Positions 1-64,000 of a DNA stretch of 64,000 nucleotides are shown here, one piece after another (the stretch's first letter is position 1; the number at the start of each line of letters is the position of its first letter). This stretch comes from a bacterium (lineage in GTDB: Bacteria; AUK180). Where the stretch lies: assembly GCA_023144005.1 (NCBI GenBank), contig JAGLGN010000001.1, positions 62,001 through 126,000 on the forward strand. Direction: 5' to 3'. The notes beneath the pieces were generated by a model. It was not told the DNA's origin, did no database searches, and saw only the letters and a program-made list of their open reading frames with translations. A program made the translations under genes and the position numbers.

Positions 1-1
1 A

Positions 2-358
2 AAAGATGTTATCTTCACCGTACTCACGGATTCCATGGAGATGTACGGATCCAGAATAAAAGAAGAAAGGGAGAACGCCGGAGAATACACTGCACTGCAA
101 GCCTCAGCCGATATGTCCAGGTATCTGTATGGCCTTGGGACAGATCATATGCTGGAGCTTTCCTATTATGACAGAAAAAGAATGCATAATCTCAAGTATT
201 TCACTTGGATAGAGCAGCAGGGTAAGGATGTCGAAGAACTCAATGCACAGTGGTATGATGATGATTATTGGACCAAACAATTCCATTCCTATGAAAAGTG
301 GGATGAAGAGATCAATGAATTCAATGAACGGACAGGACTCTTAAAAGATTATACCTGA
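2..358 (+). CDS. PLP-dependent cysteine synthase-like enzyme, C-terminal end (partial)
   Basis: The reading frame is open from the left edge of the window, so only the last 118 residues are present. The tail contains blocks I associate with the long cysteine synthase-like PLP-dependent enzymes (about 450 residues): TTDHM-like GTDHM, YYDRKRMHNLKYFTW, EQQGK and LNAQWYDDDYW. The PLP lysine and the cofactor site lie outside the window, so the family is assigned from the tail alone. The gene converges with and overlaps by 10 bp the end of the DUF364 gene on the other strand. Substrate cannot be inferred. Confidence 0.6.
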   Translation, partial: KDVIFTVLTDSMEMYGSRIKEERENAGEYTALQASADMSRYLYGLGTDHMLELSYYDRKRMHNLKYFTWIEQQGKDVEELNAQWYDDDYWTKQFHSYEKWDEEINEFNERTGLLKDYT

Positions 359-1056
359 TCCGAAAATAATATTGTTTTCTTTCCGTGGGGCTGGAATTCT
401 TTGGTTCCTCCCCCGCGGGAAATGATGTCAAGTATTTTCATATCGTTTTTTTCAAAAACTGACGAGAAGATCCCATTTATCCGGTACTCTCTCATCATTT
501 CAGGATCGTTCGTGGCGGATGGCCCGAGCAAATAGATCGAAGCATCTTCCGATATATGTTCTAATAGTGAAACATAGGTTCCATTAGAGACCGCCGTGGC
601 GGTCATTATCACACAATCAGCTTTTTCCAGAGACGCGAATTCGTCTTCTACGGAGAAACTATCGGATTTCGTGGGGTCTCTGTCAAAGACCGCCAAGGAG
701 ATATTCTCTGAATTAAATTTACGGACGAGAGGTCTGAACATGCCGATCATGACAATACAGTCAAAAGAAGAGAAATCAATGGCTTCAAAGATGTCCATAT
801 GAGAAAGATGAGGACTGTCGATATTAAAGATCGCATTGACATAGCAATTGTAAATAATACGGTCGGCAAGATTATCAAGATCAGGAAAAGGGGAAGAGCT
901 GTGATCTACGGAGAGTGCGCCGCCGGGGTTTGCGCAAACACCGATGGAACCGTCCTTTAGCATCATCGCTGAATACTTTTTTCCGAATTCCACACGTGAA
1001 ACGAGATTATGTATAAAGCCGTGTCTTTGAAGAAGGAATCTCAGCGGATCGATCAT
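349..1056 (-). CDS. DUF364-type putative heavy-metal chelation domain protein
   Basis: A 235-residue soluble protein. The C-terminal half has the layout of the DUF364 (putative heavy-metal chelation) family: a VMIGMFRP strand near residue 103, a DRDP motif, the ADCVIMTATAVSNGT segment, LLGPSA near residue 180, and a SRGGGT motif close to the end. The N-terminal part matches the DUF4213-like domain usually in front of it. It is the last gene of the leftward operon and its ATG overlaps the nitroreductase stop as ATGA, which implies translational coupling. Members are thought to bind metals or cofactors; no precise function is established. Confidence 0.7.
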   Translation of the reverse strand: MIDPLRFLLQRHGFIHNLVSRVEFGKKYSAMMLKDGSIGVCANPGGALSVDHSSSPFPDLDNLADRIIYNCYVNAIFNIDSPHLSHMDIFEAIDFSSFDCIVMIGMFRPLVRKFNSENISLAVFDRDPTKSDSFSVEDEFASLEKADCVIMTATAVSNGTYVSLLEHISEDASIYLLGPSATNDPEMMREYRINGIFSSVFEKNDMKILDIISRGGGTKEFQPHGKKTILFSDQV

Positions 1057-1622
1057 CTCCCATACCCGTTGAAAAACACAAAATCCTTCTGCTCCTTTCG
1101 ATTCTTTGAGCCAACACTTAATTTAGAGATCTTTTCCATCATTCCCGGAGAGGAATCCGAAGGATAGCCAAGGGGAGAGATCGCAACGATCTCAAATCTT
1201 TTTGGAATGGAAAGAAGAGATCTCAGTTTTTTAGAAGAGAACCACGCGACCCAACAGGTGCCAAGTCCATACTCCCATGCCGCCAGTATCAAATGCTCCA
1301 TGGCAATGGCAAAATCGACCAGATAATAATCTATTCCGTTGAACCTCAGATTCTTTTTTTTGTCGGCCAATCCCACGATGAGCACAGGCGCAGAATTGAG
1401 AAAACCGATATTGGTATTGATCCCCGTGGCCTTGACGGCCTTGCTTTTCAATTCAGGATCATCGATGATAATGAATTCCCAAGGTTGACGATTCCGCGCC
1501 GACGGGGCCCAGCGGGCCGCCTCGAGTATAGAATCGATCATTTCTCTGTCAATTGGAGCTTCTTTATATTTTCTCACGCTCTTTCGTGTAAGAAATAGCT
1601 TTATTTTTTCCTTATCACGCAC
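1053..1622 (-). CDS. Nitroreductase family protein
   Basis: A 189-residue FMN-dependent nitroreductase-like oxidoreductase. The FMN-binding start is clear (TRKSVRKYKEAPID, residues 12-25), followed by ILEAARWAPSARNRQPWEF (32-50), where the Arg and Asn residues bind FMN phosphate and ring. GLGTCWVAWF near residue 119 and ISPLGYP near 149 are the usual C-terminal motifs. The length fits the short single-domain members. It sits 3 bp from the upstream membrane-protein gene and overlaps the downstream DUF364 gene by 4 bp. The physiological substrate is unknown; such proteins use NAD(P)H to reduce quinones or nitro compounds. Confidence 0.9.
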   Translation of the reverse strand: MRDKEKIKLFLTRKSVRKYKEAPIDREMIDSILEAARWAPSARNRQPWEFIIIDDPELKSKAVKATGINTNIGFLNSAPVLIVGLADKKKNLRFNGIDYYLVDFAIAMEHLILAAWEYGLGTCWVAWFSSKKLRSLLSIPKRFEIVAISPLGYPSDSSPGMMEKISKLSVGSKNRKEQKDFVFFNGYGR

Positions 1623-1625
1623 TGC

Positions 1626-3245
1626 TCAGAACTCCTTTTCACCGCATCTCAGTATCTTTTCTATACCGAAGAACATCGGCCCGCCCTTGACCTCACCCGC
1701 AAGTTTCCACAGATCCGGATTATACGGGTCGGCCGCTAGCGCGGCTGGCAACTTCTCCGGATCGGTCATTGCCATTACCATATTCAACCTCAGGCCGGCG
1801 TACTCCCGCATCTGCTTCTTTATACCTTCTTGTATAAATTCATTTTCTAAGAGGGCGGCGGTCAGGTAAGATAGCGCAAATGTTTTTTCATCCCTGTAAT
1901 CCCTTCCCAGAGATTCAACATATTCCCAGATCTCTTCCTTTTCATAAGGAGCAAGCGATTCTCCCCTTAAGAGCATCTGAAAGAGATAAGGGCCCCGGAA
2001 CATTACTATGTGAAGATCGGGATCTCTGTCCAGGACGATCATATCTCCGTCCATATAGGTAAGCAGCCAATTATTCGAAGATGACAATTTATAAAAAAGT
2101 GATGAACGGTTGAAGATCATACTGACGGGAAGAACGATAACGCCTGTGTCTTCCGGTGCCCACATCTTACCTTCCGCTGTAAGTATTTCTGCCAATTGAT
2201 CCGTAAAAGAGATGCTTTCCCGCGAGAAAGGGATCCTTGCAGCTTGAAATTTCGGAAAAAGAACCGCATCCAGAGCAGGGCCGTTCACCGGAAAATTGAA
2301 CATCCGGCCGTAATGTGGCATTTTATACAGGTTTACAAGATCCCCATAGATAAACAGATCAGGGGAATTGCGCCGGTGGACCTTTCCTTTGCCCAGAGGA
2401 ACACCGTTCCAGAAAACCATTATCAAAAGTATGGATAATACGGCAAAAATGAGTTTTGGGCGAAAAGAGATCAATTCTTCAGTGATCAAAAGAATAAAAA
2501 CAAATGGCAGTGTAAGCGGCTCCAGAATTGATATCAACAGCAAAGCATATACCCGGATGTTGCTCTTTTTTCTTAATGTTCTGGCAAGGACATAGGCGGG
2601 AGCAAGCAGAATGGAAACGATGCTGAAAGGAGACCATATCAAATAATAGAACAAAGACGGCTGATAGTAGAATCCAAGAAATGGAGCAAGGTAAAATTGT
2701 ATCGGAAAAAGCAGAGGAAGAAACCAGGCTTTTGCTCTTGATCTGCAGAAGATATACATTGCGAACGGAAATGCGAAGGGTGTTATATTTACTGCCAGAA
2801 TTCCAAATACAAGAGTGCCGATGATCTTCCCATTTTTGGCATATAGCCACTCGGACAGCAGAAATATCAATCCCAATGAAGATAGATTCCAATTACCGAA
2901 ATATCCCATCACAAGGATAAACGGCAAAGAGATCAGCAAGGCCTCATCGTCTTTTTTGATCAGCAGAAAAGCAAGCAGAGAAACCATTAAGAGTAAAGGA
3001 ATAAGCACTCTCACAAGGGCGGCTCCGCAAAGAGTTACTAACTTTGCCGTCAATATGGAGTATTGTACAGGGAAGCCCTTGATATCCGCAGTAGCATTGT
3101 AATCCGGTGCTGATAGCCATTTATTCAGAACAACATTCCCCAAGGGCCTCCCATCCTCTGTATTAAAGAAGGAAAAATGCAGCATTGAAAAAAATGCCGC
3201 CAAGATAAGTAATACTCTAATTAAAGATAAATATCTCTTTTTCAC
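1626..3245 (-). CDS. Polytopic membrane protein of unknown function
   Basis: A 539-residue protein. After one N-terminal membrane segment (about 7-27) and a short extracytoplasmic stretch there are roughly seven or eight hydrophobic helices up to about residue 285. The remaining 250 residues are soluble and end in a helical, TPR-like stretch (for example ALAADPYNPDLWKLAGEV). This arrangement resembles membrane glycosyltransferases with a periplasmic tail, but I see no Asp/Glu catalytic motif that would justify that name. The start is GTG at 3245, preceded by GGTGAT; the first 29 bp overlap the upstream lipoprotein gene. Function unknown. Confidence 0.65.
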   Translation of the reverse strand: MKKRYLSLIRVLLILAAFFSMLHFSFFNTEDGRPLGNVVLNKWLSAPDYNATADIKGFPVQYSILTAKLVTLCGAALVRVLIPLLLMVSLLAFLLIKKDDEALLISLPFILVMGYFGNWNLSSLGLIFLLSEWLYAKNGKIIGTLVFGILAVNITPFAFPFAMYIFCRSRAKAWFLPLLFPIQFYLAPFLGFYYQPSLFYYLIWSPFSIVSILLAPAYVLARTLRKKSNIRVYALLLISILEPLTLPFVFILLITEELISFRPKLIFAVLSILLIMVFWNGVPLGKGKVHRRNSPDLFIYGDLVNLYKMPHYGRMFNFPVNGPALDAVLFPKFQAARIPFSRESISFTDQLAEILTAEGKMWAPEDTGVIVLPVSMIFNRSSLFYKLSSSNNWLLTYMDGDMIVLDRDPDLHIVMFRGPYLFQMLLRGESLAPYEKEEIWEYVESLGRDYRDEKTFALSYLTAALLENEFIQEGIKKQMREYAGLRLNMVMAMTDPEKLPAALAADPYNPDLWKLAGEVKGGPMFFGIEKILRCGEKEF

Positions 3246-4332
3246 TGATCACCGTCAATACCCCTCCTTCACCGATCTTAACCTCATTCACACAACCGTT
3301 CCATATTTTATTCAAAACGCCTGCGGGGCCGCTGATGGAAATAAGGCCGGCGGAAGTCCCCAGAAAGAGCTCATCATCCTTGGAAACAATGGAGGTAAAA
3401 CTGCTGCCCGGCAATTCGGAGAGAGATACAATAACCTCAAATATTCCGGAAAATGTGTTGAAGGAATATACTTGCGAAGGGGTCATAACATATAGATTAT
3501 CACCCGAGGATGCCAGTTGATCTATGCGCAGATCGGTCACCATTCCCGATGACGGATAATCTTCCCATGATCGTGTGCTGCTGTCATAAGAGTACAGGCC
3601 GTTATATGTGGCAAAGAATATTCTTCCGTTTATAGAGTGGACAGCCGTAACCTTGAAGCCATCAAAGAATTCACCATAGGAATAGTTTTCAACAGTATCC
3701 AGATCAAGGTCATAAATGGTAACAGCACTTGCGGTAACGATACAAAGAAGATTGCCGATAAGCTCACACTTGAGACATTCATTGTCCGAGATCGGAGAAT
3801 TCTCCGTATCAAGCGAATACCATGAATCGATCGTGCGTATCCCTTTGTACTTCTCATATTGTATATTCAATGCGGGATTCAATGTATGCACGGTAAGCCC
3901 GTTATCGGTCGCGGCAAAGAGAATATCGTCATTTCCGCAAATATCGTTCACACGGTCAGAAGATACGGTTTGATTTGATGTAAAATAGCCATTGATCTCC
4001 TTTTGGGAAGGATCGATCTCGAAAAGTCCTGAGAAGGTACAGATATAGAATTTACTTCCAATGCACTTAATTTTGAAGATCTGCGAAGCAACTGCATTAA
4101 CACTGAAGCTGATATCTTCCGTCTTCCCGGAAGAGAGATATTTGACCCCGTCATCAACAATGATGGCGGCATCGCCGCAGCCGGTAAAGACCCTTATAGG
4201 AAGGTCTGAAGTGTATATAAGTTTACTTATCATTTCCGGATTTACAGGCGGTACATCTTTGACGTCAAAAGAACATCCCGTGACAAGAAGCAAAAAAATA
4301 CTAAAGGCCGTTACTTTATTCATATTGCTCAA
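3217..4332 (-). CDS. Lipoprotein with beta-propeller repeats
   Basis: The N-terminus has a signal sequence and lipobox (LLVTGC, lipidated Cys at about residue 20). The mature protein contains several repeats of the two-component-regulator-propeller type, such as LFAATDNGLTVHTLN, FFATYNGLYSYD and LFLGTSAGLISIS, so a beta-propeller is likely. It probably sits on the periplasmic face of a membrane and binds a ligand or partner. I kept the TTG at 4332 because GGGAG lies about 7 nt before it; the ATG at 4323 is the alternative. It overlaps the deaminase gene upstream and the membrane-protein gene downstream. Confidence 0.65.
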   Translation of the reverse strand: MSNMNKVTAFSIFLLLVTGCSFDVKDVPPVNPEMISKLIYTSDLPIRVFTGCGDAAIIVDDGVKYLSSGKTEDISFSVNAVASQIFKIKCIGSKFYICTFSGLFEIDPSQKEINGYFTSNQTVSSDRVNDICGNDDILFAATDNGLTVHTLNPALNIQYEKYKGIRTIDSWYSLDTENSPISDNECLKCELIGNLLCIVTASAVTIYDLDLDTVENYSYGEFFDGFKVTAVHSINGRIFFATYNGLYSYDSSTRSWEDYPSSGMVTDLRIDQLASSGDNLYVMTPSQVYSFNTFSGIFEVIVSLSELPGSSFTSIVSKDDELFLGTSAGLISISGPAGVLNKIWNGCVNEVKIGEGGVLTVISEKEIFIFN

Positions 4333-4774
4333 CTTTAACTCCCGCTTCCTTTAGAAAGCTTGATGATAACCCCTTCTTATCAGGGTACCCCTCAGAATAG
4401 ACGATCCTTTCAACCCCCGCATTGATAAGAAGCTTTGCGCATATGATGCATGGGTGATGTGTTATATAACATGTGCATTTATCGGTAGATGTTCCGAACC
4501 TCGCAGCTTGAATAAGTGCGTTCTGTTCTGCGTGCAGGCCCCGGCAGATCTCGAGCTTCGTTCCAGATTCTATCTCCATTTCATTCCTGAGACAGCCAAG
4601 GTCAAGGCAATGCTTCAATTTATTGGGAGCACCATTATACCCGGAAGCGATTATTCTGTTATTCCTGACCAGAACGGCGCCAACCCTTCTTCGCAGACAC
4701 GTGGACCGCCGGGCAACATCATATGTCAGGCGCATAAAGTATTCGTCCCAGCCGGGACGGGGAGCTGTCTTCAT
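4316..4774 (-). CDS. comEB: dCMP deaminase family protein (ComEB-like)
   Basis: A 152-residue zinc-dependent cytidine/deoxycytidylate deaminase. The zinc site is complete: HAE (GLHAEQNAL, about residues 79-87) supplies the His ligand and proton-shuttling Glu, and PCIIC (about 108-112) supplies two Cys ligands. The N-terminal RPGWDEYFMRLTYDVARRS block is typical of ComE operon protein 2/dCMP deaminases, which make dUMP for dTTP synthesis. I chose the ATG at 4774 because GGAG is 5 nt upstream; a GTG two codons earlier is less likely. It directly follows lptD. The symbol rests on family similarity only. Confidence 0.88.
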   Translation of the reverse strand: MKTAPRPGWDEYFMRLTYDVARRSTCLRRRVGAVLVRNNRIIASGYNGAPNKLKHCLDLGCLRNEMEIESGTKLEICRGLHAEQNALIQAARFGTSTDKCTCYITHHPCIICAKLLINAGVERIVYSEGYPDKKGLSSSFLKEAGVKVEQYE

Positions 4775-4783
4775 AATCACTCC

Positions 4784-7700
4784 TTATATTGGCATGGGTT
4801 CTCGATTACCCATCACACTTAAAATATCATTCAAAAAATCACCTTCTATCTTCAGATCGCTACCCGGGAATTTACCTATCTCCACAGAGAAGAGAAATTT
4901 GTTCAAGGAAAGAGCATTTCCGATATACTGCTGTTGATATGTCAATTTAACTACGAAGCAATGCAGCGGAAAAGACAAGTCAATATCTCTTTTGTAAAAT
5001 CTCTCCGCAATATTGCTTCCATGGTAATTGTACCCCAAGCCTATACGAAAAGTCAAATTTTCCCCTGAATATGATAGTGCCAGTGTTTGCGTGAATTCAG
5101 CATATTTATACAATGTTGTATATATATTAAATTTACCGAAACTTTTACTCGTTGAGAGATTGAAGTATTTCAACTCCTCCGCTAAGAGATCATAATAGGC
5201 CGAGAGGGATAGGCGATAAGGAGAAATAGTAGAATAGATCTGTATGCCCGGGATCTTTTTCAAAGAAAAATCATAGTATCCCGAAAGAGAGAGTTCGCCG
5301 AAATTCTTGACCCGGTCGCCGATCTTATACGATATCAGATTCTTCATCTTAAAACTGAGGCTTCTTACAGGGGAAGAAAAATATCCCGCCGTTCCTATCA
5401 AGTCGGCTTCTGAAGAAATGGGAAAAGGATGGTCGTATCTGAATGAAAGAGAGGGGTTGACCGTATGTTTGATTTGTAGATCTCCGCTTCCATAGATCCT
5501 GTAAGCATTCGAGGAAAAGCCGATCGTCAGCGGAGTATGTAAGAAGGTAAGATACTGAGAATCCTTTGCATTTTGTCGGTAACTCATGGCGAAGGTGCCT
5601 CCAAAATTCAATGTCAGAATCCGCATATTCAGCGGCTTAACTGAAAGAACAGCGGATGAGGCTCCGCTGCCGACCGAATTCTTCCTGAGATAATTATTGT
5701 TCATTTGTAAATAGAGCGGGCCGATAGGGATTCTTCTTAAGCTCAAAGAAATTGAAGGAAGGGTCTCTTCGGTGGACTCGGAAGACGCGTATTCGTATTT
5801 CCTGAAGGAGGCGGCGGCCGAAAGGTGGAGGAGCTTGAAAATATTTCCGGAAACACTCGTTTTGTTTATGAATTCTTTCTGATTAATATAATCATCATAC
5901 GCCTGAAAGTAACGATTCATATAGCTTTCGTTGCTGAGGTCAAGAGACAATCTCATATGCGCGCCGTAAACCCTTTGCAGAGCGGATATATTTACTTTAT
6001 ACATATCAGTATAAGAACTGTCCTTTACGAATATATTATTCCAATCCCTGTTGAAATAGACGATCCCTTCTCCTGAGCCGTTCTTAATCTTATATTTGCC
6101 CTCAACTCCCAATCCAAGATCCCGCTCTGTCATATAATCCAGAAGCAAATTCAGCTTCCATTTCGTGGAACCGTCAGGGCGAAAGAGTATCTTGTTCTTA
6201 ATGAAATAACCGGAATAACTTTCCCGCCCGAGCCTTGTCACGAGCATTCCCTCATCAGGATCAATGTCGCGCACATAGAAAGGAAGGTACAATATCGGAA
6301 GGCCGCCGATATAATACAGGGCGGAACGGAACATCATTTTATCCTCTCTTATGATCTTCAGGTCTGAAACCGCGAAATGATAATGAGGGTTCCAATTGTC
6401 GCATGTCGTTACCTTGGCGCCTTTCAAATACAGGGTCGTGCTGTCTTTTATCAGAAGCCGGCGTGAATAGATCCACCATTGCTCCTGCTTAGTCAAGACT
6501 CCGGTTGCGTACAGTTCTCCGCTTGAACGGTCATAATAGGCTTTGGAGGCCTTGATCTGCTGATCGACCTGGGAGGGGTCCAGATCAAAAGACCGGTCCA
6601 TCGTTCCCGAAATACTGAAAAGATCGGTCGCGGTCGGGAAAAAGATCAAGTCGCCCTCGCCGTAAAATTCGGGTGTCTGCAAATAGAATTTATCCTTTTC
6701 GGAATATAGCTCAAGGTTTCTTCCTGAGAGTGTCCTCGTATCAGCCCATGAGATATTAAGAGAATCACAGCGAGCTAGTTCATCCGGCCTTTCCAGAACA
6801 GCGAAAGGCAGAAAAGCCCTCTTTGCGGATATATCGTCGAGGACAGCGGTTGAAAAATACACGGAGTATTCTGCTTCATCTTCAGGAGAGATGATGAGGT
6901 GGCCGTCGCCGGAAAGCGTCATTGTGCCGGAATCCATCCGTACGCTGATGCTCGAAAGAAGGTGATCGGTGCCGTAAACGGTGAAGCCGTTATTTATCAA
7001 CAGATCACCATTTCTGAACAACTCAAGGCCGCGGGCGAAATATATTCTGCCCGAAGTATCACTCCCCCTAATTATCTTCGTGCAATAAGCGCGCTTCTCG
7101 GATATACTGTAGAGCAGCTCTTCGGGAAATAATTGTATCGTTTCGGTATTCGAATGTATGGTCAGCATCGGAGTTCCCTTCATCTCCGCTGTCGAAGTAT
7201 CTCCGATAAGCACTTTTCCGGTGATCGTATTCCCTTCAAGTTCGATCACCGGCTCACCTTCCAGGCGATAATCCACCAATTGCCCTTCTTTCATCAAACC
7301 TGTGAACCGCGCACCACTGAGAGAAGTATCTCCTATAATGACAATATTACTGCCTTTAAGATCACCCGTCTGCTCATTAAAGATAAGGTCATCAAAAAAC
7401 AAGCGCCGGTCGTTTCCGATAAACTCACCGGGTGAGGATAATATCAATTCGCCGGAACCCAGATCATATCTCCCTTTATCACCGAGGAAGATTCCCCCTG
7501 AACCTTCAGACCGTATATTCTCAGCGACCGTGATCACATCGTCTCCGTAATAATACCCGGTTCCGTAGAGGGTATGCTCCTCTGACCGGAAAACAAAGCT
7601 CCCGTCGCCGCTTAATGAGCCGCTGCTGAAACGTACCGGATCATCGGAGGAAAGGACGCCATCATCGGTGTAAGCCACAACTGGAGGGGCCAGAACCCCT

Positions 7701-7999
7701 TCCTTCTCGCCGGAATAATAGTCCATGCCTTGTGAGTGTATCGATCTTATCCGTGGAGATGAAAAATACACCGGATCATCCGTATGCAGGTGATAGCCCT
7801 CATCTTTTTTACATAATCTGATATTGGCGCCGGAGATCGTTGCACCTTCGGAATCCTTCACCGTACCGCTTGAAATAAAGTATTCATAGAAATCTGAATA
7901 CCGCTTGATCTGTATCCCCTCTCCGGAAAGATCGAGAGCCTCTCCGAATGCAGGGCATGCGATCAGAAAAATAAGCAATAGAAAAGAAAGTCCTCTCAT
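4784..7999 (-). CDS. lptD: LptD/OstA-like outer-membrane LPS assembly protein
   Basis: A 1071-residue protein with a cleavable signal peptide (hydrophobic stretch 4-17, ending ACPAFGEA). Residues about 25-520 are successive beta-strand repeats of the OstA/LptA-jellyroll type (phrases such as EEHTLYGTGYYYGDD and GKVLIGDTSTAEM). From about 555 the sequence YYIGGLPILYLPFYVRD marks the start of the LptD barrel domain, followed by about 480 residues of alternating amphipathic strands. It should insert LPS-like glycolipid into the outer leaflet. It is longer than E. coli LptD (about 780) because of the extended N-terminal domain. It heads the leftward operon behind a leaderless-type promoter. Confidence 0.8.
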   Translation of the reverse strand: MRGLSFLLLIFLIACPAFGEALDLSGEGIQIKRYSDFYEYFISSGTVKDSEGATISGANIRLCKKDEGYHLHTDDPVYFSSPRIRSIHSQGMDYYSGEKEGVLAPPVVAYTDDGVLSSDDPVRFSSGSLSGDGSFVFRSEEHTLYGTGYYYGDDVITVAENIRSEGSGGIFLGDKGRYDLGSGELILSSPGEFIGNDRRLFFDDLIFNEQTGDLKGSNIVIIGDTSLSGARFTGLMKEGQLVDYRLEGEPVIELEGNTITGKVLIGDTSTAEMKGTPMLTIHSNTETIQLFPEELLYSISEKRAYCTKIIRGSDTSGRIYFARGLELFRNGDLLINNGFTVYGTDHLLSSISVRMDSGTMTLSGDGHLIISPEDEAEYSVYFSTAVLDDISAKRAFLPFAVLERPDELARCDSLNISWADTRTLSGRNLELYSEKDKFYLQTPEFYGEGDLIFFPTATDLFSISGTMDRSFDLDPSQVDQQIKASKAYYDRSSGELYATGVLTKQEQWWIYSRRLLIKDSTTLYLKGAKVTTCDNWNPHYHFAVSDLKIIREDKMMFRSALYYIGGLPILYLPFYVRDIDPDEGMLVTRLGRESYSGYFIKNKILFRPDGSTKWKLNLLLDYMTERDLGLGVEGKYKIKNGSGEGIVYFNRDWNNIFVKDSSYTDMYKVNISALQRVYGAHMRLSLDLSNESYMNRYFQAYDDYINQKEFINKTSVSGNIFKLLHLSAAASFRKYEYASSESTEETLPSISLSLRRIPIGPLYLQMNNNYLRKNSVGSGASSAVLSVKPLNMRILTLNFGGTFAMSYRQNAKDSQYLTFLHTPLTIGFSSNAYRIYGSGDLQIKHTVNPSLSFRYDHPFPISSEADLIGTAGYFSSPVRSLSFKMKNLISYKIGDRVKNFGELSLSGYYDFSLKKIPGIQIYSTISPYRLSLSAYYDLLAEELKYFNLSTSKSFGKFNIYTTLYKYAEFTQTLALSYSGENLTFRIGLGYNYHGSNIAERFYKRDIDLSFPLHCFVVKLTYQQQYIGNALSLNKFLFSVEIGKFPGSDLKIEGDFLNDILSVMGNREPMPI

Positions 8000-8034
8000 A
8001 AGAGGATTTTACACTAATTTCCATGTTTTTTCAA
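8000..8034 (-). promoter_or_regulatory. Sigma-70-type promoter of lptD, predicted leaderless
   Basis: Read on the minus strand: TTGAAA (8034-8029), a 17-bp spacer, TAAAAT (8011-8006), then only six bases (CCTCTT) to the lptD ATG. Transcription expected about 7 nt after the -10 box would begin at the start codon, and there is no Shine-Dalgarno site between. It is back to back with the branching-enzyme promoter 45 bp away. Confidence 0.75.
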
Positions 8035-8078
8035 AATTACGGTAACGTTTGAAAGGGCGCCCGATGGTTCCTGCCGTC

Positions 8079-8113
8079 TTGCAATTATCTATAAGAATGT
8101 GTATAATTATCCT
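8079..8113 (+). promoter_or_regulatory. Sigma-70-type promoter of the 8.1-18.7 kb operon, predicted leaderless
   Basis: TTGCAA (8079-8084), a 17-bp spacer and a perfect TATAAT (8102-8107) are followed by six bases and the ATG at 8114. The predicted transcription start coincides with that ATG. An in-frame ATG at 8099 lies within the promoter itself and so is unlikely to be used. No Shine-Dalgarno sequence is present. Confidence 0.8.
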
Positions 8114-9796
8114 ATGAATAAACACAATTTTATCCTTGTTCTGCATGCCCATCTGCCCTATGTTGTAAATCATGGCACATGGCCACATGGGACCGACTGG
8201 CTGCATGAAGCGGCAGCCGAGACATACATTCCCATTTTAAGGTCATTTCAGGCCCTGAAAGCTGATGGGATCAATGCCAAAATGACCTTGAATATTACAC
8301 CGATCCTTCTTGAACAATTGTCCATGAGGGAGTTCAAGGCGGGATTCAAGGATTATCTGCAGATCAAGATCCGAAATGCTATTGATGATTCCATTTATTT
8401 CAAGAAGACCGGCCAAAGCAATCTCTATGACCTTGCGCTTTTTTGGGATAATTACTACAGGCAGACACTTGAGTTCTTTGAGGAGATCAATGAGAATATC
8501 GTAGCGGAATACGCCCGATTGGACAAAGAAGGCAGTATTGAAGTGATCACCTGCGCCGCGACACATGGATATCTTCCCCTGCTGGGTAACGACAATGCGA
8601 TCTCTGGCCAAATAGGCACAGCTGTCGATTGTTTCAAGAAGCACTTCAAGAGGAAACCAAGAGGGATCTGGCTGCCCGAGAACGCCTACCGTCCGGCATA
8701 CCTCTGGGAATCTCCCCTTGGCGGAGGTGAGCCCAAAGAGAGACAAGGCGTTGAGGAATTCCTCTCCAAACATGGAATAAAGTATTTCTTCACGGACACT
8801 CACATGATCAGAAACTCTGAAGCAAAAGGGGTTTACCTTGAAAGATTCAAAGGACTGCAAGCATTATGGGAACAATTTAATAAAAATAGCACGGGCAAGA
8901 ATCTCGATAAGGAATTGAACGAACATAATATTTATCTCATTCATGAACATGAAAGGGATCCCGTATATGTTTTGATCCGGGACGAGAAGACCGGGTCTCA
9001 GGTCTGGAGCGCTAAGGACGGCTATCCCGGAGACCCCAATTATTTAGAATTCCATAAAAAGAAATTCCCGGGCGGGCACAAGTACTGGCGTGTCACGGGG
9101 GGTGATGTTTCACTGGGAGACAAGCTCCCGTATGATCCTGAAGAAGCGCTTGACCGTTCACGCCGTCATGCAGAACATTTTGTATCTCTGCTGGATAACA
9201 TCGCATCAAAAGAAAAGAAAGAAAATAGCCAGATCGTAGCGCTTTACGATGCCGAGCTTTTCGGGCATTGGTGGTTCGAAGGCGTGCATTGGATCGAGCT
9301 TCTTTTCAGAAACCTGGCGAAAAGCACTAAGGTGCAGGCGGAATTCGCATCTCAGCCTGTAGAAGTTGACCAGGTTCGGGGAAAGGTGTCTCTCCCCGAA
9401 GGTTCCTGGGGACAGGGCGGCTTCCACTATATCTGGATGAACGATTGGACGAAATGGACCTGGAAATTAATATACCAGGCGGAAGACACTTTTGTAAAAG
9501 CCGTCCAGGAACATGACCGCAAGGACAAATTAGCGCGGCGCATATTAAAACAGCTCGCCAGAGAGCTGCTCCTTCTGGAATCCTCAGATTGGCAATTTCT
9601 AATCTCAACATGGTCTGCACGGGATTATTCCGAAAACAGGATAACCTTTCATTGGGAAAATTTCTCGAAACTGTTCGAGCATTACTCGGAATATGCGGAA
9701 ACAGGGAAATTCTTCAAAGAGGGGGAAGCCCTGCTCGAGGAATTGGAAAGAAATGATAATGTATTCAAAGAGGTGAACATTGACCATTGGGCATGA
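8114..9796 (+). CDS. Glycoside hydrolase family 57 1,4-alpha-glucan branching enzyme
   Basis: A 560-residue GH57 enzyme of the branching type (with a DUF1957-like C-terminal region). GH57 motifs are visible: HAHLPYV (11-17), GIWLPENAYRP with the presumed nucleophile Glu189, and YDAELFGHWWFEG with the presumed acid/base Asp379; the ending HYIWMNDWTKWTWKLIY and a helical tail are also typical. Known family members form alpha-1,6 branches in glycogen-like glucans. The position after LPE is Asn where many homologues have Cys. The start at 8114 rather than 8099 is set by the promoter. It is the first gene of a long operon and overlaps the ABC ATPase gene by 17 bp. Confidence 0.88.
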   Translation: MNKHNFILVLHAHLPYVVNHGTWPHGTDWLHEAAAETYIPILRSFQALKADGINAKMTLNITPILLEQLSMREFKAGFKDYLQIKIRNAIDDSIYFKKTGQSNLYDLALFWDNYYRQTLEFFEEINENIVAEYARLDKEGSIEVITCAATHGYLPLLGNDNAISGQIGTAVDCFKKHFKRKPRGIWLPENAYRPAYLWESPLGGGEPKERQGVEEFLSKHGIKYFFTDTHMIRNSEAKGVYLERFKGLQALWEQFNKNSTGKNLDKELNEHNIYLIHEHERDPVYVLIRDEKTGSQVWSAKDGYPGDPNYLEFHKKKFPGGHKYWRVTGGDVSLGDKLPYDPEEALDRSRRHAEHFVSLLDNIASKEKKENSQIVALYDAELFGHWWFEGVHWIELLFRNLAKSTKVQAEFASQPVEVDQVRGKVSLPEGSWGQGGFHYIWMNDWTKWTWKLIYQAEDTFVKAVQEHDRKDKLARRILKQLARELLLLESSDWQFLISTWSARDYSENRITFHWENFSKLFEHYSEYAETGKFFKEGEALLEELERNDNVFKEVNIDHWA

Positions 9797-10709
9797 TTCC
9801 AAGATCATTGAACTGAAAAATGTTACCAAGATCTATAAAAAGAACGGCAAGAAGATCACCGGCTTGAATAATGTTACATTCTCAGTGAAGCGAGGCATGA
9901 TATTCGGGCTTCTTGGGCGAAACGGCGCGGGAAAAACAACCGCGATCAAGCTCCTTCTCGGATTGCTTCACCCGAACAAGGGGGAATTATTTGTTTTGGG
10001 AAGGCCCCCTTGCGATGTAAAGGCAAAGCAAAAAGTGGGATATCTCCCCGAGACCTCATATCTCGACCGTGAGTTTACCGCCAAGGAAACGCTTCTTTTT
10101 TATGGCAGGTTTTTCAAGATAGATAAGGCAGTATTATTGAAACGCATTGATGAGCTTCTATCGATGTTCGGCATACTGGGCTATAAAGATACGCCGATCT
10201 CGGCCTTTTCAAAAGGTATGGCGCAGAAGGTAGCCATCATACAGGCTCTTTTGCATTCACCTGAGCTGCTGATCCTTGATGAACCGACTTCCGGACTGGA
10301 CCCTATTTCCCAGAGGGAGATCCGGGATTTTGTAAGAAATGAAAAGGATAAGGGAAAAACGATACTCTTGTCAACTCACTTTCTGGATGAAGCGGAAGGG
10401 CTTTGCGACCATTTAGGGATATTGCATAATGGACGGCTACTGCGCTATGGCGCGAAGGACAAACTGCTTCAGATAAGAAGTACTTATTTGCTCCGGACTT
10501 CCGAAAAATGTCCCGCCGATATAATTAAAAAGTATCAGGGCACAAAGAATCCGGCAGGAGAAATTGAGCTCCGTATCGGATTGAATGAAAAGGAAGAGCT
10601 ATTTAACAAGCTTAAGGAACACAAGGTAGAGATCATCGAATTCTACCGTGAAAGAGAAAGGGTATCGGACTTTTTCTCCAGGGTGCTTTTAGGGGCAGAC
10701 GATGAATAA
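9780..10709 (+). CDS. ABC transporter ATP-binding protein
   Basis: A 309-residue ATPase of the ABC-2 export type. Walker A is GRNGAGKTT (about residues 49-57), the Q-loop region follows, the signature is FSKGMAQKV (about 142-150), and Walker B with D-loop is LLILDEPTSGLD, followed by the switch STHFLDEAE. The C-terminal 90 residues form the extra domain common in the CcmA/NatA group. The start is TTG at 9780 with AGAGGTG about 5 nt upstream; no ATG fits before the conserved IIELKNVTK strand. It overlaps the next gene (the permease) by 8 bp, so the two form one transporter. Confidence 0.92.
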   Translation: MTIGHDSKIIELKNVTKIYKKNGKKITGLNNVTFSVKRGMIFGLLGRNGAGKTTAIKLLLGLLHPNKGELFVLGRPPCDVKAKQKVGYLPETSYLDREFTAKETLLFYGRFFKIDKAVLLKRIDELLSMFGILGYKDTPISAFSKGMAQKVAIIQALLHSPELLILDEPTSGLDPISQREIRDFVRNEKDKGKTILLSTHFLDEAEGLCDHLGILHNGRLLRYGAKDKLLQIRSTYLLRTSEKCPADIIKKYQGTKNPAGEIELRIGLNEKEELFNKLKEHKVEIIEFYRERERVSDFFSRVLLGADDE

Positions 10710-11469
10710 TATCATCAATATCGCGCATTTCACCTTTCTCAAATTACTGAAAAAGAAGATTCTTTACGGAATTTTCTTTATCGAGCTGATCCTCATATAT
10801 CTGATGCGTTCACTGAATATTTTCGGCATAGGAGTTCAACCGCTGGTACTGGTCGATTCGATACTCTTTGTTTATGAGATATTCGGCTTTATTCTGATCC
10901 TCGCCATTACAGCGGGGCATATTCGAAGGGAGGTCGAGACGAAGTCAATATATCTTGTGCTTTCAAAACCGACAGATAAGGTACAATACCTCCTCGGGAA
11001 GATCATCGGGATATACGCATTTGTCGGAATCTATACAGTACTCACCATGCTGGCTGTTATGTTTTTTGCCTTTGCTCCTCTCAAAGAGTATGCGGCCTAT
11101 ACGCTCCTGGCTATAATATTCCGGAATTTTTTCCTTTTCATTTTTACTTCGATATTGATATTTTTCTCGATTTTCCTAAGGCCGACCATCATGGTGATGG
11201 CATCCTTCATCTCATATATTTTTGCCATGATCTCCTATGACTATGTAGATATGGTAGTTGCCCAGACATATCCTCAATGGGTGGTTGTAATAATAAAATT
11301 GATCAAATTCATCTTGCCTAACAGTGAGTTCATGGATATCAAGCTCGCCGTCATGCAATTGAGCCATTTGAATATCTGGTATATCATATCCGTGCTTCTG
11401 TACATGGGCGGCTATATGTTCTTTTTGGTATTATTCGCCGCATGGATCTTTGGAAAGAAGGAATTCTGA
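10702..11469 (+). CDS. ABC-2 type transporter permease
   Basis: A 255-residue integral membrane protein with about six hydrophobic helices, including 21-38, 53-73, 103-125, 135-160 and the C-terminal 232-250. The motif EVETKSIYLVLSKPTDKVQYLLGK in the first cytoplasmic loop is typical of ABC-2 permeases that pair with the NatA-like ATPase encoded just upstream. The substrate is not evident. The stop overlaps the next start as TGATG. Confidence 0.85.
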   Translation: MNNIINIAHFTFLKLLKKKILYGIFFIELILIYLMRSLNIFGIGVQPLVLVDSILFVYEIFGFILILAITAGHIRREVETKSIYLVLSKPTDKVQYLLGKIIGIYAFVGIYTVLTMLAVMFFAFAPLKEYAAYTLLAIIFRNFFLFIFTSILIFFSIFLRPTIMVMASFISYIFAMISYDYVDMVVAQTYPQWVVVIIKLIKFILPNSEFMDIKLAVMQLSHLNIWYIISVLLYMGGYMFFLVLFAAWIFGKKEF

Positions 11470-11783
11470 TGAAGAAAAATACCCTTCTCACCATTGCGTT
11501 CATTCTCTTATTTATCATCTCTTTTTTTCTGGGATTCCACATTCGAGACCGCTATAAGGATACGATGATCGTTCCTGGGCATATGACACACGGCTCGGAC
11601 CATGAAATTGAAGGATCGGGAAAAGACGACATCCTGCTCCGGTCAGACCTGGACTTTATGCATATCAAGATCCTTAACCATCCCTGGAACAATCCGGGAA
11701 TAATTGAGGGAATGTTCTTTAAAGGAATACTCTATATACTAATGGGGGCTGTACTTTACATCAAGTTGTTCAAAAATGAATAG
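11469..11783 (+). CDS. Small membrane-anchored protein of unknown function
   Basis: A 104-residue protein with an N-terminal membrane helix (about 6-24), a hydrophilic middle and a second hydrophobic segment near 83-98. It sits between the ABC permease and a TPR protein and is coupled to both (TGATG overlap upstream, 8-bp overlap downstream), so it may be an accessory subunit of the exporter. I used the ATG at 11469, which sits in the permease stop, over an upstream in-frame start that lies in the permease gene. I do not recognise a family. Confidence 0.6.
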   Translation: MKKNTLLTIAFILLFIISFFLGFHIRDRYKDTMIVPGHMTHGSDHEIEGSGKDDILLRSDLDFMHIKILNHPWNNPGIIEGMFFKGILYILMGAVLYIKLFKNE

Positions 11784-12441
11784 AAGATATCTGCACATCC
11801 TTATTATCGCGCTATTGTCCTATTGCCTTGGCTTTACTTTGTTGAACATGATCTGTGTCAGACCCGGCGCACTTGGGAGAGAGGACAGCATCGCCACAAG
11901 GGCGGAACTCAGGGCAAGAGAGTTCTTTGCGGAATTTCTCTGGAACAGGATCGATATCTACCATCATATGTGGGAATTTAGCGGCAAAGCCGCAAATTCC
12001 GAAAAGAGCTCTCTCTTTCTTATGAAATATGCCGTTATGATCGACCCTCATTTCGTAAAGGCTTACAGTATGGGCGCATTCTTGCTTTACAGGCATTGGG
12101 GGAAGAAGGACCAGGGGAGAGATTTTCTCATGGAAGGAATACGGAACAACCCTCAAAGCTGGGAACTTTGGAAGGATATGACGCTTTACACCTTCTTCAT
12201 CCTGGAAGATCCCGAGAAGACTGTCGCGACAGGCAGCAGGGCCATAAAGTATATAAAGCCGGAATTTCTTGAAGAACCGGAATTCATCACATTTGTGAGG
12301 GTTATGGCAAGCTCTTGTTTAACTATTGAGCAATATAAGAGAGCGTATGAATATTACAGAATATTGGCACAGGAGAAACTCTTGAATCCTGTTGATAAAG
12401 AAAATATAAAAAAGATCGAGGAGGTACTCAATGCCCAATAA
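11776..12441 (+). CDS. Membrane-anchored TPR-like protein
   Basis: A 221-residue protein with an N-terminal membrane helix (about 6-26) followed by helical repeats. The repeats include LMKYAVMIDPHFVKAYSMGAFLLYR, FLMEGIRNNPQSWELWKDM and QYKRAYEYYRILAQEK, which read as degenerate tetratricopeptide repeats. It probably faces the periplasm and binds protein partners. The gene overlaps its neighbours on both sides (8 bp and 11 bp) and is likely to work with the ABC transporter upstream. Exact role unknown. Confidence 0.6.
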   Translation: MNRRYLHILIIALLSYCLGFTLLNMICVRPGALGREDSIATRAELRAREFFAEFLWNRIDIYHHMWEFSGKAANSEKSSLFLMKYAVMIDPHFVKAYSMGAFLLYRHWGKKDQGRDFLMEGIRNNPQSWELWKDMTLYTFFILEDPEKTVATGSRAIKYIKPEFLEEPEFITFVRVMASSCLTIEQYKRAYEYYRILAQEKLLNPVDKENIKKIEEVLNAQ

Positions 12442-13837
12442 GAAAAAAAAGAAGGATAAGCTTTCCTTTGAGTTAAAAAATCTCTGGACAGTATATTCTC
12501 AGACCGAAGAAAAAACCGTTATGACATTCGCCGATGAATATAAGGCCTTTCTTAAACTTGTAAAGACCGAAAGGGAAGCCGTAGATTTTTTCCGCGAAAA
12601 TGCAAAGAAGGCAGGATATAAATGCGCCGTTTCTACCGGGAAATCAGGGAAGAAACTCTACTATGTCAATAGGGACCATGCTATCGCTATCGTGAGAAAA
12701 GGTAAAAAACCGGTCTCACAAGGCGTTCGGATAATCGGGGCTCATCTCGATTCCCCCAGGCTGGATCTCAAGCAGAAGCCGTTCTTTGAGGACTCTAATT
12801 TGAGTATGCTGAAGACCCATTATTATGGCGGGATCAAGAAGTATCAGTGGCTCTCACGGCCATTAGCGATACACGGCATTGTAATAAAGGGCAATGGAGA
12901 CAAAGTAAAGATCTCGGTTGGAGAAGATCCCGGTGATCCGGTTTTCGTAATACCTGACCTGCTGCCTCATCTCGCAAAGAAAGTGCAATATTCCAAAGGC
13001 GTTTCGGAACTCGTCTCCGGAGAACAATTGAAGATATTGGCAGGACAGAAAGAGGTTAAAAGCGAAGAGGACAAGAAAAAACTTACTTCCTTCCTTTTAG
13101 AACTCCTTCATTCCAGATATGGGATCGTTCAAGAGGACTTCGTATCCGCAGACCTCGAGGTCGTACCTGCGGATGATCCGAGAGATGTCGGTTTTGACCG
13201 CTCAATGGTCGGTGGATACGGACAAGATGACCGAGTATGCGCATATACCGCTTTCCGTGGAATGCTTGATTCACCGCAACCGAAGTATACCTCGATCGCG
13301 TTCCTGATCGATAAGGAAGAGATCGGGTCAGATGGAGCGACAGGCGCACAATCCAATTGGCTGGCGGATATCATCGCGGACCTCCTTCAAAGGGAAGAAA
13401 AGGTCTCCGACCATTATACTCTTTCCCGAACGATGCACCTTTCGGAGGCCATTTCCGCTGATGTCAATGCCGCGGTCAATCCTCTTTTCAAGGAAGTTCA
13501 TGATGTTGACAATGCTGCGATATCGGGCTACGGGATCGTTATAACGAAATTCACCGGCAGCGGAGGCAAATTCTCTTCAAATGAAGCGACTGCCGAATTC
13601 ACAGCAAAAATAAGGAATATATTTAATAAAGCCAAGGTGCAATGGCAATTTGGCGAACTTGGAAAGGTCGATGAAGGTGGAGGCGGCACTATTGCCAAAC
13701 ACATTTCCAAATGGGGTATACATAGTATAGACGCCGGGCCGGGACTTCTAGGTATGCATTCCCCGTTTGAGATCGTTTCAAAAGCGGATCTTTGGGAAAC
13801 ATACAAAGGTTATTCGGCTTTCTTCTCTGCTGAATAG
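12431..13837 (+). CDS. M18 family aminopeptidase (aspartyl aminopeptidase-like)
   Basis: A 468-residue cytosolic metallopeptidase. Two M18 blocks are clear: IIGAHLDSPRLDLKQKP (about 98-114, the first metal-binding His and Asp), and DKEEIGSDGATGAQSNW (about 296-312, catalytic/metal Glu pair). A third, GMHSPFEIVSKAD near the C-terminus, supplies the last His ligand. Such enzymes remove N-terminal, often acidic, residues from peptides. A strong Shine-Dalgarno GAGGAGGT lies just before the ATG, inside the end of the TPR gene (11-bp overlap). The length is within the family range. Confidence 0.92.
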   Translation: MPNKKKKKDKLSFELKNLWTVYSQTEEKTVMTFADEYKAFLKLVKTEREAVDFFRENAKKAGYKCAVSTGKSGKKLYYVNRDHAIAIVRKGKKPVSQGVRIIGAHLDSPRLDLKQKPFFEDSNLSMLKTHYYGGIKKYQWLSRPLAIHGIVIKGNGDKVKISVGEDPGDPVFVIPDLLPHLAKKVQYSKGVSELVSGEQLKILAGQKEVKSEEDKKKLTSFLLELLHSRYGIVQEDFVSADLEVVPADDPRDVGFDRSMVGGYGQDDRVCAYTAFRGMLDSPQPKYTSIAFLIDKEEIGSDGATGAQSNWLADIIADLLQREEKVSDHYTLSRTMHLSEAISADVNAAVNPLFKEVHDVDNAAISGYGIVITKFTGSGGKFSSNEATAEFTAKIRNIFNKAKVQWQFGELGKVDEGGGGTIAKHISKWGIHSIDAGPGLLGMHSPFEIVSKADLWETYKGYSAFFSAE

Positions 13838-13845
13838 GAGTAATT

Positions 13846-15555
13846 ATGCGAATTGGAGAAATGTTATTAAAAGAAGGAATGATCACTCAGGAACAGCTCG
13901 ACAGCGCCCTGGAGATACAGGGAAAACAAGGCGGGAAATTAGGCTCGATCATTATCTCAGAGAAAATGGTGGATGAAGAAAAGGTATTGAATTTTCTTCA
14001 GCAGCAGCTTGGAATAATCGCGGTAAACCTCGACAATTGGGAAATAGAAAAGGAAGTACTGGCTCTTATTCCCCCGGATGTGGCAAAGAAACATCAGGTA
14101 GTTCCCATAGAGAAATTGGGAGATACACTGACAGTGGTCATGCAGGACCCGGAAGACAGAAAGCTTATTGAAGATCTCACTTTCATCACCAACTGTACCA
14201 TCGAACCGGCGATATCCACCGAAAGAAGCATTCTGGACGCGATCGACAGATACTATAAATCCGCCAAGGAAACCATTGAGGATAAGACCAAGGATTTCCA
14301 GGATACCGTAATGGAGGTAATGAGCCTTGACGGAGAGGAGATGGATGAGGAGACCGAAGAAGCCATCGGGGGCGAAGAAAAGCCAATGGTAAAATTGGTC
14401 AATCAGATAATTTTCAACGGGATCAGAAAAGGTGCTTCTGATATTCATATAGAACCCTATGATACATATGTAAGATTGAGGTATAGGAATGACGGAGTTC
14501 TGAAAACCGCTGACCAATTGCCCAAAAACTTCATAATGGGGATCGTTTCCAGAATTAAGATCATCTCTCACCTTAAGATATCTGAGAGAAGAGTTCCCCA
14601 GGACGGAAAGGCACAGGTCAAGTATGAGGGCCGTAAGATCGATCTCAGAGTTGCCACAGTACCTTGTGTACATGGCGAAAAGGTGGTTATCAGAATCCTG
14701 GATAAGGGTGAAGGAGAGGTTACCCTTGATATGCTGGGATTTGAACAGGATCAAATGGAGATCTTTAAAAAGAGTATAGAGTCACCCTGGGGCATGATCC
14801 TGATCACCGGCCCCACAGGTTCCGGAAAAACATGGACCTTGTCAACATCATTGAAACTCCTTAACTCTGAAGAGGTCAATATAATGACGGTTGAAGACCC
14901 TGTGGAATTCGATATCGAAGGATTGAATCAAGTACAGGCAAAACCGGAGATCGGACTTACTTTTGCCGCGGCATTGAAATCTTTCCTGAGGGCTGACCCC
15001 GAAATCGTAATGATCGGTGAGGTCAGAGACCTGGAAACGGGTGACATAGCCATCAAGGCCGCGCAGACAGGCCACCTTGTCTTTGCGACGCTCCATACGA
15101 ACTCGGCGGTAGATACTATTGCGCGTTTGATAAACATGGGGGTCGAGCCTTTCAATATCTCAAGTTCGCTCCTGATGATCGTCGCGCAGAGGCTCGTGAG
15201 GAAGGTCTGTTCAAGCTGCAAAATCGAAGATACCGACACCACTAAAGAAAATCTTATCGAGCTGGGCATACCCGCCGAGAAGGTGAATGACGTTAAGGTA
15301 TACAAGGGAAAAGGATGCCCGAAATGTAGTGGCACCGGTTATAAGGGGCGAACCGCCGTTTATGAAGTACTCGGGATCTCTCAGGAGATCAAGAATGCGA
15401 TAAATCTACACAAGCCGATTTCTGAGCTCAAGGCGATCGCCTATCAGCAAGGAATGAAATCCCTGAGGAAGTCAGGCATCATCAAGATCCTGAAAGGGAT
15501 CACAAGCGTAGAAGAAATATTTAAGAACACAGCTCTGGATACCCAGGAGGGTTAA
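13846..15555 (+). CDS. pilB: Type IV pilus assembly ATPase PilB (GspE family)
   Basis: A 569-residue hexameric traffic ATPase. Residues 1-130 form an MshEN-type N-terminal domain (RIGEMLLKEGMITQEQLDSAL). The N2 domain has KGASDIHIEPYD and the RIKIISHLKISERRVPQDG block. Walker A is GPTGSGKTW (about 322-330; Trp replaces the usual Thr/Ser at the last place), Asp box MTVEDPVEF, Walker B DPEIVMIGEVRD and His box TGHLVFATLHT. A tetracysteine zinc site (CSSC and CPKC, residues about 460-490) is typical of PilB/GspE. It should power pilus extension or secretion. A pilT gene lies 31 kb away, not next to it. Confidence 0.93.
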   Translation: MRIGEMLLKEGMITQEQLDSALEIQGKQGGKLGSIIISEKMVDEEKVLNFLQQQLGIIAVNLDNWEIEKEVLALIPPDVAKKHQVVPIEKLGDTLTVVMQDPEDRKLIEDLTFITNCTIEPAISTERSILDAIDRYYKSAKETIEDKTKDFQDTVMEVMSLDGEEMDEETEEAIGGEEKPMVKLVNQIIFNGIRKGASDIHIEPYDTYVRLRYRNDGVLKTADQLPKNFIMGIVSRIKIISHLKISERRVPQDGKAQVKYEGRKIDLRVATVPCVHGEKVVIRILDKGEGEVTLDMLGFEQDQMEIFKKSIESPWGMILITGPTGSGKTWTLSTSLKLLNSEEVNIMTVEDPVEFDIEGLNQVQAKPEIGLTFAAALKSFLRADPEIVMIGEVRDLETGDIAIKAAQTGHLVFATLHTNSAVDTIARLINMGVEPFNISSSLLMIVAQRLVRKVCSSCKIEDTDTTKENLIELGIPAEKVNDVKVYKGKGCPKCSGTGYKGRTAVYEVLGISQEIKNAINLHKPISELKAIAYQQGMKSLRKSGIIKILKGITSVEEIFKNTALDTQEG

Positions 15556-15557
15556 GT

Positions 15558-16295
15558 ATGAAGAAGTTCACAATAATTTTTGTTGCTATCATTATTCTGC
15601 TGTTCGCGGCGTGCGCCAAGGAAGATACTTCACAGCCGGTAGAGCGCAAGTTCGACTCTACTTCTGTCGATGCGGACGATATGAAAGATGTTGTCTTTGA
15701 TCAATCGCTTGGAGAAGATGAGGATGAGTATCTTCAGGAAAAAGAGCAAGAAGCAAAAAAAGAAGCTGAAGAGGTCAAAAAGGAAGTTGTCAAAGAAGCG
15801 GTAAAGAAAGATTTTACTTCAAAGATAACAGCTTTCGCAAAGACAGACGACGGGAAATACAGTATCACTATCAATGAGAAGATCAAGATATCGGGAATTA
15901 CCATTACAAATGGAAAGGCTATAATGCCTTATAATGAGTGGAATGGGAAGAAATACTACTTCGTATGGGCAAATGACCCTGGCTTCCTGGCAATGGTGGC
16001 CGATGCCATAATCAATAAAAGCATAGCCAGCGCGTCGAAGACCGAGATCACGAAGGCCGATGTGAGGGCCAAAGACAGTGGAACACTGAAAGGCTACGGT
16101 GAAATAGAGATCAATGGTGAATTTCTGATCAAGTCGATTCCCGTTTTTATCGGTGGGAGATACGGTGATGGCATCGGTGACCCCGCTATAAAAGTAGATG
16201 GAGAATGGGCACCGATGGTAAAGTTCCTCGATAAAGGGTTCAAAAATACTGTGAAGGAGATCATATTAAAAAAGTATTACTCCCTCTCCTCATAA
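15558..16295 (+). CDS. Lipoprotein with charged coiled region
   Basis: A 245-residue protein with a lipobox (FAAC, Cys at about 20). Residues about 52-92 are a highly charged Glu/Lys coiled stretch, followed by a compact domain of about 150 residues that ends near the C-terminus. It is separated from pilB by 2 bp. The final codons TTA AAA AAG form a heptamer A AAA AAG (16268-16274) with AAGGAG 8 nt upstream, the same layout as the dnaX -1 frameshift site of E. coli; see the next gene. No family recognised. Confidence 0.6.
   Translation: MKKFTIIFVAIIILLFAACAKEDTSQPVERKFDSTSVDADDMKDVVFDQSLGEDEDEYLQEKEQEAKKEAEEVKKEVVKEAVKKDFTSKITAFAKTDDGKYSITINEKIKISGITITNGKAIMPYNEWNGKKYYFVWANDPGFLAMVADAIINKSIASASKTEITKADVRAKDSGTLKGYGEIEINGEFLIKSIPVFIGGRYGDGIGDPAIKVDGEWAPMVKFLDKGFKNTVKEIILKKYYSLSS
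16254..16274 (+). promoter_or_regulatory. Shine-Dalgarno site plus A-AAA-AAG heptamer deciding the start of the next gene
   Basis: AAGGAG at 16254-16259 is followed 5 nt later by ATT (16265) in the frame of the next gene, and 8 nt later by A AAA AAG, which is in the right phase in the upstream frame for a -1 shift into the next gene. The element can therefore be read as a ribosome binding site for an ATT start or as a stimulator of frameshifting. The sequence alone does not decide. Confidence 0.45.
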
Positions 16296-16717
16296 CGCTA
16301 TTCACTTTTCTTTCCTTTTCTTTTCCCTGCGGAGAAAGTGCTGCGCCCCCATGGGTTAGAGGAGGGCAATCCCTTCTGATGCCGGGCTTGGGACAGGGTT
16401 TTAATGGGAAGATCATTAAGGCGGTTCTATTCTTCTCTTTAGCGGGGGCCGGAACATATTACAGTTTTAACGGATACGAGGGCGTTCAGAGCGCCTATGA
16501 TCAATATCTGACGGCATTTGAAACTGCCCCGGGAGATGTTGAAGCCCTTTATGATAAGTATGAGGAGATGTATTATCTGAATCAATATTTGATAACCGCT
16601 CTCGTAGTATTTTGGGTCTACAATACGCTTGATGCCTTTTTTGACGCGCATTTTCTCAATCTCGACATGGATCTGAAACAGAAACGCTTTGATATTTTTC
16701 TGGAGACAAGGTTCTGA
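16265..16717 (+). CDS. DUF5683-like membrane protein, probable ATT start or frameshift-expressed
   Basis: From 16265 the frame encodes a good signal peptide (IKKVLLPLLITLFTFLSFSFP) and then RGGQSLLMPGLGQGFNGK, a second membrane helix, a loop of about 50 residues and the ending FWVYNTLDAFFDAHF. The PGLGQ motif and the xxNTLDAxFDAHF ending fit DUF5683-type proteins. The first ATG in frame (16379) would cut away the signal peptide, so the start is likely ATT 16265 behind AAGGAG; a -1 frameshift from the lipoprotein frame is the other option. The stop TGA overlaps the next ATG. Role unknown. Confidence 0.6.
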   Translation: MKKVLLPLLITLFTFLSFSFPCGESAAPPWVRGGQSLLMPGLGQGFNGKIIKAVLFFSLAGAGTYYSFNGYEGVQSAYDQYLTAFETAPGDVEALYDKYEEMYYLNQYLITALVVFWVYNTLDAFFDAHFLNLDMDLKQKRFDIFLETRF

Positions 16718-18732
16718 TGAGATTCATTCACTTCAGTGACACCCATCTTGGCGACCACTTTCCTGCCTCAAAAGGACAGGATCCCGAGATATTCAGAGGA
16801 AAGGACTTTTTCAAGAATTATTTTCTGATCACCGATTATATTCTGAAGCACGCCAAAGGCATCGACTTTATCCTGCATACAGGAGACCTTTTCGACAGAG
16901 AACCCTCACATTATATTCAGGAGCTGACAATAAAGCCCCTGCTGGAGATCGACAATTTGGGAATCCCGATATTCCTTATCAAGGGAAATCACGAAAAAAC
17001 CTGCTTTCCCGACTCCTTTACTTCAAGATTTAAGAATCTTCACGTTTTCTGCCAGCCGGGAGCGCGAATACACCGGTTGGGAAAAAAGAAGGTGATGATC
17101 TGCGGCATCCCTTATATGAAAGATGGTAAGACGAGGGTGAATAAATTATTTGCGCAGGCGATGGAGCAGACGAATTGGAGCAAAAAACGGGCTGATTTCA
17201 AGATACTCTTGCTGCATCAATTGCTGCATGGAGCAAAAGTTGGCCCTATCGGCTACAGATTCGGAAGATTCCCTGAAGTGCTTTCAAAGGACATTATCCC
17301 GAAAGAATTCGATTATGTCGGGATCGGCCACATCCACCGCAAACAGATCATTCGTCATCCAAAGACAAAGAAGCAGAATATATTTTTTCCGGGAGCTCAG
17401 GAGAGGATCACCTTTTCAGAGATACATGAAAAAAAAGGATTCTATGATATCACCGTTGATGATAACACAAGTATCGAGTCAACCTTCATTAATTTGAGAT
17501 GCCGGCATATGTTCGAATACAAGCTGAAATTAGACGGGAAGAGCGAGGAAAAAATCAAAGAGGATGCATATAAACTTCTTAAGCGTATTCCCCGAAACGG
17601 CTATGGCAAGATCCGTTTTGAGGGCAAGGTCGAAAGGTCGCTTTTTGATTCACTTCCTTTGCATCAGTTCAGAAGGAAGAGCTTCAAATGTCACTTCAAT
17701 TTTAAGCAATTGCGGATATATAAGGGACATACATCAATGTTTGTTATCAAAGATACTGATATAAATGGAGATATCGGCATTGTCCTTGATACTCAATTAT
17801 CCCTCTCCAAGATCAAATCTCTCCCAAAGGTTCCGGGATTATATATTTTCAGAGATTCAAAAAGAAGGGTGCTCTATGTTGGGAAGGGCATGAGCATACA
17901 ATCCGCAGTAAGGGCACAGATCAAGCGTGTGCCGGAGAATAAGCATCGAAAGGAACTATTGGAAAGTACTAAATATATTGACTGCATAGAAGAAAAGAAT
18001 ATCCTTTCGATGATATTTGAAGAGCGGAAGTTCCTGAGACGATTTAGGCCTCCCTTCAATAGAAAGGTCTCCTCCCCACAAGGCTATTCTTATATCGTGA
18101 CCGACCCGAGCCAAGATATTCTCTTCTTAACTATTTCAGATACACCGCCGGCAAAAGGGGCGTTCTTTCTTGGACCTCTCAAGAAGGAATATAATCTTGA
18201 TAGAGTTCTTCTGACCTTGGAAAATCTGATGGACTTGCCAACCTGTAAAGGGTATTTCTATGAAGCTCCGACATTATGTATCAAATTCCTTACCCGCATG
18301 TGCATCGCACCGTGTAAATCCAAGGACCGTAGGAAAAAGTATATGAAGAAATTGAATGACTTCTTCATTAATCCTTCGAAGGTACTTAAAAAACTAATGA
18401 AAGAGACTCAGAAGAACGAAGGAGACCTCAGGTATAAGTATCTAAATACTTTGGATGCCATGGTGAGAGAACTTGAATATCTCTATAAATTATCAGGTGT
18501 CTTCAAAGCAAAGAATTTCAATGGCCCGGGATATTATGTTCTGACTATCAAGGATGGATTTATTCTCCGTACAGAAAAAGTAGTCTCGGAAGAAGCATTG
18601 TTGAAGCGCATGGATTTTTTCACCGGGCTTCTGGAAAAGGTTTCGAAGAATCGCGCATTAACTCCCGATGAATATTTAAATGGGAAAATGGTGGCGGAAC
18701 TTCTTGAGAAAAAACTGATCGAGAGAGTATAG
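16717..18732 (+). CDS. SbcD/Mre11-type phosphoesterase fused to a UvrC/Cho-type GIY-YIG nuclease
   Basis: A 671-residue fusion. Residues 1-260 are a calcineurin-like phosphoesterase of the SbcD/Mre11 nuclease type, with the metal ligands SDTHLG (Asp8, His10), GDLFD (Asp57), GNHE (Asn91, His92), His167 and GHIH (205, 207). After a linker domain to about 365 comes a GIY-YIG nuclease: PGLYIF (Tyr376), LYVGKG (Tyr387), Arg399, catalytic-type Glu435/436 and PPFN (Asn448). Cys510, 521, 529 and 533 repeat the spacing of the UvrC Fe-S cysteines. The UvrC C-terminal endonuclease domain is absent, as in Cho. It is the last gene of the operon. A DNA repair nuclease is inferred; no sbcC partner is nearby. 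Confidence 0.82.
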   Translation: MRFIHFSDTHLGDHFPASKGQDPEIFRGKDFFKNYFLITDYILKHAKGIDFILHTGDLFDREPSHYIQELTIKPLLEIDNLGIPIFLIKGNHEKTCFPDSFTSRFKNLHVFCQPGARIHRLGKKKVMICGIPYMKDGKTRVNKLFAQAMEQTNWSKKRADFKILLLHQLLHGAKVGPIGYRFGRFPEVLSKDIIPKEFDYVGIGHIHRKQIIRHPKTKKQNIFFPGAQERITFSEIHEKKGFYDITVDDNTSIESTFINLRCRHMFEYKLKLDGKSEEKIKEDAYKLLKRIPRNGYGKIRFEGKVERSLFDSLPLHQFRRKSFKCHFNFKQLRIYKGHTSMFVIKDTDINGDIGIVLDTQLSLSKIKSLPKVPGLYIFRDSKRRVLYVGKGMSIQSAVRAQIKRVPENKHRKELLESTKYIDCIEEKNILSMIFEERKFLRRFRPPFNRKVSSPQGYSYIVTDPSQDILFLTISDTPPAKGAFFLGPLKKEYNLDRVLLTLENLMDLPTCKGYFYEAPTLCIKFLTRMCIAPCKSKDRRKKYMKKLNDFFINPSKVLKKLMKETQKNEGDLRYKYLNTLDAMVRELEYLYKLSGVFKAKNFNGPGYYVLTIKDGFILRTEKVVSEEALLKRMDFFTGLLEKVSKNRALTPDEYLNGKMVAELLEKKLIERV

Positions 18733-18771
18733 GCGTAGGGATTGTTCAAAAGTTGAAAGGTTCAAGAGAAA

Positions 18772-18844
18772 TGCGCCCTGCAGGATTCGAACCTGCAGCC
18801 TGCGGGTTCGAAGCCCGACGCTCTATCCGTTGAGCTAAGGACGC
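18772..18844 (-). tRNA. tRNA-Arg (anticodon TCG)
   Basis: The minus strand folds as a cloverleaf: the 7-bp acceptor stem GCGTCCT/AGGGCGC (one G-T pair), D-arm AGCTCAACGGATAGAGC, anticodon loop CTTCGAA giving anticodon TCG (reads CGA), and T-arm with GGTTCGAATCC. No CCA is encoded. It lies 26 bp after tRNA-Pro and is probably cotranscribed with it. Confidence 0.93.
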
Positions 18845-18870
18845 ATTTTTTCTCTTAAAAATAATAATGG

Positions 18871-18944
18871 TCGGGGAAGCGGGACTTGAACCCGCGGCCT
18901 CATGGTCCCAAACCATGCGCGCTAGCCACCTGCGCCACTCCCCG
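18871..18944 (-). tRNA. tRNA-Pro (anticodon TGG)
   Basis: The minus strand gives CGGGGAG/CTTCCCCG acceptor pairing, D-arm with GGCGCAGGTGGCTAGCGC, anticodon stem CATGG/CCATG and loop TTTGGGA, so anticodon TGG (reads CCA). The T-arm carries GGTTCAAGTCC. No CCA tail is encoded. C at position 1 is typical of bacterial tRNA-Pro. Confidence 0.95.
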
Positions 18945-18947
18945 TGA

Positions 18948-18983
18948 AGAGGTAATTATATTCTATTGACGAAAAGAAGTCAA
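18948..18983 (-). promoter_or_regulatory. Sigma-70-type promoter of the tRNA-Pro/tRNA-Arg pair
   Basis: On the minus strand TTGACT (18983-18978), a 17-bp spacer and TATAAT (18960-18955) stand 10 nt before the first base of tRNA-Pro. It is a useful internal standard: it shows that TTGNNN-17-TATAAT is a real promoter form in this genome. Confidence 0.8.
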
Positions 18984-18987
18984 GATA

Positions 18988-19497
18988 TTAATAATACCAG
19001 ACTGTAAAATAAGTAGAGGCGTTCAGAGTATTTCCGGCGGTATCTTCACCCTCAAAATAGATCCTTATGACCATATGCTGGGTACCTGTAGGTGTTTGCG
19101 CATCCAACCAGGTGATCAATGAAGGCCAGAGAATATCCGCGAAGGTAACGGTGAATGTGCCTGCTACGTCGACAAAATAACTGGTATAAACCACAAGATC
19201 TTTAACTGCCGTTATAGCAGTCCCGGATGTGTCTTCGGCTATAAGGGTAATTCTCTTAATAAAGAGTCCCTTAGGCGCCATTTCAGAGTCACCGTAATAC
19301 TTGCAGACTACTGAAATATCGGTCTCCGCGCCTGAAGTTGAAACGCCGACTTCATAGTAAACCGCCATCGGATCCACATCGGTAACATAGAACTCTAATG
19401 TTGATTCATCATCTGAAGTGCTACATCCCGCGGTCATGAAACCGACAAAACCCAAAACAGCTACAATAAGAATAATGGGTACTAATTTGTTCCTCAT
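18988..19497 (-). CDS. Small lipoprotein of unknown function
   Basis: A 169-residue protein with a signal sequence and lipobox (MTAGC, Cys about 25). The mature part is rich in Thr, Ser and beta-branched residues and looks like one all-beta domain. The ATG at 19497 follows a strong AGGAGG. It lies 12 bp after the membrane-protein gene, so the two are probably one unit. No family recognised. Confidence 0.65.
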   Translation of the reverse strand: MRNKLVPIILIVAVLGFVGFMTAGCSTSDDESTLEFYVTDVDPMAVYYEVGVSTSGAETDISVVCKYYGDSEMAPKGLFIKRITLIAEDTSGTAITAVKDLVVYTSYFVDVAGTFTVTFADILWPSLITWLDAQTPTGTQHMVIRIYFEGEDTAGNTLNASTYFTVWYY

Positions 19498-19509
19498 ATC
19501 ATCCTCCTA

Positions 19510-20160
19510 TTATTTATTTTCTTTGTAAAGGACAGTCCATTGATAAGTAGTGATCAGCATGGCCCAGGAAAGGGTGAAAGCCACGAAGATCAGACCAATG
19601 ACTCCAAGCATGGCAAAGGCGTAGATCCCTATACTTAACATCACGAGTCCAATTATCTCAAAGAACCTCCCGGTTAAGAACTCCCAATATGAGTTCAAGT
19701 CGAGAAGCTTCTTATAATCTTCACATTCAACATAACGGATCATATTGTAGGGAAGAGTAAAAACAGAAAAAATATAAAAAAGCACCGGAATGAAGAAAAG
19801 AATATTTCTTATGAAAAGAAACGACAAAAGCCAATTGAGCAGAATATAGGGCAGCAGCACCAGAAAAAGTTTCCAGCCGTTAAGGTAAAATTTGCCGATA
19901 CCTTCTTTAAAACTCCAATCAGGAAGAAATTCCTTTTTATCCTCCAAAATATTTTTTATGTATTGAAAAATATATCCGAAAACAAAACCCAAACTTAATA
20001 CCAATACTGATAGAAGCAACCATACTGAAAGCAAGATCGATCTTTGAAGGGAATTCCTTCCGCTCCATATCTTATGAAATATTTCTGAAATATTAAAGAT
20101 ATTTTCTACAGACTTTTTCTTCTCAACGGTATTTTTAGAACTCTTCTGTCCCCTAGGCAT
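19510..20160 (-). CDS. Integral membrane protein, possibly DUF4013-like
   Basis: A 216-residue protein with a charged N-terminus (1-35) and about five or six hydrophobic helices. The segment FGYIFQYIKNILEDKKEFLPDW between the first and second helices, with an LPxW motif and EGIGKFYLNGWK after it, resembles DUF4013 membrane proteins. The start has AGGAG in place. It lies between gmhA and a lipoprotein gene. Function unknown. Confidence 0.6.
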   Translation of the reverse strand: MPRGQKSSKNTVEKKKSVENIFNISEIFHKIWSGRNSLQRSILLSVWLLLSVLVLSLGFVFGYIFQYIKNILEDKKEFLPDWSFKEGIGKFYLNGWKLFLVLLPYILLNWLLSFLFIRNILFFIPVLFYIFSVFTLPYNMIRYVECEDYKKLLDLNSYWEFLTGRFFEIIGLVMLSIGIYAFAMLGVIGLIFVAFTLSWAMLITTYQWTVLYKENK

Positions 20161-20202
20161 ATTTATCTCCTATTGATATTGTAATGTATTTAAAAGGAAA
20201 AA

Positions 20203-20808
20203 TCAAATATATCCCCTTTCAGAAAGAAGATACAGCGTCATTTCAACAATAATATGTTCACAGAACAGGTGCAGCATTTGAATATCCCGCACATTATTGC
20301 CCTGAACTTTTATCTGAACGGTAGGAGAGGAGGAAGTGTTCTGAGGGCCTGTCAGAAGGATAGTTTTCATACCCGACTCAGTCGCCGCATCAGCAGCGAG
20401 GACAATGTTCTCAGAGCGGCCGCTTGTGGATATACCAAGAAATACATCATCACGACTTCCCAAAGCCCGAACTTGTCTTTCAAATATTTTCTCGAAACCA
20501 AGATCATTTGCGCAGGCGGTAATATTTGAAGTATCGGTTGTCAATGCTATAGCGGGAAGCGGGCGCCGTTGGTCATCGGCATGCAGTCTTACGATATACT
20601 CTGCCGCCATATGTTGAGAATCAGCGGCCGAACCGCCGTTTCCACAGATCAGTAATTTCCCACCTCCGGCAAATGCATCTGCTATAAGGGCGGAAGCTGA
20701 GCGCAGCATGTCAAATATTACAGGGTCTGCAGAAAAGGCCTCAAAGGCATCGCCAAAAGAAGAAAATGCCGCATTTTTTATGCGTAGAAGCTCTTTATCC
20801 ATTCCCAC
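20203..20808 (-). CDS. gmhA: D-sedoheptulose 7-phosphate isomerase GmhA
   Basis: A 201-residue SIS-domain isomerase. The hallmark ICGNGGSAADSQHMAAEYIVRL region (about residues 53-74) and LGISTSGRSENIV (about 125-137) bind the sugar phosphate. GmhA converts sedoheptulose 7-phosphate to D-glycero-D-manno-heptose 7-phosphate, the first step of the ADP-heptose pathway for LPS or S-layer glycans. The annotated start is GTG at 20808 with an ATG two codons later; both lie within the end of the epimerase gene (overlap up to 31 bp). Confidence 0.9.
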   Translation of the reverse strand: MGMDKELLRIKNAAFSSFGDAFEAFSADPVIFDMLRSASALIADAFAGGGKLLICGNGGSAADSQHMAAEYIVRLHADDQRRPLPAIALTTDTSNITACANDLGFEKIFERQVRALGSRDDVFLGISTSGRSENIVLAADAATESGMKTILLTGPQNTSSSPTVQIKVQGNNVRDIQMLHLFCEHIIVEMTLYLLSERGYI

Positions 20809-21719
20809 TGGGATGCGATCCCATCCTCTATATTAAAACTTGGAGCATAATCGAAAAGCTCGGCGGCGCGATCAATATCGGCAAGGGTCTCATCCATATC
20901 TCCCTTTTGTTTCTCAATATACTGAACATCCAATTTTTTTCCCACAATGGAGGAGATCATCGAGACGGCCTCGTTTACGGTGATGTATTTCCCTCCGCCG
21001 ACATTCAGGGTTATCCCCCACTTTTTATTATCTATGATCCCAAGTAAAAAATCTGTTAAGGTTTCTATATATGTAAAATCACGGCGCTGTTCCCCATTGC
21101 CGTAAATACTTATCTTCTCTTTGTGCAAAGCTGCCTTAAGAAACTTATGAATAGCCATATCCGGCCTCTGACCGGGACCGAAGACCGTGAAGAAGCGCAA
21201 ACAAAGGTATTTGATCCCCCAGGCGCCATGGTATAATTCCAAAAGCTTTTCGCATGTTAATTTGGTCAGGCCGTATGGCGATATCGGGTTTAAAATATTT
21301 TTCTCGTTCATAGGAATATGATCGGTGTTTCCATATACCGAAGATGATGAGGCGAAGATCAATGGCTTTTCAGGATGGTACTTTAGGATCTCCAGGAGAT
21401 ATTGAGTGGCCAAAATATTATTGCGAACATAAATATTGAAATTCTCGCCCCAGGAATGCAATACCCCGGGCTGGGCGGCCAGGTGAAATATAATATCACT
21501 GTTTTTAAGCGCTTCCTCAAGCCCGGCCCACATAAGATCCGTCTCTATGAAATTAAATTCCCTATGTGAAATTAATTTGGATAAATTAAATTCTTTCTGT
21601 GCGCGGGAATAATAGTCGGCAAACTTATCAATTCCAATGACGGAGTGACCGTTTGAAAGAAACTTACCGGCGAGATTAGAGCCTATGAAGCCCGCAACGC
21701 CGGTGATAAGGACTCTCAT
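20778..21719 (-). CDS. NAD-dependent sugar-nucleotide epimerase/dehydratase
   Basis: A 313-residue extended short-chain dehydrogenase. The Rossmann motif is GVAGFIGSNLAG (7-18); the catalytic Ser/Tyr/Lys are in SSSSVYG (about 124-130) and SPYGLTK (about 148-154). FTVFGPGQRPDMAI is typical of UDP-glucuronate 4-epimerases and related UDP-sugar 4-epimerases. Together with gmhA it suggests surface polysaccharide synthesis. Exact substrate cannot be settled by reading. The ATG overlaps the STAS gene stop by 4 bp. Confidence 0.88.
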   Translation of the reverse strand: MRVLITGVAGFIGSNLAGKFLSNGHSVIGIDKFADYYSRAQKEFNLSKLISHREFNFIETDLMWAGLEEALKNSDIIFHLAAQPGVLHSWGENFNIYVRNNILATQYLLEILKYHPEKPLIFASSSSVYGNTDHIPMNEKNILNPISPYGLTKLTCEKLLELYHGAWGIKYLCLRFFTVFGPGQRPDMAIHKFLKAALHKEKISIYGNGEQRRDFTYIETLTDFLLGIIDNKKWGITLNVGGGKYITVNEAVSMISSIVGKKLDVQYIEKQKGDMDETLADIDRAAELFDYAPSFNIEDGIASQWEWIKSFYA

Positions 21720-22060
21720 TTAAAATTATCTACGGCCTCTTCAATATTATCAAAGGTTTGAAAAAGCTTAGTAAAACCAAGAAGTTCGAAAACTTTAAAT
21801 ACCTTGGAATTAAGCTGAGTTAATTTTACATCGCCGCCTTTAGCCCTGATCTGGCCGATCACACTCATAAACACTCCAAGTCCTGCAGATGAAATATAGT
21901 CAAGCTCATCCATAGCTACAATGATCTTGATCTTCTCGTCATCAACTAATTCCTTTAACTTGTTTTCAAATTCTTGGAATGTATAAGCGTCTAGAAATCC
22001 TTTTAGATGTAGAATTGTAACATCTGTTTTCTCTTCGGGTATGATTTCAAGATTCGCCAT
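21716..22060 (-). CDS. STAS-domain anti-sigma factor antagonist (RsbV/SpoIIAA-like)
   Basis: A 114-residue single STAS domain. The phosphoacceptor loop DYISSAGLGVFM (about 54-65) carries the conserved Ser. FLDAYTFQEFENKL and the final amphipathic helix complete the fold. Such proteins bind anti-sigma kinases when dephosphorylated. It follows a PP2C-type phosphatase gene with no gap, forming an RsbU-RsbV-like pair; the matching RsbW-type kinase is not in the window, so the partner is elsewhere or the output is not a sigma factor. Confidence 0.9.
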   Translation of the reverse strand: MANLEIIPEEKTDVTILHLKGFLDAYTFQEFENKLKELVDDEKIKIIVAMDELDYISSAGLGVFMSVIGQIRAKGGDVKLTQLNSKVFKVFELLGFTKLFQTFDNIEEAVDNFK

Positions 22061-23563
22061 CTAAACCTCCTTATTGTTCCGTTTAACTACTACCAGGGTG
22101 AAGTCATCATTGAACTCCTCTCCTGCCAGGAAAGATTTTATATCTTTTCTAATATTTTCAACTATTTCTTTGGACCCCTGGTCCTTGTATTGCTTCAATG
22201 CATTGGCAAGCCGTTCTTCACCAAATTGATCTTTGTTCGGATTCATAGCCTCCGTCGCACCGTCGGTGCAGAATAGATATATGTCGCCCGGAGCCATTTT
22301 ATCCTCGCCGAGATCCAGATTCTGGTCAAAAATAACGCCGTCATTCAATCCCAGTCCGAGTCCTGAAGGCACCAGTTCTTCAACTCGATCTTCTTTGGCT
22401 ATGTATTTGTAGAGCGGGATATGGCCCGCATTGATTATAGAGACAGTTTCTGTTTTCTCATGAAAATCCGCGATAAGTAAAGTAACGAATTTGCCGGGCT
22501 GTATATCCTGCATCAGAAGGTGATTAACCTTCATGATCAGCTCCCTGAGGTTATCTTCCCCATAATACTGCGCCCTGATAAGGCTTCGGAGCATCACCAT
22601 AATAAGAGAACCGGGAATGCCTTTACCGGAGACGTCTGCCACCAGGACCGTTTTCTTATCATCACGGGTCATAATATCATAATAATCACCACCGATCATT
22701 CGGGCAGCCTCATAAAATGGGGTGATATCAAGTATTTCAGATGCGGGAACTTCTTTTATGAAAAGGGCGTTCTGTATTTCCTGAGCCATTTTAAAATCCC
22801 TTTCCATAAGCTCCTTAACGATTATCTGTTTTTGAGCGAATTGGAGATTTTCGCTCATCCTGTTAAAGGCACCCGCTAATCTTCCGAATTCATCCTTGGT
22901 TGATAAATTGATCTTAAAATCAAGGTTACCCTTCCCCAATTCTACGATACCCTCCATCAAGCTGTTAACCGGCCGGGTCAACAGGGAGCCCGTTATGAAG
23001 CTGATGGCAAAGCCGAGAAGGAGAATAACTATGGAAACAAACATTATCTGATTTGTCTGTTTCCTGATAAAATCATATATAACCTGTTGAGAGTAATCTA
23101 TCCGCAATACGAAAGTGCCGGAGTCCCTAAAAAAAGCATTTCCCACATAAACATAATACGCTTTGATCGCGCCGCCATTATGGGATGGGGATTTAATGAA
23201 TTCCGCCTTAATATCACTTAGGAACTCAACATCTGAAGCGGAAATATCAGTTCCTTCAATATCCCGCGCGGTCGAATAAAGCACTTTCTCTTCGTCCAAT
23301 TTGATCAAAGAGATATCCTGCACTTCATCTGATACCTTGGAGTTGAGAAAATCAAGTATTTGAAGTTTGTTCCCGGAGATCATCATTACCTTGAGATTCT
23401 GAAGGATGATCTGGGAAAGCCCACGGCCCTTTTCATGATGTATCTTCAGCAGCAATTGTTTCTCGTATGTATTGATCAAGAAAGAGAAGAAAAGAACAGC
23501 CAATAAAAGAGTAACGGAAATAATTGAAAATAACTTCCATTTAAGGTTCCAATCGGCAAACAT
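22061..23563 (-). CDS. Membrane PP2C/SpoIIE-type phosphatase with HAMP domain (RsbU-like)
   Basis: A 500-residue sensor phosphatase. Two membrane helices (about 11-27 and 175-195) flank a periplasmic domain of about 145 residues. A HAMP domain follows (RPVNSLMEGIVELGKGNLDFKI), then a coil and a SpoIIE/PP2C domain. The metal-binding motifs are GGDYYDI (about 294) and VADVSGKGIPGSL (about 313-325); DGATEAMN and DDFTLVVVK lie near the end. It should dephosphorylate the STAS protein encoded next, in response to an external signal. Confidence 0.9.
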   Translation of the reverse strand: MFADWNLKWKLFSIISVTLLLAVLFFSFLINTYEKQLLLKIHHEKGRGLSQIILQNLKVMMISGNKLQILDFLNSKVSDEVQDISLIKLDEEKVLYSTARDIEGTDISASDVEFLSDIKAEFIKSPSHNGGAIKAYYVYVGNAFFRDSGTFVLRIDYSQQVIYDFIRKQTNQIMFVSIVILLLGFAISFITGSLLTRPVNSLMEGIVELGKGNLDFKINLSTKDEFGRLAGAFNRMSENLQFAQKQIIVKELMERDFKMAQEIQNALFIKEVPASEILDITPFYEAARMIGGDYYDIMTRDDKKTVLVADVSGKGIPGSLIMVMLRSLIRAQYYGEDNLRELIMKVNHLLMQDIQPGKFVTLLIADFHEKTETVSIINAGHIPLYKYIAKEDRVEELVPSGLGLGLNDGVIFDQNLDLGEDKMAPGDIYLFCTDGATEAMNPNKDQFGEERLANALKQYKDQGSKEIVENIRKDIKSFLAGEEFNDDFTLVVVKRNNKEV

Positions 23564-25126
23564 TTATTTTATCCTCTTTCTTACGGTTTCAATATACAAA
23601 AGCGCATCCTTATTATCGGGGTCAAGGACTAATATACTCTCCCACAATTCAAGAGCTTCGACATATTTTTCGTCGCGATAATGCCTTTCTCCCAACTCAA
23701 GATAATACAATATTATTCGGTTTTTTGCAAGTTCATTCGAAGGATCCAGGGTAACGATTTCCTTAAGAACAGGCAGTGTTTCATCCGAATCTTCCGGCGG
23801 GATGGAATCAATAAGTGCATTTACCTTAACTTCGACTTTTTCAGCAAGCTTTTCAAATGCGGCTTTAAGGGTTTTTTGAACCGCTGGGGAAGGAGAGGAT
23901 GAAGAGGCCTTTTGAAGAAGTACGCGGGCAGCGATAAGGTCGCCTGAGCTCAATAATTTCTGTGCTTCTGCCAAATGCCCGGCGGCGGCGGATTGACTTT
24001 CCTTGCCCGATGGTGATTTGATCACGGGGAACATAGTTTCTATCTTTTTCCACTTAGACTTGTCATTCGGATAGCGCTTTTTCAATTTTCCATACTCCGC
24101 CCTTGCGGTTTTGTATTTTTTACTCTTGATAAGTTTAATTATCTTCAGACTCCACTTATTAATGAGGCCTTCCCGATCCTTCGCCGCACGCTCTTTGGTG
24201 ATTTTAATAAACTGAAGAGCGTCCGGGTTATCTGGTGATATCCCCAATGCCTTGTTGAAATATCCAGAGGCCTTTTCATAATCCCTTCTTCTGTAATGCT
24301 TTATTCCCAATGAAATATATTCATTTATCAGAACGCTTTTAGTATTTCCTGGGATAAGATGCATGCCCCAGGAAAAGGCACTAACCCCATTTGTTCTATT
24401 AAACCCCAGGGCAAATATCATGTCCTTGTAATAATACTCAATCCCGAAAGCGGCGCCATCTAACTTGACTCCACCATTCAGGGTAATCTCCTGATTCAAT
24501 TTCCCTGAGATCCCAAATGAAAAAGCGAGGTCCTGGCCCTTGGGTTGCTTGAGTCCGATGAAGATGGAAAGAACATCCTTTTTATAAAAGAACCCCAGAG
24601 TGCCGCCTATTGTAAAGGGGTAAGCCGGATCTAGGGAGGCGTCTTTCAAAAGGTTTTCCACATAAAGAGCGATAGCCAGATCTGTTAACTGGCCTGAAGT
24701 TCTGAAGTATTTCGTAAAAGGAAAATAAGTGAGGCCGAAGTTCACTTTGTACTTGAAATCCAGCCAGAGGTCATCCTCTTCGTAGATCCCTGAAAAGGAA
24801 ACACCGGTATGCAATGTCTCGAAGGATACTCCCTTTATCAGAAATACCAACTCCCGGAGATCCTGCGAGCGAACACCGCCAAAGGCCAATTGCAGATTAT
24901 CCTTTCTGAAGGAGGCGCCGAAGGCATCCAATTCAAAGAGATCCGTCATGGAGAAATAGTATCTTGGAAGAAGGAGATGAGAGAAAGAAGCCGGATTTGT
25001 GAACATATTAAAAATACCGTCACCCATGACCGTATTTGCTCCATTATTGAGGAAATTATTCAACCCCTGGGAGAATAATGACATCGAAAGGATAAGGCAA
25101 ATAACAATTAAGGCTTTACGCATCAA
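23564..25126 (-). CDS. PorV/UPF0164-like outer-membrane beta-barrel with TPR tail
   Basis: A 520-residue protein with a signal peptide (about 1-20). Residues 25-265 contain NTVMGDGIFNMFTNPASFS and many amphipathic strands, as in PorV/UPF0164 barrels. From about 268, YISLGIKHYRRRDYEKASGYFNKALGISPDNPDAL begins TPR units; a last pair is near 455-510. It probably places a periplasmic TPR platform at the outer membrane. It starts inside the end of recR (11-bp overlap) and abuts the phosphatase gene, an unusual partner for a replication-repair operon. Confidence 0.65.
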   Translation of the reverse strand: MMRKALIVICLILSMSLFSQGLNNFLNNGANTVMGDGIFNMFTNPASFSHLLLPRYYFSMTDLFELDAFGASFRKDNLQLAFGGVRSQDLRELVFLIKGVSFETLHTGVSFSGIYEEDDLWLDFKYKVNFGLTYFPFTKYFRTSGQLTDLAIALYVENLLKDASLDPAYPFTIGGTLGFFYKKDVLSIFIGLKQPKGQDLAFSFGISGKLNQEITLNGGVKLDGAAFGIEYYYKDMIFALGFNRTNGVSAFSWGMHLIPGNTKSVLINEYISLGIKHYRRRDYEKASGYFNKALGISPDNPDALQFIKITKERAAKDREGLINKWSLKIIKLIKSKKYKTARAEYGKLKKRYPNDKSKWKKIETMFPVIKSPSGKESQSAAAGHLAEAQKLLSSGDLIAARVLLQKASSSSPSPAVQKTLKAAFEKLAEKVEVKVNALIDSIPPEDSDETLPVLKEIVTLDPSNELAKNRIILYYLELGERHYRDEKYVEALELWESILVLDPDNKDALLYIETVRKRIK

Positions 25127-25703
25127 TGCGCCCCATCAAAGCGGTCTTCAGTGTAATATCATCCGCGTTCTCCACTACCTGGCCGCTGGGTATGCCAACT
25201 GCCATTCGCGTAATTTTGCAATTTGTTGAGCTCAAATATTTTGTCAGATATTTCGTTGTTATCTCTCCCTCGGGAAGTGGTGACAACCCGATGATCACTT
25301 CGGTGATCCCCTCTTTATCGATGCGGTCTTTGATATTGGAGATATTCAGATCCTCAAAAGTCTGCGCCTTGAAGGGAGAAATAACACCATTCAAAACATG
25401 GTAGCGGCCTTTGAAGAATCCCAGCATCTCAAGTTTATAGAATTCTCTTGAGTTCTCAACGATCAAAAGGGTATTTTCCCGATTATCATTGCCACAAACA
25501 GAGCACGGATCATTCAATCCTTGTACACCGCAATTTGAGCATATACTCTTTTCGGCGGAAAGACGCTCCAAGAGCAAAGAGAGGGACTTGATCTCCTCAT
25601 TCTCCGCTTCTAGAAGAGAGAACACGAATCTCTCCGCGTTCTTCTTTCCAAAAAATCTAAGGTTCTTGACCTTCAAAAAAAGGTCCTTTAATAATTTCTC
25701 CAC
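25116..25703 (-). CDS. recR: Recombination mediator RecR
   Basis: A 195-residue protein of normal length. The N-terminal helix-hairpin-helix (LRFFGKKNAERFVF), the zinc-binding CSNCGVQGLNDPCSVC (about 57-72), and the Toprim strand LLIVENSREFYKLE (about 80-93) with GLSPLPEGEITTKYL are all visible. RecR acts with RecO (and RecF) to load RecA at gaps. It follows ybaB directly in the conserved dnaX-ybaB-recR order. Confidence 0.95.
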   Translation of the reverse strand: MEKLLKDLFLKVKNLRFFGKKNAERFVFSLLEAENEEIKSLSLLLERLSAEKSICSNCGVQGLNDPCSVCGNDNRENTLLIVENSREFYKLEMLGFFKGRYHVLNGVISPFKAQTFEDLNISNIKDRIDKEGITEVIIGLSPLPEGEITTKYLTKYLSSTNCKITRMAVGIPSGQVVENADDITLKTALMGRIDA

Positions 25704-26011
25704 TACATTCCGGGAATATTCATTCCACCTGTAAGCCCGGAGAGTTCATCGTTCATCTTTTCCTGAGCGCTGCTCAAAGCCATGTTCACAGCAGCAGCAA
25801 CCAGATCCGCCAGCATATCCTTGTCATTCTCCTTCCATATCTCATCATCAATATCGATCCGCTTTATTTCCATTGCGCAATTGGCTGTGACCTTGACCAG
25901 GCCGCCGGCGGATTCTCCGGTCACTTCAAGTGTTTTCACCTCGTCCTGCTTTTTCATCAGCTCTTGCTGCAATTGCTGCATCTGTTTTAGCATTTTATTA
26001 AAATTCGCCAT
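25703..26011 (-). CDS. ybaB: YbaB/EbfC family nucleoid-associated protein
   Basis: A 102-residue protein with the typical start NFNKMLKQMQQLQQELMKKQ and the central TGESAGGLVKVTANCAMEIKRIDID strand region. Members form dimers that bind DNA. The gene overlaps dnaX at its start by 14 bp and recR at its end by 1 bp. Confidence 0.95.
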   Translation of the reverse strand: MANFNKMLKQMQQLQQELMKKQDEVKTLEVTGESAGGLVKVTANCAMEIKRIDIDDEIWKENDKDMLADLVAAAVNMALSSAQEKMNDELSGLTGGMNIPGM

Positions 26012-27650
26012 TTTGATTCTCCTTCTTCTCCGGCTTCACATGAATATTTCCACCGAAGGCATCGACCAGGGTCTTGATCTCCGGAATGGCATTTTTCACC
26101 TCATCCTTCAAGCCGGATTTAATGAGCTTGCCGTCCTTGAAGCTGGAATCGGCCCAATTCACCTCAAGATCGAGCTGCTCAGAATGAAAGAAATTTCGCA
26201 TCAGGCGGACAACCGGAGTCCAATCAGCGCCTTGTCTTTCTTTGAAAAATAATTTGGAGATATCTTTCATTGTAATATGGGCCGCATCCTTACCGAATGA
26301 ATGAAATATCGTATTCTTCAAAAAACTGTCGTAGAGCTTGGAATCAGTTGACTCGACCCATTTACAAAAAGCATCGTAATCCTTTGCATTTACGATCACT
26401 TTCGATGGAGACGGCGCGGCTTCCTGCTCATCCGCTGGAATCTTCTCATTCCCTTGAGGGCTTTCCTGGTTTTGTCCATGCACCTGGTCTTTTATCCTTG
26501 CGGCGCGGGCATATGAGATCAATTCATCTATATCATAGAGCTCGTAAAGATGAAGAAGTTCCGCGATCATGACCTCGACCTCCAAGTTGCCGCTTTCTGA
26601 ATATTTTATATTGGTATATGTCTTCTCAACAATACGCATGAAACTGATCAGAATATCCTGAGATTTGATCTTGGAGATCAGTTCTGTCCATTTTGTATAA
26701 TTTTCTTCCGGAAAATAAAGGATCGAACGGTTCTTTTTATCCCCGGCAGAGATCAGAATAAGATCCCTTAACACTTTTAAAAATGAGTGAAGAAAGTCAT
26801 TCAAATTCAATCCCCGGGAGTAAAGGTCCGATACTACTTCAATACCGCCGGACGCTGAACTTGAAACGATATGCTGCAGCACCTTCATTACCCAGTCAAT
26901 GGGAACTATTCCCAGAAAATCCTGTACCATCTCAACGGTGATGAGCCCTTCCGAGAATGAAGATAGCTGGTCTAACATGACCTCGGCATCCCTGAGTGAC
27001 CCCTCGGATTGAAGTCCGATATATCCATAGACCTCATCGTCCACATCTATATTTTCTTTCTTGCCGATATCCCGCAATTTATTATTGATATCCTGAAGAG
27101 ATATCCTTCTGAAATCAAAACGCTGACAACGGGAAAGTATAGTGGGCGGGACCTTGAACGGTTCTGTAGTGGCAAAGATAAAGATCACATGCGGAGGCGG
27201 CTCTTCCAAAGATTTCAAAAGAGCGTTGAAGGCCTCATTCGTAAGCATATGGACTTCATCGATAATATATATTTTTTTCTTATCAGCACCGGATACCGGA
27301 GGATATTTTAATTGCTCTATCAGATGGCGTATATCGTCAATGCGGCGATTGGAAGCGCCATCGATCTCGATCACATCAAGAGCGTTTCCCCTCGAAATAG
27401 TGAGGCATGAGTCACACACATTACAGGGGAGATCGGTAGGGCCTTCTTTGCAATTCAAGCTCTTGGCAAGTATTCTCGCCATCGAGGTTTTACCCACACC
27501 ACGCGGTCCGGCGAAGAGATAAGCATGGCCGATATTGCCGCTTAGAACGGCGTTCTTCAAGGTTTGGACAACATGCTTCTGGCCCACAAGTTCCACGAAA
27601 CTCTGGGCCCTGTACTTTCTTGCGAAAACTGTGTATTTTTCCTTATTCAT
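25998..27650 (-). CDS. dnaX: DNA polymerase III subunit gamma/tau
   Basis: A 550-residue clamp-loader ATPase. Walker A is GPRGVGKTS (about 48-56), the zinc module has four Cys (CKEGPTDLPCNVCDSC, about 67-82), Walker B is IIDEVHML and the SRC motif is LSRCQRFDFR. Domain III runs to about 370, then a linker of about 40 residues rich in Gln/Pro/Glu and a tau-like C-terminal domain. I saw no A-AAA-AAG heptamer in it, so a gamma-type frameshift is not evident. The ATG is 11 bp after the SRP RNA 3' end with GAAAGG as a weak ribosome site. Confidence 0.95.
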   Translation of the reverse strand: MNKEKYTVFARKYRAQSFVELVGQKHVVQTLKNAVLSGNIGHAYLFAGPRGVGKTSMARILAKSLNCKEGPTDLPCNVCDSCLTISRGNALDVIEIDGASNRRIDDIRHLIEQLKYPPVSGADKKKIYIIDEVHMLTNEAFNALLKSLEEPPPHVIFIFATTEPFKVPPTILSRCQRFDFRRISLQDINNKLRDIGKKENIDVDDEVYGYIGLQSEGSLRDAEVMLDQLSSFSEGLITVEMVQDFLGIVPIDWVMKVLQHIVSSSASGGIEVVSDLYSRGLNLNDFLHSFLKVLRDLILISAGDKKNRSILYFPEENYTKWTELISKIKSQDILISFMRIVEKTYTNIKYSESGNLEVEVMIAELLHLYELYDIDELISYARAARIKDQVHGQNQESPQGNEKIPADEQEAAPSPSKVIVNAKDYDAFCKWVESTDSKLYDSFLKNTIFHSFGKDAAHITMKDISKLFFKERQGADWTPVVRLMRNFFHSEQLDLEVNWADSSFKDGKLIKSGLKDEVKNAIPEIKTLVDAFGGNIHVKPEKKENQNGEF

Positions 27651-27661
27651 ATCTGCCTTTC

Positions 27662-27930
27662 GGGGAGGTGCCCCGGCATCGAATTGCCCCCAAATGCTTG
27701 AGCATCACCCAATCACTCCGCCAAGGCGCTCCCGTGGCATGAATCCGTAGTTTACCGCTGCTTCCTTCCGGATCTGACGGGGTTCACCCGGTGTCCAAGC
27801 ACAGGACCCTGGTTTCAACGCGACGGATAAAACATCCACACAAAGGTTACACCCTCAACCGGGTATTCAGCCCTGCTGGAGCGGATTGCAGGTTACAGGT
27901 TACCGCTAACCACCCACCTAGCACATCCCC
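27662..27930 (-). ncRNA. ffs: Signal recognition particle RNA, large bacterial type
   Basis: On the minus strand the conserved domain IV hairpin GTCAGATCCGGAAGGAAGCA is complete (within 27752-27788), carrying the GGAAG tetraloop region and asymmetric loop that bind Ffh. The 5' part (GTGCTAGGTGGGTGG... and TAGCGGTAACC) matches the Alu domain of large bacterial SRP RNAs. The ends pair: GGGGAUGUGC at 27930-27921 with GGCACCUCCCC near 27662. Length is about 269 nt. Placement just before dnaX matches scr-dnaX in Bacillus. Ends are estimated from the pairing. Confidence 0.93.
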
Positions 27931-28517
27931 TAATTTTTAATCTCGTCAAGTAAATATATCAACAGTGACTCTGCCTGGTCAAGTTCTATATAATCACTGT
28001 TCATTATAATAAATATTGGGCTCTTGTAAGCGGTAAAAGAACCCTTTTTTTCCACCTTGTCATAGGATAGGATCAATTCCCACCCGCTATGGACCTTTTT
28101 ATTTTTAAATTCAATTTCACTGTTCTTTTCAACACCGAATTTATAGAAAAAATTGTGTGAAGCAAGGGAGGGATAAAGCGTGGAATCCCCTATATCTATG
28201 AGTTTAACTGTGAAACCCATCGTATTGCTCTTTAGATCTTCGCCAAGGACATCGGTAGAAAGGGAGACCTCATAGAGATTAACGGAGAACTCATTATTTC
28301 TCACTTCAACGCTCTTTTCTTTTGCCCGGGTCCACCCGGAAGGCAGCGAAAGCATCTCAGATAATTGAACGGTTGTGTGCGTAAATACTGCCTCGTCAGG
28401 GCCTTTGGAAACCGACTGATACTCCTTATCAAGAGAAGTTGAGGACTTATCCGCGGTACATCCTAAAATAAGCGATAATAAGATGGCGCAGACCACAAAA
28501 GAATATACTTTTCTCAT
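27930..28517 (-). CDS. Lipoprotein of unknown function
   Basis: A 195-residue protein with a signal sequence and lipobox (LILGC, Cys about 20). The mature part begins with a Ser/Lys-rich linker and then one mixed alpha/beta domain; a WTRAKEKSVEVRNNEFSVNLYEVS segment and a final helix DQAESLLIYLLDEI are visible. The stop codon touches the first base of the SRP RNA. The gene has its own leaderless-type promoter. No family recognised. Confidence 0.65.
   Translation of the reverse strand: MRKVYSFVVCAILLSLILGCTADKSSTSLDKEYQSVSKGPDEAVFTHTTVQLSEMLSLPSGWTRAKEKSVEVRNNEFSVNLYEVSLSTDVLGEDLKSNTMGFTVKLIDIGDSTLYPSLASHNFFYKFGVEKNSEIEFKNKKVHSGWELILSYDKVEKKGSFTAYKSPIFIIMNSDYIELDQAESLLIYLLDEIKN
27934..27962 (-). 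promoter_or_regulatory. Probable promoter of the SRP RNA gene
   Basis: On the minus strand TTGATA (27962-27957), a 17-bp spacer and TAAAAA (27939-27934) precede the GGGG that begins the RNA by about 3-4 nt. The -10 box is imperfect. It lies inside the last codons of the upstream lipoprotein gene. Confidence 0.5.
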
Positions 28518-28552
28518 AACTGGATTTTACCATATTTGCCTGGACTTTTCAA
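28518..28552 (-). promoter_or_regulatory. Sigma-70-type promoter, predicted leaderless, of the 27.9 kb lipoprotein
   Basis: On the minus strand TTGAAA (28552-28547), a 17-bp spacer, TAAAAT (28529-28524), then six bases (CCAGTT) and ATG. There is no Shine-Dalgarno site. The layout is the same as at lptD. Confidence 0.7.
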
Positions 28553-28572
28553 ATAATTATTATGGTACATTC

Positions 28573-29646
28573 CTACTCCGCAAGCATATTTATGAAATCA
28601 GAGAGAGCATTTATGCGATTGATAATACTCGCCTCTATCGTGAATTCATCACTGGTATGGTCACCGCCACCGCGGGGGCCTAATCCGTCTAATACCGGGA
28701 TGCCGAAACTCGAAAGGAAATTCCCATCGGAACAGCCCCCCGAAGAAGCAGGTTCATGCGGTTCGCCATGCTGCTTAAAAAGTCTAGAAAGCCGAGCACT
28801 GATCTCATCTGGAACGGCGGGCTCCATAGACGGGCGTTTGTTCTTATATTCAAGGGTCAAGGTTTTCATGTCTGATATATGTTTTTGAAAGATCTCCAAT
28901 ACTTTATCAAATTGTAATATCTGTGAATAACGCAGGTCAAAATGCGCCTCGGCATGATCGGGAACGATATTCAACTTGCCACCGCCAAGGAATTTACCGA
29001 GATTCAATGTTACTTTTTTTGGAAGGCCTGAGGCCTCTTCAAGTATCGATCTGACGGCCTGCATCAGTTCAACGATCGCGTTTCTGCCCTGATGAAATGC
29101 ATTTCCGGCATGTGCTGCCGTGCCCTTGGAGTATAGATGAAATTCTGCTATTCCCTTTCGCTTGACAATGAAGCCTATTTCCCGGGCTACGCCTTCGAAC
29201 ACTAAGCCCATATCGCATACTGCCGCTGTTTCTCTGAATATCTCGATCGAATTTAATGAGCCGATCTCTTCATCTGAATTTATCAGTAAGGTCAATTCGA
29301 TCAGCGGGTCATCCCGGAATTTACGGGCTAAGGCGAACATCATCATCAGGCCCGCTTTCATATCCTGAACGCCAGGGCCTCTTAATATACCGTCAGCCGA
29401 GGTGAAGGAGCCCCAGTTTTCGGCAAAGACAGTATCAACATGGCCAACGAGCAGCAATCGCTTTGATCTCTCTTTTCCGCTGATCACTTTTAATATGGGA
29501 TTATCGGTATCGCTCTTTAATAAATCAGATTTTAAGCCAAGCGAGGAGGCATGACGGATGAGAATATCCATACAAGCTCTAATGCCTTTGCTATTTGCGG
29601 AATCGCTATTGATATTAACGAGCTCCTTCAGAACGGAATTATTCAT
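28573..29646 (-). CDS. M20 family metallopeptidase (carboxypeptidase G2-like)
   Basis: A 357-residue two-domain zinc peptidase. The metal and catalytic residues are in LLVGHVDTV (His/Asp, about 64-72), GPGVQDMKAGL (Asp, about 91-101), NSDEEIGS (Glu pair, about 124-131) and the last His in GGGDHTSDEF. A dimerisation insert covers about 165-280. The closest described relatives by layout are glutamate carboxypeptidases. The substrate is unknown. Its start overlaps the end of the SPOR-protein gene by 4 bp. Confidence 0.88.
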   Translation of the reverse strand: MNNSVLKELVNINSDSANSKGIRACMDILIRHASSLGLKSDLLKSDTDNPILKVISGKERSKRLLLVGHVDTVFAENWGSFTSADGILRGPGVQDMKAGLMMMFALARKFRDDPLIELTLLINSDEEIGSLNSIEIFRETAAVCDMGLVFEGVAREIGFIVKRKGIAEFHLYSKGTAAHAGNAFHQGRNAIVELMQAVRSILEEASGLPKKVTLNLGKFLGGGKLNIVPDHAEAHFDLRYSQILQFDKVLEIFQKHISDMKTLTLEYKNKRPSMEPAVPDEISARLSRLFKQHGEPHEPASSGGCSDGNFLSSFGIPVLDGLGPRGGGDHTSDEFTIEASIINRINALSDFINMLAE

Positions 29647-30170
29647 CTATTCTTTCGGATCAAAGGCTTGATCCCGAACTCATCCGCTAATTTCTTGCTG
29701 AATCGTTCCATCTTTTTTTGGCTTACGGGACCGATGATGACCCTATACCACACGCCTTTGTCACCGAGGTCAACCGCTGTGATCTCAATGGGGAAAAAAT
29801 CCTTTTTCAAACGGGACCGCTCCTCCTCCGCCTGTTCCCGCAGCCGGAATGAAGAGGTCTGCAAAAAATAGGAATCCCGTGATGGAGCCCTTTTCTCTTT
29901 GACATTCTTTCTTGTGACGGTTTTGGCTTCCGGCAGAGAATTGCTCTCCGCTTTTCTCTTTGGCTCCGGATCGCGCGTGAGCTTCCTGTCCTCGGCCATT
30001 TTTTCTTCCGATAATAATTTATCTTTAAATTCGAAATCCATTGGCGGATTGGATATTACTTTTTCACTTTCAGAAGCGGCAGGTGATGAAACGGAACGAT
30101 GCCAGAGAAAGAACCCCGTCAATAGGCAAATAAGGATCAGGGCTCCAACAAAGAACCTCTGTTTGCTCAT
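29643..30170 (-). CDS. SPOR-domain membrane protein
   Basis: A 175-residue protein with one N-terminal membrane helix (about 6-23), a basic and Pro/Glu-rich linker (25-95) and a C-terminal SPOR domain (about 98-175). SPOR features are YFLQTSSFRLREQAEEERSRL and WYRVIIGPVSQKKME. SPOR domains bind glycan strands stripped of stem peptides at septa, so a role in cell division or envelope is likely. It overlaps neighbours by 4 bp on both sides. Confidence 0.85.
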   Translation of the reverse strand: MSKQRFFVGALILICLLTGFFLWHRSVSSPAASESEKVISNPPMDFEFKDKLLSEEKMAEDRKLTRDPEPKRKAESNSLPEAKTVTRKNVKEKRAPSRDSYFLQTSSFRLREQAEEERSRLKKDFFPIEITAVDLGDKGVWYRVIIGPVSQKKMERFSKKLADEFGIKPLIRKNR

Positions 30171-32674
30171 TGACCTGTAACTTGACGGATTATCTTCTTA
30201 ACCTTCTGGAGGTATTTGTCCCATTCCTCTTTCTTCACATACTCTCCTGAAATATTGAAGCAGGCATCATCCGAGTCCGGGATGATCGTCATCCATACAT
30301 TCTTGGAATGCCGTATTGAGATACCGTCTATCATTTCCACATCACCATCTTTGAAATTTTCATAAAGCTCTCTCAGCACTCTGCCTTTGAATTTATCTGA
30401 ACAGGGAACGCGGGTCTTCTGGAATTTGCGCTTATAACCGATATCCTTCCATACCTGACTCAATTTCAAGTCGTGCTTTGATACAAGAGTAATGATCTTA
30501 CTGATCGCACATATTCCGTCAACCGCATGACTGAAGGATGGGAACATGAATTCCCCATTTACCGTGCCGACGAAATCAACCTCCGCTTCCTGAGCTTGTT
30601 TTCCGAGGAATTTAAGAGTAACAGGAGAAGTTATTACCGTACATTTATGGGTAGCGGCAAGATCATTTATAAATTTCGGGGCATTCACCGGAAGTATCAT
30701 CCTCTTAAGTCCCTGATACTTCAGGAGCAAGAAGGAAAGCAGGAGAAGTAATTTCTCATTTTCATAACAATGTCCCTTCTCATCGATAACTGCGATGGAT
30801 TCTCCACAGGAATCAATAAGGAATCCGAGGTCCATATTCAGGTTTTTAACGATCTCTCGCAATTGTGATAAATGAAATTTATACTCCGCGGGTGTATATG
30901 CTTCCCTCTCTTCATCAAGAGCCGCATTCAGAGAGGTTGTATTCTTGGTTATCTGTCCGATCAATGTGGGAAAGGTCTTTGATGTCAATCCGGACGCATA
31001 ATCTATGACTACGGAAAGTTTCTTATTCTCACCGCCGCCGTCAACGAAATTCTCCCAGCCTTCCTTATAGTATTCGTACACTCTGTACGGGTATGAGATA
31101 TTTCCCACTTCCCTGTAATTCATTCTTAAATAATCCTCGCGGTGGAAGAGGCGTTCTATGGATTTCTCAAAACCGACCGCGACATCAAAGCCGGACTCAT
31201 CGTAGAATTGAATATCCATTAACTGGGCATCTATCGGCGACATCCTTATAAACACACCTCCCTTATATGCGCCCTTGTTTAGCTGGAATCTAAGTATTGG
31301 TAAGGCAACCTCCGACAGGTGGTCTATATTTACGCCTACCGACAGAACTCCGGTGATAAAAGCCCGGGAGATCATCCGGGAGGCCTTATGCGCATCACGG
31401 CCGATCAGTATCTTACTTCCCTTCCCCAGGGTAGCTCCGTAAACAGCGCCGATCTTGGCGGCGAATTCGGGATGTATCTCGGAATTGGCGATGCCTGTAA
31501 TACCATAATTCCCAAAAAGGTTTTTGTTCCATTTTCCACCCCAGACAACGGACTTATCGATTATCGATCCTTCTTCAATGGTTTTCTGAGGCCAGATCTT
31601 AACATTTGAATTTACAACAACATCTTGACCCAAGATACAATTATCAGATACAACCGCGTTCTCCGAGATATAACAATTATCTCCGAGGTTGACCGCAGAG
31701 CCGATAATATTTTCATGTATTCTGCACCTTTTGCCAATTACAGAGTTGTCCCATACAATAGAATTCTTTATCACAACGCCGGAAGAGATGGTCACTCCTG
31801 AGCCGATGACCGTATTCTCAATGTGACAATTATTCCCGATAAAAGTGTTGTTTCCGATAATAACAGTTCCAGTAAATTCAATATTCTTACCGACCTTCAC
31901 ATCCTGGCCGCATCTCACATCCTGGCCAAGAATATCGAGCCGTTTTCCACTTATAGAGACCTTCACCTGCCCCTTAAGAATATCACGATGCGCGTTCCTG
32001 TACTCGGAAATATTTCCGATATCTCTCCAATATCCCTTCGCCACATGGGCCTTAATAGATTTTCCGTCGGCCATCATTGCGGGAAAGAGATCCTTTGAAA
32101 AATCAAAGAAGGTCTTCTCGGGGATATAATCGAGTACCTTGTTCTTTACTACATATATCCCTGTATTGATCTGGTCGGAGAACACCTGGCCCCAGGACGG
32201 TTTTTCCAGAAACTTCGTGATGGTGCTCTTCTCATCGAAGATCACTATGCCGAAATCCAGGGGATTGGACACCGAAGTCAGAAAGATGGTAAAAAGGGAT
32301 TTATTGGAATTAAAAGCCGCGATCCCCTTTTTAATGTCAAAATCCGTCAGTATATCAGCGGAAATAATGATAAAATCATCCTTCCCGATAAGTGAAGACG
32401 CATCCTTGAGCGCTCCGGCAGTGCCGTAGTCGGAATCTGCCTTGTGATAAGTAATTTTCACTCCCCACTGCGAACCGTCTTTGAAATAATCCTTTATTGT
32501 GTCCCCCTGATAATAGAGAATGACAATGAGGTCTTTGATCCCGTGTTTTTTCAGCAATCTAAGATTATGTTCCATGATCGGTACATTTACAACCGGAACC
32601 ATGGGTTTTGGAATATTATAAGTTAGCGGCCTTAAACGAGTCCCGAAGCCCCCTGCCAGAATTACCCCCTTCAT
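30167..32674 (-). CDS. Sugar-phosphate nucleotidyltransferase fused to a phosphomannomutase-like domain
   Basis: An 835-residue protein. Residues 1-230 are a nucleotidyltransferase (GGFGTRLRPLTYNIPKPM). Residues about 245-375 are left-handed beta-helix hexapeptide repeats. From about 385 there is a phosphohexomutase-like region with SKILIGRDAHKASRMI. The TASHNP phosphoserine loop is replaced (GGVFIRMSPIDAQLMD), and the DGDADR metal motif reads DSCGES, so the mutase part is probably inactive or regulatory. Similar long fusions are annotated as mannose-1-phosphate guanylyltransferases in cyanobacteria and others. Its ATG overlaps the secA stop (ATGA). Confidence 0.82.
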   Translation of the reverse strand: MKGVILAGGFGTRLRPLTYNIPKPMVPVVNVPIMEHNLRLLKKHGIKDLIVILYYQGDTIKDYFKDGSQWGVKITYHKADSDYGTAGALKDASSLIGKDDFIIISADILTDFDIKKGIAAFNSNKSLFTIFLTSVSNPLDFGIVIFDEKSTITKFLEKPSWGQVFSDQINTGIYVVKNKVLDYIPEKTFFDFSKDLFPAMMADGKSIKAHVAKGYWRDIGNISEYRNAHRDILKGQVKVSISGKRLDILGQDVRCGQDVKVGKNIEFTGTVIIGNNTFIGNNCHIENTVIGSGVTISSGVVIKNSIVWDNSVIGKRCRIHENIIGSAVNLGDNCYISENAVVSDNCILGQDVVVNSNVKIWPQKTIEEGSIIDKSVVWGGKWNKNLFGNYGITGIANSEIHPEFAAKIGAVYGATLGKGSKILIGRDAHKASRMISRAFITGVLSVGVNIDHLSEVALPILRFQLNKGAYKGGVFIRMSPIDAQLMDIQFYDESGFDVAVGFEKSIERLFHREDYLRMNYREVGNISYPYRVYEYYKEGWENFVDGGGENKKLSVVIDYASGLTSKTFPTLIGQITKNTTSLNAALDEEREAYTPAEYKFHLSQLREIVKNLNMDLGFLIDSCGESIAVIDEKGHCYENEKLLLLLSFLLLKYQGLKRMILPVNAPKFINDLAATHKCTVITSPVTLKFLGKQAQEAEVDFVGTVNGEFMFPSFSHAVDGICAISKIITLVSKHDLKLSQVWKDIGYKRKFQKTRVPCSDKFKGRVLRELYENFKDGDVEMIDGISIRHSKNVWMTIIPDSDDACFNISGEYVKKEEWDKYLQKVKKIIRQVTGQ

Positions 32675-35304
32675 TTTTTCTTCCTCCTTTTCCCAAATCC
32701 CTGCCGGGATGTGATATCTTCAATTTTTTGCTTAACCTTGGATGTGTCCTGAGACTTGCCTGTCATTAGCAATGAGGCATCTTTTTTATGTCCCTGATAG
32801 AATTCTTCCTGCTTTTTCACATGAAGGAATGCCGTCAGGTCCTCATTTTCCGCAAGGCGGAAAAATACGGATGTCACGCCGTCCTCGACCTGAGCCAGCA
32901 TATCTTCGAACAATTCAAAGCTTTCCTTCTTATATTCAATGAGAGGATCCTTCTGGCCGTATGCACGGTAATAGATCACTTCTCTCAAACCATCCATGGA
33001 GAGCAGATGGTCCTTCCAGTTGAAATCCAGTATCTCAAGGATGATCGCCTTCAGAAAATAGGGAAATTCTTCGACAAGCATCGCTTTCTTTCTGTCAAAG
33101 ACCTTATCAGTGTCGCTTACGGCACTGTCAATGATCTTATCGGGTTCCATGGCGTCAAGCGACCCTTCAAGCTCACGAGGGATAGTGAGATGCAATTGAT
33201 TGAGATATTGAACCGCACCCTTGATATCCCACATATCCGGCAGGACTTTCGGCGGGAAGAAGCCGTTCATATTCTCCCTTACGGAAGAGGTCATCATCTC
33301 TCTTGCTTCTTCTTCTATTCCATCCATTTTCAGGATCTTCTTTCTTAATCTATAAACAAGTTTCCTTTGTTCATTGTTCACATCATCATATTTCAGAAGA
33401 TTCTTTCTTATATCAAAATTGTGTGCTTCAACCTGTTTCTGTGCCCTTTCGATCCCAGATGAAATAATGGGATGTTCTATCCTTTCATCCTCGGGCAGTC
33501 CTAGTTTATCCAGCATTCCCCTCATCTTATCGGAGCCGAAAAGACGCATCAAATCATCTTCCAGAGAGATAAAGAACCGTGAAGCGCCGGGATCGCCCTG
33601 CCTTCCTGAACGGCCTCTTAACTGATTATCTATACGGCGGGACTCATGCCTTTCCGAACCGATAATATAAAGTCCGCATCCGGCTTCCTTTGCGCATGCC
33701 TTGTGTTCCGGCAGACAATTTGAACACCCCTGCTCCGGCGGTGATACCCAGCAATGCATCCTTCCTTCCACTCTGGGACAGAGAACCGTGCCTTCTCCGA
33801 GTTTGATATCGGTTCCACGGCCGGCCATATTAGTAGCGATAGTTATCGCTCCCGCTTCGCCGGCACGGGAAATGATCTCGGCCTCTCTTTGATGATGCTT
33901 GGCATTGAGAACATTGCATTGAATGTTTTTATTTCTTCGTAAAAGGGCGGATAAGGTCTCCGAATCCTCAATTGAAGTTGTACCTACAAGGATCGGCCGG
34001 CCCGCTTTATGCCACTTGGCGATCTCTTCTATTATCGCGAGGAATTTGCCTTGTTTCGTTTTGTAGACCGCATCATTATAATCCGAGCGTATCATCAGCT
34101 CATTTGTGGGAATAACGAGAACATCAAGCTTGTATATTTCAATGAACTCACCGGCTTCTGTAAGAGCGGTACCGGTCATTCCAGCCAGTTTATGATACAT
34201 TCGGAAATAATTCTGTATGGTTATAGTGGCGAGGGTTTGACTTTCTTCCTTGACCGAGACTTTTTCCTTCGCCTCCAGGGCCTGATGCAGGCCGTCGGAA
34301 AAACGCCTGCCATCCATGATCCTGCCGGTAAATTCGTCAACTATCAAGACCTGATTATCCTTAACTATATAATCAATATCCTTTTTGTAACAATTATGCG
34401 CGCATAGGGACTTGGTAATATAGTGGACGAGATGAAAATTCTGTGGTTCATACAGATTATTCACGCCAAGAAGCGCTTCCATATGCTCTACGCCCTCATC
34501 CATAAGGACTGCCGTCTTCTCTTTTTCATGAAGTTCAAAATGGTCGTCCTGTTTTAATCTTCTTACGAATTTATCTATCGTCACATATTTTTTTGTTGAT
34601 TCCACGGATGCGCCGGAAATGATCAGCGGAGTACGGGCCTCATCAATAAGTATGGAATCAACTTCATCGATAATGGCGAAATCCAGATCTCCTTGAACGG
34701 TATGTTCCTTGGAAAGAACCATGTTGTCTCTTAAGTAATCAAAGCCGAATTCACTGTTGGTGCCGTAAACCACATGGCAGCGGTAGGCCGCCTGCCTCTC
34801 ATCATATTCCATCATATTCTGGAGAACTCCGACCGTGAGGCCCAAGAATTCGTATATCGGGGACATCCACTCGGCATCCCTCTTTGCCAGATAATCATTC
34901 ACCGTGACAAGATGGACCTTTTTGCCGGCAATGGCGTTCAAAAACACCGGAAGGGTTGCCGCCAGGGTTTTGCCTTCCCCTGTCTTCATCTCGGCGATGA
35001 TCCCGCGATGCAGGACAATGCCGCCAAGTATCTGAACATCGAAGTGCCGCATCTTCAGGGTTCTGCAGCTTACTTCTCTGACCAGAGCGAAGGCCTCGGG
35101 AAGTATTTTCTCCATCGCTGCGTCTATATCTTTATCCTTACCAAGCCGTTCCTTCAATTCATCGGGAAATACCTTCAATTGAGAATCGGTCATTGACCTC
35201 ATCTTTTGCTCAAGCTGATTGACCTCTTCTACTATCGGTTCAAGCTTTTTCAGCATCCTTTCATTGCGGTTTCCGAAGAGCTTTCCAAGGGAATCCCATA
35301 TCAT
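32671..35304 (-). CDS. secA: Preprotein translocase ATPase SecA with Cys-rich insertion
   Basis: An 877-residue SecA. Walker A is MKTGEGKTLA (about 94-103), Walker B VDSILIDEAR, and the SF2 motifs GRGTDIKLGEGT, ESRRIDNQLRGRSGRQGDPG are intact. Between GRGTDIKL and the GLYIIGSERHE block there is an extra stretch of about 35 residues with six Cys (33651-33770), absent from E. coli and Bacillus SecA and likely to bind zinc. The usual C-terminal SecB/zinc tail is missing; the protein ends in a basic RRKKK tail. The ATG at 35304 overlaps the topA stop (ATGA) with AGAGG before it; an upstream start within topA is not needed. Confidence 0.95.
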   Translation of the reverse strand: MIWDSLGKLFGNRNERMLKKLEPIVEEVNQLEQKMRSMTDSQLKVFPDELKERLGKDKDIDAAMEKILPEAFALVREVSCRTLKMRHFDVQILGGIVLHRGIIAEMKTGEGKTLAATLPVFLNAIAGKKVHLVTVNDYLAKRDAEWMSPIYEFLGLTVGVLQNMMEYDERQAAYRCHVVYGTNSEFGFDYLRDNMVLSKEHTVQGDLDFAIIDEVDSILIDEARTPLIISGASVESTKKYVTIDKFVRRLKQDDHFELHEKEKTAVLMDEGVEHMEALLGVNNLYEPQNFHLVHYITKSLCAHNCYKKDIDYIVKDNQVLIVDEFTGRIMDGRRFSDGLHQALEAKEKVSVKEESQTLATITIQNYFRMYHKLAGMTGTALTEAGEFIEIYKLDVLVIPTNELMIRSDYNDAVYKTKQGKFLAIIEEIAKWHKAGRPILVGTTSIEDSETLSALLRRNKNIQCNVLNAKHHQREAEIISRAGEAGAITIATNMAGRGTDIKLGEGTVLCPRVEGRMHCWVSPPEQGCSNCLPEHKACAKEAGCGLYIIGSERHESRRIDNQLRGRSGRQGDPGASRFFISLEDDLMRLFGSDKMRGMLDKLGLPEDERIEHPIISSGIERAQKQVEAHNFDIRKNLLKYDDVNNEQRKLVYRLRKKILKMDGIEEEAREMMTSSVRENMNGFFPPKVLPDMWDIKGAVQYLNQLHLTIPRELEGSLDAMEPDKIIDSAVSDTDKVFDRKKAMLVEEFPYFLKAIILEILDFNWKDHLLSMDGLREVIYYRAYGQKDPLIEYKKESFELFEDMLAQVEDGVTSVFFRLAENEDLTAFLHVKKQEEFYQGHKKDASLLMTGKSQDTSKVKQKIEDITSRQGFGKRRKKK

Positions 35305-37472
35305 TGGGCATCCTCTTGAATGTTCCCGCAAAGCGGACATTTATATTTTTTCCTATAGGGATAGAGTAGGATCGACCCGCATTGCGAACACTTGCCTTCG
35401 ACCGGCCGGGTAAATATAATGAAGTCGCATTTGGAGTCATCGGATGAGCTGTTGTTCTCGCATATATAATACGGTTTCTTCTTTCTTGAGATCTTCTCAA
35501 ATATGAACCCGCCGCACTTTGGGCACTTGAGGCCCGTAGTAAAGGCCATGGAATGGCCGCACTTATCATTCGGGCATTTTAGGTATTTGCCCCATTGGCC
35601 GAGGCGGACTTCCATCGCTTTACCGCATTTCGGGCAGAGAACATCGCTATCCTCCACAATGTTTCGAGTATATCTACATTTGGGATAATTGATACAAGAG
35701 ATGAAACGCCCGTATCTGCCGTCTCGGTAAACGAGTTCGCCCTTACAATCGGGACATTCTTCCCCGACCCTTTCAATGAGCTTGTCTTTCACGGATTCCA
35801 ATTTATCCTTGGCCTCTTCAAGCTGCTTCATCACGATCTTCCAATTTTTTTGTATCAATTCCTTATAATCCAGTTCGCCCTGCTCAATACGGTCAAGTTC
35901 ATTTTCAACATCTCTTGTAAAATTGTAGTCGAGGATACGGGGAAAGCCTTTCACGAGAAAATCATTGACGATCGTTCCCAATTCTGACGGTACAAGAGCT
36001 TTTTCTTTGCTTTCCACGTATTTTCTGTCCAGCAATGTGGAAATAATAGTGGCATATGTGGATGGGCGGCCGATCCCTTTTTCCTCAAGCAGGCGGATCA
36101 ATGTCCCGGATGAAAAACGCGGTTTCGCCTTGGTCTCCTTTGCATCCGAGCGTAGAGCTTTCATTTTCACGATAGAGTCCTTCTTCACCTGAAGGAATGC
36201 GATCTCTTTCTCATCAGCTCTGCTGAGTTTGCGGAAACCATCAAATTTCACTTTGGAAATAACCGATTGAAAAGTGTATCCGGCTTTATCGGTGATCACG
36301 GCAACCGTTTGAATACTGTCGCTGCCGGGAGCCATAATACTGGCGAGATATCTGTTAAAAATGAGGGTATAGAGTTTCAGATGATCCCCTTTGATATGGG
36401 TCTTCATCTTCTCGGGGAGGTAGTCGATATGTGTCGGGCGGATCGCCTCATGGGCATCTTGGACCTTGGAGCCCTTTTTTGGCCGTGGCATATTCCCGCA
36501 ATATTCCTTCCCATAAGCCTTTTCGATATATTTCTGGGCTGAGCCGAAAGCGCTGGCAGAGATCCTTGTGGAATCCGTTCTCATATATGTGATCAGGCCG
36601 ACAGGGCCCTTGCCGACATCGACACCTTCATATAAGCCCTGAGCGACACGCATGGTCTTCTTGGGCGACCAATTGAAGCGTTTGGCGGCTTCCTGCTGGA
36701 GAGAGCTTGTGATAAGCGGCAATGGCGGGCTTACTTTCTTGGTGCTTTTTTTAATATCGCTGACAATGTATTGCGATGAGGCCTTTATTTCCTTCAGGCA
36801 CTTTTTCTCCAGTTTCTGATCTTTTATCTCAGCTTTCTTTTTTCCGATCTTGCTCAATTTGAAGTCCACACCGGAAGCAAAATCAAATTGCGCGAATATC
36901 TCCCAATACTTCTCCGGAACAAAGGCGAGGATCAACTCTTCACGTTCGCATATCATCCTCAAAGCCACCGATTGGACACGGCCTGCCGAAAGTCCTTTTT
37001 TTACTTTCTGCCATAGGAAGGGCGAAAGCTTATAGCCGACAATACGGTCAAGCAGTCTGCGGCCCTGCTGGGAATTGACCTTATCCATATCCAATTCGGA
37101 TGGATGCTTGAATCCGTTCTTTATCCCTGCAACCGTGATCTCATTGATCATGACCCTTTTAAAATGCGTGTCCGGAGACAGGGTTGAGATATGATAAGCA
37201 ATAGCCTCTCCCTCGCGATCTGGATCAGTTGCCAGAAAGACCGTATCGGCATTTTCCATTTCTGTTTTCAACATATCGATGATCTTCTTCTTTTCAGCGA
37301 TCTGTGTGTAATTTATCTTAATATCTTTTTCATCTATGAATACACCAAAGCGATTCTTGGGAAGGTCTATGATATGTCCCATGGACGCAACGACCTTGAA
37401 ATCCTTTCCAAGAATAGAACTTATGGTTCTGGTCTTCGCCGGTGACTCAACAATCACTAATTTAATAGCCAT
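35301..37472 (-). CDS. topA: DNA topoisomerase I
   Basis: A 723-residue type IA topoisomerase. The Toprim start is VIVESPAKTRTISSIL (7-22), the acidic DPDREGEA is at about 83-90, and the catalytic tyrosine is Tyr296 in GLITYMRTDSTRIS. After about 575 come four C-terminal Cys4 zinc ribbons (CPDC, CPKC, CPKC, CSQC, each with a second Cys pair). It relaxes negative supercoils. It overlaps dprA by 11 bp upstream and secA by 4 bp downstream. Confidence 0.96.
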   Translation of the reverse strand: MAIKLVIVESPAKTRTISSILGKDFKVVASMGHIIDLPKNRFGVFIDEKDIKINYTQIAEKKKIIDMLKTEMENADTVFLATDPDREGEAIAYHISTLSPDTHFKRVMINEITVAGIKNGFKHPSELDMDKVNSQQGRRLLDRIVGYKLSPFLWQKVKKGLSAGRVQSVALRMICEREELILAFVPEKYWEIFAQFDFASGVDFKLSKIGKKKAEIKDQKLEKKCLKEIKASSQYIVSDIKKSTKKVSPPLPLITSSLQQEAAKRFNWSPKKTMRVAQGLYEGVDVGKGPVGLITYMRTDSTRISASAFGSAQKYIEKAYGKEYCGNMPRPKKGSKVQDAHEAIRPTHIDYLPEKMKTHIKGDHLKLYTLIFNRYLASIMAPGSDSIQTVAVITDKAGYTFQSVISKVKFDGFRKLSRADEKEIAFLQVKKDSIVKMKALRSDAKETKAKPRFSSGTLIRLLEEKGIGRPSTYATIISTLLDRKYVESKEKALVPSELGTIVNDFLVKGFPRILDYNFTRDVENELDRIEQGELDYKELIQKNWKIVMKQLEEAKDKLESVKDKLIERVGEECPDCKGELVYRDGRYGRFISCINYPKCRYTRNIVEDSDVLCPKCGKAMEVRLGQWGKYLKCPNDKCGHSMAFTTGLKCPKCGGFIFEKISRKKKPYYICENNSSSDDSKCDFIIFTRPVEGKCSQCGSILLYPYRKKYKCPLCGNIQEDAQ

Positions 37473-38523
37473 TATCTACTCCTCTGTAAGCATTATTCGC
37501 CATTTTTAATATAAGGTTCTCAAATTCTAATTTGAATAGTATACCACTTAACTTTCCAAAATCAAACCCGGTGGTCTCCATTAAGCCGTCAAACCCAATG
37601 GGAGACTCCTTCACAAGGTTTAAGACCTTCATTTCCTGCTCATTCAATTTCCCTTCATTATTGCCTTTGAGATCCTCCCCGATGATCTCGGATATATTGA
37701 GCAGGGGGAATGCCATTGCACTTTTTATGAGATAATTAGCACCTTCAGATGAAATGCGGTTGATGTCTCCCGGAATTGCATAAACATCCCTTCCCTGCTC
37801 TATTGCCGTTCTCGCGGTTATCAGGGAACCGGAACGTATTCGGGCTTCGATAACTATGACCGCTCTACTGAGGCCGGAGATCAAACGGTTACGGATAGGA
37901 AAGCGAAATGGGGCGGCGGCAAGACCGGGATAGGATTCGGTAATGACACAGCCGGATCGCGCAATATGTTCTTTTAACGAAATATTGAAAGCCGGATAGC
38001 ATAGATCGATGCCTGTTGCCATCACCCCAATCGTAGCTCCACCCTTCAACGCGCCTTTATGAGCAAAAGAGTCGATCCCGGCGGCAAGGCCGGACACGAC
38101 GGTGATCCCGTTCGAAGACAGCTTATGAGAAAAATCTTCCGCCAGAGATCTTCCGTAAGGCGTGTATCGGCGGGAACCTACCACTCCAATGCAATCGGAG
38201 TTCAAATACTTTCTGTTACCAAGAACAAAGAGCATCATCGGAGGGGCATAAATGTCTCTCAAAAGCACGGGATAATCGTCATCTTCCCAGACAAGCAGAT
38301 CAATTCCTTTATCTCTCAACTCCTGCTCCTTCAAGGAAAAATCCATTCCTTCTGAAGTTTCTATCTTCTGCTTTTGCTTTTTAGTAAGATCGTGGGTCTT
38401 GTAATTCTGAAATAGTTCTGAAGGAGAATTGTATTTTTCTCTTACAGTATTCTGGAAGCTGAGAGAAAAATCGCAATAACTGTACCTTAAATAGTCATTA
38501 AAAAGAAAATTCTTCGGTTTCAA
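37462..38523 (-). CDS. dprA: DNA-processing protein DprA
   Basis: A 353-residue protein. The Rossmann core is clear: GVVGSRRYTPYG (about 112-123), VVSGLAAGIDSFAHKGAL (about 140-157), GVMATGID and RSGSLITARTA with the EQGRDVYAIPG block. A winged-helix domain (about 290-350) follows. DprA protects incoming ssDNA and loads RecA in natural transformation; together with the ComEB-like deaminase and the pilus ATPases this is compatible with, but does not prove, competence. Overlaps neighbours on both sides. Confidence 0.94.
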   Translation of the reverse strand: MKPKNFLFNDYLRYSYCDFSLSFQNTVREKYNSPSELFQNYKTHDLTKKQKQKIETSEGMDFSLKEQELRDKGIDLLVWEDDDYPVLLRDIYAPPMMLFVLGNRKYLNSDCIGVVGSRRYTPYGRSLAEDFSHKLSSNGITVVSGLAAGIDSFAHKGALKGGATIGVMATGIDLCYPAFNISLKEHIARSGCVITESYPGLAAAPFRFPIRNRLISGLSRAVIVIEARIRSGSLITARTAIEQGRDVYAIPGDINRISSEGANYLIKSAMAFPLLNISEIIGEDLKGNNEGKLNEQEMKVLNLVKESPIGFDGLMETTGFDFGKLSGILFKLEFENLILKMANNAYRGVDNGY

Positions 38524-38881
38524 TGTCCTTGTCTATGGGGCCCATTCTGATCTTTAATACGGGAACGATAATATTTTCATTCACATATCTGCATTTCAGA
38601 ATATAATTTTCTCCGTTCTTAGTCATTTGAAAATCTTCTTTCAACACTTCCACCGATATATTCTCTTCCGGATCCAAGTCGTCAAAGAATCTCTCCTGCA
38701 GCTTTTCATAACGGGTTTCCCCGTTATTCTGCATATATTTCTGTGTCTGATACAGGATTCTTTTGATCTTTGCCGTATCACCGTTGACCTTAAGATACGG
38801 TATGGTAAAGAGAATGATCCCGACAATAATGACCAGGACAATTATCAGTCCTATTATAGATCCTCCGCGGCGTTTCATCAC
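38498..38881 (-). CDS. Single-pass membrane protein of unknown function
   Basis: A 127-residue protein. A basic start (MKRRGGS) and one strongly hydrophobic helix (about 8-28) are followed by a helical and then beta-rich soluble part of 95 residues. The pattern resembles DUF4845-type or minor-pilin-like proteins, but no prepilin peptidase site can be pointed to with confidence. The start is coupled to the LysM gene stop (shared base), and the end overlaps dprA by 26 bp. Confidence 0.6.
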   Translation of the reverse strand: MMKRRGGSIIGLIIVLVIIVGIILFTIPYLKVNGDTAKIKRILYQTQKYMQNNGETRYEKLQERFFDDLDPEENISVEVLKEDFQMTKNGENYILKCRYVNENIIVPVLKIRMGPIDKDIETEEFSF

Positions 38882-40020
38882 TACTCCGTAAAACGGATAA
38901 TATCACCCACTTCTATAAGTTCGTTCACTTGGGTAACTACGGCAGATGACGAATATTCAAAGGTCTTGATGATCTTCAGTCGTCCGATCTCAAGTTCGCC
39001 CGTCGTGGCGGTACCACCCATAGGATCTGAGATACGCTTGGAATCCTTGTACACATAAAATTTCTGACCGGCCTGGATCCCGGATGTACTGCCAAGGTTG
39101 ATATAAACAATATCCTGCCGATGCCCGAGCATTCCACCCAATTCCTTGGAACCCGCGATAACACCCTCGGTATACTCAGGTGTGCCGCCCAGGTCCATAT
39201 ACACCCATCTTTCAGGATCATATGCCATAAGAAGATCGCCTTTTTCCAATTTGTCAAAGGATTTTTTCACCTCGCCTTTGATGGCGTACTCGCCCATCTC
39301 TACTATCGTGACAACTCCCTTAATAACAAACTTCTTTCCCAGAGCGCTCTTGGTGGATGGATCTTTTACTTCATCGAAGTAGGTATATATCAAGAAAGCA
39401 TCGCCTATTGCAACATCTTCATAGAAATTCAAAAAGATCAATTCGTGCGCGCCATGATATTCTTGGAAAGTCTCTTCAAAATCCACAATATATCCCTGTT
39501 CAGGAAGTTCGCCGGCTTGAACAACGCCTCCTGCGGCAAGGACTTGATTGTCAAAAGAGATCGGGATCTCCAGATCCTTGATCACTTCTTCCTCGGGGAG
39601 CTCCTCTTCAAATGCTTCGTCCTCATACGGCACTTCATCTTCCACCACCACTTCCGTCTCTTCTTCCACCTTAATAGGTTCCACGACCACAGGGGTCTCC
39701 TCCTTAATAGGGACCTCTTCTTCGACGGGTGTCTCAACTATCGTTTCATTCATCTCTGTTTCGACCTCTTCGGCTGCGGCATCGATACCGGGTATAACCA
39801 GTTGATCGTCAGGGAATATCAGATCAGGATTTGTAATATATGTGTTTGCTTCCCAGATCTTCGGCCAAAGGTAGGGGTTATCATAGTATTTTTTAGAGAT
39901 ATTCCAAAGGCAATCCCCTTCCTTGATGATATAAACACCATCCTTCAATTGGAGAACATCTGCTCTGCCTACGGAGCATATTAACAAGAGCAAGAGTAAG
40001 AGTGCATAGATCTTTTTCAT
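38881..40020 (-). CDS. Exported LysM-domain protein
   Basis: A 379-residue protein with a signal peptide (about 1-20, ending SVGRA). A LysM domain follows at about 28-77 (YIIKEGDCLWNISKKYYDNPYLWPKIWEAN, then IFPDDQLVIPG). Residues 80-165 are a Glu/Val/Pro-rich low-complexity stretch, and the last 200 residues form a separate domain. It should bind peptidoglycan. GAGGTG precedes the ATG. It follows the aldolase gene by 8 bp. Confidence 0.85.
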   Translation of the reverse strand: MKKIYALLLLLLLICSVGRADVLQLKDGVYIIKEGDCLWNISKKYYDNPYLWPKIWEANTYITNPDLIFPDDQLVIPGIDAAAEEVETEMNETIVETPVEEEVPIKEETPVVVEPIKVEEETEVVVEDEVPYEDEAFEEELPEEEVIKDLEIPISFDNQVLAAGGVVQAGELPEQGYIVDFEETFQEYHGAHELIFLNFYEDVAIGDAFLIYTYFDEVKDPSTKSALGKKFVIKGVVTIVEMGEYAIKGEVKKSFDKLEKGDLLMAYDPERWVYMDLGGTPEYTEGVIAGSKELGGMLGHRQDIVYINLGSTSGIQAGQKFYVYKDSKRISDPMGGTATTGELEIGRLKIIKTFEYSSSAVVTQVNELIEVGDIIRFTE

Positions 40021-40028
40021 TTATCACC

Positions 40029-40964
40029 TCATTGGGCGGCACTGCCGTCGCAGCCCAGTATCTTAATTTTTCGTTTAACCATTTCACGAATAGCATCTCG
40101 CGCGGGACCTAAATACTTTCTGGGATCAAATGCCGAAGGATTGGCCACAAATTCTTTTCGGATAGTGCCGGTCATCGCTAATCTCAGGTCAGTATCAATA
40201 TTTACCTTGGCGACACTCATGGCAGCCGCCTTTTTTATCATGGATTCCGGAACCCCCATAGCATGTCCCAGATCTCCGCCGTAATCATTACACAATTTTA
40301 CAAATTCGGGAATAACCGTAGATGAACCGTGTAAGACCAGCGGATATTTCTCAGGAAGCAATTCCTGTATCTCCTCCAAACGCTGAAAATTGAGTTTGGG
40401 CTCTGTCTTGAATTTATACGCTCCGTGGCTCGTGCCGATGGCAATGGCAAGGGAATCGCATCCGGTGCGTTCGACAAATTCAACGGCCTCCTGAGGATCG
40501 GTATATACAGCATCCTTCGCGGCTACATTGACATCATCTTCCACTCCCGCAAGTTTTCCCAATTCCGCTTCAACAGGGATGCCTCTCTCATGGGCATAAT
40601 CCACAACCTTTTTGGTTATGGCGATATTATCCTCGAGGGAATACTTCGAGCCGTCTATCATTACGGAAGAGAATCCTCCATCAATAACGGATTTGCACAA
40701 TTCAAAGGTGTCTCCATGATCCAGATGCAGCGCAATAGGGATATCGCTTGTAAGCAATGCGGCTTCTACGAGCTTGATCAGATATTCATGCCTGGCGTAT
40801 TTTCTGGCTCCGGCGGATACCTGAAGGATCAAAGAAGTATTCAATTCAGCCGCGGCTTCGACAATGCCCTGAATGATCTCCATATTGTTAACATTAAAGG
40901 CCCCGATAGCATAACCGCCGTCATTGGCCTTTTTGAACATTTCTGCTGTACCTACCTTAGGCAT
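40029..40964 (-). CDS. fba: Class II fructose-bisphosphate aldolase
   Basis: A 311-residue zinc aldolase. Metal ligands and catalytic residues appear in ALHLDHGDTFE (His/Asp, about 78-88), EAELGKLAGVEDD (Glu), GTSHGAYK (His) and LVLHGSST (His). GAFNVNNMEI at the N-terminus is typical. It cleaves fructose 1,6-bisphosphate in glycolysis or forms it in gluconeogenesis. AGGAGG precedes the ATG. It is the second gene behind the promoter at 41711-41744. Confidence 0.95.
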   Translation of the reverse strand: MPKVGTAEMFKKANDGGYAIGAFNVNNMEIIQGIVEAAAELNTSLILQVSAGARKYARHEYLIKLVEAALLTSDIPIALHLDHGDTFELCKSVIDGGFSSVMIDGSKYSLEDNIAITKKVVDYAHERGIPVEAELGKLAGVEDDVNVAAKDAVYTDPQEAVEFVERTGCDSLAIAIGTSHGAYKFKTEPKLNFQRLEEIQELLPEKYPLVLHGSSTVIPEFVKLCNDYGGDLGHAMGVPESMIKKAAAMSVAKVNIDTDLRLAMTGTIRKEFVANPSAFDPRKYLGPARDAIREMVKRKIKILGCDGSAAQ

Positions 40965-40972
40965 ATTTCCTC

Positions 40973-41710
40973 CTAAATAACTCTTTTTACTTTCGCTAAA
41001 AATTCAGTTTTGAACTGCAAACCGATTATGGCGGCATATCTCAGATTGAAATTGACCTGGGACAAGGTCAATTTGCCGGCGGAACCTTTTGTATAGAATT
41101 CCATAAGGGCTTTCTTCAATTTTTCCTCAGACGGGGTGAATGATAATATCCCGGGAGCCTTATCCGAGATCCCGAGCGTTATAAGCACCTTCTTGATCGA
41201 AATGATGAGCGTTGCGATAAGTTGCTGATTGGATCTTGTCAGAAGGGGCGAGTCCTGGAAAATTATGATCCCTTCATATTGCGAACCCTTCTCTTTGAAG
41301 TTCTTAATGAAGCTTATAGGTGTCTCTTCAATAGAGATATCCGTCCTCAGCCCGACATTCGAACACTTCTGCGAAAAATCCTTCGCCTTTTTTTCCTCGG
41401 AAGCGTGGGCGAAAATGATCATCTTTCCGGAAGCGAGGTTGAGATCAGCAAGTGTTTCCTTGATCTTCTTCATATCATAAATAAGCTTGATCTTATCATC
41501 CCCGAAGCCTACATAACTGCACTCCGCAGAATGTTCTTCATGAACAAAGGAAATGCCCTTATCGCCGATCTCTACAGACGAAGAGATCACCTGAATATCC
41601 AGGGCAGAATAAAAGGAAGTATTTACCGGAATATCGGTACGAAGAAGATTTCCGCAGAAAATACCCCCATGAAACATTATAAGTACAAAGAGTACTGTAA
41701 TTTTCCTCAT
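40973..41710 (-). CDS. Exported protein of unknown function
   Basis: A 245-residue protein with a signal peptide (about 1-19). The mature part has an alternating alpha/beta pattern, including LIYDMKKIKETLADLNLASGKMIIFAHASEE and EGIIIFQDSPLLTRSNQQLIATLIISI. I do not recognise the family. It is the promoter-proximal gene before fba and begins directly behind a leaderless-type promoter; the predicted start codon has no Shine-Dalgarno site. Confidence 0.6.
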   Translation of the reverse strand: MRKITVLFVLIMFHGGIFCGNLLRTDIPVNTSFYSALDIQVISSSVEIGDKGISFVHEEHSAECSYVGFGDDKIKLIYDMKKIKETLADLNLASGKMIIFAHASEEKKAKDFSQKCSNVGLRTDISIEETPISFIKNFKEKGSQYEGIIIFQDSPLLTRSNQQLIATLIISIKKVLITLGISDKAPGILSFTPSEEKLKKALMEFYTKGSAGKLTLSQVNFNLRYAAIIGLQFKTEFLAKVKRVI

Positions 41711-41744
41711 GCTATATTATATAACAAATTGTATGTATTTTCAA
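41711..41744 (-). promoter_or_regulatory. Sigma-70-type promoter, predicted leaderless, of the fba-lysM-dprA-topA-secA run
   Basis: On the minus strand TTGAAA (41744-41739), a 17-bp spacer, TATAAT (41721-41716), then five bases (ATAGC) and ATG. All genes from here to 28573 follow with gaps under 10 bp or overlaps, so this may be the main promoter for topA and secA. Confidence 0.78.
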
Positions 41745-41748
41745 ATAT

Positions 41749-42552
41749 TTAATCAAGTATGCGGAGCATGTGTAGAACATCGTCACTTTTGCCAAGTAGA
41801 TTCGTCCTTGCCCTTAACTTCATTTTGGAGTCATATATCTCCAGAAACGGGGAAAGACCGCCCGGGAGGATGCCGGTGATGTTTGCTTCTATTTTTACGG
41901 GATATACGCTATTGTCAGTAATATATTCCGTCAATTCTTTCCCAGAAAAAATGTTTCCCATGTCATATTTCGTCCAAGGGTCGCTTTTTTTGTAATATAA
42001 AACCAGCAAAATCCCGTCATTCTCCTTTGCGAGGGCCCTGCCATCGTCCAATGTGTACCATACCGGCTTGGGCCGAAAAATATGCATATTGTTCCTGATC
42101 AGAAAATAACCGTCGAGCACGAGAAAAGCAAGGAGTATAAAGGTCAATACCACGTAAACGGGGTTTAATCTGAAGACCAGCCGGGTCTTTTTATCAAAGA
42201 TCGCGGAAAGGGGTTTTTCAAATCCGAAAGCGTCAAAGATTTTTTTTGTTTCCTCCTCAATTACTTTCAGATCACGCCACCCGATAAAGGAAAGTATATT
42301 GTAGTAAAGGCGCCAATATATCCTGTAATCATCTCCACCGTCGCTTACAATAATCTCTGTTTTATACTTTTTTATGTCAACGGCGTACAGGCAGGCGAAT
42401 TTATTTCCTCTGCTCATCTTCAGGAGCTCATTTTCGGAAGGCGGCTCCACTTCATACCCTATTTCCGCTAAACTCCTCTCTACATGAGAAAGAGCTTCTG
42501 TGTCTTTTGGAAATGTATGGTACCCGTCGGTATTGAATGTCAGATCCAGCAT
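41749..42552 (-). CDS. Membrane protein with thioredoxin-like C-terminal region lacking the Cys pair
   Basis: A 267-residue protein. The N-terminal 130 residues are soluble, a membrane helix follows (about 134-153), and the last 95 residues look like a thioredoxin fold: ALAKENDGILLVLYYKKSDPWTKYDM where a CxxC would stand, a later VYPVKIEANITG strand, and SPFLEIYDSKMKL where the cis-Pro region would be. With no cysteines it cannot be a redox enzyme. The fold call is inference from pattern. It starts behind a leaderless-type promoter. Confidence 0.55.
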   Translation of the reverse strand: MLDLTFNTDGYHTFPKDTEALSHVERSLAEIGYEVEPPSENELLKMSRGNKFACLYAVDIKKYKTEIIVSDGGDDYRIYWRLYYNILSFIGWRDLKVIEEETKKIFDAFGFEKPLSAIFDKKTRLVFRLNPVYVVLTFILLAFLVLDGYFLIRNNMHIFRPKPVWYTLDDGRALAKENDGILLVLYYKKSDPWTKYDMGNIFSGKELTEYITDNSVYPVKIEANITGILPGGLSPFLEIYDSKMKLRARTNLLGKSDDVLHMLRILD

Positions 42553-42586
42553 GGTTTATTATATCCGCAATTGACAAACAAGTCAA
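42553..42586 (-). promoter_or_regulatory. Sigma-70-type promoter, predicted leaderless, of the 41.7 kb gene
   Basis: On the minus strand TTGACT (42586-42581), a 17-bp spacer, TATAAT (42563-42558), then five bases (AAACC) and the ATG at 42552. No Shine-Dalgarno site is present. Confidence 0.78.
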
Positions 42587-42589
42587 TCA

Positions 42590-43032
42590 AGTGAAGCGGG
42601 CTTCACAGAGCACAAGGGACAAGTGGACCCAGTATCCCAGGGACCAGTGGGGAAGGAAGCAATAACCACACCCGAAACTGAAAATTCAATATTTCGTTTG
42701 TTTCATTAAAACCATCCGTCTAAACAATAGACCGCCGGAGCGAATTAAGATATGGGACACGCCGTACTCCGCAGGAGTTCGACTGTCCCGATGCAAAAGT
42801 TCAAAGCGGAGAGTTTAGACTCGCTACGCATGTCTAAACTCGTCGCCTCGTTAAAATCACACGGAAACATCATCCACACATCTTTTAATGTCATTCTGAA
42901 GGAGTATTAGCGACCGAGGAATCCATATTCCTTCCTATCTCGCACTGCATTTTCTGTAACCCCAGGGTAACATGTGAATCGCGACGAGGGAATTTAGTCA
43001 GCATATTTCCCGTTATACTGGCAATATCGCCC
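42590..43032. other. Gene-free region between divergent gene groups
   Basis: It holds repeat copy A and, at 42607-42655, a simple-sequence stretch of CAAGGGACAAGTGGACC-like units that recurs near 50930-51140. A possible TATACT -10 box lies at 43014-43019, but with no good -35 element. No coding potential was seen. Confidence 0.6.
42661..42980 (+). repeat. Structured intergenic repeat, copy A
   Basis: This non-coding stretch is closely similar, in the same orientation, to 51812-52195. The best-matched core is 42691-42895. It contains a hairpin at 42754-42789 (GGGACA/TGTCCC outside, ACTCC/GGAGT inside) and a perfect 10-bp hairpin at 42811-42841 (GAGTTTAGAC/GTCTAAACTC). Beyond the core, a short block reading GTAACCCCAGGGTAACATG also has a counterpart in copy B. 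No open reading frame is apparent. Confidence 0.8.
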
Positions 43033-43434
43033 TTGGCAGGATTTGTGAAGTTACCTTTGCAGATTATGAAAAGAATTGCGCTTCTGATCCTTATTTTAAC
43101 TGCGGTGATCCCGAGGGGGTTTGAGTTTCAGCTCAGAAACGATCTCACTTCCGGGCTGAACCCATATGACCATATCATCCTTTCCAATGGAATGACACTG
43201 GTATTCTCGATGGTCTTTGAGGACATGGGAGAAAAGTACGGGATAACCTTCTTGAGAAATCCCTTTATCAGGGACCTCTTCTCCTCGATCTGTGTTTATC
43301 TGCTCTGCTGCTTCAAAGAGAATGTTATGGACGCATATAGCCAAAGCCCTGATATGAATGCTAATATCCTCGGGATCGGCACAGCGGTGATCTCGGTAAA
43401 TATATTTAATTTGATAAAAAGGAGCAGAAAATGA
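43033..43434 (+). CDS. Small exported or membrane protein of unknown function
   Basis: From TTG 43033 the product has 133 residues; from ATG 43066 it has 122 and begins directly with a signal-like helix (MKRIALLILILTAVIP). Neither start has a clear ribosome binding site; TATACT at 43014-43019 could serve the TTG start with a very short leader. The rest has a second hydrophobic stretch near residue 90. Its stop overlaps the next ATG (ATGA). No family recognised. Confidence 0.5.
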   Translation: MAGFVKLPLQIMKRIALLILILTAVIPRGFEFQLRNDLTSGLNPYDHIILSNGMTLVFSMVFEDMGEKYGITFLRNPFIRDLFSSICVYLLCCFKENVMDAYSQSPDMNANILGIGTAVISVNIFNLIKRSRK

Positions 43435-43763
43435 AATATGCACTTATATTGATCGTTCTTCTTTCATCATCAATATGCTTTTCTCAGACCCTGGGACTGT
43501 CGGACCATGATTTTTCGCTTGATGATGTGCGGCCGCTTCATATCGGATTGTCAATGGGAGGATCGCATATTGCGAGAATGATGTCAAACAGATTTTTTCT
43601 TTCGATCGGTTTTACGAAGATGGAAGCGAAATATTATTCCATCTTCACGGGATTGGCAGTGATGATCGCGGCGGAGTTGATCATAAACTCTTCGAACTCC
43701 GGAATGCAGAGAGAAAATTCCTTGATCGGCATGGGCATATATCTTGTATCGGTCAGGTTCTGA
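43431..43763 (+). CDS. Small exported protein of unknown function
   Basis: A 110-residue protein with a signal peptide (about 1-18, ending CFSQ). The sequence later has a hydrophobic segment (about 71-88). The ATG has AAGGAG 8 nt upstream and overlaps the previous stop. The size and pairing with the preceding small gene suggest that the two work together. Three bases separate it from the kinase gene. Confidence 0.55.
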   Translation: MKYALILIVLLSSSICFSQTLGLSDHDFSLDDVRPLHIGLSMGGSHIARMMSNRFFLSIGFTKMEAKYYSIFTGLAVMIAAELIINSSNSGMQRENSLIGMGIYLVSVRF

Positions 43764-43765
43764 TC

Positions 43766-45244
43766 ATGGCTGCAAAGGCACGCTTCACTGAACTTCTGGC
43801 TGAAAATGAAATGCTTAAGGTGTTATTGAAGGAAGAGGTAGAGAAGAACCTTAATATTCTGGCCTACTTCAATACCATGTATAAATTAAGCATGACCAAG
43901 GATTGCCGCCATGTAATGTCAAATATCATACGGTACGGTAGAGCACTGCTGAACTCACCTGATCTTAGATTGCTTATCAAATGCAGAAGGCAGAGGTATT
44001 ACAGGGAATACAATATCGATGAAAACGGGAGCTTAAACATAAGTATTCTGAAAATGGCGGCGGCGGTACGGGACGTGGAGAGCAATGATCTTCTTCAGTG
44101 GGGCTTTCTTGGACTTTCTGCACAGAGTCATCCGTTTATTAACCTCTTCAAAAAGATGACAAATTCTCTGCTCTCTCATAAGGTCAAAGAGATGATGATA
44201 CAAAAGGAACGGGATCACAAAAAAAGATTACTCGCACAATTGAAAAAGAAACACTCGGCCCTGGAGCTGATAATTCGCAACATCGAAGCGCCGATCTTCC
44301 TTTCTGACAGCAAGGGTCGGATATTGAACAGTAATCTCAGGGCAAAGGAATTGCTCGCGGGGAGCAATGAAAATATATACACCTTCCTGGAAAATAATGT
44401 TACCGACTCCTATCGAATCGAGGGCAAGATCCCGGTAATCGGGATCAAAGAAAAATACTATAAACTCGCTATCGGTTTTATCGATCACAAGGACGGAGAA
44501 CCCCTGAACCTGATCATGTTGGAAGATATAACCGATTTCAAAAATCTGGACGAGGTCAAGAATATGTTTATTTCAGGTATCTCACATGAGATAAGAACCC
44601 CTCTGACCTCTCTCATTTCGGGACTGAAGCTTCTGAAAATGGGTAAATTGGGAGAGCTGGGAAAGCGGCAGAAGGAATTTGTTTCAATTATACACAAGGA
44701 TTCCAACTATCTCCTGGAATTGCTCGAAAATCTTATTTTTGTGGGAAAGAGCTCCGCCGGGCTTTTTGATAATCTCAATCTTGAAGATTTTGAGATATCC
44801 GAACTGGCAAAGGATATGGAGGGATTATTTTTCCACGATGCAACGGAAAAGGACATCACTTTCACGGTCGAGCAGTCGGGAGGGACAATAATTTCCGATT
44901 ATCTTAAGATCAAACAGGTGATATCGAACCTCCTTTCAAATGCGTTCAAATACACCGAAAGCAAGGGGAGCGTGCAATTAACACTAGGCAGACAAGGAAA
45001 TAAGCTGCATGTCTCCGTCAAAGACACCGGAATTGGAATACCGGAAAGTGACCTGCCGAGGATCTTTGAAAAATTCTCCCGCCTGGAGCAATTGGCACAT
45101 TCGATCAATGGAGCTGGACTGGGACTATATATCGTCAAGAAGAATATCGAGTTACTCGGTGGAAATATACAAGTGGAAAGCGTGATTAAGAAAGGATGCA
45201 CATTCCGGGTGACGATCCCATGCAGGGAAAAGATAGCGATATGA
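43766..45244 (+). CDS. Cytoplasmic PAS-domain sensor histidine kinase
   Basis: A 492-residue kinase with no membrane helices. The N-terminus (1-150) has a coiled start and an unrecognised sensor region, then a PAS-like domain (about 165-255; IFLSDSKGRILNSN). The H box is ISGISHEIRTPLTSL (phosphoacceptor His near 273). The ATPase domain has NLLSNAFKYT (N box), DTGIGIPE (G1) and GAGLGLYIVK (G2), all intact. It heads the signalling and pilus cluster; a CheY-like receiver and an NtrC-type regulator downstream are possible targets. Confidence 0.92.
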   Translation: MAAKARFTELLAENEMLKVLLKEEVEKNLNILAYFNTMYKLSMTKDCRHVMSNIIRYGRALLNSPDLRLLIKCRRQRYYREYNIDENGSLNISILKMAAAVRDVESNDLLQWGFLGLSAQSHPFINLFKKMTNSLLSHKVKEMMIQKERDHKKRLLAQLKKKHSALELIIRNIEAPIFLSDSKGRILNSNLRAKELLAGSNENIYTFLENNVTDSYRIEGKIPVIGIKEKYYKLAIGFIDHKDGEPLNLIMLEDITDFKNLDEVKNMFISGISHEIRTPLTSLISGLKLLKMGKLGELGKRQKEFVSIIHKDSNYLLELLENLIFVGKSSAGLFDNLNLEDFEISELAKDMEGLFFHDATEKDITFTVEQSGGTIISDYLKIKQVISNLLSNAFKYTESKGSVQLTLGRQGNKLHVSVKDTGIGIPESDLPRIFEKFSRLEQLAHSINGAGLGLYIVKKNIELLGGNIQVESVIKKGCTFRVTIPCREKIAI

Positions 45245-45432
45245 CCGGAATCAAGATCTCTGCGCAATGTAGCATTACAGAAAAATCTTTTTCTCTGGAC
45301 CTGCAAGCAGAATTATTTAACTTCCGGAGTGCAGAGATTGCGGACATCCAAGAAATCCGGATGCCGCCTGATTTAACTATAAGTTCATTGCAAAATATGA
45401 AAAAAAGAATTATAATCAGGTTACAATGCTGA
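45241..45432 (+). CDS. Possible small coupled gene of unknown function
   Basis: A 63-residue frame begins in the kinase stop (ATGA) and ends 7 bp into the next gene. Without it the tightly packed cluster would have a 180-bp gap. The product is hydrophilic and has no recognisable motif. Its 3' part holds a good promoter sequence for the next gene, so the coding call is tentative and the segment may simply be a promoter region. Confidence 0.4.
   Translation: MTGIKISAQCSITEKSFSLDLQAELFNFRSAEIADIQEIRMPPDLTISSLQNMKKRIIIRLQC
45388..45425 (+). promoter_or_regulatory. Sigma-70-type promoter inside the cluster, nearly leaderless
   Basis: TTGCAA (45388-45393), a 17-bp spacer and TATAAT (45411-45416) stand nine bases before the ATG at 45426. 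Transcription starting about 7 nt after the -10 box would leave a 2-3 nt leader. It would drive the GspE-like gene, pilT and the genes after them independently of the kinase. Confidence 0.65.
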
Positions 45433-46427
45433 AAGAATTTATCACCTTTCTGATTTCCGAGGGCCAAGTAAAAGCAAAGGGCAGGAAAGCGCTCACTTGG
45501 GAAAAATTGGAAGGACTACTTTCAGAAGAAAGATTGATCTTCTATCAATCAATATTTTTTGGCAAACCATATTCGGTGAAATTCTCCTTCGGCGATGAGG
45601 AGCATTCCCTCCTTCGTTCCCACTCGAAGGAATTGTTCATCAACAATCTCATTATTCCCGTGAAAACCGCCGCGGGGCCCGTAATGGTGTGTTATAATTA
45701 CGGGAAATTAATGGATAATGACGCAATTAATCTTTTTAATATCCCGGAAACCGAGGTTCTTTTAGTACCGGCATCTGAGATCAAAAAGAGATTGAGTGAA
45801 CTTTTTCCGGAAACGATGATCGAATTGAAGGCACCCGGGCTGACCATCAGAGATGTGCGGATCGATATCACCGGAATATCACTGCTGCATTATACTCTGG
45901 GACTTCTCAGAAAAAGAACCGATGAGATCAGAATACTTCCGGCAGCGGAGGGGAGCATTCTTTCTTTTAACGATATTCAGCGGTATTTTCCAATCCCCTT
46001 TTACGCCGTACAATTAAGATTTGAGGCATTTGTGGATTCTCAGAAAAGTTATCCGCCCGATATTATTCCTCTTAAGGGGGGAGGTTCCCTTGCATTCTCA
46101 ATTAATAAGGGAATGATCGGAATATTTAAATGCTCGGTCAAGTCATTTTTGAAGCTGTTCACAGGAGAAAAAACGTTTTTCTATGTCAGCAGGGCAAGTG
46201 ATATGTGCAAATTGAATATCGAAGCAGAAATGGCCCAGCAGCTCAACAACAGCACACCGCGCCACCTTCAGATGAAATTTCTTACTCTGAACGATTTCAT
46301 TGACCGGCAATTCTCCCAAGGGACGATCATCGGATATTATCATTCAATGAATTCTGAGGATATCGAAAGAGTAAAAGCTCATTTACGGTCTAAGATGAGG
46401 GTCTCTTTCAAAGAGGTGAGATTGTGA
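45426..46427 (+). CDS. Protein with a degenerate GspE/PilB N2-like domain, no ATPase
   Basis: A 333-residue protein. Residues about 150-195 (LLHYTLGLLRKRTDEIRILPAAEGSILSF) and the following YAVQLRFEAF line up in pattern with the N2 domain of PilB/GspE (xxxKRASDIHIEP, then RIKIL), but the key residues are changed and there is no Walker A or B. The N-terminal 140 residues may be an MshEN-like domain. It overlaps pilT by 4 bp, so an adapter or regulator of the pilus motor is a reasonable inference. Family assignment is weak. Confidence 0.45.
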   Translation: MLKEFITFLISEGQVKAKGRKALTWEKLEGLLSEERLIFYQSIFFGKPYSVKFSFGDEEHSLLRSHSKELFINNLIIPVKTAAGPVMVCYNYGKLMDNDAINLFNIPETEVLLVPASEIKKRLSELFPETMIELKAPGLTIRDVRIDITGISLLHYTLGLLRKRTDEIRILPAAEGSILSFNDIQRYFPIPFYAVQLRFEAFVDSQKSYPPDIIPLKGGGSLAFSINKGMIGIFKCSVKSFLKLFTGEKTFFYVSRASDMCKLNIEAEMAQQLNNSTPRHLQMKFLTLNDFIDRQFSQGTIIGYYHSMNSEDIERVKAHLRSKMRVSFKEVRL

Positions 46428-47443
46428 TCACTCTTGTATCCCTCTTAAAAAGAACAGTGGAAACCGGAGCATCGGATCTGCATATTCTTCCCGGAGAGCC
46501 GCCGGTGCTCAGGGTAAACGGCGAATTAAAGAAGATAAATATGCCGGCATTATCCGAAGTTGAGATTCGCAGACTTCTAATGAACCTTTTGTCCGATTCA
46601 CATTCCCTGACACTTAAGGAACGATTAAGCACCGATTTTTCGTATGACACTGATTTCGGGAGATTCAGGGTCAATTTTTTTTACAGCCGCGACGGGCTTT
46701 GCGGAGTTTTCAGATATATCCCTAAAAAGATCCTTTCGGTAGAAGAGCTGGGATTGCCCGCCGCAGTATCCGAGCTGACCAGAAGGAAACAAGGTCTCAT
46801 TATAGTAACAGGCCCCACTGGATCGGGGAAATCAACTTCTCTTGCCGCAATGATCGATCATATTAATTCCACAAGAGCAGAGCATATTATAACTATTGAG
46901 AATCCAATTGAGTTCATTCACCGGAACAAAAGATCCATCATCACACAGCGTGGGGTCGCCGAACATACAACCACCTTTTCACAGGCATTGATCGATGCCT
47001 TGAGAGAGGATCCCGATATTATTCTGATAGGAGAACTGAGAGACCTCGACACCATCGCTCTGGCGATAACCGCCGCGGAAACAGGACATCTTGTATTCGG
47101 TACGCTGCACACTATGTCAGCATCAAAGACCCTGAACAGGATCATTGATGTTTTCCCCGCGGGACAGCAGAGTCAGATCAGAACACAGCTTTCGGAAACA
47201 CTGGTTGCTGTAATATCTCAAAAACTTGTTATGAACATAGACTACAACGGCCGTGTGCCGCTGAACGAAATCCTTGTAAACACACCGGCGGTCTCCTCCT
47301 TATTGCGGGAGGGAAAGACCTATCAGATACCGACAATAATGCAGACGGGGTTAAAATATGGAATGCAGACCTTTGACCAGGCGCTGGATAAGGCGAAGGG
47401 CTTGGAACTAGTTGCTGAAGATCTTATTATGGAGGAATTGTGA
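46424..47443 (+). CDS. pilT: Twitching motility ATPase PilT
   Basis: A 339-residue retraction ATPase. ASDLHILPGEPPVLRVNGEL (about 15-34) starts the N-terminal domain. Walker A is GPTGSGKST (about 130-138), Asp box TIENPIEF, Walker B DPDIILIGELRD, His box TGHLVFGTLHT. The AIRNLIRE-like tail of canonical PilT is replaced by NTPAVSSLLREGKTYQ, which serves the same place. It should drive pilus retraction. The stop overlaps the next start. Confidence 0.94.
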   Translation: MITLVSLLKRTVETGASDLHILPGEPPVLRVNGELKKINMPALSEVEIRRLLMNLLSDSHSLTLKERLSTDFSYDTDFGRFRVNFFYSRDGLCGVFRYIPKKILSVEELGLPAAVSELTRRKQGLIIVTGPTGSGKSTSLAAMIDHINSTRAEHIITIENPIEFIHRNKRSIITQRGVAEHTTTFSQALIDALREDPDIILIGELRDLDTIALAITAAETGHLVFGTLHTMSASKTLNRIIDVFPAGQQSQIRTQLSETLVAVISQKLVMNIDYNGRVPLNEILVNTPAVSSLLREGKTYQIPTIMQTGLKYGMQTFDQALDKAKGLELVAEDLIMEEL

Positions 47444-47808
47444 TGGCAAAGAAAATACTTATCGTTGATGATCAGGAAAATATGCGCTTAATGCTGAAGC
47501 TTACCTTTGACGAGGAGGATTTCGAACTTATAGAGGCAGCTACCGGTCTGCAGGCGATAGAAAAAGCGGCCGCGGAAAAGCCCGATCTTATTATCATGGA
47601 CATCATGATGCCGGGAATCGACGGTTATACGGCAATAACAAGGATACGCAACGCGCCGGGATTCAAGGATATCCCATTCTTTATTATCACGGCAAAGGAA
47701 GACAGCAACTTCAAGAAACTTTCAAAGGTCTTCGGAGCGGTATTCCATTTTACCAAACCATTTGATCCGGAACACATTCTGAAGAAAGCCAAAGAACTTT
47801 TGGTGTAG
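47440..47808 (+). CDS. Single-domain response regulator (CheY-like)
   Basis: A 122-residue receiver with all the key residues: DDQ acidic pair (about 11-12), phosphoacceptor Asp in LIIMDIMMPG (about 55), Thr/Ser region FFIITAKED (about 88) and Lys in FTKPFDP (about 108). There is no output domain, as in PilG/PilH or CheY. Between pilT and an HD-domain gene, it probably acts by protein-protein contact on the pilus motor or the HD protein. The GTG at 47440 may be replaced by ATG 47443. Confidence 0.92.
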   Translation: MMAKKILIVDDQENMRLMLKLTFDEEDFELIEAATGLQAIEKAAAEKPDLIIMDIMMPGIDGYTAITRIRNAPGFKDIPFFIITAKEDSNFKKLSKVFGAVFHFTKPFDPEHILKKAKELLV

Positions 47809-47812
47809 GATC

Positions 47813-49132
47813 ATGTGGTATACCATAAAGGAATTCGCATCTGCTGAAATTGCCGAAATGATATCGGAAAAACTTCCCGATATCAAGCAGATAGGCATGG
47901 AAGAGATCAAAGGGCTTAAAAATCCAGATCTGATATTTTCCATGGATTACCCGAATTACAAAATATTAGAGAAATTGAAGTCAGAAAAGAATAAGAACTC
48001 GATCTATATAATCCTTCTGAAAGGAAATATCACATCTACAGAAAAGTGTTTCTATGCTGAATCCAATATATTCCTCTTTGATCAGAGGGAGTTCGCAAAT
48101 GCCGCTCTGACATATACAAAGCAGTTTGACGGCATTGAAAAACTCCAGCAATTCGTCAGCAAAAAAAGCAATAAAATGATAAGGTTCTTTAAAGAGGAAA
48201 AAACTCAGGAAATGTACAATGAATCCTTCTTGCCTTTGATCTTCGAGTATCATTATACATTGATCAGTGCGGTCAACAAATTCCTTGATACCATAAGTGA
48301 AAGACTGGGATTAGACCCGCATATGGCTTTAGTATTTTTGAAAGAGGATGCAAAACACATTCTCATTGGAAACACCGGAGAGTTGATCCTAAAAAAGGAT
48401 TACGACAAATTACCGGAAGACATTGGGAAATTGCAGCCCGTTTCTGATTTTGATTATTTTCTTATTGACACCAATGCGCTTGAGAAGACACCCGAATTCC
48501 GATACACGGTTAAGATAAAGAGAAAGAAGATCGAGGTGACTATGATCACTTATTTCACTTCTTTGCCACTGCTTGACCTGGAAAAACAGGGCATGCTCAA
48601 GGAAGCTCTTGAGCAATTGACCGATTTTTTAATCGAATTCGGCCTGACCGGAAATATCAAGGAAACCAGTTTTAAAAGACTGCTGAAGATGATCGAGAGC
48701 TGGGAGAATACACATAACAGAAAAAACCATTCGCGCAATGTTTCCGCTATTGCCGCACATATGGGAAGCCGATTGAATTTCTCTAAGGGAATATTGAAAG
48801 ATCTACGCATTTCAGGAAGGCTTCATGACATCGGAAAGCTCCTCTTAGAAGAGGATGAGGAGAAGAAGATCCATCCACGCTTAGGCGCGCTCATTCTGAA
48901 CAAATTGAAGGGATTTGACGGCATAGGCAAACTTGTCCTTAACCATCATAAAGGCCGGCGTGGGAATCTGAACGAACAGGTGCTGTATATTGCAGACCTC
49001 CTTGAGAACTCAATGCGGGGACATACTGCATTTGACCCGAAAGCATTGATAAAAGAAGGGATCAAAAAAGAGATCATTGCGATATACAATTCCAAGCTTG
49101 TAGTATTTCTTGAAGGATTAAAATATGAATAA
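47813..49132 (+). CDS. HD-domain protein with unrecognised N-terminal region
   Basis: A 439-residue soluble protein. The last 150 residues are an HD hydrolase-like domain: THNRKNHSRNVSAIA (first His, about 300), GRLHDIGKLL (HD pair, about 337), then KIHPRLGALIL and VLNHHKGRRG (two further His). It resembles HD-GYP domains, but no GYP motif follows. Hydrolysis of a cyclic dinucleotide or other nucleotide is possible but not shown. The first 290 residues are not recognised. It overlaps the NtrC-type gene by 8 bp. Confidence 0.8.
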   Translation: MWYTIKEFASAEIAEMISEKLPDIKQIGMEEIKGLKNPDLIFSMDYPNYKILEKLKSEKNKNSIYIILLKGNITSTEKCFYAESNIFLFDQREFANAALTYTKQFDGIEKLQQFVSKKSNKMIRFFKEEKTQEMYNESFLPLIFEYHYTLISAVNKFLDTISERLGLDPHMALVFLKEDAKHILIGNTGELILKKDYDKLPEDIGKLQPVSDFDYFLIDTNALEKTPEFRYTVKIKRKKIEVTMITYFTSLPLLDLEKQGMLKEALEQLTDFLIEFGLTGNIKETSFKRLLKMIESWENTHNRKNHSRNVSAIAAHMGSRLNFSKGILKDLRISGRLHDIGKLLLEEDEEKKIHPRLGALILNKLKGFDGIGKLVLNHHKGRRGNLNEQVLYIADLLENSMRGHTAFDPKALIKEGIKKEIIAIYNSKLVVFLEGLKYE

Positions 49133-50468
49133 AATACTTATTTTGGACGATGAAAAGTTTTTACGCGAAGGAATAGAAAAGATCCTCCGCAAAAAAGGAT
49201 TCAAGGTCTTCTCTGGAAAAAATGGAATCGAAGGCCTGGAGATATTAAAAGAGAATGCTGTTGATATCATCATAACTGACCTCAGAATGCCTGACATGGA
49301 CGGCGCGGAATTTATTCTTAAGATCAGGGAAAACGGATTAAGAATACCCGTGATCGTTCTTACGGCTTTCGGAACAATAGAACAGGCGGTAGAAACGCTC
49401 AGAGGCGGGGCAAGCGACTTCCTTACAAAACCATTTGCGCTGGATCAATTGCTGAATCGTATCAAGGATCTTCTGCATCCGGCGAAGACCGGCAGAGCTA
49501 AAAACGGAGAGAAGGGAGATATTCTCGGCAATTCGCCTGCCATCAGGAATGCCCTTGAGCTTACTCTGAAAGGCGCGCAAAAAGACATCCCCATCCTGCT
49601 GCAGGGAGAAACAGGAACAGGAAAGGAAGTATTTGCGAGAACCATACACCGAAACAGCAAAAGAAGCAAAGGCAATTATATCTCAGTAAATTGCGGTGCC
49701 ATTGCTCAGGAATTGATCGAGTCGGAACTTTTCGGATATATGAAGGGGGCGTTTACCGGAGCATACGAAGATAAAGAAGGTATCTTTCAAGCGGGGGACG
49801 GAGGTACGGTCTTTCTGGACGAGATAGGAGATCTCTCTATGACCGCACAGGTCAAACTCTTGAGGTTTCTTGAGAATTCCACCTTTATGAAGGTTGGCGG
49901 AACAAAAGAAAAGAAAGTCGATATTAGACTGATCTTCGCAACAAACAGGGATCTCCGATCTCTGATCAAAGAAAAGAAGTTCAGAGAGGACCTCTATTAC
50001 CGAATAAATATATTCCCGGTATTTATTCCTTCCCTCAAGGAACGCTTGGACGACATTGAGATCCTCGCGAAGAAATTCTTGGCGGAAAGCAAGAGCGGAA
50101 TGTCCCTTTCTTCTGATGTTTTGAAACTGATGAAAAAACACAATTGGCCTGGAAATATCCGTGAATTAAAACATTTTATTGAGAGAATGAGCATTATTTC
50201 TGATTCCGACGAGATCACCCCGGAGGATGTGCCGGCGGACTTCTTCAATGCGGTCATGCAGAAAGAATATGCGTCTTCAGAACACCTTGGTAAATATATG
50301 GATGTTAAGAACAAGGTCGTGCGTTCATTTGATTTTAATTATTTTTCAAATCTTTTGGATTCTACCGGCTGGAATATCAATCAGGCCTCGCGGCTTTCGG
50401 GAGTGAGCCGCAAAACAATCTATCAAAAGATCGAAGATCTTGAGTTAAAAAAGGATCTTAAAACTTAA
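49125..50468 (+). CDS. Sigma-54-dependent response regulator (NtrC family)
   Basis: A 447-residue protein with three domains. The receiver has DDEK (8-11), phosphoacceptor Asp in IIITDLRMPDMDG (about 52) and LTKPFALDQ. The AAA+ domain has GETGTGKEVFART (Walker A), GAFTGAYEDKEG (sigma-54 contact loop), GTVFLDEIGDLS (Walker B) and the R-finger region RINIFPVF. A Fis-type HTH (INQASRLSGVSRKTIYQKI) ends the protein. It should activate sigma-54 promoters, as PilR does for pilin genes. Its 3' end overlaps the end of a convergent gene by 11 bp. Confidence 0.95.
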   Translation: MNKILILDDEKFLREGIEKILRKKGFKVFSGKNGIEGLEILKENAVDIIITDLRMPDMDGAEFILKIRENGLRIPVIVLTAFGTIEQAVETLRGGASDFLTKPFALDQLLNRIKDLLHPAKTGRAKNGEKGDILGNSPAIRNALELTLKGAQKDIPILLQGETGTGKEVFARTIHRNSKRSKGNYISVNCGAIAQELIESELFGYMKGAFTGAYEDKEGIFQAGDGGTVFLDEIGDLSMTAQVKLLRFLENSTFMKVGGTKEKKVDIRLIFATNRDLRSLIKEKKFREDLYYRINIFPVFIPSLKERLDDIEILAKKFLAESKSGMSLSSDVLKLMKKHNWPGNIRELKHFIERMSIISDSDEITPEDVPADFFNAVMQKEYASSEHLGKYMDVKNKVVRSFDFNYFSNLLDSTGWNINQASRLSGVSRKTIYQKIEDLELKKDLKT

Positions 50469-50820
50469 CAAAAATATCTTCATTTAATTCGATCTTACAT
50501 GAGCATTCTTTTTCCTGACATTCTCCTTCTTTCTGCCTTACAACCTTTATGATTATCTCATCGACAGGACCTTGAATATTCAGGTTTATTTCTGTTATCG
50601 TTTCGTCGGAAAAAACGGGGATCTCGGAGATGCTTCTTCTCTGGCCTTCATTAACGGCCAGGATAATTACCATATCCCAATCCTGTACTTCCTCCAATGT
50701 GATCTGAATGTCTATACCTTCGGAAGCGCTATGAGAATATACAATCGTTTCATAGAAGACCGAATTGTTAAGCAAAATAAATACTAAAGCCAAAATGAGT
50801 ATGAAGCCCTTATTTCTCAT
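50458..50820 (-). CDS. Small exported or anchored protein of unknown function
   Basis: A 120-residue protein with an N-terminal hydrophobic helix (about 5-22). The rest is beta-rich, and the end carries three Cys close together (CQEKECSC). I chose ATG 50820 because GAGGT is 8 nt upstream; an upstream start at 50886 adds residues with no signal sequence pattern. No family recognised. Confidence 0.55.
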   Translation of the reverse strand: MRNKGFILILALVFILLNNSVFYETIVYSHSASEGIDIQITLEEVQDWDMVIILAVNEGQRRSISEIPVFSDETITEINLNIQGPVDEIIIKVVRQKEGECQEKECSCKIELNEDIFVKF

Positions 50821-51204
50821 GGTTATTACCTCTATCATAAGTAATGGAAGTTCCGTGCCGCATATTACTCCCCATATATTGGGCAAATTTCAATGAGTCA
50901 ACGGGGACATATAACCCCAGGTAAACACATTCCGCCAGTGGACCCAGTGGAACAGGGGGCAAGGGACAAGTGTACAAGGCACAAAGTATAATTGACAATG
51001 GACATTGGACAATTGACAATAATAAAAGAGGGATGGATTCCCGATCAAGTCGGGAATGACGGAAAACAATAAACAATGAGTAGTAAGTGGAACCAGTGGA
51101 ACAGGATGGAGGGAAGGTGCACAGAGACAAGTGGACAGAGACAAGTGTGAAGCTGGAAGTGTGAAGTGTGAAAATACAATTGTTAATTTTTCGTACACTT
51201 CACA
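50821..51204. other. Gene-free region with simple repeats and hairpins
   Basis: It holds loosely repeated units (AGTGGACCCAGTGGAAC, CAAGGGACAAGTG, GACAATGGACATTGGACAATTG) at about 50930-51150. An 8-bp hairpin ATTCCCGA/TCGGGAAT is at 51037-51057, and half of a long inverted repeat is at 51158-51169. The pattern resembles decayed dispersed repeats. No open frame with coding character was seen. Confidence 0.6.
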
Positions 51205-51206
51205 CT
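51158..51206. repeat. Long inverted repeat after a response regulator gene
   Basis: AGTGTGAAGTGT (51158-51169) and ACACTTCACACT (51195-51206) are perfect 12-bp complements around a 25-nt loop. The right arm lies on the stop codon of the minus-strand receiver gene. It may act as a terminator for that gene, but no T-run follows. Confidence 0.6.
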
Positions 51207-51579
51207 AAAGGAACGCTTCTCGCAAAATTTCCTCCAGATCGTCAATGCCGTATGGTTTCTGAACAAAAAGAAAATCCCAACCCGAGGAAGATAAGTCGGC
51301 CGGCAGGAAACTGCTGGTAACAATTATCTTCACTTCACGGTCCTTCTGCCGTATCTTTTTAATGAGCTCAATCCCAGTCATTATAGGCATGTTGAGATCT
51401 GTAATTATTGCTGAATAGTTTCCGCGAGAAAAGAGTTCGAACCCTTCGAAGCCGTTCTCTGCAGAGTCTATTTCATATCCCTTTGCTTTTAATATATTTA
51501 CTATTGAGTTCCTTATGAGTCTGTCATCCTCCACAAAGAGAATACAGCCGCATTTACGGACATTCCGCATATCCTTCAT
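51205..51579 (-). CDS. Single-domain response regulator
   Basis: A 124-residue receiver: EDDR acidic pair (about 17-19), phosphoacceptor Asp in AIITDLNMPIMTG (about 62), SSF in the Thr/Ser place and Lys in VQKPYGIDD. There is no output domain. I chose ATG 51579 because AGGAGG is 5 nt upstream. A CCCTTTG/CAAAGGG hairpin (about 51593-51613) lies just before the ribosome site and might affect translation. It points away from neighbours and is probably transcribed alone. Confidence 0.88.
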   Translation of the reverse strand: MKDMRNVRKCGCILFVEDDRLIRNSIVNILKAKGYEIDSAENGFEGFELFSRGNYSAIITDLNMPIMTGIELIKKIRQKDREVKIIVTSSFLPADLSSSGWDFLFVQKPYGIDDLEEILREAFL

Positions 51580-52290
51580 AATGACCTCCTGGCCCTTTGT
51601 TTCTATCAAAGGGTATTCAATATATATAATTGCGGGGTTCGTGCCAAGTAGATGCACCTGTGTATCTACTCTCTTATTCGCAGCAAACGAAATCTCTTTT
51701 CATATCGTTGAGGGTGTCATGTCAAGCAAAGTACACAGGCGGTCGTTCGCGTGGCGAACGATGTGCGAGGTTGGAAGTACGAGGTACGAGGTGCGATGTA
51801 CGAAGTGGAGAAAGAAACACATCCGTAACCGGAAAATCGTTATTTCGTTTGTTTCATTAAAACCATCCGTTTAAACAATAGGACGCCGGAGCGAAATTAG
51901 ATATGGGACACGCCGTACTCCGCAGGAGTTCGACTGTCCCGATGTAAAAGTTCAAAGCAAAGAGTTGACAGGAAGCGAAGCGTGTAAACTCTTTGCCCCG
52001 TTAGAATCACACGGAAGCATTCTCCACACATCTTTCAATGTTATTGCAATTTCTCTATCATCTTGAGACGCGCCGAAGGATCCATCTTCTCTTAATATTA
52101 TTTAGTCATTCCTAATCTCAAAATTGCGATATTCAATTTTTCAACCACCAGCCCCATTACACGCGCAAATGTAACCGCAGGGTAACATGCCACTCTCAGA
52201 GCGCTTGTATCCAAGGTATATTGCCCCCAATATAACGCAACATAGTGAGCGAAGATAATGTGGTACGAGTATAGCATTTATTTTTAGCAC
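51580..52290. other. Gene-free region holding repeat copy B
   Basis: Apart from copy B (51812-52195), it contains a perfect 7-bp hairpin CGTTCGC-GTG-GCGAACG (51744-51760) and right after it a run of degenerate TACGAGG-type units (51761-51810). No gene was seen here. Confidence 0.6.
51812..52195 (+). repeat. Structured intergenic repeat, copy B
   Basis: Second copy of the element at 42661-42980, same orientation; the best-matched core is 51842-52045. The first hairpin (51905-51940) is identical in sequence to copy A. The second (51957-51996) has a different stem sequence, GCAAAGAGTT/AACTCTTTGC, yet still pairs perfectly over 10 bp. Changes on both sides that keep the pairing suggest that the fold, not only the sequence, is maintained. 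Confidence 0.8.
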
Positions 52291-52300
52291 AGGAGGCCAT

Positions 52301-52939
52301 ATGAAAACTGTACTGTCCGCTTTGATCATTGTTGCGTTATCGCTTACTGCTTTTGCGGGAAGCTTCATTGATATTGGATTCCGAATGGAGAAGACTTTTG
52401 CCGATCTGACAGCTTTTGAATACCAGGAGGAAGAATATTTCAAGCTGGATGGAGATGCGGGATCGGAAAATGCTTACAATTTTGGTTTTTACACCCGAAT
52501 AAACTTATTTATCTTTTCCATTCAGCCCGAAATATACTATCTTCACGGCGTGAAATCCCTTGGCGATATTACGGGAATAAACGGAAATAATCAGGACAAT
52601 GTGAATACCGTCCTGGAGATCCCGATTCTTATCAGAATGCAATTCTACGGATGGTTATTCAATCTTTCTCTAATTGCCGGACCGAGTTTCTCTGTACCCG
52701 TAACCGAAGGTGGGTTGAGCCTAAAGGACATCTGGAATGTTATTGAACGCGACGCTAAGGAATGTAACTTTCTGGCGGTTATTGGTATAGGTATTGATTT
52801 CCCTTTGAATAATCTGAGATTCTCTACCGATGGAAGAGTAATATTCGGTCTGGAATCAAAGGAAGAGCTTGAGAAGAGTAATATACCAAGAAGATTCAAG
52901 ATCTCTCTTTCATTCGGCATCGGCTTCAAAACATTCTGA
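52301..52939 (+). CDS. Outer-membrane beta-barrel-like protein
   Basis: A 212-residue protein with a signal peptide (about 1-19, ending AFAG). The mature part has about eight amphipathic strands, for example YNFGFYTRINLFIFSIQPEIYYLHG and LRFSTDGRVIFGL, and ends in Phe, as barrels of the OMP beta-barrel type do. GGAGG stands before the ATG. It is not recognised beyond this pattern. Confidence 0.6.
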   Translation: MKTVLSALIIVALSLTAFAGSFIDIGFRMEKTFADLTAFEYQEEEYFKLDGDAGSENAYNFGFYTRINLFIFSIQPEIYYLHGVKSLGDITGINGNNQDNVNTVLEIPILIRMQFYGWLFNLSLIAGPSFSVPVTEGGLSLKDIWNVIERDAKECNFLAVIGIGIDFPLNNLRFSTDGRVIFGLESKEELEKSNIPRRFKISLSFGIGFKTF

Positions 52940-52986
52940 TCATGAAAGGCAAACAGCAGCACTATTCACATGCATCTGCGATAATG

Positions 52987-53020
52987 TTGAAAATATCCGT
53001 AAATGTATTATAATATCACA
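52987..53020 (+). promoter_or_regulatory. Sigma-70-type promoter of cheD, predicted leaderless
   Basis: TTGAAA (52987-52992), a 16-bp spacer and TATAAT (53009-53014) are followed by six bases and ATG 53021. The in-frame ATG at 53003 would overlap the -10 box, so 53021 is the better start. There is no Shine-Dalgarno site. Confidence 0.75.
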
Positions 53021-53497
53021 ATGGACAGGGAATATGTATTTTCAGGAGAGTTGAAAGTTTGTAAACCTGATGGTAAATTATCTACCGGGGCGATCGGATC
53101 TTGCATTGTTGCAATAATGATCAGCGCAACACCGCGGATCGGAGCGATGGCTCATATCATGCTGCCGGGAAAAGCTCCGGAAAAAGAATCGAATACAACG
53201 AAATATACCTGTAATGCTATCAATGAACTTCATAATCAAATGACCAAACGCGGTGCTTTAAATGAAGATATTAAAACTTTTGTTTTCGGCGGCGCGAATG
53301 TACTTCGCGACAAAAACACCGATCTACCCCAAAGCAATATAGCCTCTGTTAAATCATGTCTCAAAGAGCTGAGGTTGAAGATAGAAGAAGAATCAGTCGG
53401 GGGAGTTGCGAGACGGGAGGCCGTCCTTTATTTAAAGGATATGGCAATAACGCTGAGCATAGGAGATTCCGGAAAAAGAGAATTTTGGAAAGCATAA
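53021..53497 (+). CDS. cheD: CheD-like protein (chemoreceptor glutamine deamidase)
   Basis: A 158-residue protein with the CheD active-site pattern: LSTGAIGSCIV (catalytic Cys, with the Thr five residues before it) and MAHIMLP (catalytic His). FVFGGANVL and GVARREAVLYLKD near the end also fit. CheD deamidates Gln in chemoreceptors and interacts with CheC/CheY. No chemoreceptor, CheA or CheC gene is in the window; the next gene is a large hybrid kinase 32 bp away. Confidence 0.88.
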   Translation: MDREYVFSGELKVCKPDGKLSTGAIGSCIVAIMISATPRIGAMAHIMLPGKAPEKESNTTKYTCNAINELHNQMTKRGALNEDIKTFVFGGANVLRDKNTDLPQSNIASVKSCLKELRLKIEEESVGGVARREAVLYLKDMAITLSIGDSGKREFWKA

Positions 53498-53529
53498 TTG
53501 GGAATACCTAGTACGGAGGTAATTAAGAA

Positions 53530-56500
53530 ATGAGCGATAAAACAAAACAAGAACTACAAAAGGAGATCAGAGAACTGAAAAAGCGCATCGCTCATAGGGA
53601 AGAAGCAGGGCAGTTCAATGAGCAATCCTCCCCTCTGCTTATGCAAGAAACCCTTGCCGAATATGCAATGTATTTATTGGAAACTGGCAGTCAGGGAGAT
53701 ATTAACCAAATACTCGCGGAGAAGCTAAGATCCATTGTCGGAAAAAGATCAATCGTGGTCGTGAATTCCATTGATGAAAAACGGAGAACCCTTAAAACAA
53801 AAGGGATCGCCGGGATGGCAAGATCCATAAACCAGGTAAAGGAGTTATTGAAGAAATCTCCCAAAGATATCACCTATAATGCCGAGGATCAGAGATTGAA
53901 TTATCTTAAAGACGGGAAACTGCATGATCATGTCATCGATCTTTACAATATTTTCTTGGGAGTCATACCAAAGGCTGTTTGCAAGACAATTATATCTGTT
54001 ATAAAATTAGAGAAAATCTATACGATCGGATTGACCCTGAGAAACGCATTACTTGGGACGATCGTGATTTTCTCACTTGAGAAAGACCTTTCAATAAATA
54101 GAGAAATGATCGAAACGGTGGTAAGACTATCGTCTCTGGCAATTATGAAACAGCGGGCAGAAGCAAAAATCCACCTTGAACAAAGTAAATCCCAAACATA
54201 TCTTGAGACCACCAAAGTTATAATGCTGGTACTTGATGGACAAGGCAATATCACCTTGATAAATCAGAAGGGCTGCGATGTAATGGGATATAACAAAAAG
54301 GAAATGATCGGAAAAAACTGGTTTAATAATTTCTTGCCGGATAATATTAAAAAGGAGACAAAACGAGTCTTTAGTAAACTTCTCAAGGGGGAAATTGAGG
54401 GGGTTGAGCACTATGAAAACTCTATTCTGACAAAAAGCGGAGTGACTCGATTGATCGCATGGCACAATTCATATCTCCGAGATGAAGACGGAGGGATAAA
54501 CATCGTTCTCTGTTCCGGAGAAGACATCACCGACCGGAAAAAAGCAGATGAGGACTTGCGACTGAAAGAGGTGGTATTCAACTCTTCTATTTCAGCAAAC
54601 AGCATTGCCGATACTAAAGGCCTTATCACTCAGGTAAATCCTTCATTTTTAGCGATTTGGGGGTATTCTAAGAAAGATGAAGTTATAGGGTTGCCGATTT
54701 CACATTTCCTGCAAAGCCAGAAAAAAGCCAGAGAAATAGTGCGGGAGCTTGAAAGTTATGATCGATGGAGAGGGACATACTTAGCAAGAAAGAAGGACGG
54801 CTCGACTTTCACCGCTTATGCTCTCGCAACGGTTTTACGAGACAATAAGAATAAGATAATCGGTTATCAATCATCCGTTATGGATATCACTGCGCAGCAG
54901 AATGCAGAGAAAGCAAAAGAATCTGCATTTCAACAGATCAAGGCAAGTGAGCAGCAGTTAAAAGCAAGCGAACAACAGCAGAAGGCGCTCAATCAACAGC
55001 TAAAATCAAGTGAACAGCAACTTAGGACAAATGAACTGCAATTGATCCTAAAGAATCAAGAGTGGAATTCTGTTTTCAATTCTCTTAATGATGTCCTGGT
55101 CATTCTAAATGAAGATTATTCGATCGAAAGGATCAATAATGCCGGCATTAAACTCTTAAGTATGAAAAGACGAGATATCATCGGTAAGAGATGCTATGAG
55201 ATATTTTTTAACCGCAAAAACCCTTGTAAAAAATGTCATCTGCTCGATTTGAAGGAAGGGAGATCGCCCAAGAAAGATTTCTTACCTAGAGAAATTCGCG
55301 GGCGGCAGTTCATCACTACAGTATCGATATTTCCCGTAAAATCAAAGGGAGGACAAAAGAAATATGTTGACACCCTTCATGATGTAACCAAAAAGATAAA
55401 TCTGATAGAGAAGATGAAAAGCATTTACGAGATCATAAACATTTCCTCTGAGGTGGTTTTCCTTTGGAAAAATGATCCGAACTGGACAATAGAATTCGTT
55501 TCGTCAAATGTACGAAAACTATTCGGCTATACCAAGCAAGATTTAGAAGGCGGTAAAATCAAGTACGGCCAGATCATACATCCGGATGATATCGGCAGGG
55601 TAAGTGATGAAGTCGTCAAATTCTCATCAAGCAGGAGAAGGAGAAGTTTCACTCATCTGCCCTATCGGATCATTACAAAAAATTCAAAGGAAATTTGGAT
55701 ACTTGACAAAACCTTTATCAGAAGAGATGCCGCGGGCAATATTACTCATTATATGGGGATACTATCGGATCATACCAAGCTTACGGAGGCAAAGATTTCT
55801 CAGGAAAATTTCGCAAAACGCGAGAAAACCATTGCCGAAATCGGCAAAGTCGCTCTTCGAGGAAAGGATTTAGATAAGGTTTTTATGGAAGTACTCGATA
55901 TCGTCAAGAATTTTTTCGGAGCAAAAGCCGCCATGCTCGCAAAATGCAAACCGAATTCGAATGAAATGATATTGATCTCTCAAAACGGCTTTGATGGGAA
56001 TTTGACCGAATGGATGAGCATAGATCCAGGAAAAGGATGTGGCCGATGTATCCCTCAAAAATCCCTGAGGACCGTTTTGATCAAGAGTTTTATGAAGAAT
56101 GGAGAGTGGCTCGGGCCGAAATTCCTTGAACAGCGTGGGATAGTAATGGGTGTATGCGCCGGGATTGCTCATGAAAATGAACCTTGGGGAATATTGGGAG
56201 TATATTTTCAAGATCAAAAGATGATATCCACAAAGCAGAAGAACTTTCTCAGATCCGTCGGACTCATCCTTTCTTTTGCCATAACACGGTCCAGAAAGCA
56301 GGATCAGCTTGAAGATTCGATCAAGTACCTTAATTATACACTCAAAAATCAAAAAAGTCTCTTTCAACAGTTAAAGGCAAGTGAACAGCAATTAAAAGCC
56401 GGTGAAGAGCAATTGCACAGCACCAATAGAATATTAACAGAAAAAACAAACATCCTGCAGGAAAGGATGAAGGAAGTGAATTGCCTTTACCAGGTTTCCA

Positions 56501-58335
56501 ATCTGAGCGGGCGGGAAGATCTCGGCATTGAAGACTATCTCCAGAGCTTAGTAGAGATCATTCCCGGCGCAATGCAATACCCGAAAGACACCCTTGCACA
56601 TATCTCGATCGAGGGTAAGGAATACGGAAGTAAGAATCACTTCAAGGCAAAATTTAAAGCATCCTCTAAGATAGAAGTGAATAATCGTATCATAGGATTT
56701 CTCGAAGTGAGTGTAGGTAATGACAAAAGTGACGCTGTGAAAAAAGGCTTTCTTAGAGAAGAAAAGCAATTACTCGGGCTTATAACCGACTATATCGGAA
56801 AAGTGATCGCGAAGAAGCACGCAGCAGAAGAGATAGAAAGTCACAGAGAAAAGTACAAACTCCTTTTCGAGAACAATCCAGTCAACTTACACTCACTTAA
56901 CAACAAAAGAGTCGTGGTCCAGGTGAACAATACCTGGTTAAGCACTTTGGGGTACCGGCGAGAAGATATCATTGGTACAAATTTTGTGGATCTCCTAACC
57001 GATAATTATAAAGAGGCATTTAGAGACACCTTTTCAGAATTTCTTAAAATTGGAGAAGTATCCGGTGTGGAATTTGATGTGATCAAAAGTGACGGTACCA
57101 TCCTCCAAGTTCGTTTTGAGGGGAAATGTCTCTATGACGATGCAGGGAAATTCGAACGGACCTTGTGCGCTTTTTTAGATATTTCTGAAGAAAAGAAGAT
57201 GAAGGAAGAAGAATATAAGATCTCGCGACTGGAGTCTTTGAGTGTTCTTTCTGCCGGGATCGCCCATGATTTCAACAATTATCTTGCAGGTATATTGACA
57301 AACCTATCTATCTTGAAATTGGATATTCCACCGGAAAGCAGGCTGAATCAATCCCTGATCGAGATGGAAAAAGTAACCTTTGGCGCCAAATCCCTGACCG
57401 AACAGCTGCTTGATTTTTCAAAGGGAGGTAAGCCGCAAAAACAGGATCTTGATCTGACAGAATTTCTTATCAGCACAGTTAAATTTACGCTCAGCGGATC
57501 AAATACCCATTTTGTTCAAGCCATAGCGGATAATCTCTGGGATATGTCCGGAGATAAAGGACAATTAAACCGCCTTTTTGGTAACCTGCTTATCAATTCT
57601 CAACAAGCGATGCCGTCAGGCGGAGATATCACCGTCAAGGCAGGCAATATTGAGTTACAAAATCAAGAGATCGGGAATTTGAAAAGCGGTAAATATGTAT
57701 TGATAACGATCAAAGATACGGGGTTAGGGATACCGGAGGAGAATATTCCAAATGTCTTTGACCCGTTCTTCACCACAAAGCAAAGCGGTAGCGGACTCGG
57801 CCTATCTTCGGCGTATAGGATAGTAGAGCGTCACCAGGGACATATCGATATTGCATCAATTCTTGGAGAAGGTACCACGGTGAACATCTACCTTCCCGCA
57901 TTAGGGAAAAAGGGACGAGCTTCAGAATCACCAGAGAAACTAATGGATTTTATCGGAAAAGGCAGGATTCTGTTCATGGACGATCAGAAATATCTGAGGG
58001 ACTCTACTACGAAGATACTTAATAAATTCGGATTTGAAGTAGTAGCGGTAAAAAGCGAGGCAGAGGCAATAAGAGAATATGGAACTGCTTATAATAGTAA
58101 CGAACCTTTTGTAGCGATTATTCTTGATCTCACTATTCCCGGTGGACAAGGCGGACTCTGGACAATGCAGGAGATCCTGAAGATCGATCCTACGGCAAAA
58201 GCTATCGTATCAAGCGGATATTCAAATCAGCCGGTCATGTCAGACCCGCAAAAGTTCGGATTTAAAGGAGCTGTAGCCAAGCCCTTTATGTTGAATGAAC
58301 TCATTGAAATAATTAGAGAAGTGCTTGAAATATAG
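53530..58335 (+). CDS. Multi-PAS/GAF hybrid sensor histidine kinase
   Basis: A 1601-residue soluble kinase. From the N-terminus: a coil and GAF-like region (60-215), PAS (225-340), PAS (345-460), a Gln/Lys-rich coil of QQLKASE units (470-510), a PAS with Cys pattern CYEIF...CKKCH (515-630), PAS/PAC (640-750), GAF (765-925), another QQLKASE coil, a GAF-like region (990-1110), and PAS (1115-1230). The H box is SAGIAHDFNNY (His near 1246). The ATPase has NLLINSQQAM, DTGLGIPE and GSGLGLSSAY. A receiver (MDDQ; Asp near 1533) ends it. GGAGGT precedes the ATG. It lies 32 bp after cheD. Confidence 0.92.
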   Translation: MSDKTKQELQKEIRELKKRIAHREEAGQFNEQSSPLLMQETLAEYAMYLLETGSQGDINQILAEKLRSIVGKRSIVVVNSIDEKRRTLKTKGIAGMARSINQVKELLKKSPKDITYNAEDQRLNYLKDGKLHDHVIDLYNIFLGVIPKAVCKTIISVIKLEKIYTIGLTLRNALLGTIVIFSLEKDLSINREMIETVVRLSSLAIMKQRAEAKIHLEQSKSQTYLETTKVIMLVLDGQGNITLINQKGCDVMGYNKKEMIGKNWFNNFLPDNIKKETKRVFSKLLKGEIEGVEHYENSILTKSGVTRLIAWHNSYLRDEDGGINIVLCSGEDITDRKKADEDLRLKEVVFNSSISANSIADTKGLITQVNPSFLAIWGYSKKDEVIGLPISHFLQSQKKAREIVRELESYDRWRGTYLARKKDGSTFTAYALATVLRDNKNKIIGYQSSVMDITAQQNAEKAKESAFQQIKASEQQLKASEQQQKALNQQLKSSEQQLRTNELQLILKNQEWNSVFNSLNDVLVILNEDYSIERINNAGIKLLSMKRRDIIGKRCYEIFFNRKNPCKKCHLLDLKEGRSPKKDFLPREIRGRQFITTVSIFPVKSKGGQKKYVDTLHDVTKKINLIEKMKSIYEIINISSEVVFLWKNDPNWTIEFVSSNVRKLFGYTKQDLEGGKIKYGQIIHPDDIGRVSDEVVKFSSSRRRRSFTHLPYRIITKNSKEIWILDKTFIRRDAAGNITHYMGILSDHTKLTEAKISQENFAKREKTIAEIGKVALRGKDLDKVFMEVLDIVKNFFGAKAAMLAKCKPNSNEMILISQNGFDGNLTEWMSIDPGKGCGRCIPQKSLRTVLIKSFMKNGEWLGPKFLEQRGIVMGVCAGIAHENEPWGILGVYFQDQKMISTKQKNFLRSVGLILSFAITRSRKQDQLEDSIKYLNYTLKNQKSLFQQLKASEQQLKAGEEQLHSTNRILTEKTNILQERMKEVNCLYQVSNLSGREDLGIEDYLQSLVEIIPGAMQYPKDTLAHISIEGKEYGSKNHFKAKFKASSKIEVNNRIIGFLEVSVGNDKSDAVKKGFLREEKQLLGLITDYIGKVIAKKHAAEEIESHREKYKLLFENNPVNLHSLNNKRVVVQVNNTWLSTLGYRREDIIGTNFVDLLTDNYKEAFRDTFSEFLKIGEVSGVEFDVIKSDGTILQVRFEGKCLYDDAGKFERTLCAFLDISEEKKMKEEEYKISRLESLSVLSAGIAHDFNNYLAGILTNLSILKLDIPPESRLNQSLIEMEKVTFGAKSLTEQLLDFSKGGKPQKQDLDLTEFLISTVKFTLSGSNTHFVQAIADNLWDMSGDKGQLNRLFGNLLINSQQAMPSGGDITVKAGNIELQNQEIGNLKSGKYVLITIKDTGLGIPEENIPNVFDPFFTTKQSGSGLGLSSAYRIVERHQGHIDIASILGEGTTVNIYLPALGKKGRASESPEKLMDFIGKGRILFMDDQKYLRDSTTKILNKFGFEVVAVKSEAEAIREYGTAYNSNEPFVAIILDLTIPGGQGGLWTMQEILKIDPTAKAIVSSGYSNQPVMSDPQKFGFKGAVAKPFMLNELIEIIREVLEI

Positions 58336-58484
58336 TGTAAGAGAAAGTACGAAGTACAACTATGAAATATTCATAATGATGAGAAGCAAGAATGGTTATT
58401 CTAATTAACGGTAACAATTGAAATCCGGAAAAGGAAAATTTTGAGGAGATCTATTTCTGCATGGAATCAAATCACTCCCTACGT
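58336..58484. other. Short convergent intergenic region
   Basis: This AT-rich gap separates the ends of two convergent hybrid kinase genes. A GTACGAAGTAC palindrome is at about 58347-58357. I saw no terminator hairpin with a T-run and no coding signal. Confidence 0.5.
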
Positions 58485-60242
58485 TTACAACACCTCTTTG
58501 ATGTCTGCTATTGAATAAGGTTTTTGGAGCAATGCATAATTCTCATTCTTCAGATCAATATTGTCCTCTGAATATCCCGTACTGATTATTATCCGGATGC
58601 CGGGGTCCAGCTTTCTTATTCTTTTCGCCAGGACATCTCCTCTGAGGTTCGGCAGGTCAAGGTCTGTCAGAAGAATATCATACTCCCCGGGAACAAATTC
58701 ACTTATTGCCTCAAGTGAAGAGCCATATGAATGCACTGAGTGTCCCAGTCTCTCAAGAAGCAGGGTCATGGGATTTCTTATGAATTCTTCATCCTCTACA
58801 AATAGAATCTTTAAATGTCTACTTCCGCATATGCTTTTTATAGATTCTACTTTCTTCTTCGCGATTGGCTGCGAGCAGGACGGTAGTTCGATATGGAATG
58901 AACTCCCCAAATCAGTGGACGATTCCACATGGATAGAGCCATTCATATTCTTTATCATTCCGTAAGAAGATGAGAGACCAAGTCCGGTACCGCTACCCTC
59001 TTCCTTCGTAGTGAAAAGCGGATCAAATATCATTGGAAGGACTTCAGAAGATATTCCACAACCGTTATCAGATACTTTAATTGTTACCGTTTGCCCTTTC
59101 TCAGTCGAACTATTAAAGCAATCAATTTTTATCCTTCCCATTTCTTGCTCGAAAGAATCGCAAGCATTCGAGAGCAGATTGAGGAGCACCTGGACCAATT
59201 TGTAGGGATCCGCATATATGTTCTGGCACTTTTTCTCGATTTCAATATCAAGCCGGCCTTTTGACTTTGCCATACTTTCAAAAAGCTTTCTATTCTCCCT
59301 GAAAAACAAGTGAGGGGAGATTGGGCGTATTATTGCCGGTCTATTTCGCGCAAAGTCCATTAATTGGGATACCATCTTCTCCCCGTTCAGTATTGCTTGT
59401 TTTATCACCTGGATATTTTCTTGATTATAATTTCTCTCCAAGGCATTGATATTTAGAGATATGGCGGTCAGAATATTATTAAAATCATGAGCAATACTTG
59501 AGGACAAGTGCCCCATTACTTCAAATCGACGGTCAATATCCGTCGTTTTGGTTGTTGTAGTATGCTCTCTATGTAGAATAAATATCTGAGATTTCTCCAC
59601 TTGGAGCAACATAGCCTCGAAGCGGTTTTGGCCTACTCTCACAACACCACCACAGGGTTGAAGCGCTTCAAATGAATCCTTTAAAAGCCTAAAACTTTCG
59701 CTGGCAAGGAGAGTTGAAAATGCAGATAGGAAATCAGCATCTTTTTTGAAAGAAATCCCCTCTCTCTGACAGGTCTCCTCGTTGGATAGGCAGATCTGCC
59801 CGGCGCGGTTTATAACAAATACGCAAAAAGGAAAATCAGCCGGGATATTTCTCCGGGGAAATTCCTTCTCACCACGGCTGAATGTGATCAGTATTTCCGC
59901 TAGAATAGTAAAATGTGTGAAGTCCTCTGGAAGATCGGTGGCATCCGCGGATCTGGGACAAATAACATCACTTTCATATCTATAACAAATGTTGTCCGAG
60001 TTTTTCGGAGCCATTGCGGATGTTTCTTGCTTTCCGGATTTTCTTTCAATGATCTTCATCTCATTCGCGTTATAAGTAATTGTTTCTTCGTCACTGTGGA
60101 TAATGTATTCAATAGATTGCGAATTGTTCTTATACGAGATCACCCTATGTAGAGAATCAATAAAGTCATATCTGTCCTTAAATTCCCGCTGCAGGCCAAG
60201 TAAGGCTTTGAATAATGATGACCTTTTCTCCATATTATCCAT
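58485..60242 (-). CDS. Soluble hybrid histidine kinase with C-terminal receiver
   Basis: A protein of 585 residues without membrane helices. Residues 1-225 are an unrecognised or PAS-like sensor region. The H box is SSSIAHDFNNILTAI (His near 250). The ATPase domain has LNLLSNACDS (N box), DNGCGIS (G1) and GTGLGLSSSYG (G2). The receiver (about 465-585) has VEDEE, phosphoacceptor Asp in ILLTDLDLPN and LLQKPY. The ATG is in the stop of the membrane-protein gene (TGATG). It may sense through that protein or the lipoprotein encoded upstream. Confidence 0.92.
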   Translation of the reverse strand: MDNMEKRSSLFKALLGLQREFKDRYDFIDSLHRVISYKNNSQSIEYIIHSDEETITYNANEMKIIERKSGKQETSAMAPKNSDNICYRYESDVICPRSADATDLPEDFTHFTILAEILITFSRGEKEFPRRNIPADFPFCVFVINRAGQICLSNEETCQREGISFKKDADFLSAFSTLLASESFRLLKDSFEALQPCGGVVRVGQNRFEAMLLQVEKSQIFILHREHTTTTKTTDIDRRFEVMGHLSSSIAHDFNNILTAISLNINALERNYNQENIQVIKQAILNGEKMVSQLMDFARNRPAIIRPISPHLFFRENRKLFESMAKSKGRLDIEIEKKCQNIYADPYKLVQVLLNLLSNACDSFEQEMGRIKIDCFNSSTEKGQTVTIKVSDNGCGISSEVLPMIFDPLFTTKEEGSGTGLGLSSSYGMIKNMNGSIHVESSTDLGSSFHIELPSCSQPIAKKKVESIKSICGSRHLKILFVEDEEFIRNPMTLLLERLGHSVHSYGSSLEAISEFVPGEYDILLTDLDLPNLRGDVLAKRIRKLDPGIRIIISTGYSEDNIDLKNENYALLQKPYSIADIKEVL

Positions 60243-60715
60243 CAAGTATCCTTCCTACATCTGAACAAAGTAAACATTCCCCAAAAAAGAAGAGCTGCGA
60301 TGAAGGGAAGCGAATACAATTCAAGCCCCTCAGATGAAAATATCACAACTCCGGCGACTACAGATATTAAACCCGAGATGATTCTACCCATTTTGCCGGT
60401 GGGGAAAGATTCTCCGCGAGTTGTTCTACCGGTTCTGAATACTGGAATTATTCCCAGAAACGGCTTCAGATTCTCAGTTTTTTTCCGGTCTTTTGTCCTA
60501 AGTGAGAACTCATGCCCACAAAGGCCGATCAGAAAAATGGAAATTGAAACGAAATAGTACTCCGAAGAAGAATGGACTCCGAGCAACAATGAATAGCCCA
60601 ACATCATTTCTCCCAAAGCAATAAGGAACAGATACCCGGAATGCGACCTAAAATAATGCCTGAATCTCAAAAGAGAGTCGACAATTAGGATGAGACCGAG
60701 TATCTTGTATGTCAT
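60242..60715 (-). CDS. Small polytopic membrane protein of unknown function
   Basis: A 157-residue protein with about four membrane helices (1-13, 28-46, 52-72, 112-150). Between helices 3 and 4 is a basic loop (RTKDRKKTENLK). It is encoded between the Cys-tailed lipoprotein and a hybrid kinase and is coupled to both. It could link the lipoprotein signal to the kinase; this is inference from gene order. Confidence 0.6.
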   Translation of the reverse strand: MTYKILGLILIVDSLLRFRHYFRSHSGYLFLIALGEMMLGYSLLLGVHSSSEYYFVSISIFLIGLCGHEFSLRTKDRKKTENLKPFLGIIPVFRTGRTTRGESFPTGKMGRIISGLISVVAGVVIFSSEGLELYSLPFIAALLFWGMFTLFRCRKDT

Positions 60716-61479
60716 TAATTAACCGGTTCGGGACAAAGAATAATACAGAGAAGTATGCACCCGCCAATATTATATGTCGTGAGGGTACAGATAGCTGTAC
60801 AGGCGGTTCTGCAACCCATGGCGTCGATATCATAAGCGGCCAGAGCCTCCAAATAACTCTCCACAAGATACTCCGGTAGATATATACCCGCGCCGGGATT
60901 CAGGATGCGCCATTCGGCAAGTTCAAGAAAGGCAAGAATTTCTTCCTGCTGATGCTCTGTTGCGATCCAAGCGGTGGTATGCGGAAGAAGATCATTTATT
61001 AACTTCTGCCTTGCCGCCTCAGAATTCCCCGATTCCAGCATCCTGGCAACCACCTCTATTTTCTTACGGTAAGGTTTTTTCAGATGCTCGTTTGTAAAGG
61101 AAAAATATCCCATTTCAATGAAACCAAGAAGGTCGTTGAGTAAATCAACGGCCTCTGGTTGTGCAGGAGATAGCGTGTATTCATCCTCGTTAATATCCTC
61201 GCAGCAGTCATTCCCTTCTGGATCAAAGATGATTATTCCGGCATCGCTTTGTTCACCTGTCGTGGAAGACAATTCTATTTCAGGAACTGCTCGGTAACAT
61301 ATGTCAATGTATGCGGAATCGATCTCAGGATCGCTGTTCAGAGATTTAACGGCAGATGATTGATATATCCCAGTAGGGCTTAAGGGCATCTCCTCCCCTT
61401 GCCTGTCCGAACAGCTCAAAATCAGAATTGCAAATAAAACAAAGAGAACAAACTTTTTTAAGCAAAAAATACTTTTCAT
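60715..61479 (-). CDS. Lipoprotein with a symmetric Cys-rich hydrophobic tail
   Basis: A 254-residue protein with a lipobox (LILSC, Cys about 23). The middle is mainly helical and acidic. The last 35 residues hold six Cys in the order Cx3Cx3C-x9-Cx3Cx3C (CRTACTAIC and CILLCIILC) in a hydrophobic setting, ending CPEPVN. This looks like two short helices with Cys on one face, as in helical-hairpin peptides joined by disulfides. GGAGG precedes the ATG. No family recognised. Confidence 0.6.
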   Translation of the reverse strand: MKSIFCLKKFVLFVLFAILILSCSDRQGEEMPLSPTGIYQSSAVKSLNSDPEIDSAYIDICYRAVPEIELSSTTGEQSDAGIIIFDPEGNDCCEDINEDEYTLSPAQPEAVDLLNDLLGFIEMGYFSFTNEHLKKPYRKKIEVVARMLESGNSEAARQKLINDLLPHTTAWIATEHQQEEILAFLELAEWRILNPGAGIYLPEYLVESYLEALAAYDIDAMGCRTACTAICTLTTYNIGGCILLCIILCPEPVN

Positions 61480-61501
61480 AAATCCTCCAAAATATCGGTT
61501 A

Positions 61502-63286
61502 TCAATTATCTTTCGTTACTTTCAGTATTATCCTTAGTCCGGAAGGTGACATCCTCTCGAATTCCATTCTGATCCCGTTGATGCGGAATAGATTTCGACA
61601 GAATGCCAGGCCAGTAGCTTGCAGAAGGTCCTTTTCATCCTTCATACTTTTTTCTATTGAAAATAAATCCGCAAGCTCATTGTAATTTTCAATTGGCGCG
61701 TTCCATGCGGGTAGTTCTATACAGATACCGGAACAATTTCCCACTTTGTCGATGGCGATACTAATCTCAGTTCTTTCTGAAAAAGCTCCGAGATTCAGCA
61801 CTGCAATTTCAAGAAGCGTGGCAAACGCCTGTAAAAAATACTCAGGATCCAAACTTACATCCACAGGCGACATAGCATTGCAGTTGATGACAATATTTTT
61901 CTTCTCCAGGGCATCTCTGTTGTCCTCCACAACCTTGTTCACAAGTGTTGGAAGGTTAATTTTTATGCGTGATATCTCGTATGTAGCAATAGTTCTACGG
62001 ACACTTTCTGCTTTGCTTCGCATCTTAGAGAGCGAATGTTTGATATTTTCCCTTATCTCGACTTTATTTTCTCCATTTTCCAATAATTCCATGTTGAGTT
62101 CTACCATTGTGATGAAGTTTGCGAAAATATCCACCATTACCGAAACGATCTTTTCGATTCTTATTTCACAGCTCATATCACCATTAGAATCTCTCATCGA
62201 ACCGTTAACCAAGTTCACGGCAACAATAATTTCAAGTTCTTTTCCGGTTTCAAGTCTCGCAAGATGGATATGAGATTGGAATAATTTGCCGCTGAAAGCC
62301 GTGAATTTTGAAGTAAAATTCACATATGGGACCAGAGAGTCCGTCCGGACAAACTCCTGAAAATATCTTTTGCCTTTCTCGTCCAGAAGGGCGAGTAAGT
62401 CTCCCTCTATATTAATAGAAGACGACCATAACACATGTCCTTGAACATCCACCCGAAAGGTCCTGTCAGCAATTCGGGATAATCTCTGAATCATCTCTTC
62501 ATTCTCTTTGACGGATACTCTAAGTTTCTTTCGAAGCAGAAACAATCCTCCGCCGAGGAATTGAATCAAAATAAGTAAGAATAAAGCGATGCCTAATGAA
62601 GTGTTTTTCCAGAAAACCGCCCTTGAATACCTCAGCACCTTGTCGGGATAAAGGGAGATCTGAAATACCAGTTCACTTGAGATAAGCTGAGCTTCATATC
62701 CGTATTCAATAGGAAAGAATCTCTTTTCGGTTATCTGTTGGGAAATATATTCCCAGTCCTCAGTCCTTACTTCAAGGGGCATATCTTTTCGAAACCTTAT
62801 CCCGGTTTCGAAAAGTTCTTCAGGGTCCACGACGAATGCAATGTGGTTGCGCTCCTGAACAGCCATACTTATTATTAGATACTTGCGGCCTTGCCACGAG
62901 GTGAAAAACGAGCTGCTTTTCGGCTCTATTGATCCGAGCACCTCTTCTGAGAACAATTCATCATTCCCTGAAACAAAGATAAGGCCGGCCGAAGATAAAT
63001 ACACCGCGCGAAGAAAGCTGTATCTGGAATGTAATAGCCGCTCCGCCACATCAATCTGCTGAGGGGATCTTTTGAATGTCGAAAGCAGCACTTCTGTAGC
63101 AGACCTTGTAAACCCCTCAAGCTCCTTTTTCATGTGAGCTATTTCACTTTTTGCATATTTCGCATTCACTCTTTTAATATAGGATTGCTCTTTATAAGTT
63201 GATTGAAAATAAAGAAATATGAACCATAAGAAAGCAGCAAGAATAATAAAAAGCACATTTTTAAGGGAGATTTCACTATACTTCAT
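61502..63286 (-). CDS. Membrane histidine-kinase homologue, apparently catalytically dead
   Basis: A 594-residue protein with two membrane helices (about 9-26 and 232-252) around a periplasmic sensor domain of about 205 residues. The cytoplasmic part has the outline of a HisKA-HATPase kinase. The H-box place reads SVMVDIFANFITMV with no His, the N box reads FATLLEIAVLN with no essential Asn in place, and the DxGxG G1 motif is missing. It probably works as a scaffold or signal receiver for a real kinase nearby. AAGGAG precedes the ATG. Confidence 0.75.
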   Translation of the reverse strand: MKYSEISLKNVLFIILAAFLWFIFLYFQSTYKEQSYIKRVNAKYAKSEIAHMKKELEGFTRSATEVLLSTFKRSPQQIDVAERLLHSRYSFLRAVYLSSAGLIFVSGNDELFSEEVLGSIEPKSSSFFTSWQGRKYLIISMAVQERNHIAFVVDPEELFETGIRFRKDMPLEVRTEDWEYISQQITEKRFFPIEYGYEAQLISSELVFQISLYPDKVLRYSRAVFWKNTSLGIALFLLILIQFLGGGLFLLRKKLRVSVKENEEMIQRLSRIADRTFRVDVQGHVLWSSSINIEGDLLALLDEKGKRYFQEFVRTDSLVPYVNFTSKFTAFSGKLFQSHIHLARLETGKELEIIVAVNLVNGSMRDSNGDMSCEIRIEKIVSVMVDIFANFITMVELNMELLENGENKVEIRENIKHSLSKMRSKAESVRRTIATYEISRIKINLPTLVNKVVEDNRDALEKKNIVINCNAMSPVDVSLDPEYFLQAFATLLEIAVLNLGAFSERTEISIAIDKVGNCSGICIELPAWNAPIENYNELADLFSIEKSMKDEKDLLQATGLAFCRNLFRINGIRMEFERMSPSGLRIILKVTKDN

Positions 63287-63295
63287 TTATTACTC

Positions 63296-63331
63296 CTTGT
63301 ATAGTATAGTATTTATCCTTTGATAAATCAA
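63296..63331 (-). promoter_or_regulatory. Sigma-70-type promoter of the 58.5-63.3 kb operon
   Basis: On the minus strand TTGATT (63331-63326), a 17-bp spacer and TATACT (63308-63303). Sixteen bases separate the -10 box from the ATG at 63286, and AAGGAG stands in between. The leader would be about 10 nt with the Shine-Dalgarno site at its very 5' end. Confidence 0.55.
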
Positions 63332-63451
63332 TTTCTCAACTATAAAGATACCATTATTGATTTTTCTGCAAGGGAAGGAGTTGTACCGCAATTAAGAGAA
63401 ACTGTGATTGCTGTTTCCCGTATTTCTCCAGTACCGGTGTGGTGCGAAGTA

Positions 63452-64000
63452 CTAATTGCTCTCAAGCACCCTTCGGATCGTTTCTAAGAAATTATTGATC
63501 TCAAAGGGTTTTTGAAGAAATATGACGTCTTTGTCGAGAATACCCTCGTGAGCTATTATGTTCTCTGTATATCCTGACATAAAAATCACTTTGATATCTG
63601 GGAAGATCTTCTGGATCTCTACTGATGCCTCCTTCCCATTCAATGCTCCGGGGAGCATAATATCTGAAACGAGCAAGTCAACTTGTTTGTTGTACTCCTG
63701 GCAAAGAGTGACGCCTTTTTCGCCGCTTGAAGCTTCAAGAACATTATAGCCGAACTTCTTCAATATCTTTACGCTGGAATCCCTGAGTAATTCCTCATCC
63801 TCGATAACAAGCACGGTCTCACTCCCTTTCAGTATCTTCTTTCCCTGATGATCTTCTTTTACCGAAATGGCTTTCTTGCCGCATTGAGGCAAGTATATAT
63901 TGAAGGTGCTGCCTTCTCCCGACTCACTATTAACAAAAATATGCCCTCTGCTCTGTTTGATTATCCCATAAACCGTGGCCAGGCCCAGGCCGGTCCCCAG
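63452..64000 (-). CDS. Hybrid histidine kinase, C-terminal end (partial)
   Basis: The frame is open to the right edge. The first visible residues, LGTGLGLATVYGIIKQSRGHI, are the G2 box and end of a HATPase domain. A receiver follows (about 120 residues): IEDEELLRDS, phosphoacceptor Asp in LLVSDIMLPG and FLQKPFEI. It is therefore the end of a hybrid kinase whose sensor lies outside the window. It is the third hybrid kinase within about 10 kb. Confidence 0.9.
   Translation of the reverse strand: MGTGLGLATVYGIIKQSRGHIFVNSESGEGSTFNIYLPQCGKKAISVKEDHQGKKILKGSETVLVIEDEELLRDSSVKILKKFGYNVLEASSGEKGVTLCQEYNKQVDLLVSDIMLPGALNGKEASVEIQKIFPDIKVIFMSGYTENIIAHEGILDKDVIFLQKPFEINNFLETIRRVLESN

Follow-up and report, generated by a model that had tools for sequence, protein, structure and literature searches.

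The window analysed here is a 64,000-nucleotide stretch of genome G000 (2.67 Mb, 38 contigs) of an uncultured bacterium, in which a lipoprotein gene is followed by a DUF5683 gene and an Mre11-like gene (Table 1). The DUF5683 frame is open from a TAA at 16232–16234 to a TGA at 16715–16717, as judged from the open reading frames and inspection of the sequence, and its earliest ATG, GTG or TTG is found at 16379. Upstream of this ATG, the near-cognate codons ATT, ATC, ATA and CTG are represented in the frame solely by ATT 16265, ATA 16292 and CTG 16376. Read from the ATT, the translation begins (M)KKVLLPLLITLFTFLSFSFPCGESAAPP... and has a signal-peptide-like N-terminus; an in-frame ATT heads the coding region, and the full DUF5683 protein has no canonical start. 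The ATT lies 5 nt after AAGGAG, a proper Shine-Dalgarno (SD) spacing. Directly behind it is the heptamer A AAA AAG, with AAGGAG 8 nt upstream, in a phase that suits a −1 slip out of the lipoprotein frame (TTA AAA AAG), which itself ends at TAA 16293–16295. All three elements thus fall within the 3′ part of the lipoprotein gene. A preliminary description of this DNA had reported the open frame with its signal peptide and SD-spaced ATT, a first ATG lying beyond the signal peptide, and the heptamer in −1 phase behind AAGGAG, and all of these are confirmed by our check of the reading frames and sequence.

Table 1. Features at the junction of the lipoprotein and DUF5683 genes, in window positions
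Feature	Positions	Strand	Basis
Upstream lipoprotein gene, C-terminal SpoVG-like domain	15558–16295	+	Open reading frame and Pfam SpoVG
GTT where the ancestral ATG start stood	16238–16240	+	ATG in L007, L008 and L009; GTT in the window and L005
Shine-Dalgarno AAGGAG	16254–16259	+	Identical in L005; L007 and L009 have AGGA here
Proposed ATT start codon	16265–16267	+	Sequence, relatives and genome pattern screen
A AAA AAG heptamer, −1 phase	16268–16274	+	Kept in L005; absent from L007, L008 and L009
Proposed DUF5683 gene (150 codons and a stop), N-terminal signal peptide	16265–16717	+	Pfam; orthologs in 5 of 7 class genomes
First canonical ATG	16379–16381	+	Aligns with internal I/V/L of orthologs; AGGAGG at 16360–16365, 13 nt upstream

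The protein read from the ATT matches Pfam DUF5683 (PF18935) at 34 bits against a curated cut-off of 26.7, which the other four orthologs also pass, and the match starts at residue 36, ahead of Met39, the residue encoded by ATG 16379. A literature search on DUF5683, judged by title, found nothing relevant. The lipoprotein scores 25.2 bits against SpoVG, below the Pfam cut-off of 29.6, and three of its orthologs score above it (35.8–37.6 bits); a SpoVG domain on an exported protein looks unusual. Downstream, the gene at 16717–18732 combines an Mre11/SbcD-like phosphoesterase (residues 1–306) with a UvrC/GIY-YIG-like part (residues 360–630). Its protein matches NCBIfam Mre11 (1e-17) and UvrC (6e-22), all below the cut-offs, and its orthologs in L008 and L009, which likewise adjoin DUF5683, match Pfam GIY-YIG. 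In TGATG at 16715–16719, the DUF5683 stop and the ATG of the next gene share one base, and the run of genes that opens with the lipoprotein and closes with the Mre11-like protein is thus tightly packed and probably coupled.

The start region in related genomes

A search of 98 genomes identified DUF5683 orthologs in five, G000 included, and the same five come from the seven genomes of the class. Scanning genome contigs added one locus, L005, from a sister species, which was counted as one genome with locus L006 of G001. The sister species is the one other species of the genus among these genomes, and its DUF5683 protein is 93% identical. Its AAGGAG, ATT and run of A are unchanged, and it also has no canonical start. 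Because a second species carries the same sequence, a sequencing error is unlikely, and we rejected it as an explanation.

The gene order lipoprotein, DUF5683, Mre11-like is common to three other genera (L007, L008 and L009). Each of them starts DUF5683 at an in-frame ATG that lies 27 nt ahead of the position of the ATT, within the lipoprotein gene near its 3′ terminus. This ATG is written A-TGG and overlaps a conserved tryptophan codon of the lipoprotein. In the window's genus, the lipoprotein tryptophan has been replaced by phenylalanine (TTC), and the codon in the DUF5683 frame is GTT. From ATG in three genera and GTT here, it follows that the start codon was lost, and the sequence comparison shows a loss fixed in the genus rather than an error of one assembly. 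It had been proposed earlier that an ordinary ATG at this place in relatives would betray a mutation or error, and the outcome of this check is mixed. Other genera do have an ordinary ATG, but upstream, where this genus has GTT, and the sister species keeps both the ATT and the heptamer. An upstream in-frame ATG in three genera of shared gene order means that the N-terminal region was ancestrally coding.

At the ATT position itself, L007 and L009 have an in-frame ATT (isoleucine) and L008 has TTT. In L007 and L009, an AGGA read by eye lies 6 nt before this position, and therefore both the ATT site and a proto-SD existed outside the window's genus too, the SD of the genus being the longer one. 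Conservation of the ATT and SD within the genus involves one sister species only and is in part a consequence of the overlap with the lipoprotein.

How often an SD precedes an ATT in these genomes

The background was assessed in 344 called genes on 464 kb (the window and 20 further stretches, 79% coding), a sample that probably misses some of the genes in the region. An internal ATT behind a 6-nt SD at 4–9 nt was found in about 0.5% of cases (16/2814, 7/2926 and 21/3232 for the three frames). Whole-genome counts of the pattern GGAG-N4-9-ATT-AAR-AAR are 11 in G000 and 8 in G001, those of the reversed pattern 9 and 10, and those of the ATG version 103 and 133. Because the ATT pattern is not more frequent than its reversal, an SD and ATT by themselves prove nothing. 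Among the 19 ATT matches, only the DUF5683 locus, once per genome, heads an open reading frame of at least 100 codons without an upstream canonical start, and no canonical start follows there for 38 codons after the ATT.

Codon screens and pattern counts gave no sign genome-wide of ATT as a common start in G000 and G001, and the case therefore rests on the DUF5683 locus. Eleven of the 344 genes have at least 12 coding-like codons before their first canonical start, none with ATT, ATC, ATA or CTG behind a 5-nt SD; this screen is insensitive, as it placed the DUF5683 coding start at 16373 and would miss this gene. An earlier codon screen of 273 genes, now superseded by that of 344, had listed three ATT codons behind a 6-nt SD, which by the maximum printed lie one codon ahead of a canonical start.

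Initiation at the ATT, at other codons or by frameshifting

A central question is whether the stretch ahead of ATG 16379 is translated. In the alignment, all five orthologs have a hydrophobic, signal-peptide-like N-terminus, PWVRGGQSLL lines up with the beginning of the conserved domain, and Met39 stands opposite internal residues of the three other genera, with homology among orthologs beginning upstream of ATG 16379. The conserved stretch before Met39 includes P39 and S46 (alignment numbering), which are invariant in all five. Between the two species, positions 16298–16378 carry 4 synonymous and 3 nonsynonymous differences (pS 0.19, pN 0.05), with no stop or indel, seven changes in all giving the selection test little power; the corresponding figures for 16379–16714 are 9.5 and 6.5 (pS 0.14, pN 0.02). 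Judged by codon usage in the DUF5683 frame, 16298–16378 (score −4.05) ranks lower than every one of the 44 signal-like N-termini sampled. We also compared the signal peptide with that of paralog L003. At register 0 it beats shuffles over residues 4–22 (97 of 20,000 reach the score), and over residues 4–16 the score is reached by 1,340 of 20,000. Specific homology to this paralog was rejected, since 3 of 24 unrelated signal peptides score equally, which points to an ordinary signal-peptide layout rather than descent.

These observations bear on the possibility of a start shifted to ATG 16379, with the signal peptide lost in the window's genus, which we regard as unlikely. It is the first canonical start, codon usage just before it is poor, and AGGAGG lies upstream of it. 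However, the distance from this SD to the ATG is more than ideal, a protein starting there would be cut into its conserved domain and lose the invariant P39 and S46, and the upstream stretch has stayed free of stops and indels with pS well above pN. The pairing of AAGGAG with ATT would, moreover, be a coincidence. Least probable of all is some other non-canonical codon, either GTT 16238, ATA 16292 or CTG 16376. The GTT occupies exactly the place of the ancestral ATG, and GTC is described as a working start of Streptomyces sigR (PMC5472188), but here AAAGG is directly adjacent to the GTT and no spaced SD precedes it. As for the other two, both are in the DUF5683 frame, but a start at ATA would leave out the lysines together with the beginning of the hydrophobic segment, and one at CTG would truncate the protein in the same way as ATG 16379.

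The preliminary description had left the choice between an ATT start and a −1 frameshift at A AAA AAG like that of E. coli dnaX, which would yield a fusion of the lipoprotein and DUF5683. As in dnaX, the heptamer is in phase and has an SD-like element upstream, and the sister species keeps both. According to a review (PMC5009743), the slipperiness of E. coli dnaX is due to a single tRNA-Lys that holds AAG weakly, and one of the two lysine tRNAs of Thermus is expected to hold AAG tightly. In contrast to E. coli, G000 carries tRNA-Lys(CTT) as well as tRNA-Lys(TTT). Nor is the in-phase heptamer avoided, with 65 occurrences in 60 of the 344 genes against 37 expected; an SD-like element stands within 16 nt of five of the 65. 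Folding of the downstream sequence gave nothing better than its shuffles (z of −0.99, −0.96 and 0.27, and 0.84 in the sister species), unlike dnaX with its stem-loop, and a stem predicted between 16284–16291 and 16359–16366 was rejected on the same grounds. The heptamer is present in two of five orthologs, both in the window's genus, with L007 and L009 lacking it and L008 having A AAA AAA in phase. Each of these three has a separate ATG for DUF5683. A frameshift, as opposed to that within dnaX, would join two separately started genes and set a signal peptide behind an exported lipoprotein. We therefore consider frameshifting very unlikely, and the heptamer is most likely just the first lysine codons past the start. 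Of the two options first proposed, the ATT has gained from its conservation in the sister species, the loss of the ancestral ATG and the longer SD; the slip has lost ground with two lysine tRNAs, a common heptamer, no significant structure and the absence of the heptamer from three genera.

A candidate ATT start and its possible origin

We consider it likely, from the sequence comparisons above, that the DUF5683 gene initiates at the non-canonical ATT 16265. The ancestral start would have been an ATG 27 nt before the ATT, nested in the lipoprotein tryptophan codon as (A)TGG, and the change of this codon to TTC in the genus would have destroyed it, leaving GTT. Initiation may then have passed to the pre-existing isoleucine ATT behind a weak AGGA, which became AAGGAG. 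Under this scheme, the 30S subunit would bind AAGGAG inside the coding end of the lipoprotein and accept fMet-tRNA at AUU with low efficiency, the initiator tRNA presumably inserting fMet. The predicted product, MKKVLLPLLITLF..., would carry an export or membrane signal and be exported or inserted by means of its signal peptide. Help may also come from ribosomes translating the lipoprotein, which would keep the region open; the first base of the lipoprotein stop codon lies 28 nt past the A of the ATT. The longer SD is presumably compensatory, and output would be reduced and perhaps coupled to translation of the lipoprotein. More tentatively, the locus may represent a traceable relocation, in which an ATG trapped in an overlap was lost by an amino-acid change in the neighbour and an internal AUU with a proto-SD took over. 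This membrane-protein gene would then be permanently weakly initiated and possibly sensitive to IF3 and coupled to the lipoprotein, in a lineage whose infC apparently does not start with AUU.

Parts of this scheme can be compared with other systems. In Staphylococcus aureus, non-canonical starts with extended SDs are described as reaching ~10% of AUG activity, in poor medium (PMC13009471). A survey indicates that a switch to a suboptimal start tends to be offset by a stronger SD (PMC5622118), and a longer SD after the start-codon change at our locus agrees with this trend. The same survey reports that AUU replaced an ancestral AUG in place in just 1 of 61,358 cases (PMC5622118); the DUF5683 start, in contrast, would have moved to an AUU that already existed. 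AUU starts with strong SDs are already known (PMC13009471, PMC9410913), and the one proposed for DUF5683 is probably of this known sort, as in infC, pcnB and cvfC1. In E. coli, pcnB is a chromosomal gene other than infC that is limited by its AUU start (Binns and Masters 2002, as cited), and the citing passages do not trace its origin to an ATG lost further upstream in an overlapping neighbour. In Staphylococcus, cvfC1 has an AUU with a strong SD that is conserved in related species, and, according to PMC13009471, it is first in its operon with a start mapped by ribosome profiling, whereas DUF5683 is internal, overlaps its neighbour and has a putative start deduced from sequence. AUU starts outside infC are rarely documented, and the ancestral and derived states seen in related genomes indicate a way for non-canonical starts to evolve, through relocation within a gene overlap. 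For annotation, restricting starts to canonical codons would strip the DUF5683 protein of its signal peptide.

The gene for IF3, infC, has an AUU start behind an SD in E. coli and others, as proposed here for DUF5683, which is a different gene and for which IF3 feedback is not implied. Searching seven genomes for infC, we did not find it in G006. In the window's family, infC read by eye apparently starts with TTG behind an SD in four of five genomes, the fifth being ambiguous. In the class relative G005 (L010, 1501–1707), an in-frame ATT preceded by an SD lies near the infC N-terminus, also read by eye, and it is possible that the infC start codon has changed within the class.

Follow-up and report, generated by a model that had tools for sequence, protein, structure and literature searches.

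Mre11-type nucleases are understood as being driven by Rad50, while UvrC and Cho are understood as being guided by UvrAB. Among published systems the nearest parallel to the protein described here is found in actinobacteria and others, where a DnaQ-type exonuclease is fused to a Cho-like half-UvrC; these fusions have been proposed to nick the damaged strand and then remove it by exonuclease action (PMC1564403). In such DEDD-exonuclease fusions (PRK07883; 'Cho-like+Exo', Dunin-Horkawicz et al. 2006, PMC1564403) the exonuclease lies N-terminal to a GIY-YIG domain and a four-cysteine segment, and the RNase H/HhH half of UvrC is missing. The window analysed here, a stretch of 64,000 nucleotides of bacterial DNA, contains a gene with this architecture in its general form (N-terminal exonuclease, GIY-YIG and C4, without the EndoV half), in which the exonuclease is a metallophosphoesterase, of a fold unrelated to DEDD. 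The features of the locus are as follows:

16717–18732 (+): fusion gene, Mre11-like nuclease joined to the N-terminal half of UvrC; 671 aa, orthologues in 5/5 family genomes
16717–17466 (+): Mre11/SbcD-type phosphoesterase domain, residues 1–250; PF00149, Mre11 fold match
17494–17751 (+): Mre11-type capping domain, approximately residues 260–345; predicted strand-helix-strand at 253–336, alignment to Mre11 cores of 313–333 aa
17806–18081 (+): UvrC-type GIY-YIG domain, residues 364–455, with Y376, Y387, E436 and N448 present
17905–17919 (+): two catalytic GIY-YIG positions lost (Ala397, Gln401), from alignments to UvrC
18244–18315 (+): four-cysteine segment (C510, C521, C529, C533), invariant in all fusions
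18352–18729 (+): C-terminal 126 residues, helical, without recognisable UVR, RNase H or HhH
16379–16717 (+): gene for a DUF5683 membrane protein upstream of the fusion; its stop overlaps the fusion start (TGATG, 16715–16719)

The 671 codons form a single open frame without interruption, in which residues 1–345 make up the Mre11-type core and cap, and residues 364–545 the UvrC/Cho-type GIY-YIG domain and four-cysteine segment. A first-pass annotation, made from the sequence alone, had proposed a fusion of an SbcD/Mre11-type with a UvrC/Cho-type protein, and domain matches, structure models and five assemblies show this fusion to be real. The full fusion is present in all five genomes of the window's family (four genera, 33–98% identity) and has kept its full length in each genus, whereas the two genomes of a second family contain UvrC only, these seven being the genomes examined of what is a small phylum. 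The order of the neighbouring genes (SpoVG-like lipoprotein, DUF5683, fusion) is identical in each genus, the DUF5683 gene preceding the fusion also in G001, G002 and G004. Every family genome is a draft assembly, which leaves some room for an artefact; however, since five assemblies from four genera show the fusion without interruption and a further one exists in another phylum, the chance that a frameshift or an assembly join created it, as the annotation had considered, is negligible.

With regard to the N-terminal half, residues 1–208 match Metallophos (PF00149) over the Pfam cut-off (E 9.8e-15), and the complete set of phosphoesterase ligands that the annotation had listed (D8, H10, D57, N91, H92, H167, H205 and H207; 8/8) is not only present but also invariant in 17 of 17 intact subfamily members. 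The whole-chain structure model, usable for the nuclease half and of low confidence for the UvrC half (9 sequences), matches the Mre11 core including the cap, with a best TMt of 0.74 (3thn). The protein thus resembles SbcCD and Mre11-Rad50 in its nuclease core, its eight metal ligands and its capping domain. In contrast to these systems, it scores 53.2 bits against the SbcD model TIGR00619 (cut-off 77.65), indicating that it is related to, but outside, the SbcD family as curated, and the nuclease domains of the subfamily are set apart as one clade from SbcD, from viral homologues and from the other metallophosphoesterase of the genome (support 95/95). The helices that follow the cap in Mre11/SbcD and bind Rad50 appear, judging from the lengths, to be absent from the fusion, which carries the UvrC-like half instead, and neither the window nor the loci of the relatives contain an adjacent gene for SbcC/Rad50.

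The annotation had also stated that there is no SbcC, and no protein in the genome exceeds the SbcC cut-off, although this cut-off is strict: of 14 control genomes, only one passed it. What the genome does have is a separate metallophosphoesterase gene, which overlaps with the gene of an AAA/SMC-type ATPase downstream of it (L042, in G000 C37; L044 is its counterpart in G001), a pair that would be YhaO/YhaN- or SbcCD-like as named from its domains. This pair was considered as the SbcCD partner of the fusion gene and rejected, the L042 nuclease lying outside the subfamily clade. Of the separate repair genes whose presence the annotation had left to be checked, uvrC is found: the genome encodes a complete UvrC (L005, 589 aa, RNase H and GIY-YIG both over cut-off, active site intact). 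It encodes UvrB as well, so the fusion does not replace either of them.

The C-terminal half is recognised by two NCBIfam models, TIGR00194 (uvrC; residues 364–573, E 5.7e-22) and PRK07883 (DEDD-exonuclease/UvrC-like; residues 366–587, E 2.1e-20), the latter match bearing out the likeness to actinobacterial DnaQ-type fusions (PMC1564403) that the annotation had pointed to. Both scores fall below the whole-protein cut-offs (78.1 against 285 for TIGR00194) because the fusion contains only half of UvrC. The Pfam GIY-YIG model is silent on the window protein itself but matches the orthologues of G004 (8.9e-4, under cut-off) and G001 (1.2e-7, over cut-off); the GIY-YIG domain that was predicted after residue 365 is detected through the two NCBIfam models. 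When the UvrC half was modelled separately, its GIY-YIG core came out well and its four-cysteine region remained unreliable, and residues 355–588 of this model match crystal structures of the UvrC GIY-YIG domain with a TMt of 0.83 and an rmsd of 1.5–2 A. UVR (UvrB-binding), UvrC_RNaseH and HhH gave no Pfam match in the window fusion protein, in agreement with the annotation's view that the second nuclease half of UvrC is absent.

Compared with UvrC and Cho, which make the 3' incision in nucleotide excision repair, the window protein thus shares the GIY-YIG fold and a cysteine-rich segment of near-identical spacing, the intervals being 11/8/4 as the annotation had counted them, against 12/8/4 in E. 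coli UvrC. No member of the window family departs from the four cysteines or from E436; the UvrC-like spacing of the cysteines is of the [4Fe-4S] type, and they may hold a cluster of this kind. Unlike UvrC and Cho, the window protein lacks not only the RNase H/HhH half but also the catalytic arginine and the Tyr/His of the GIY-YIG site. In a gap-free alignment to Bacillus caldotenax UvrC (1yd6), the position of UvrC Arg39 (Tyr29+10) is occupied by Ala397, and that of UvrC Tyr43 (His43 in SLX1) by Gln401. Among the residues assigned to the active site by the annotation, Tyr376, Tyr387, Asn448 and the glutamate, which is E436, hold good; Arg399, however, is not the catalytic arginine, as it lies two residues beyond that position, between Ala397 and Gln401 on the same predicted helix.

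To place these replacements, the site was compared with 25 outside sequences, consisting of 16 UvrC/Cho references and nine partners from outside the family (see below), and all 25 carry Arg and Tyr/His at the two positions. The four genera of the window family carry A/Q, T/N, M/M and R/M instead, meaning that Tyr/His is found in none of them and that the arginine is lost in three, the G001 orthologue having retained it. The active site is intact in nine of nine outside partners and broken in four of four genera of the window family. For SLX1 it has been reported that substituting any of the five equivalent active-site residues strongly lowers cleavage (PMC8287910), and the UvrC variants listed in the PDB include Y19F, Y29F, Y43F and N88A. 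Since two of the five catalytic residues are replaced, the GIY-YIG half of the window protein is probably not an active nuclease, as judged from sequence, and the annotation's view of it as an incision nuclease is not upheld. It is unlikely that this half nevertheless cuts DNA, with Arg399 standing in for the usual arginine: the retention of Y376, Y387, E436 and N448, the closeness of Arg399 to the catalytic position, the arginine of the G001 orthologue and the purifying selection on the GIY-YIG domain (see below) all speak for such a dual nuclease, whereas the unanimity of the outside sequences and the SLX1 mutants speak against it. Moreover, position 399 is Gln in G004 and Leu in G002, and of six tabulated GIY-YIG positions G002 retains the Glu only.

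Loss of catalytic residues would also be expected if the UvrC-like half were a decaying relic and the Mre11-like part alone mattered, and across genera the UvrC-like half has indeed diverged faster, with 21–29% identity against 39–50% for the nuclease half. Between two species of the window's genus, however, dN/dS is 0.06 overall and 0.08 for residues 356–671, and none of the seven changes within residues 356–460 is non-synonymous. The fusion is under purifying selection, and these ratios, taken together with the invariant cysteines and E436 and with the absence of any shortening in the four genera, speak against a relic, which is very unlikely. Because the nicking site is gone while the fold and the cysteines are kept, targeting or holding DNA is the likelier task of the UvrC-like half, which may have been kept for binding DNA or lesions.

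When 386 genomes were searched with the fusion profile, members of this nuclease subfamily came to light in other lineages. The annotation had suggested looking for the same architecture in other genomes, and it does recur, both as a second single-chain fusion in another phylum (G261, 649 aa, Metallophos and GIY-YIG both over the Pfam cut-off) and in a two-gene form. In G064, G213 and G216 the Mre11-like gene is followed directly downstream, on the same strand, by a gene for a half-UvrC (Cho-like) protein. Searching the phyla to which these genomes belong with a nuclease-only profile yielded five more, G417, G426, G428, G429 and G442, each with a Cho-like gene immediately downstream although the Cho-like half was absent from the query, which brings the two-gene form to eight genomes. 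The junctions of the split pairs are mostly ATGA-type or 8-base overlaps, with a near-overlap in G213, and no third gene was seen to recur consistently in the flanks. In three genomes (G083, G089 and G199) no partner gene lies next to that of the nuclease. The pairing of an Mre11-like with a Cho-like protein is consequently found in at least five phyla, namely that of the window and those of G064, G213, G216 and G261/G417. A full-text search of the open-licence literature returned no description of the fusion or of the operon.

Almost all of the G064 split partner (9–329, E 9.5e-51) can be aligned to PRK07883, and the UVR motif of this partner, just under the cut-off, hints at contact with UvrB. 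In phylogenetic terms, the Cho-like partners from outside the family fall into a single clade with the G261 half among them (100/99; 93/93 when E. coli UvrC and Cho are added), and the UvrC-like halves of the window family form a separate one (100/99). A sister relation between the two gave an AU p of 0.46, the branches being long. One ancient fusion with later fission and two fusions both fit these data, and the pairing could have arisen twice.

As a side observation, the Mre11-like subfamily gene of G296 (L058, L106) consists of two halves, both well conserved, that are separated by an in-frame TGA, a sign of a pseudogene, a sequencing error or recoding. It was also noted that the split Cho-like partners of G064 and G213 (L094, L095) have three of the four UvrC-type cysteines, the second being Ser, and an intact GIY-YIG site, which is the reverse of the situation in the window family.

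Outside the window family the subfamily is sporadic (2/40 and 5/20 genomes of two phyla), and this distribution, together with two nucleases in a compact operon, would suit a pair of nucleases that acts against phages or plasmids and not in repair. Such a function is nonetheless quite unlikely, given that the gene is universal in the window family, with constant order and among housekeeping genes, that PADLOC gave no meaningful match, and that none was found on plasmids or phages or next to visible mobile elements. Origins in mobile or viral DNA were rejected separately: the tblastn matches in plasmids and phages were to SbcD-like or to UvrC-like sequences singly, all with coverage below 80%, and viral contigs likewise yielded separate homologues only.

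We consider, with a probability of roughly one half, that the window protein belongs to a conserved two-nuclease module made up of an Mre11-like exonuclease without adjacent SbcC/Rad50 and a Cho-like half-UvrC, and that in the window's family, with its decayed GIY-YIG site, the UvrC-like half serves as a DNA/lesion platform for the Mre11 nuclease. Against this reading count the three genomes with a solo nuclease, the interrupted copy of G296, the scarcity of repair genes nearby and the chance that the pairing arose more than once. For this module we infer a role in DNA repair, with biochemistry and an order of steps that may be as follows. In general, the GIY-YIG, putative Fe-S and UVR parts of the Cho-like partner would guide it to nick DNA beside a lesion or a distortion, and the Mre11-like nuclease would then resect the nicked strand through the lesion; this nick-then-resect order is proposed by analogy with the DnaQ–Cho-like fusions. 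In the window family, where both parts are in one chain and the GIY-YIG catalytic site has decayed, the UvrC-like half would, as a DNA- or lesion-binding platform, deliver the Mre11 nuclease in Rad50's place. The wider proposition is put forward a little more tentatively still: that these genes constitute a DNA excision system which spans several phyla and has so far gone undescribed, and that in it a Cho-like half-UvrC loads an Mre11-type nuclease acting without Rad50, the partner being in one lineage a non-cutting, possibly Fe-S, DNA-binding platform. What is new relative to the known exonuclease and Cho-like half-UvrC proteins is the different exonuclease fold, the two-gene form, often with overlapping genes, and a lineage with a degenerate GIY-YIG active site and no recognisable UVR motif. 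The recurrent pairing suggests that nick-then-resect enzymes have evolved in bacteria at least twice, from unrelated exonuclease folds (DnaQ-type and Mre11-type) and the same kind of Cho-like half. Moreover, the intact GIY-YIG site outside and its loss in the window family offer a natural comparison between cutting and targeting in UvrC-type proteins.

Repair context among the window's neighbours is confined to recR and dnaX, which lie with ebfC/ybaB in their usual cluster at 25116–27650 (-), approximately 6.5 kb from the fusion and on the opposite strand. Closer by, the gene at 15558–16295 (+) encodes a predicted lipoprotein with a signal peptide ending in LLFAACAKE and a C-terminal SpoVG-like domain (PF04026, 1.8e-5, under cut-off; over cut-off in three relatives, 2.5e-9 to 9.1e-9). 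Export of such a domain is out of the ordinary, SpoVG itself being known as a regulator that binds nucleic acids in the cytoplasm.
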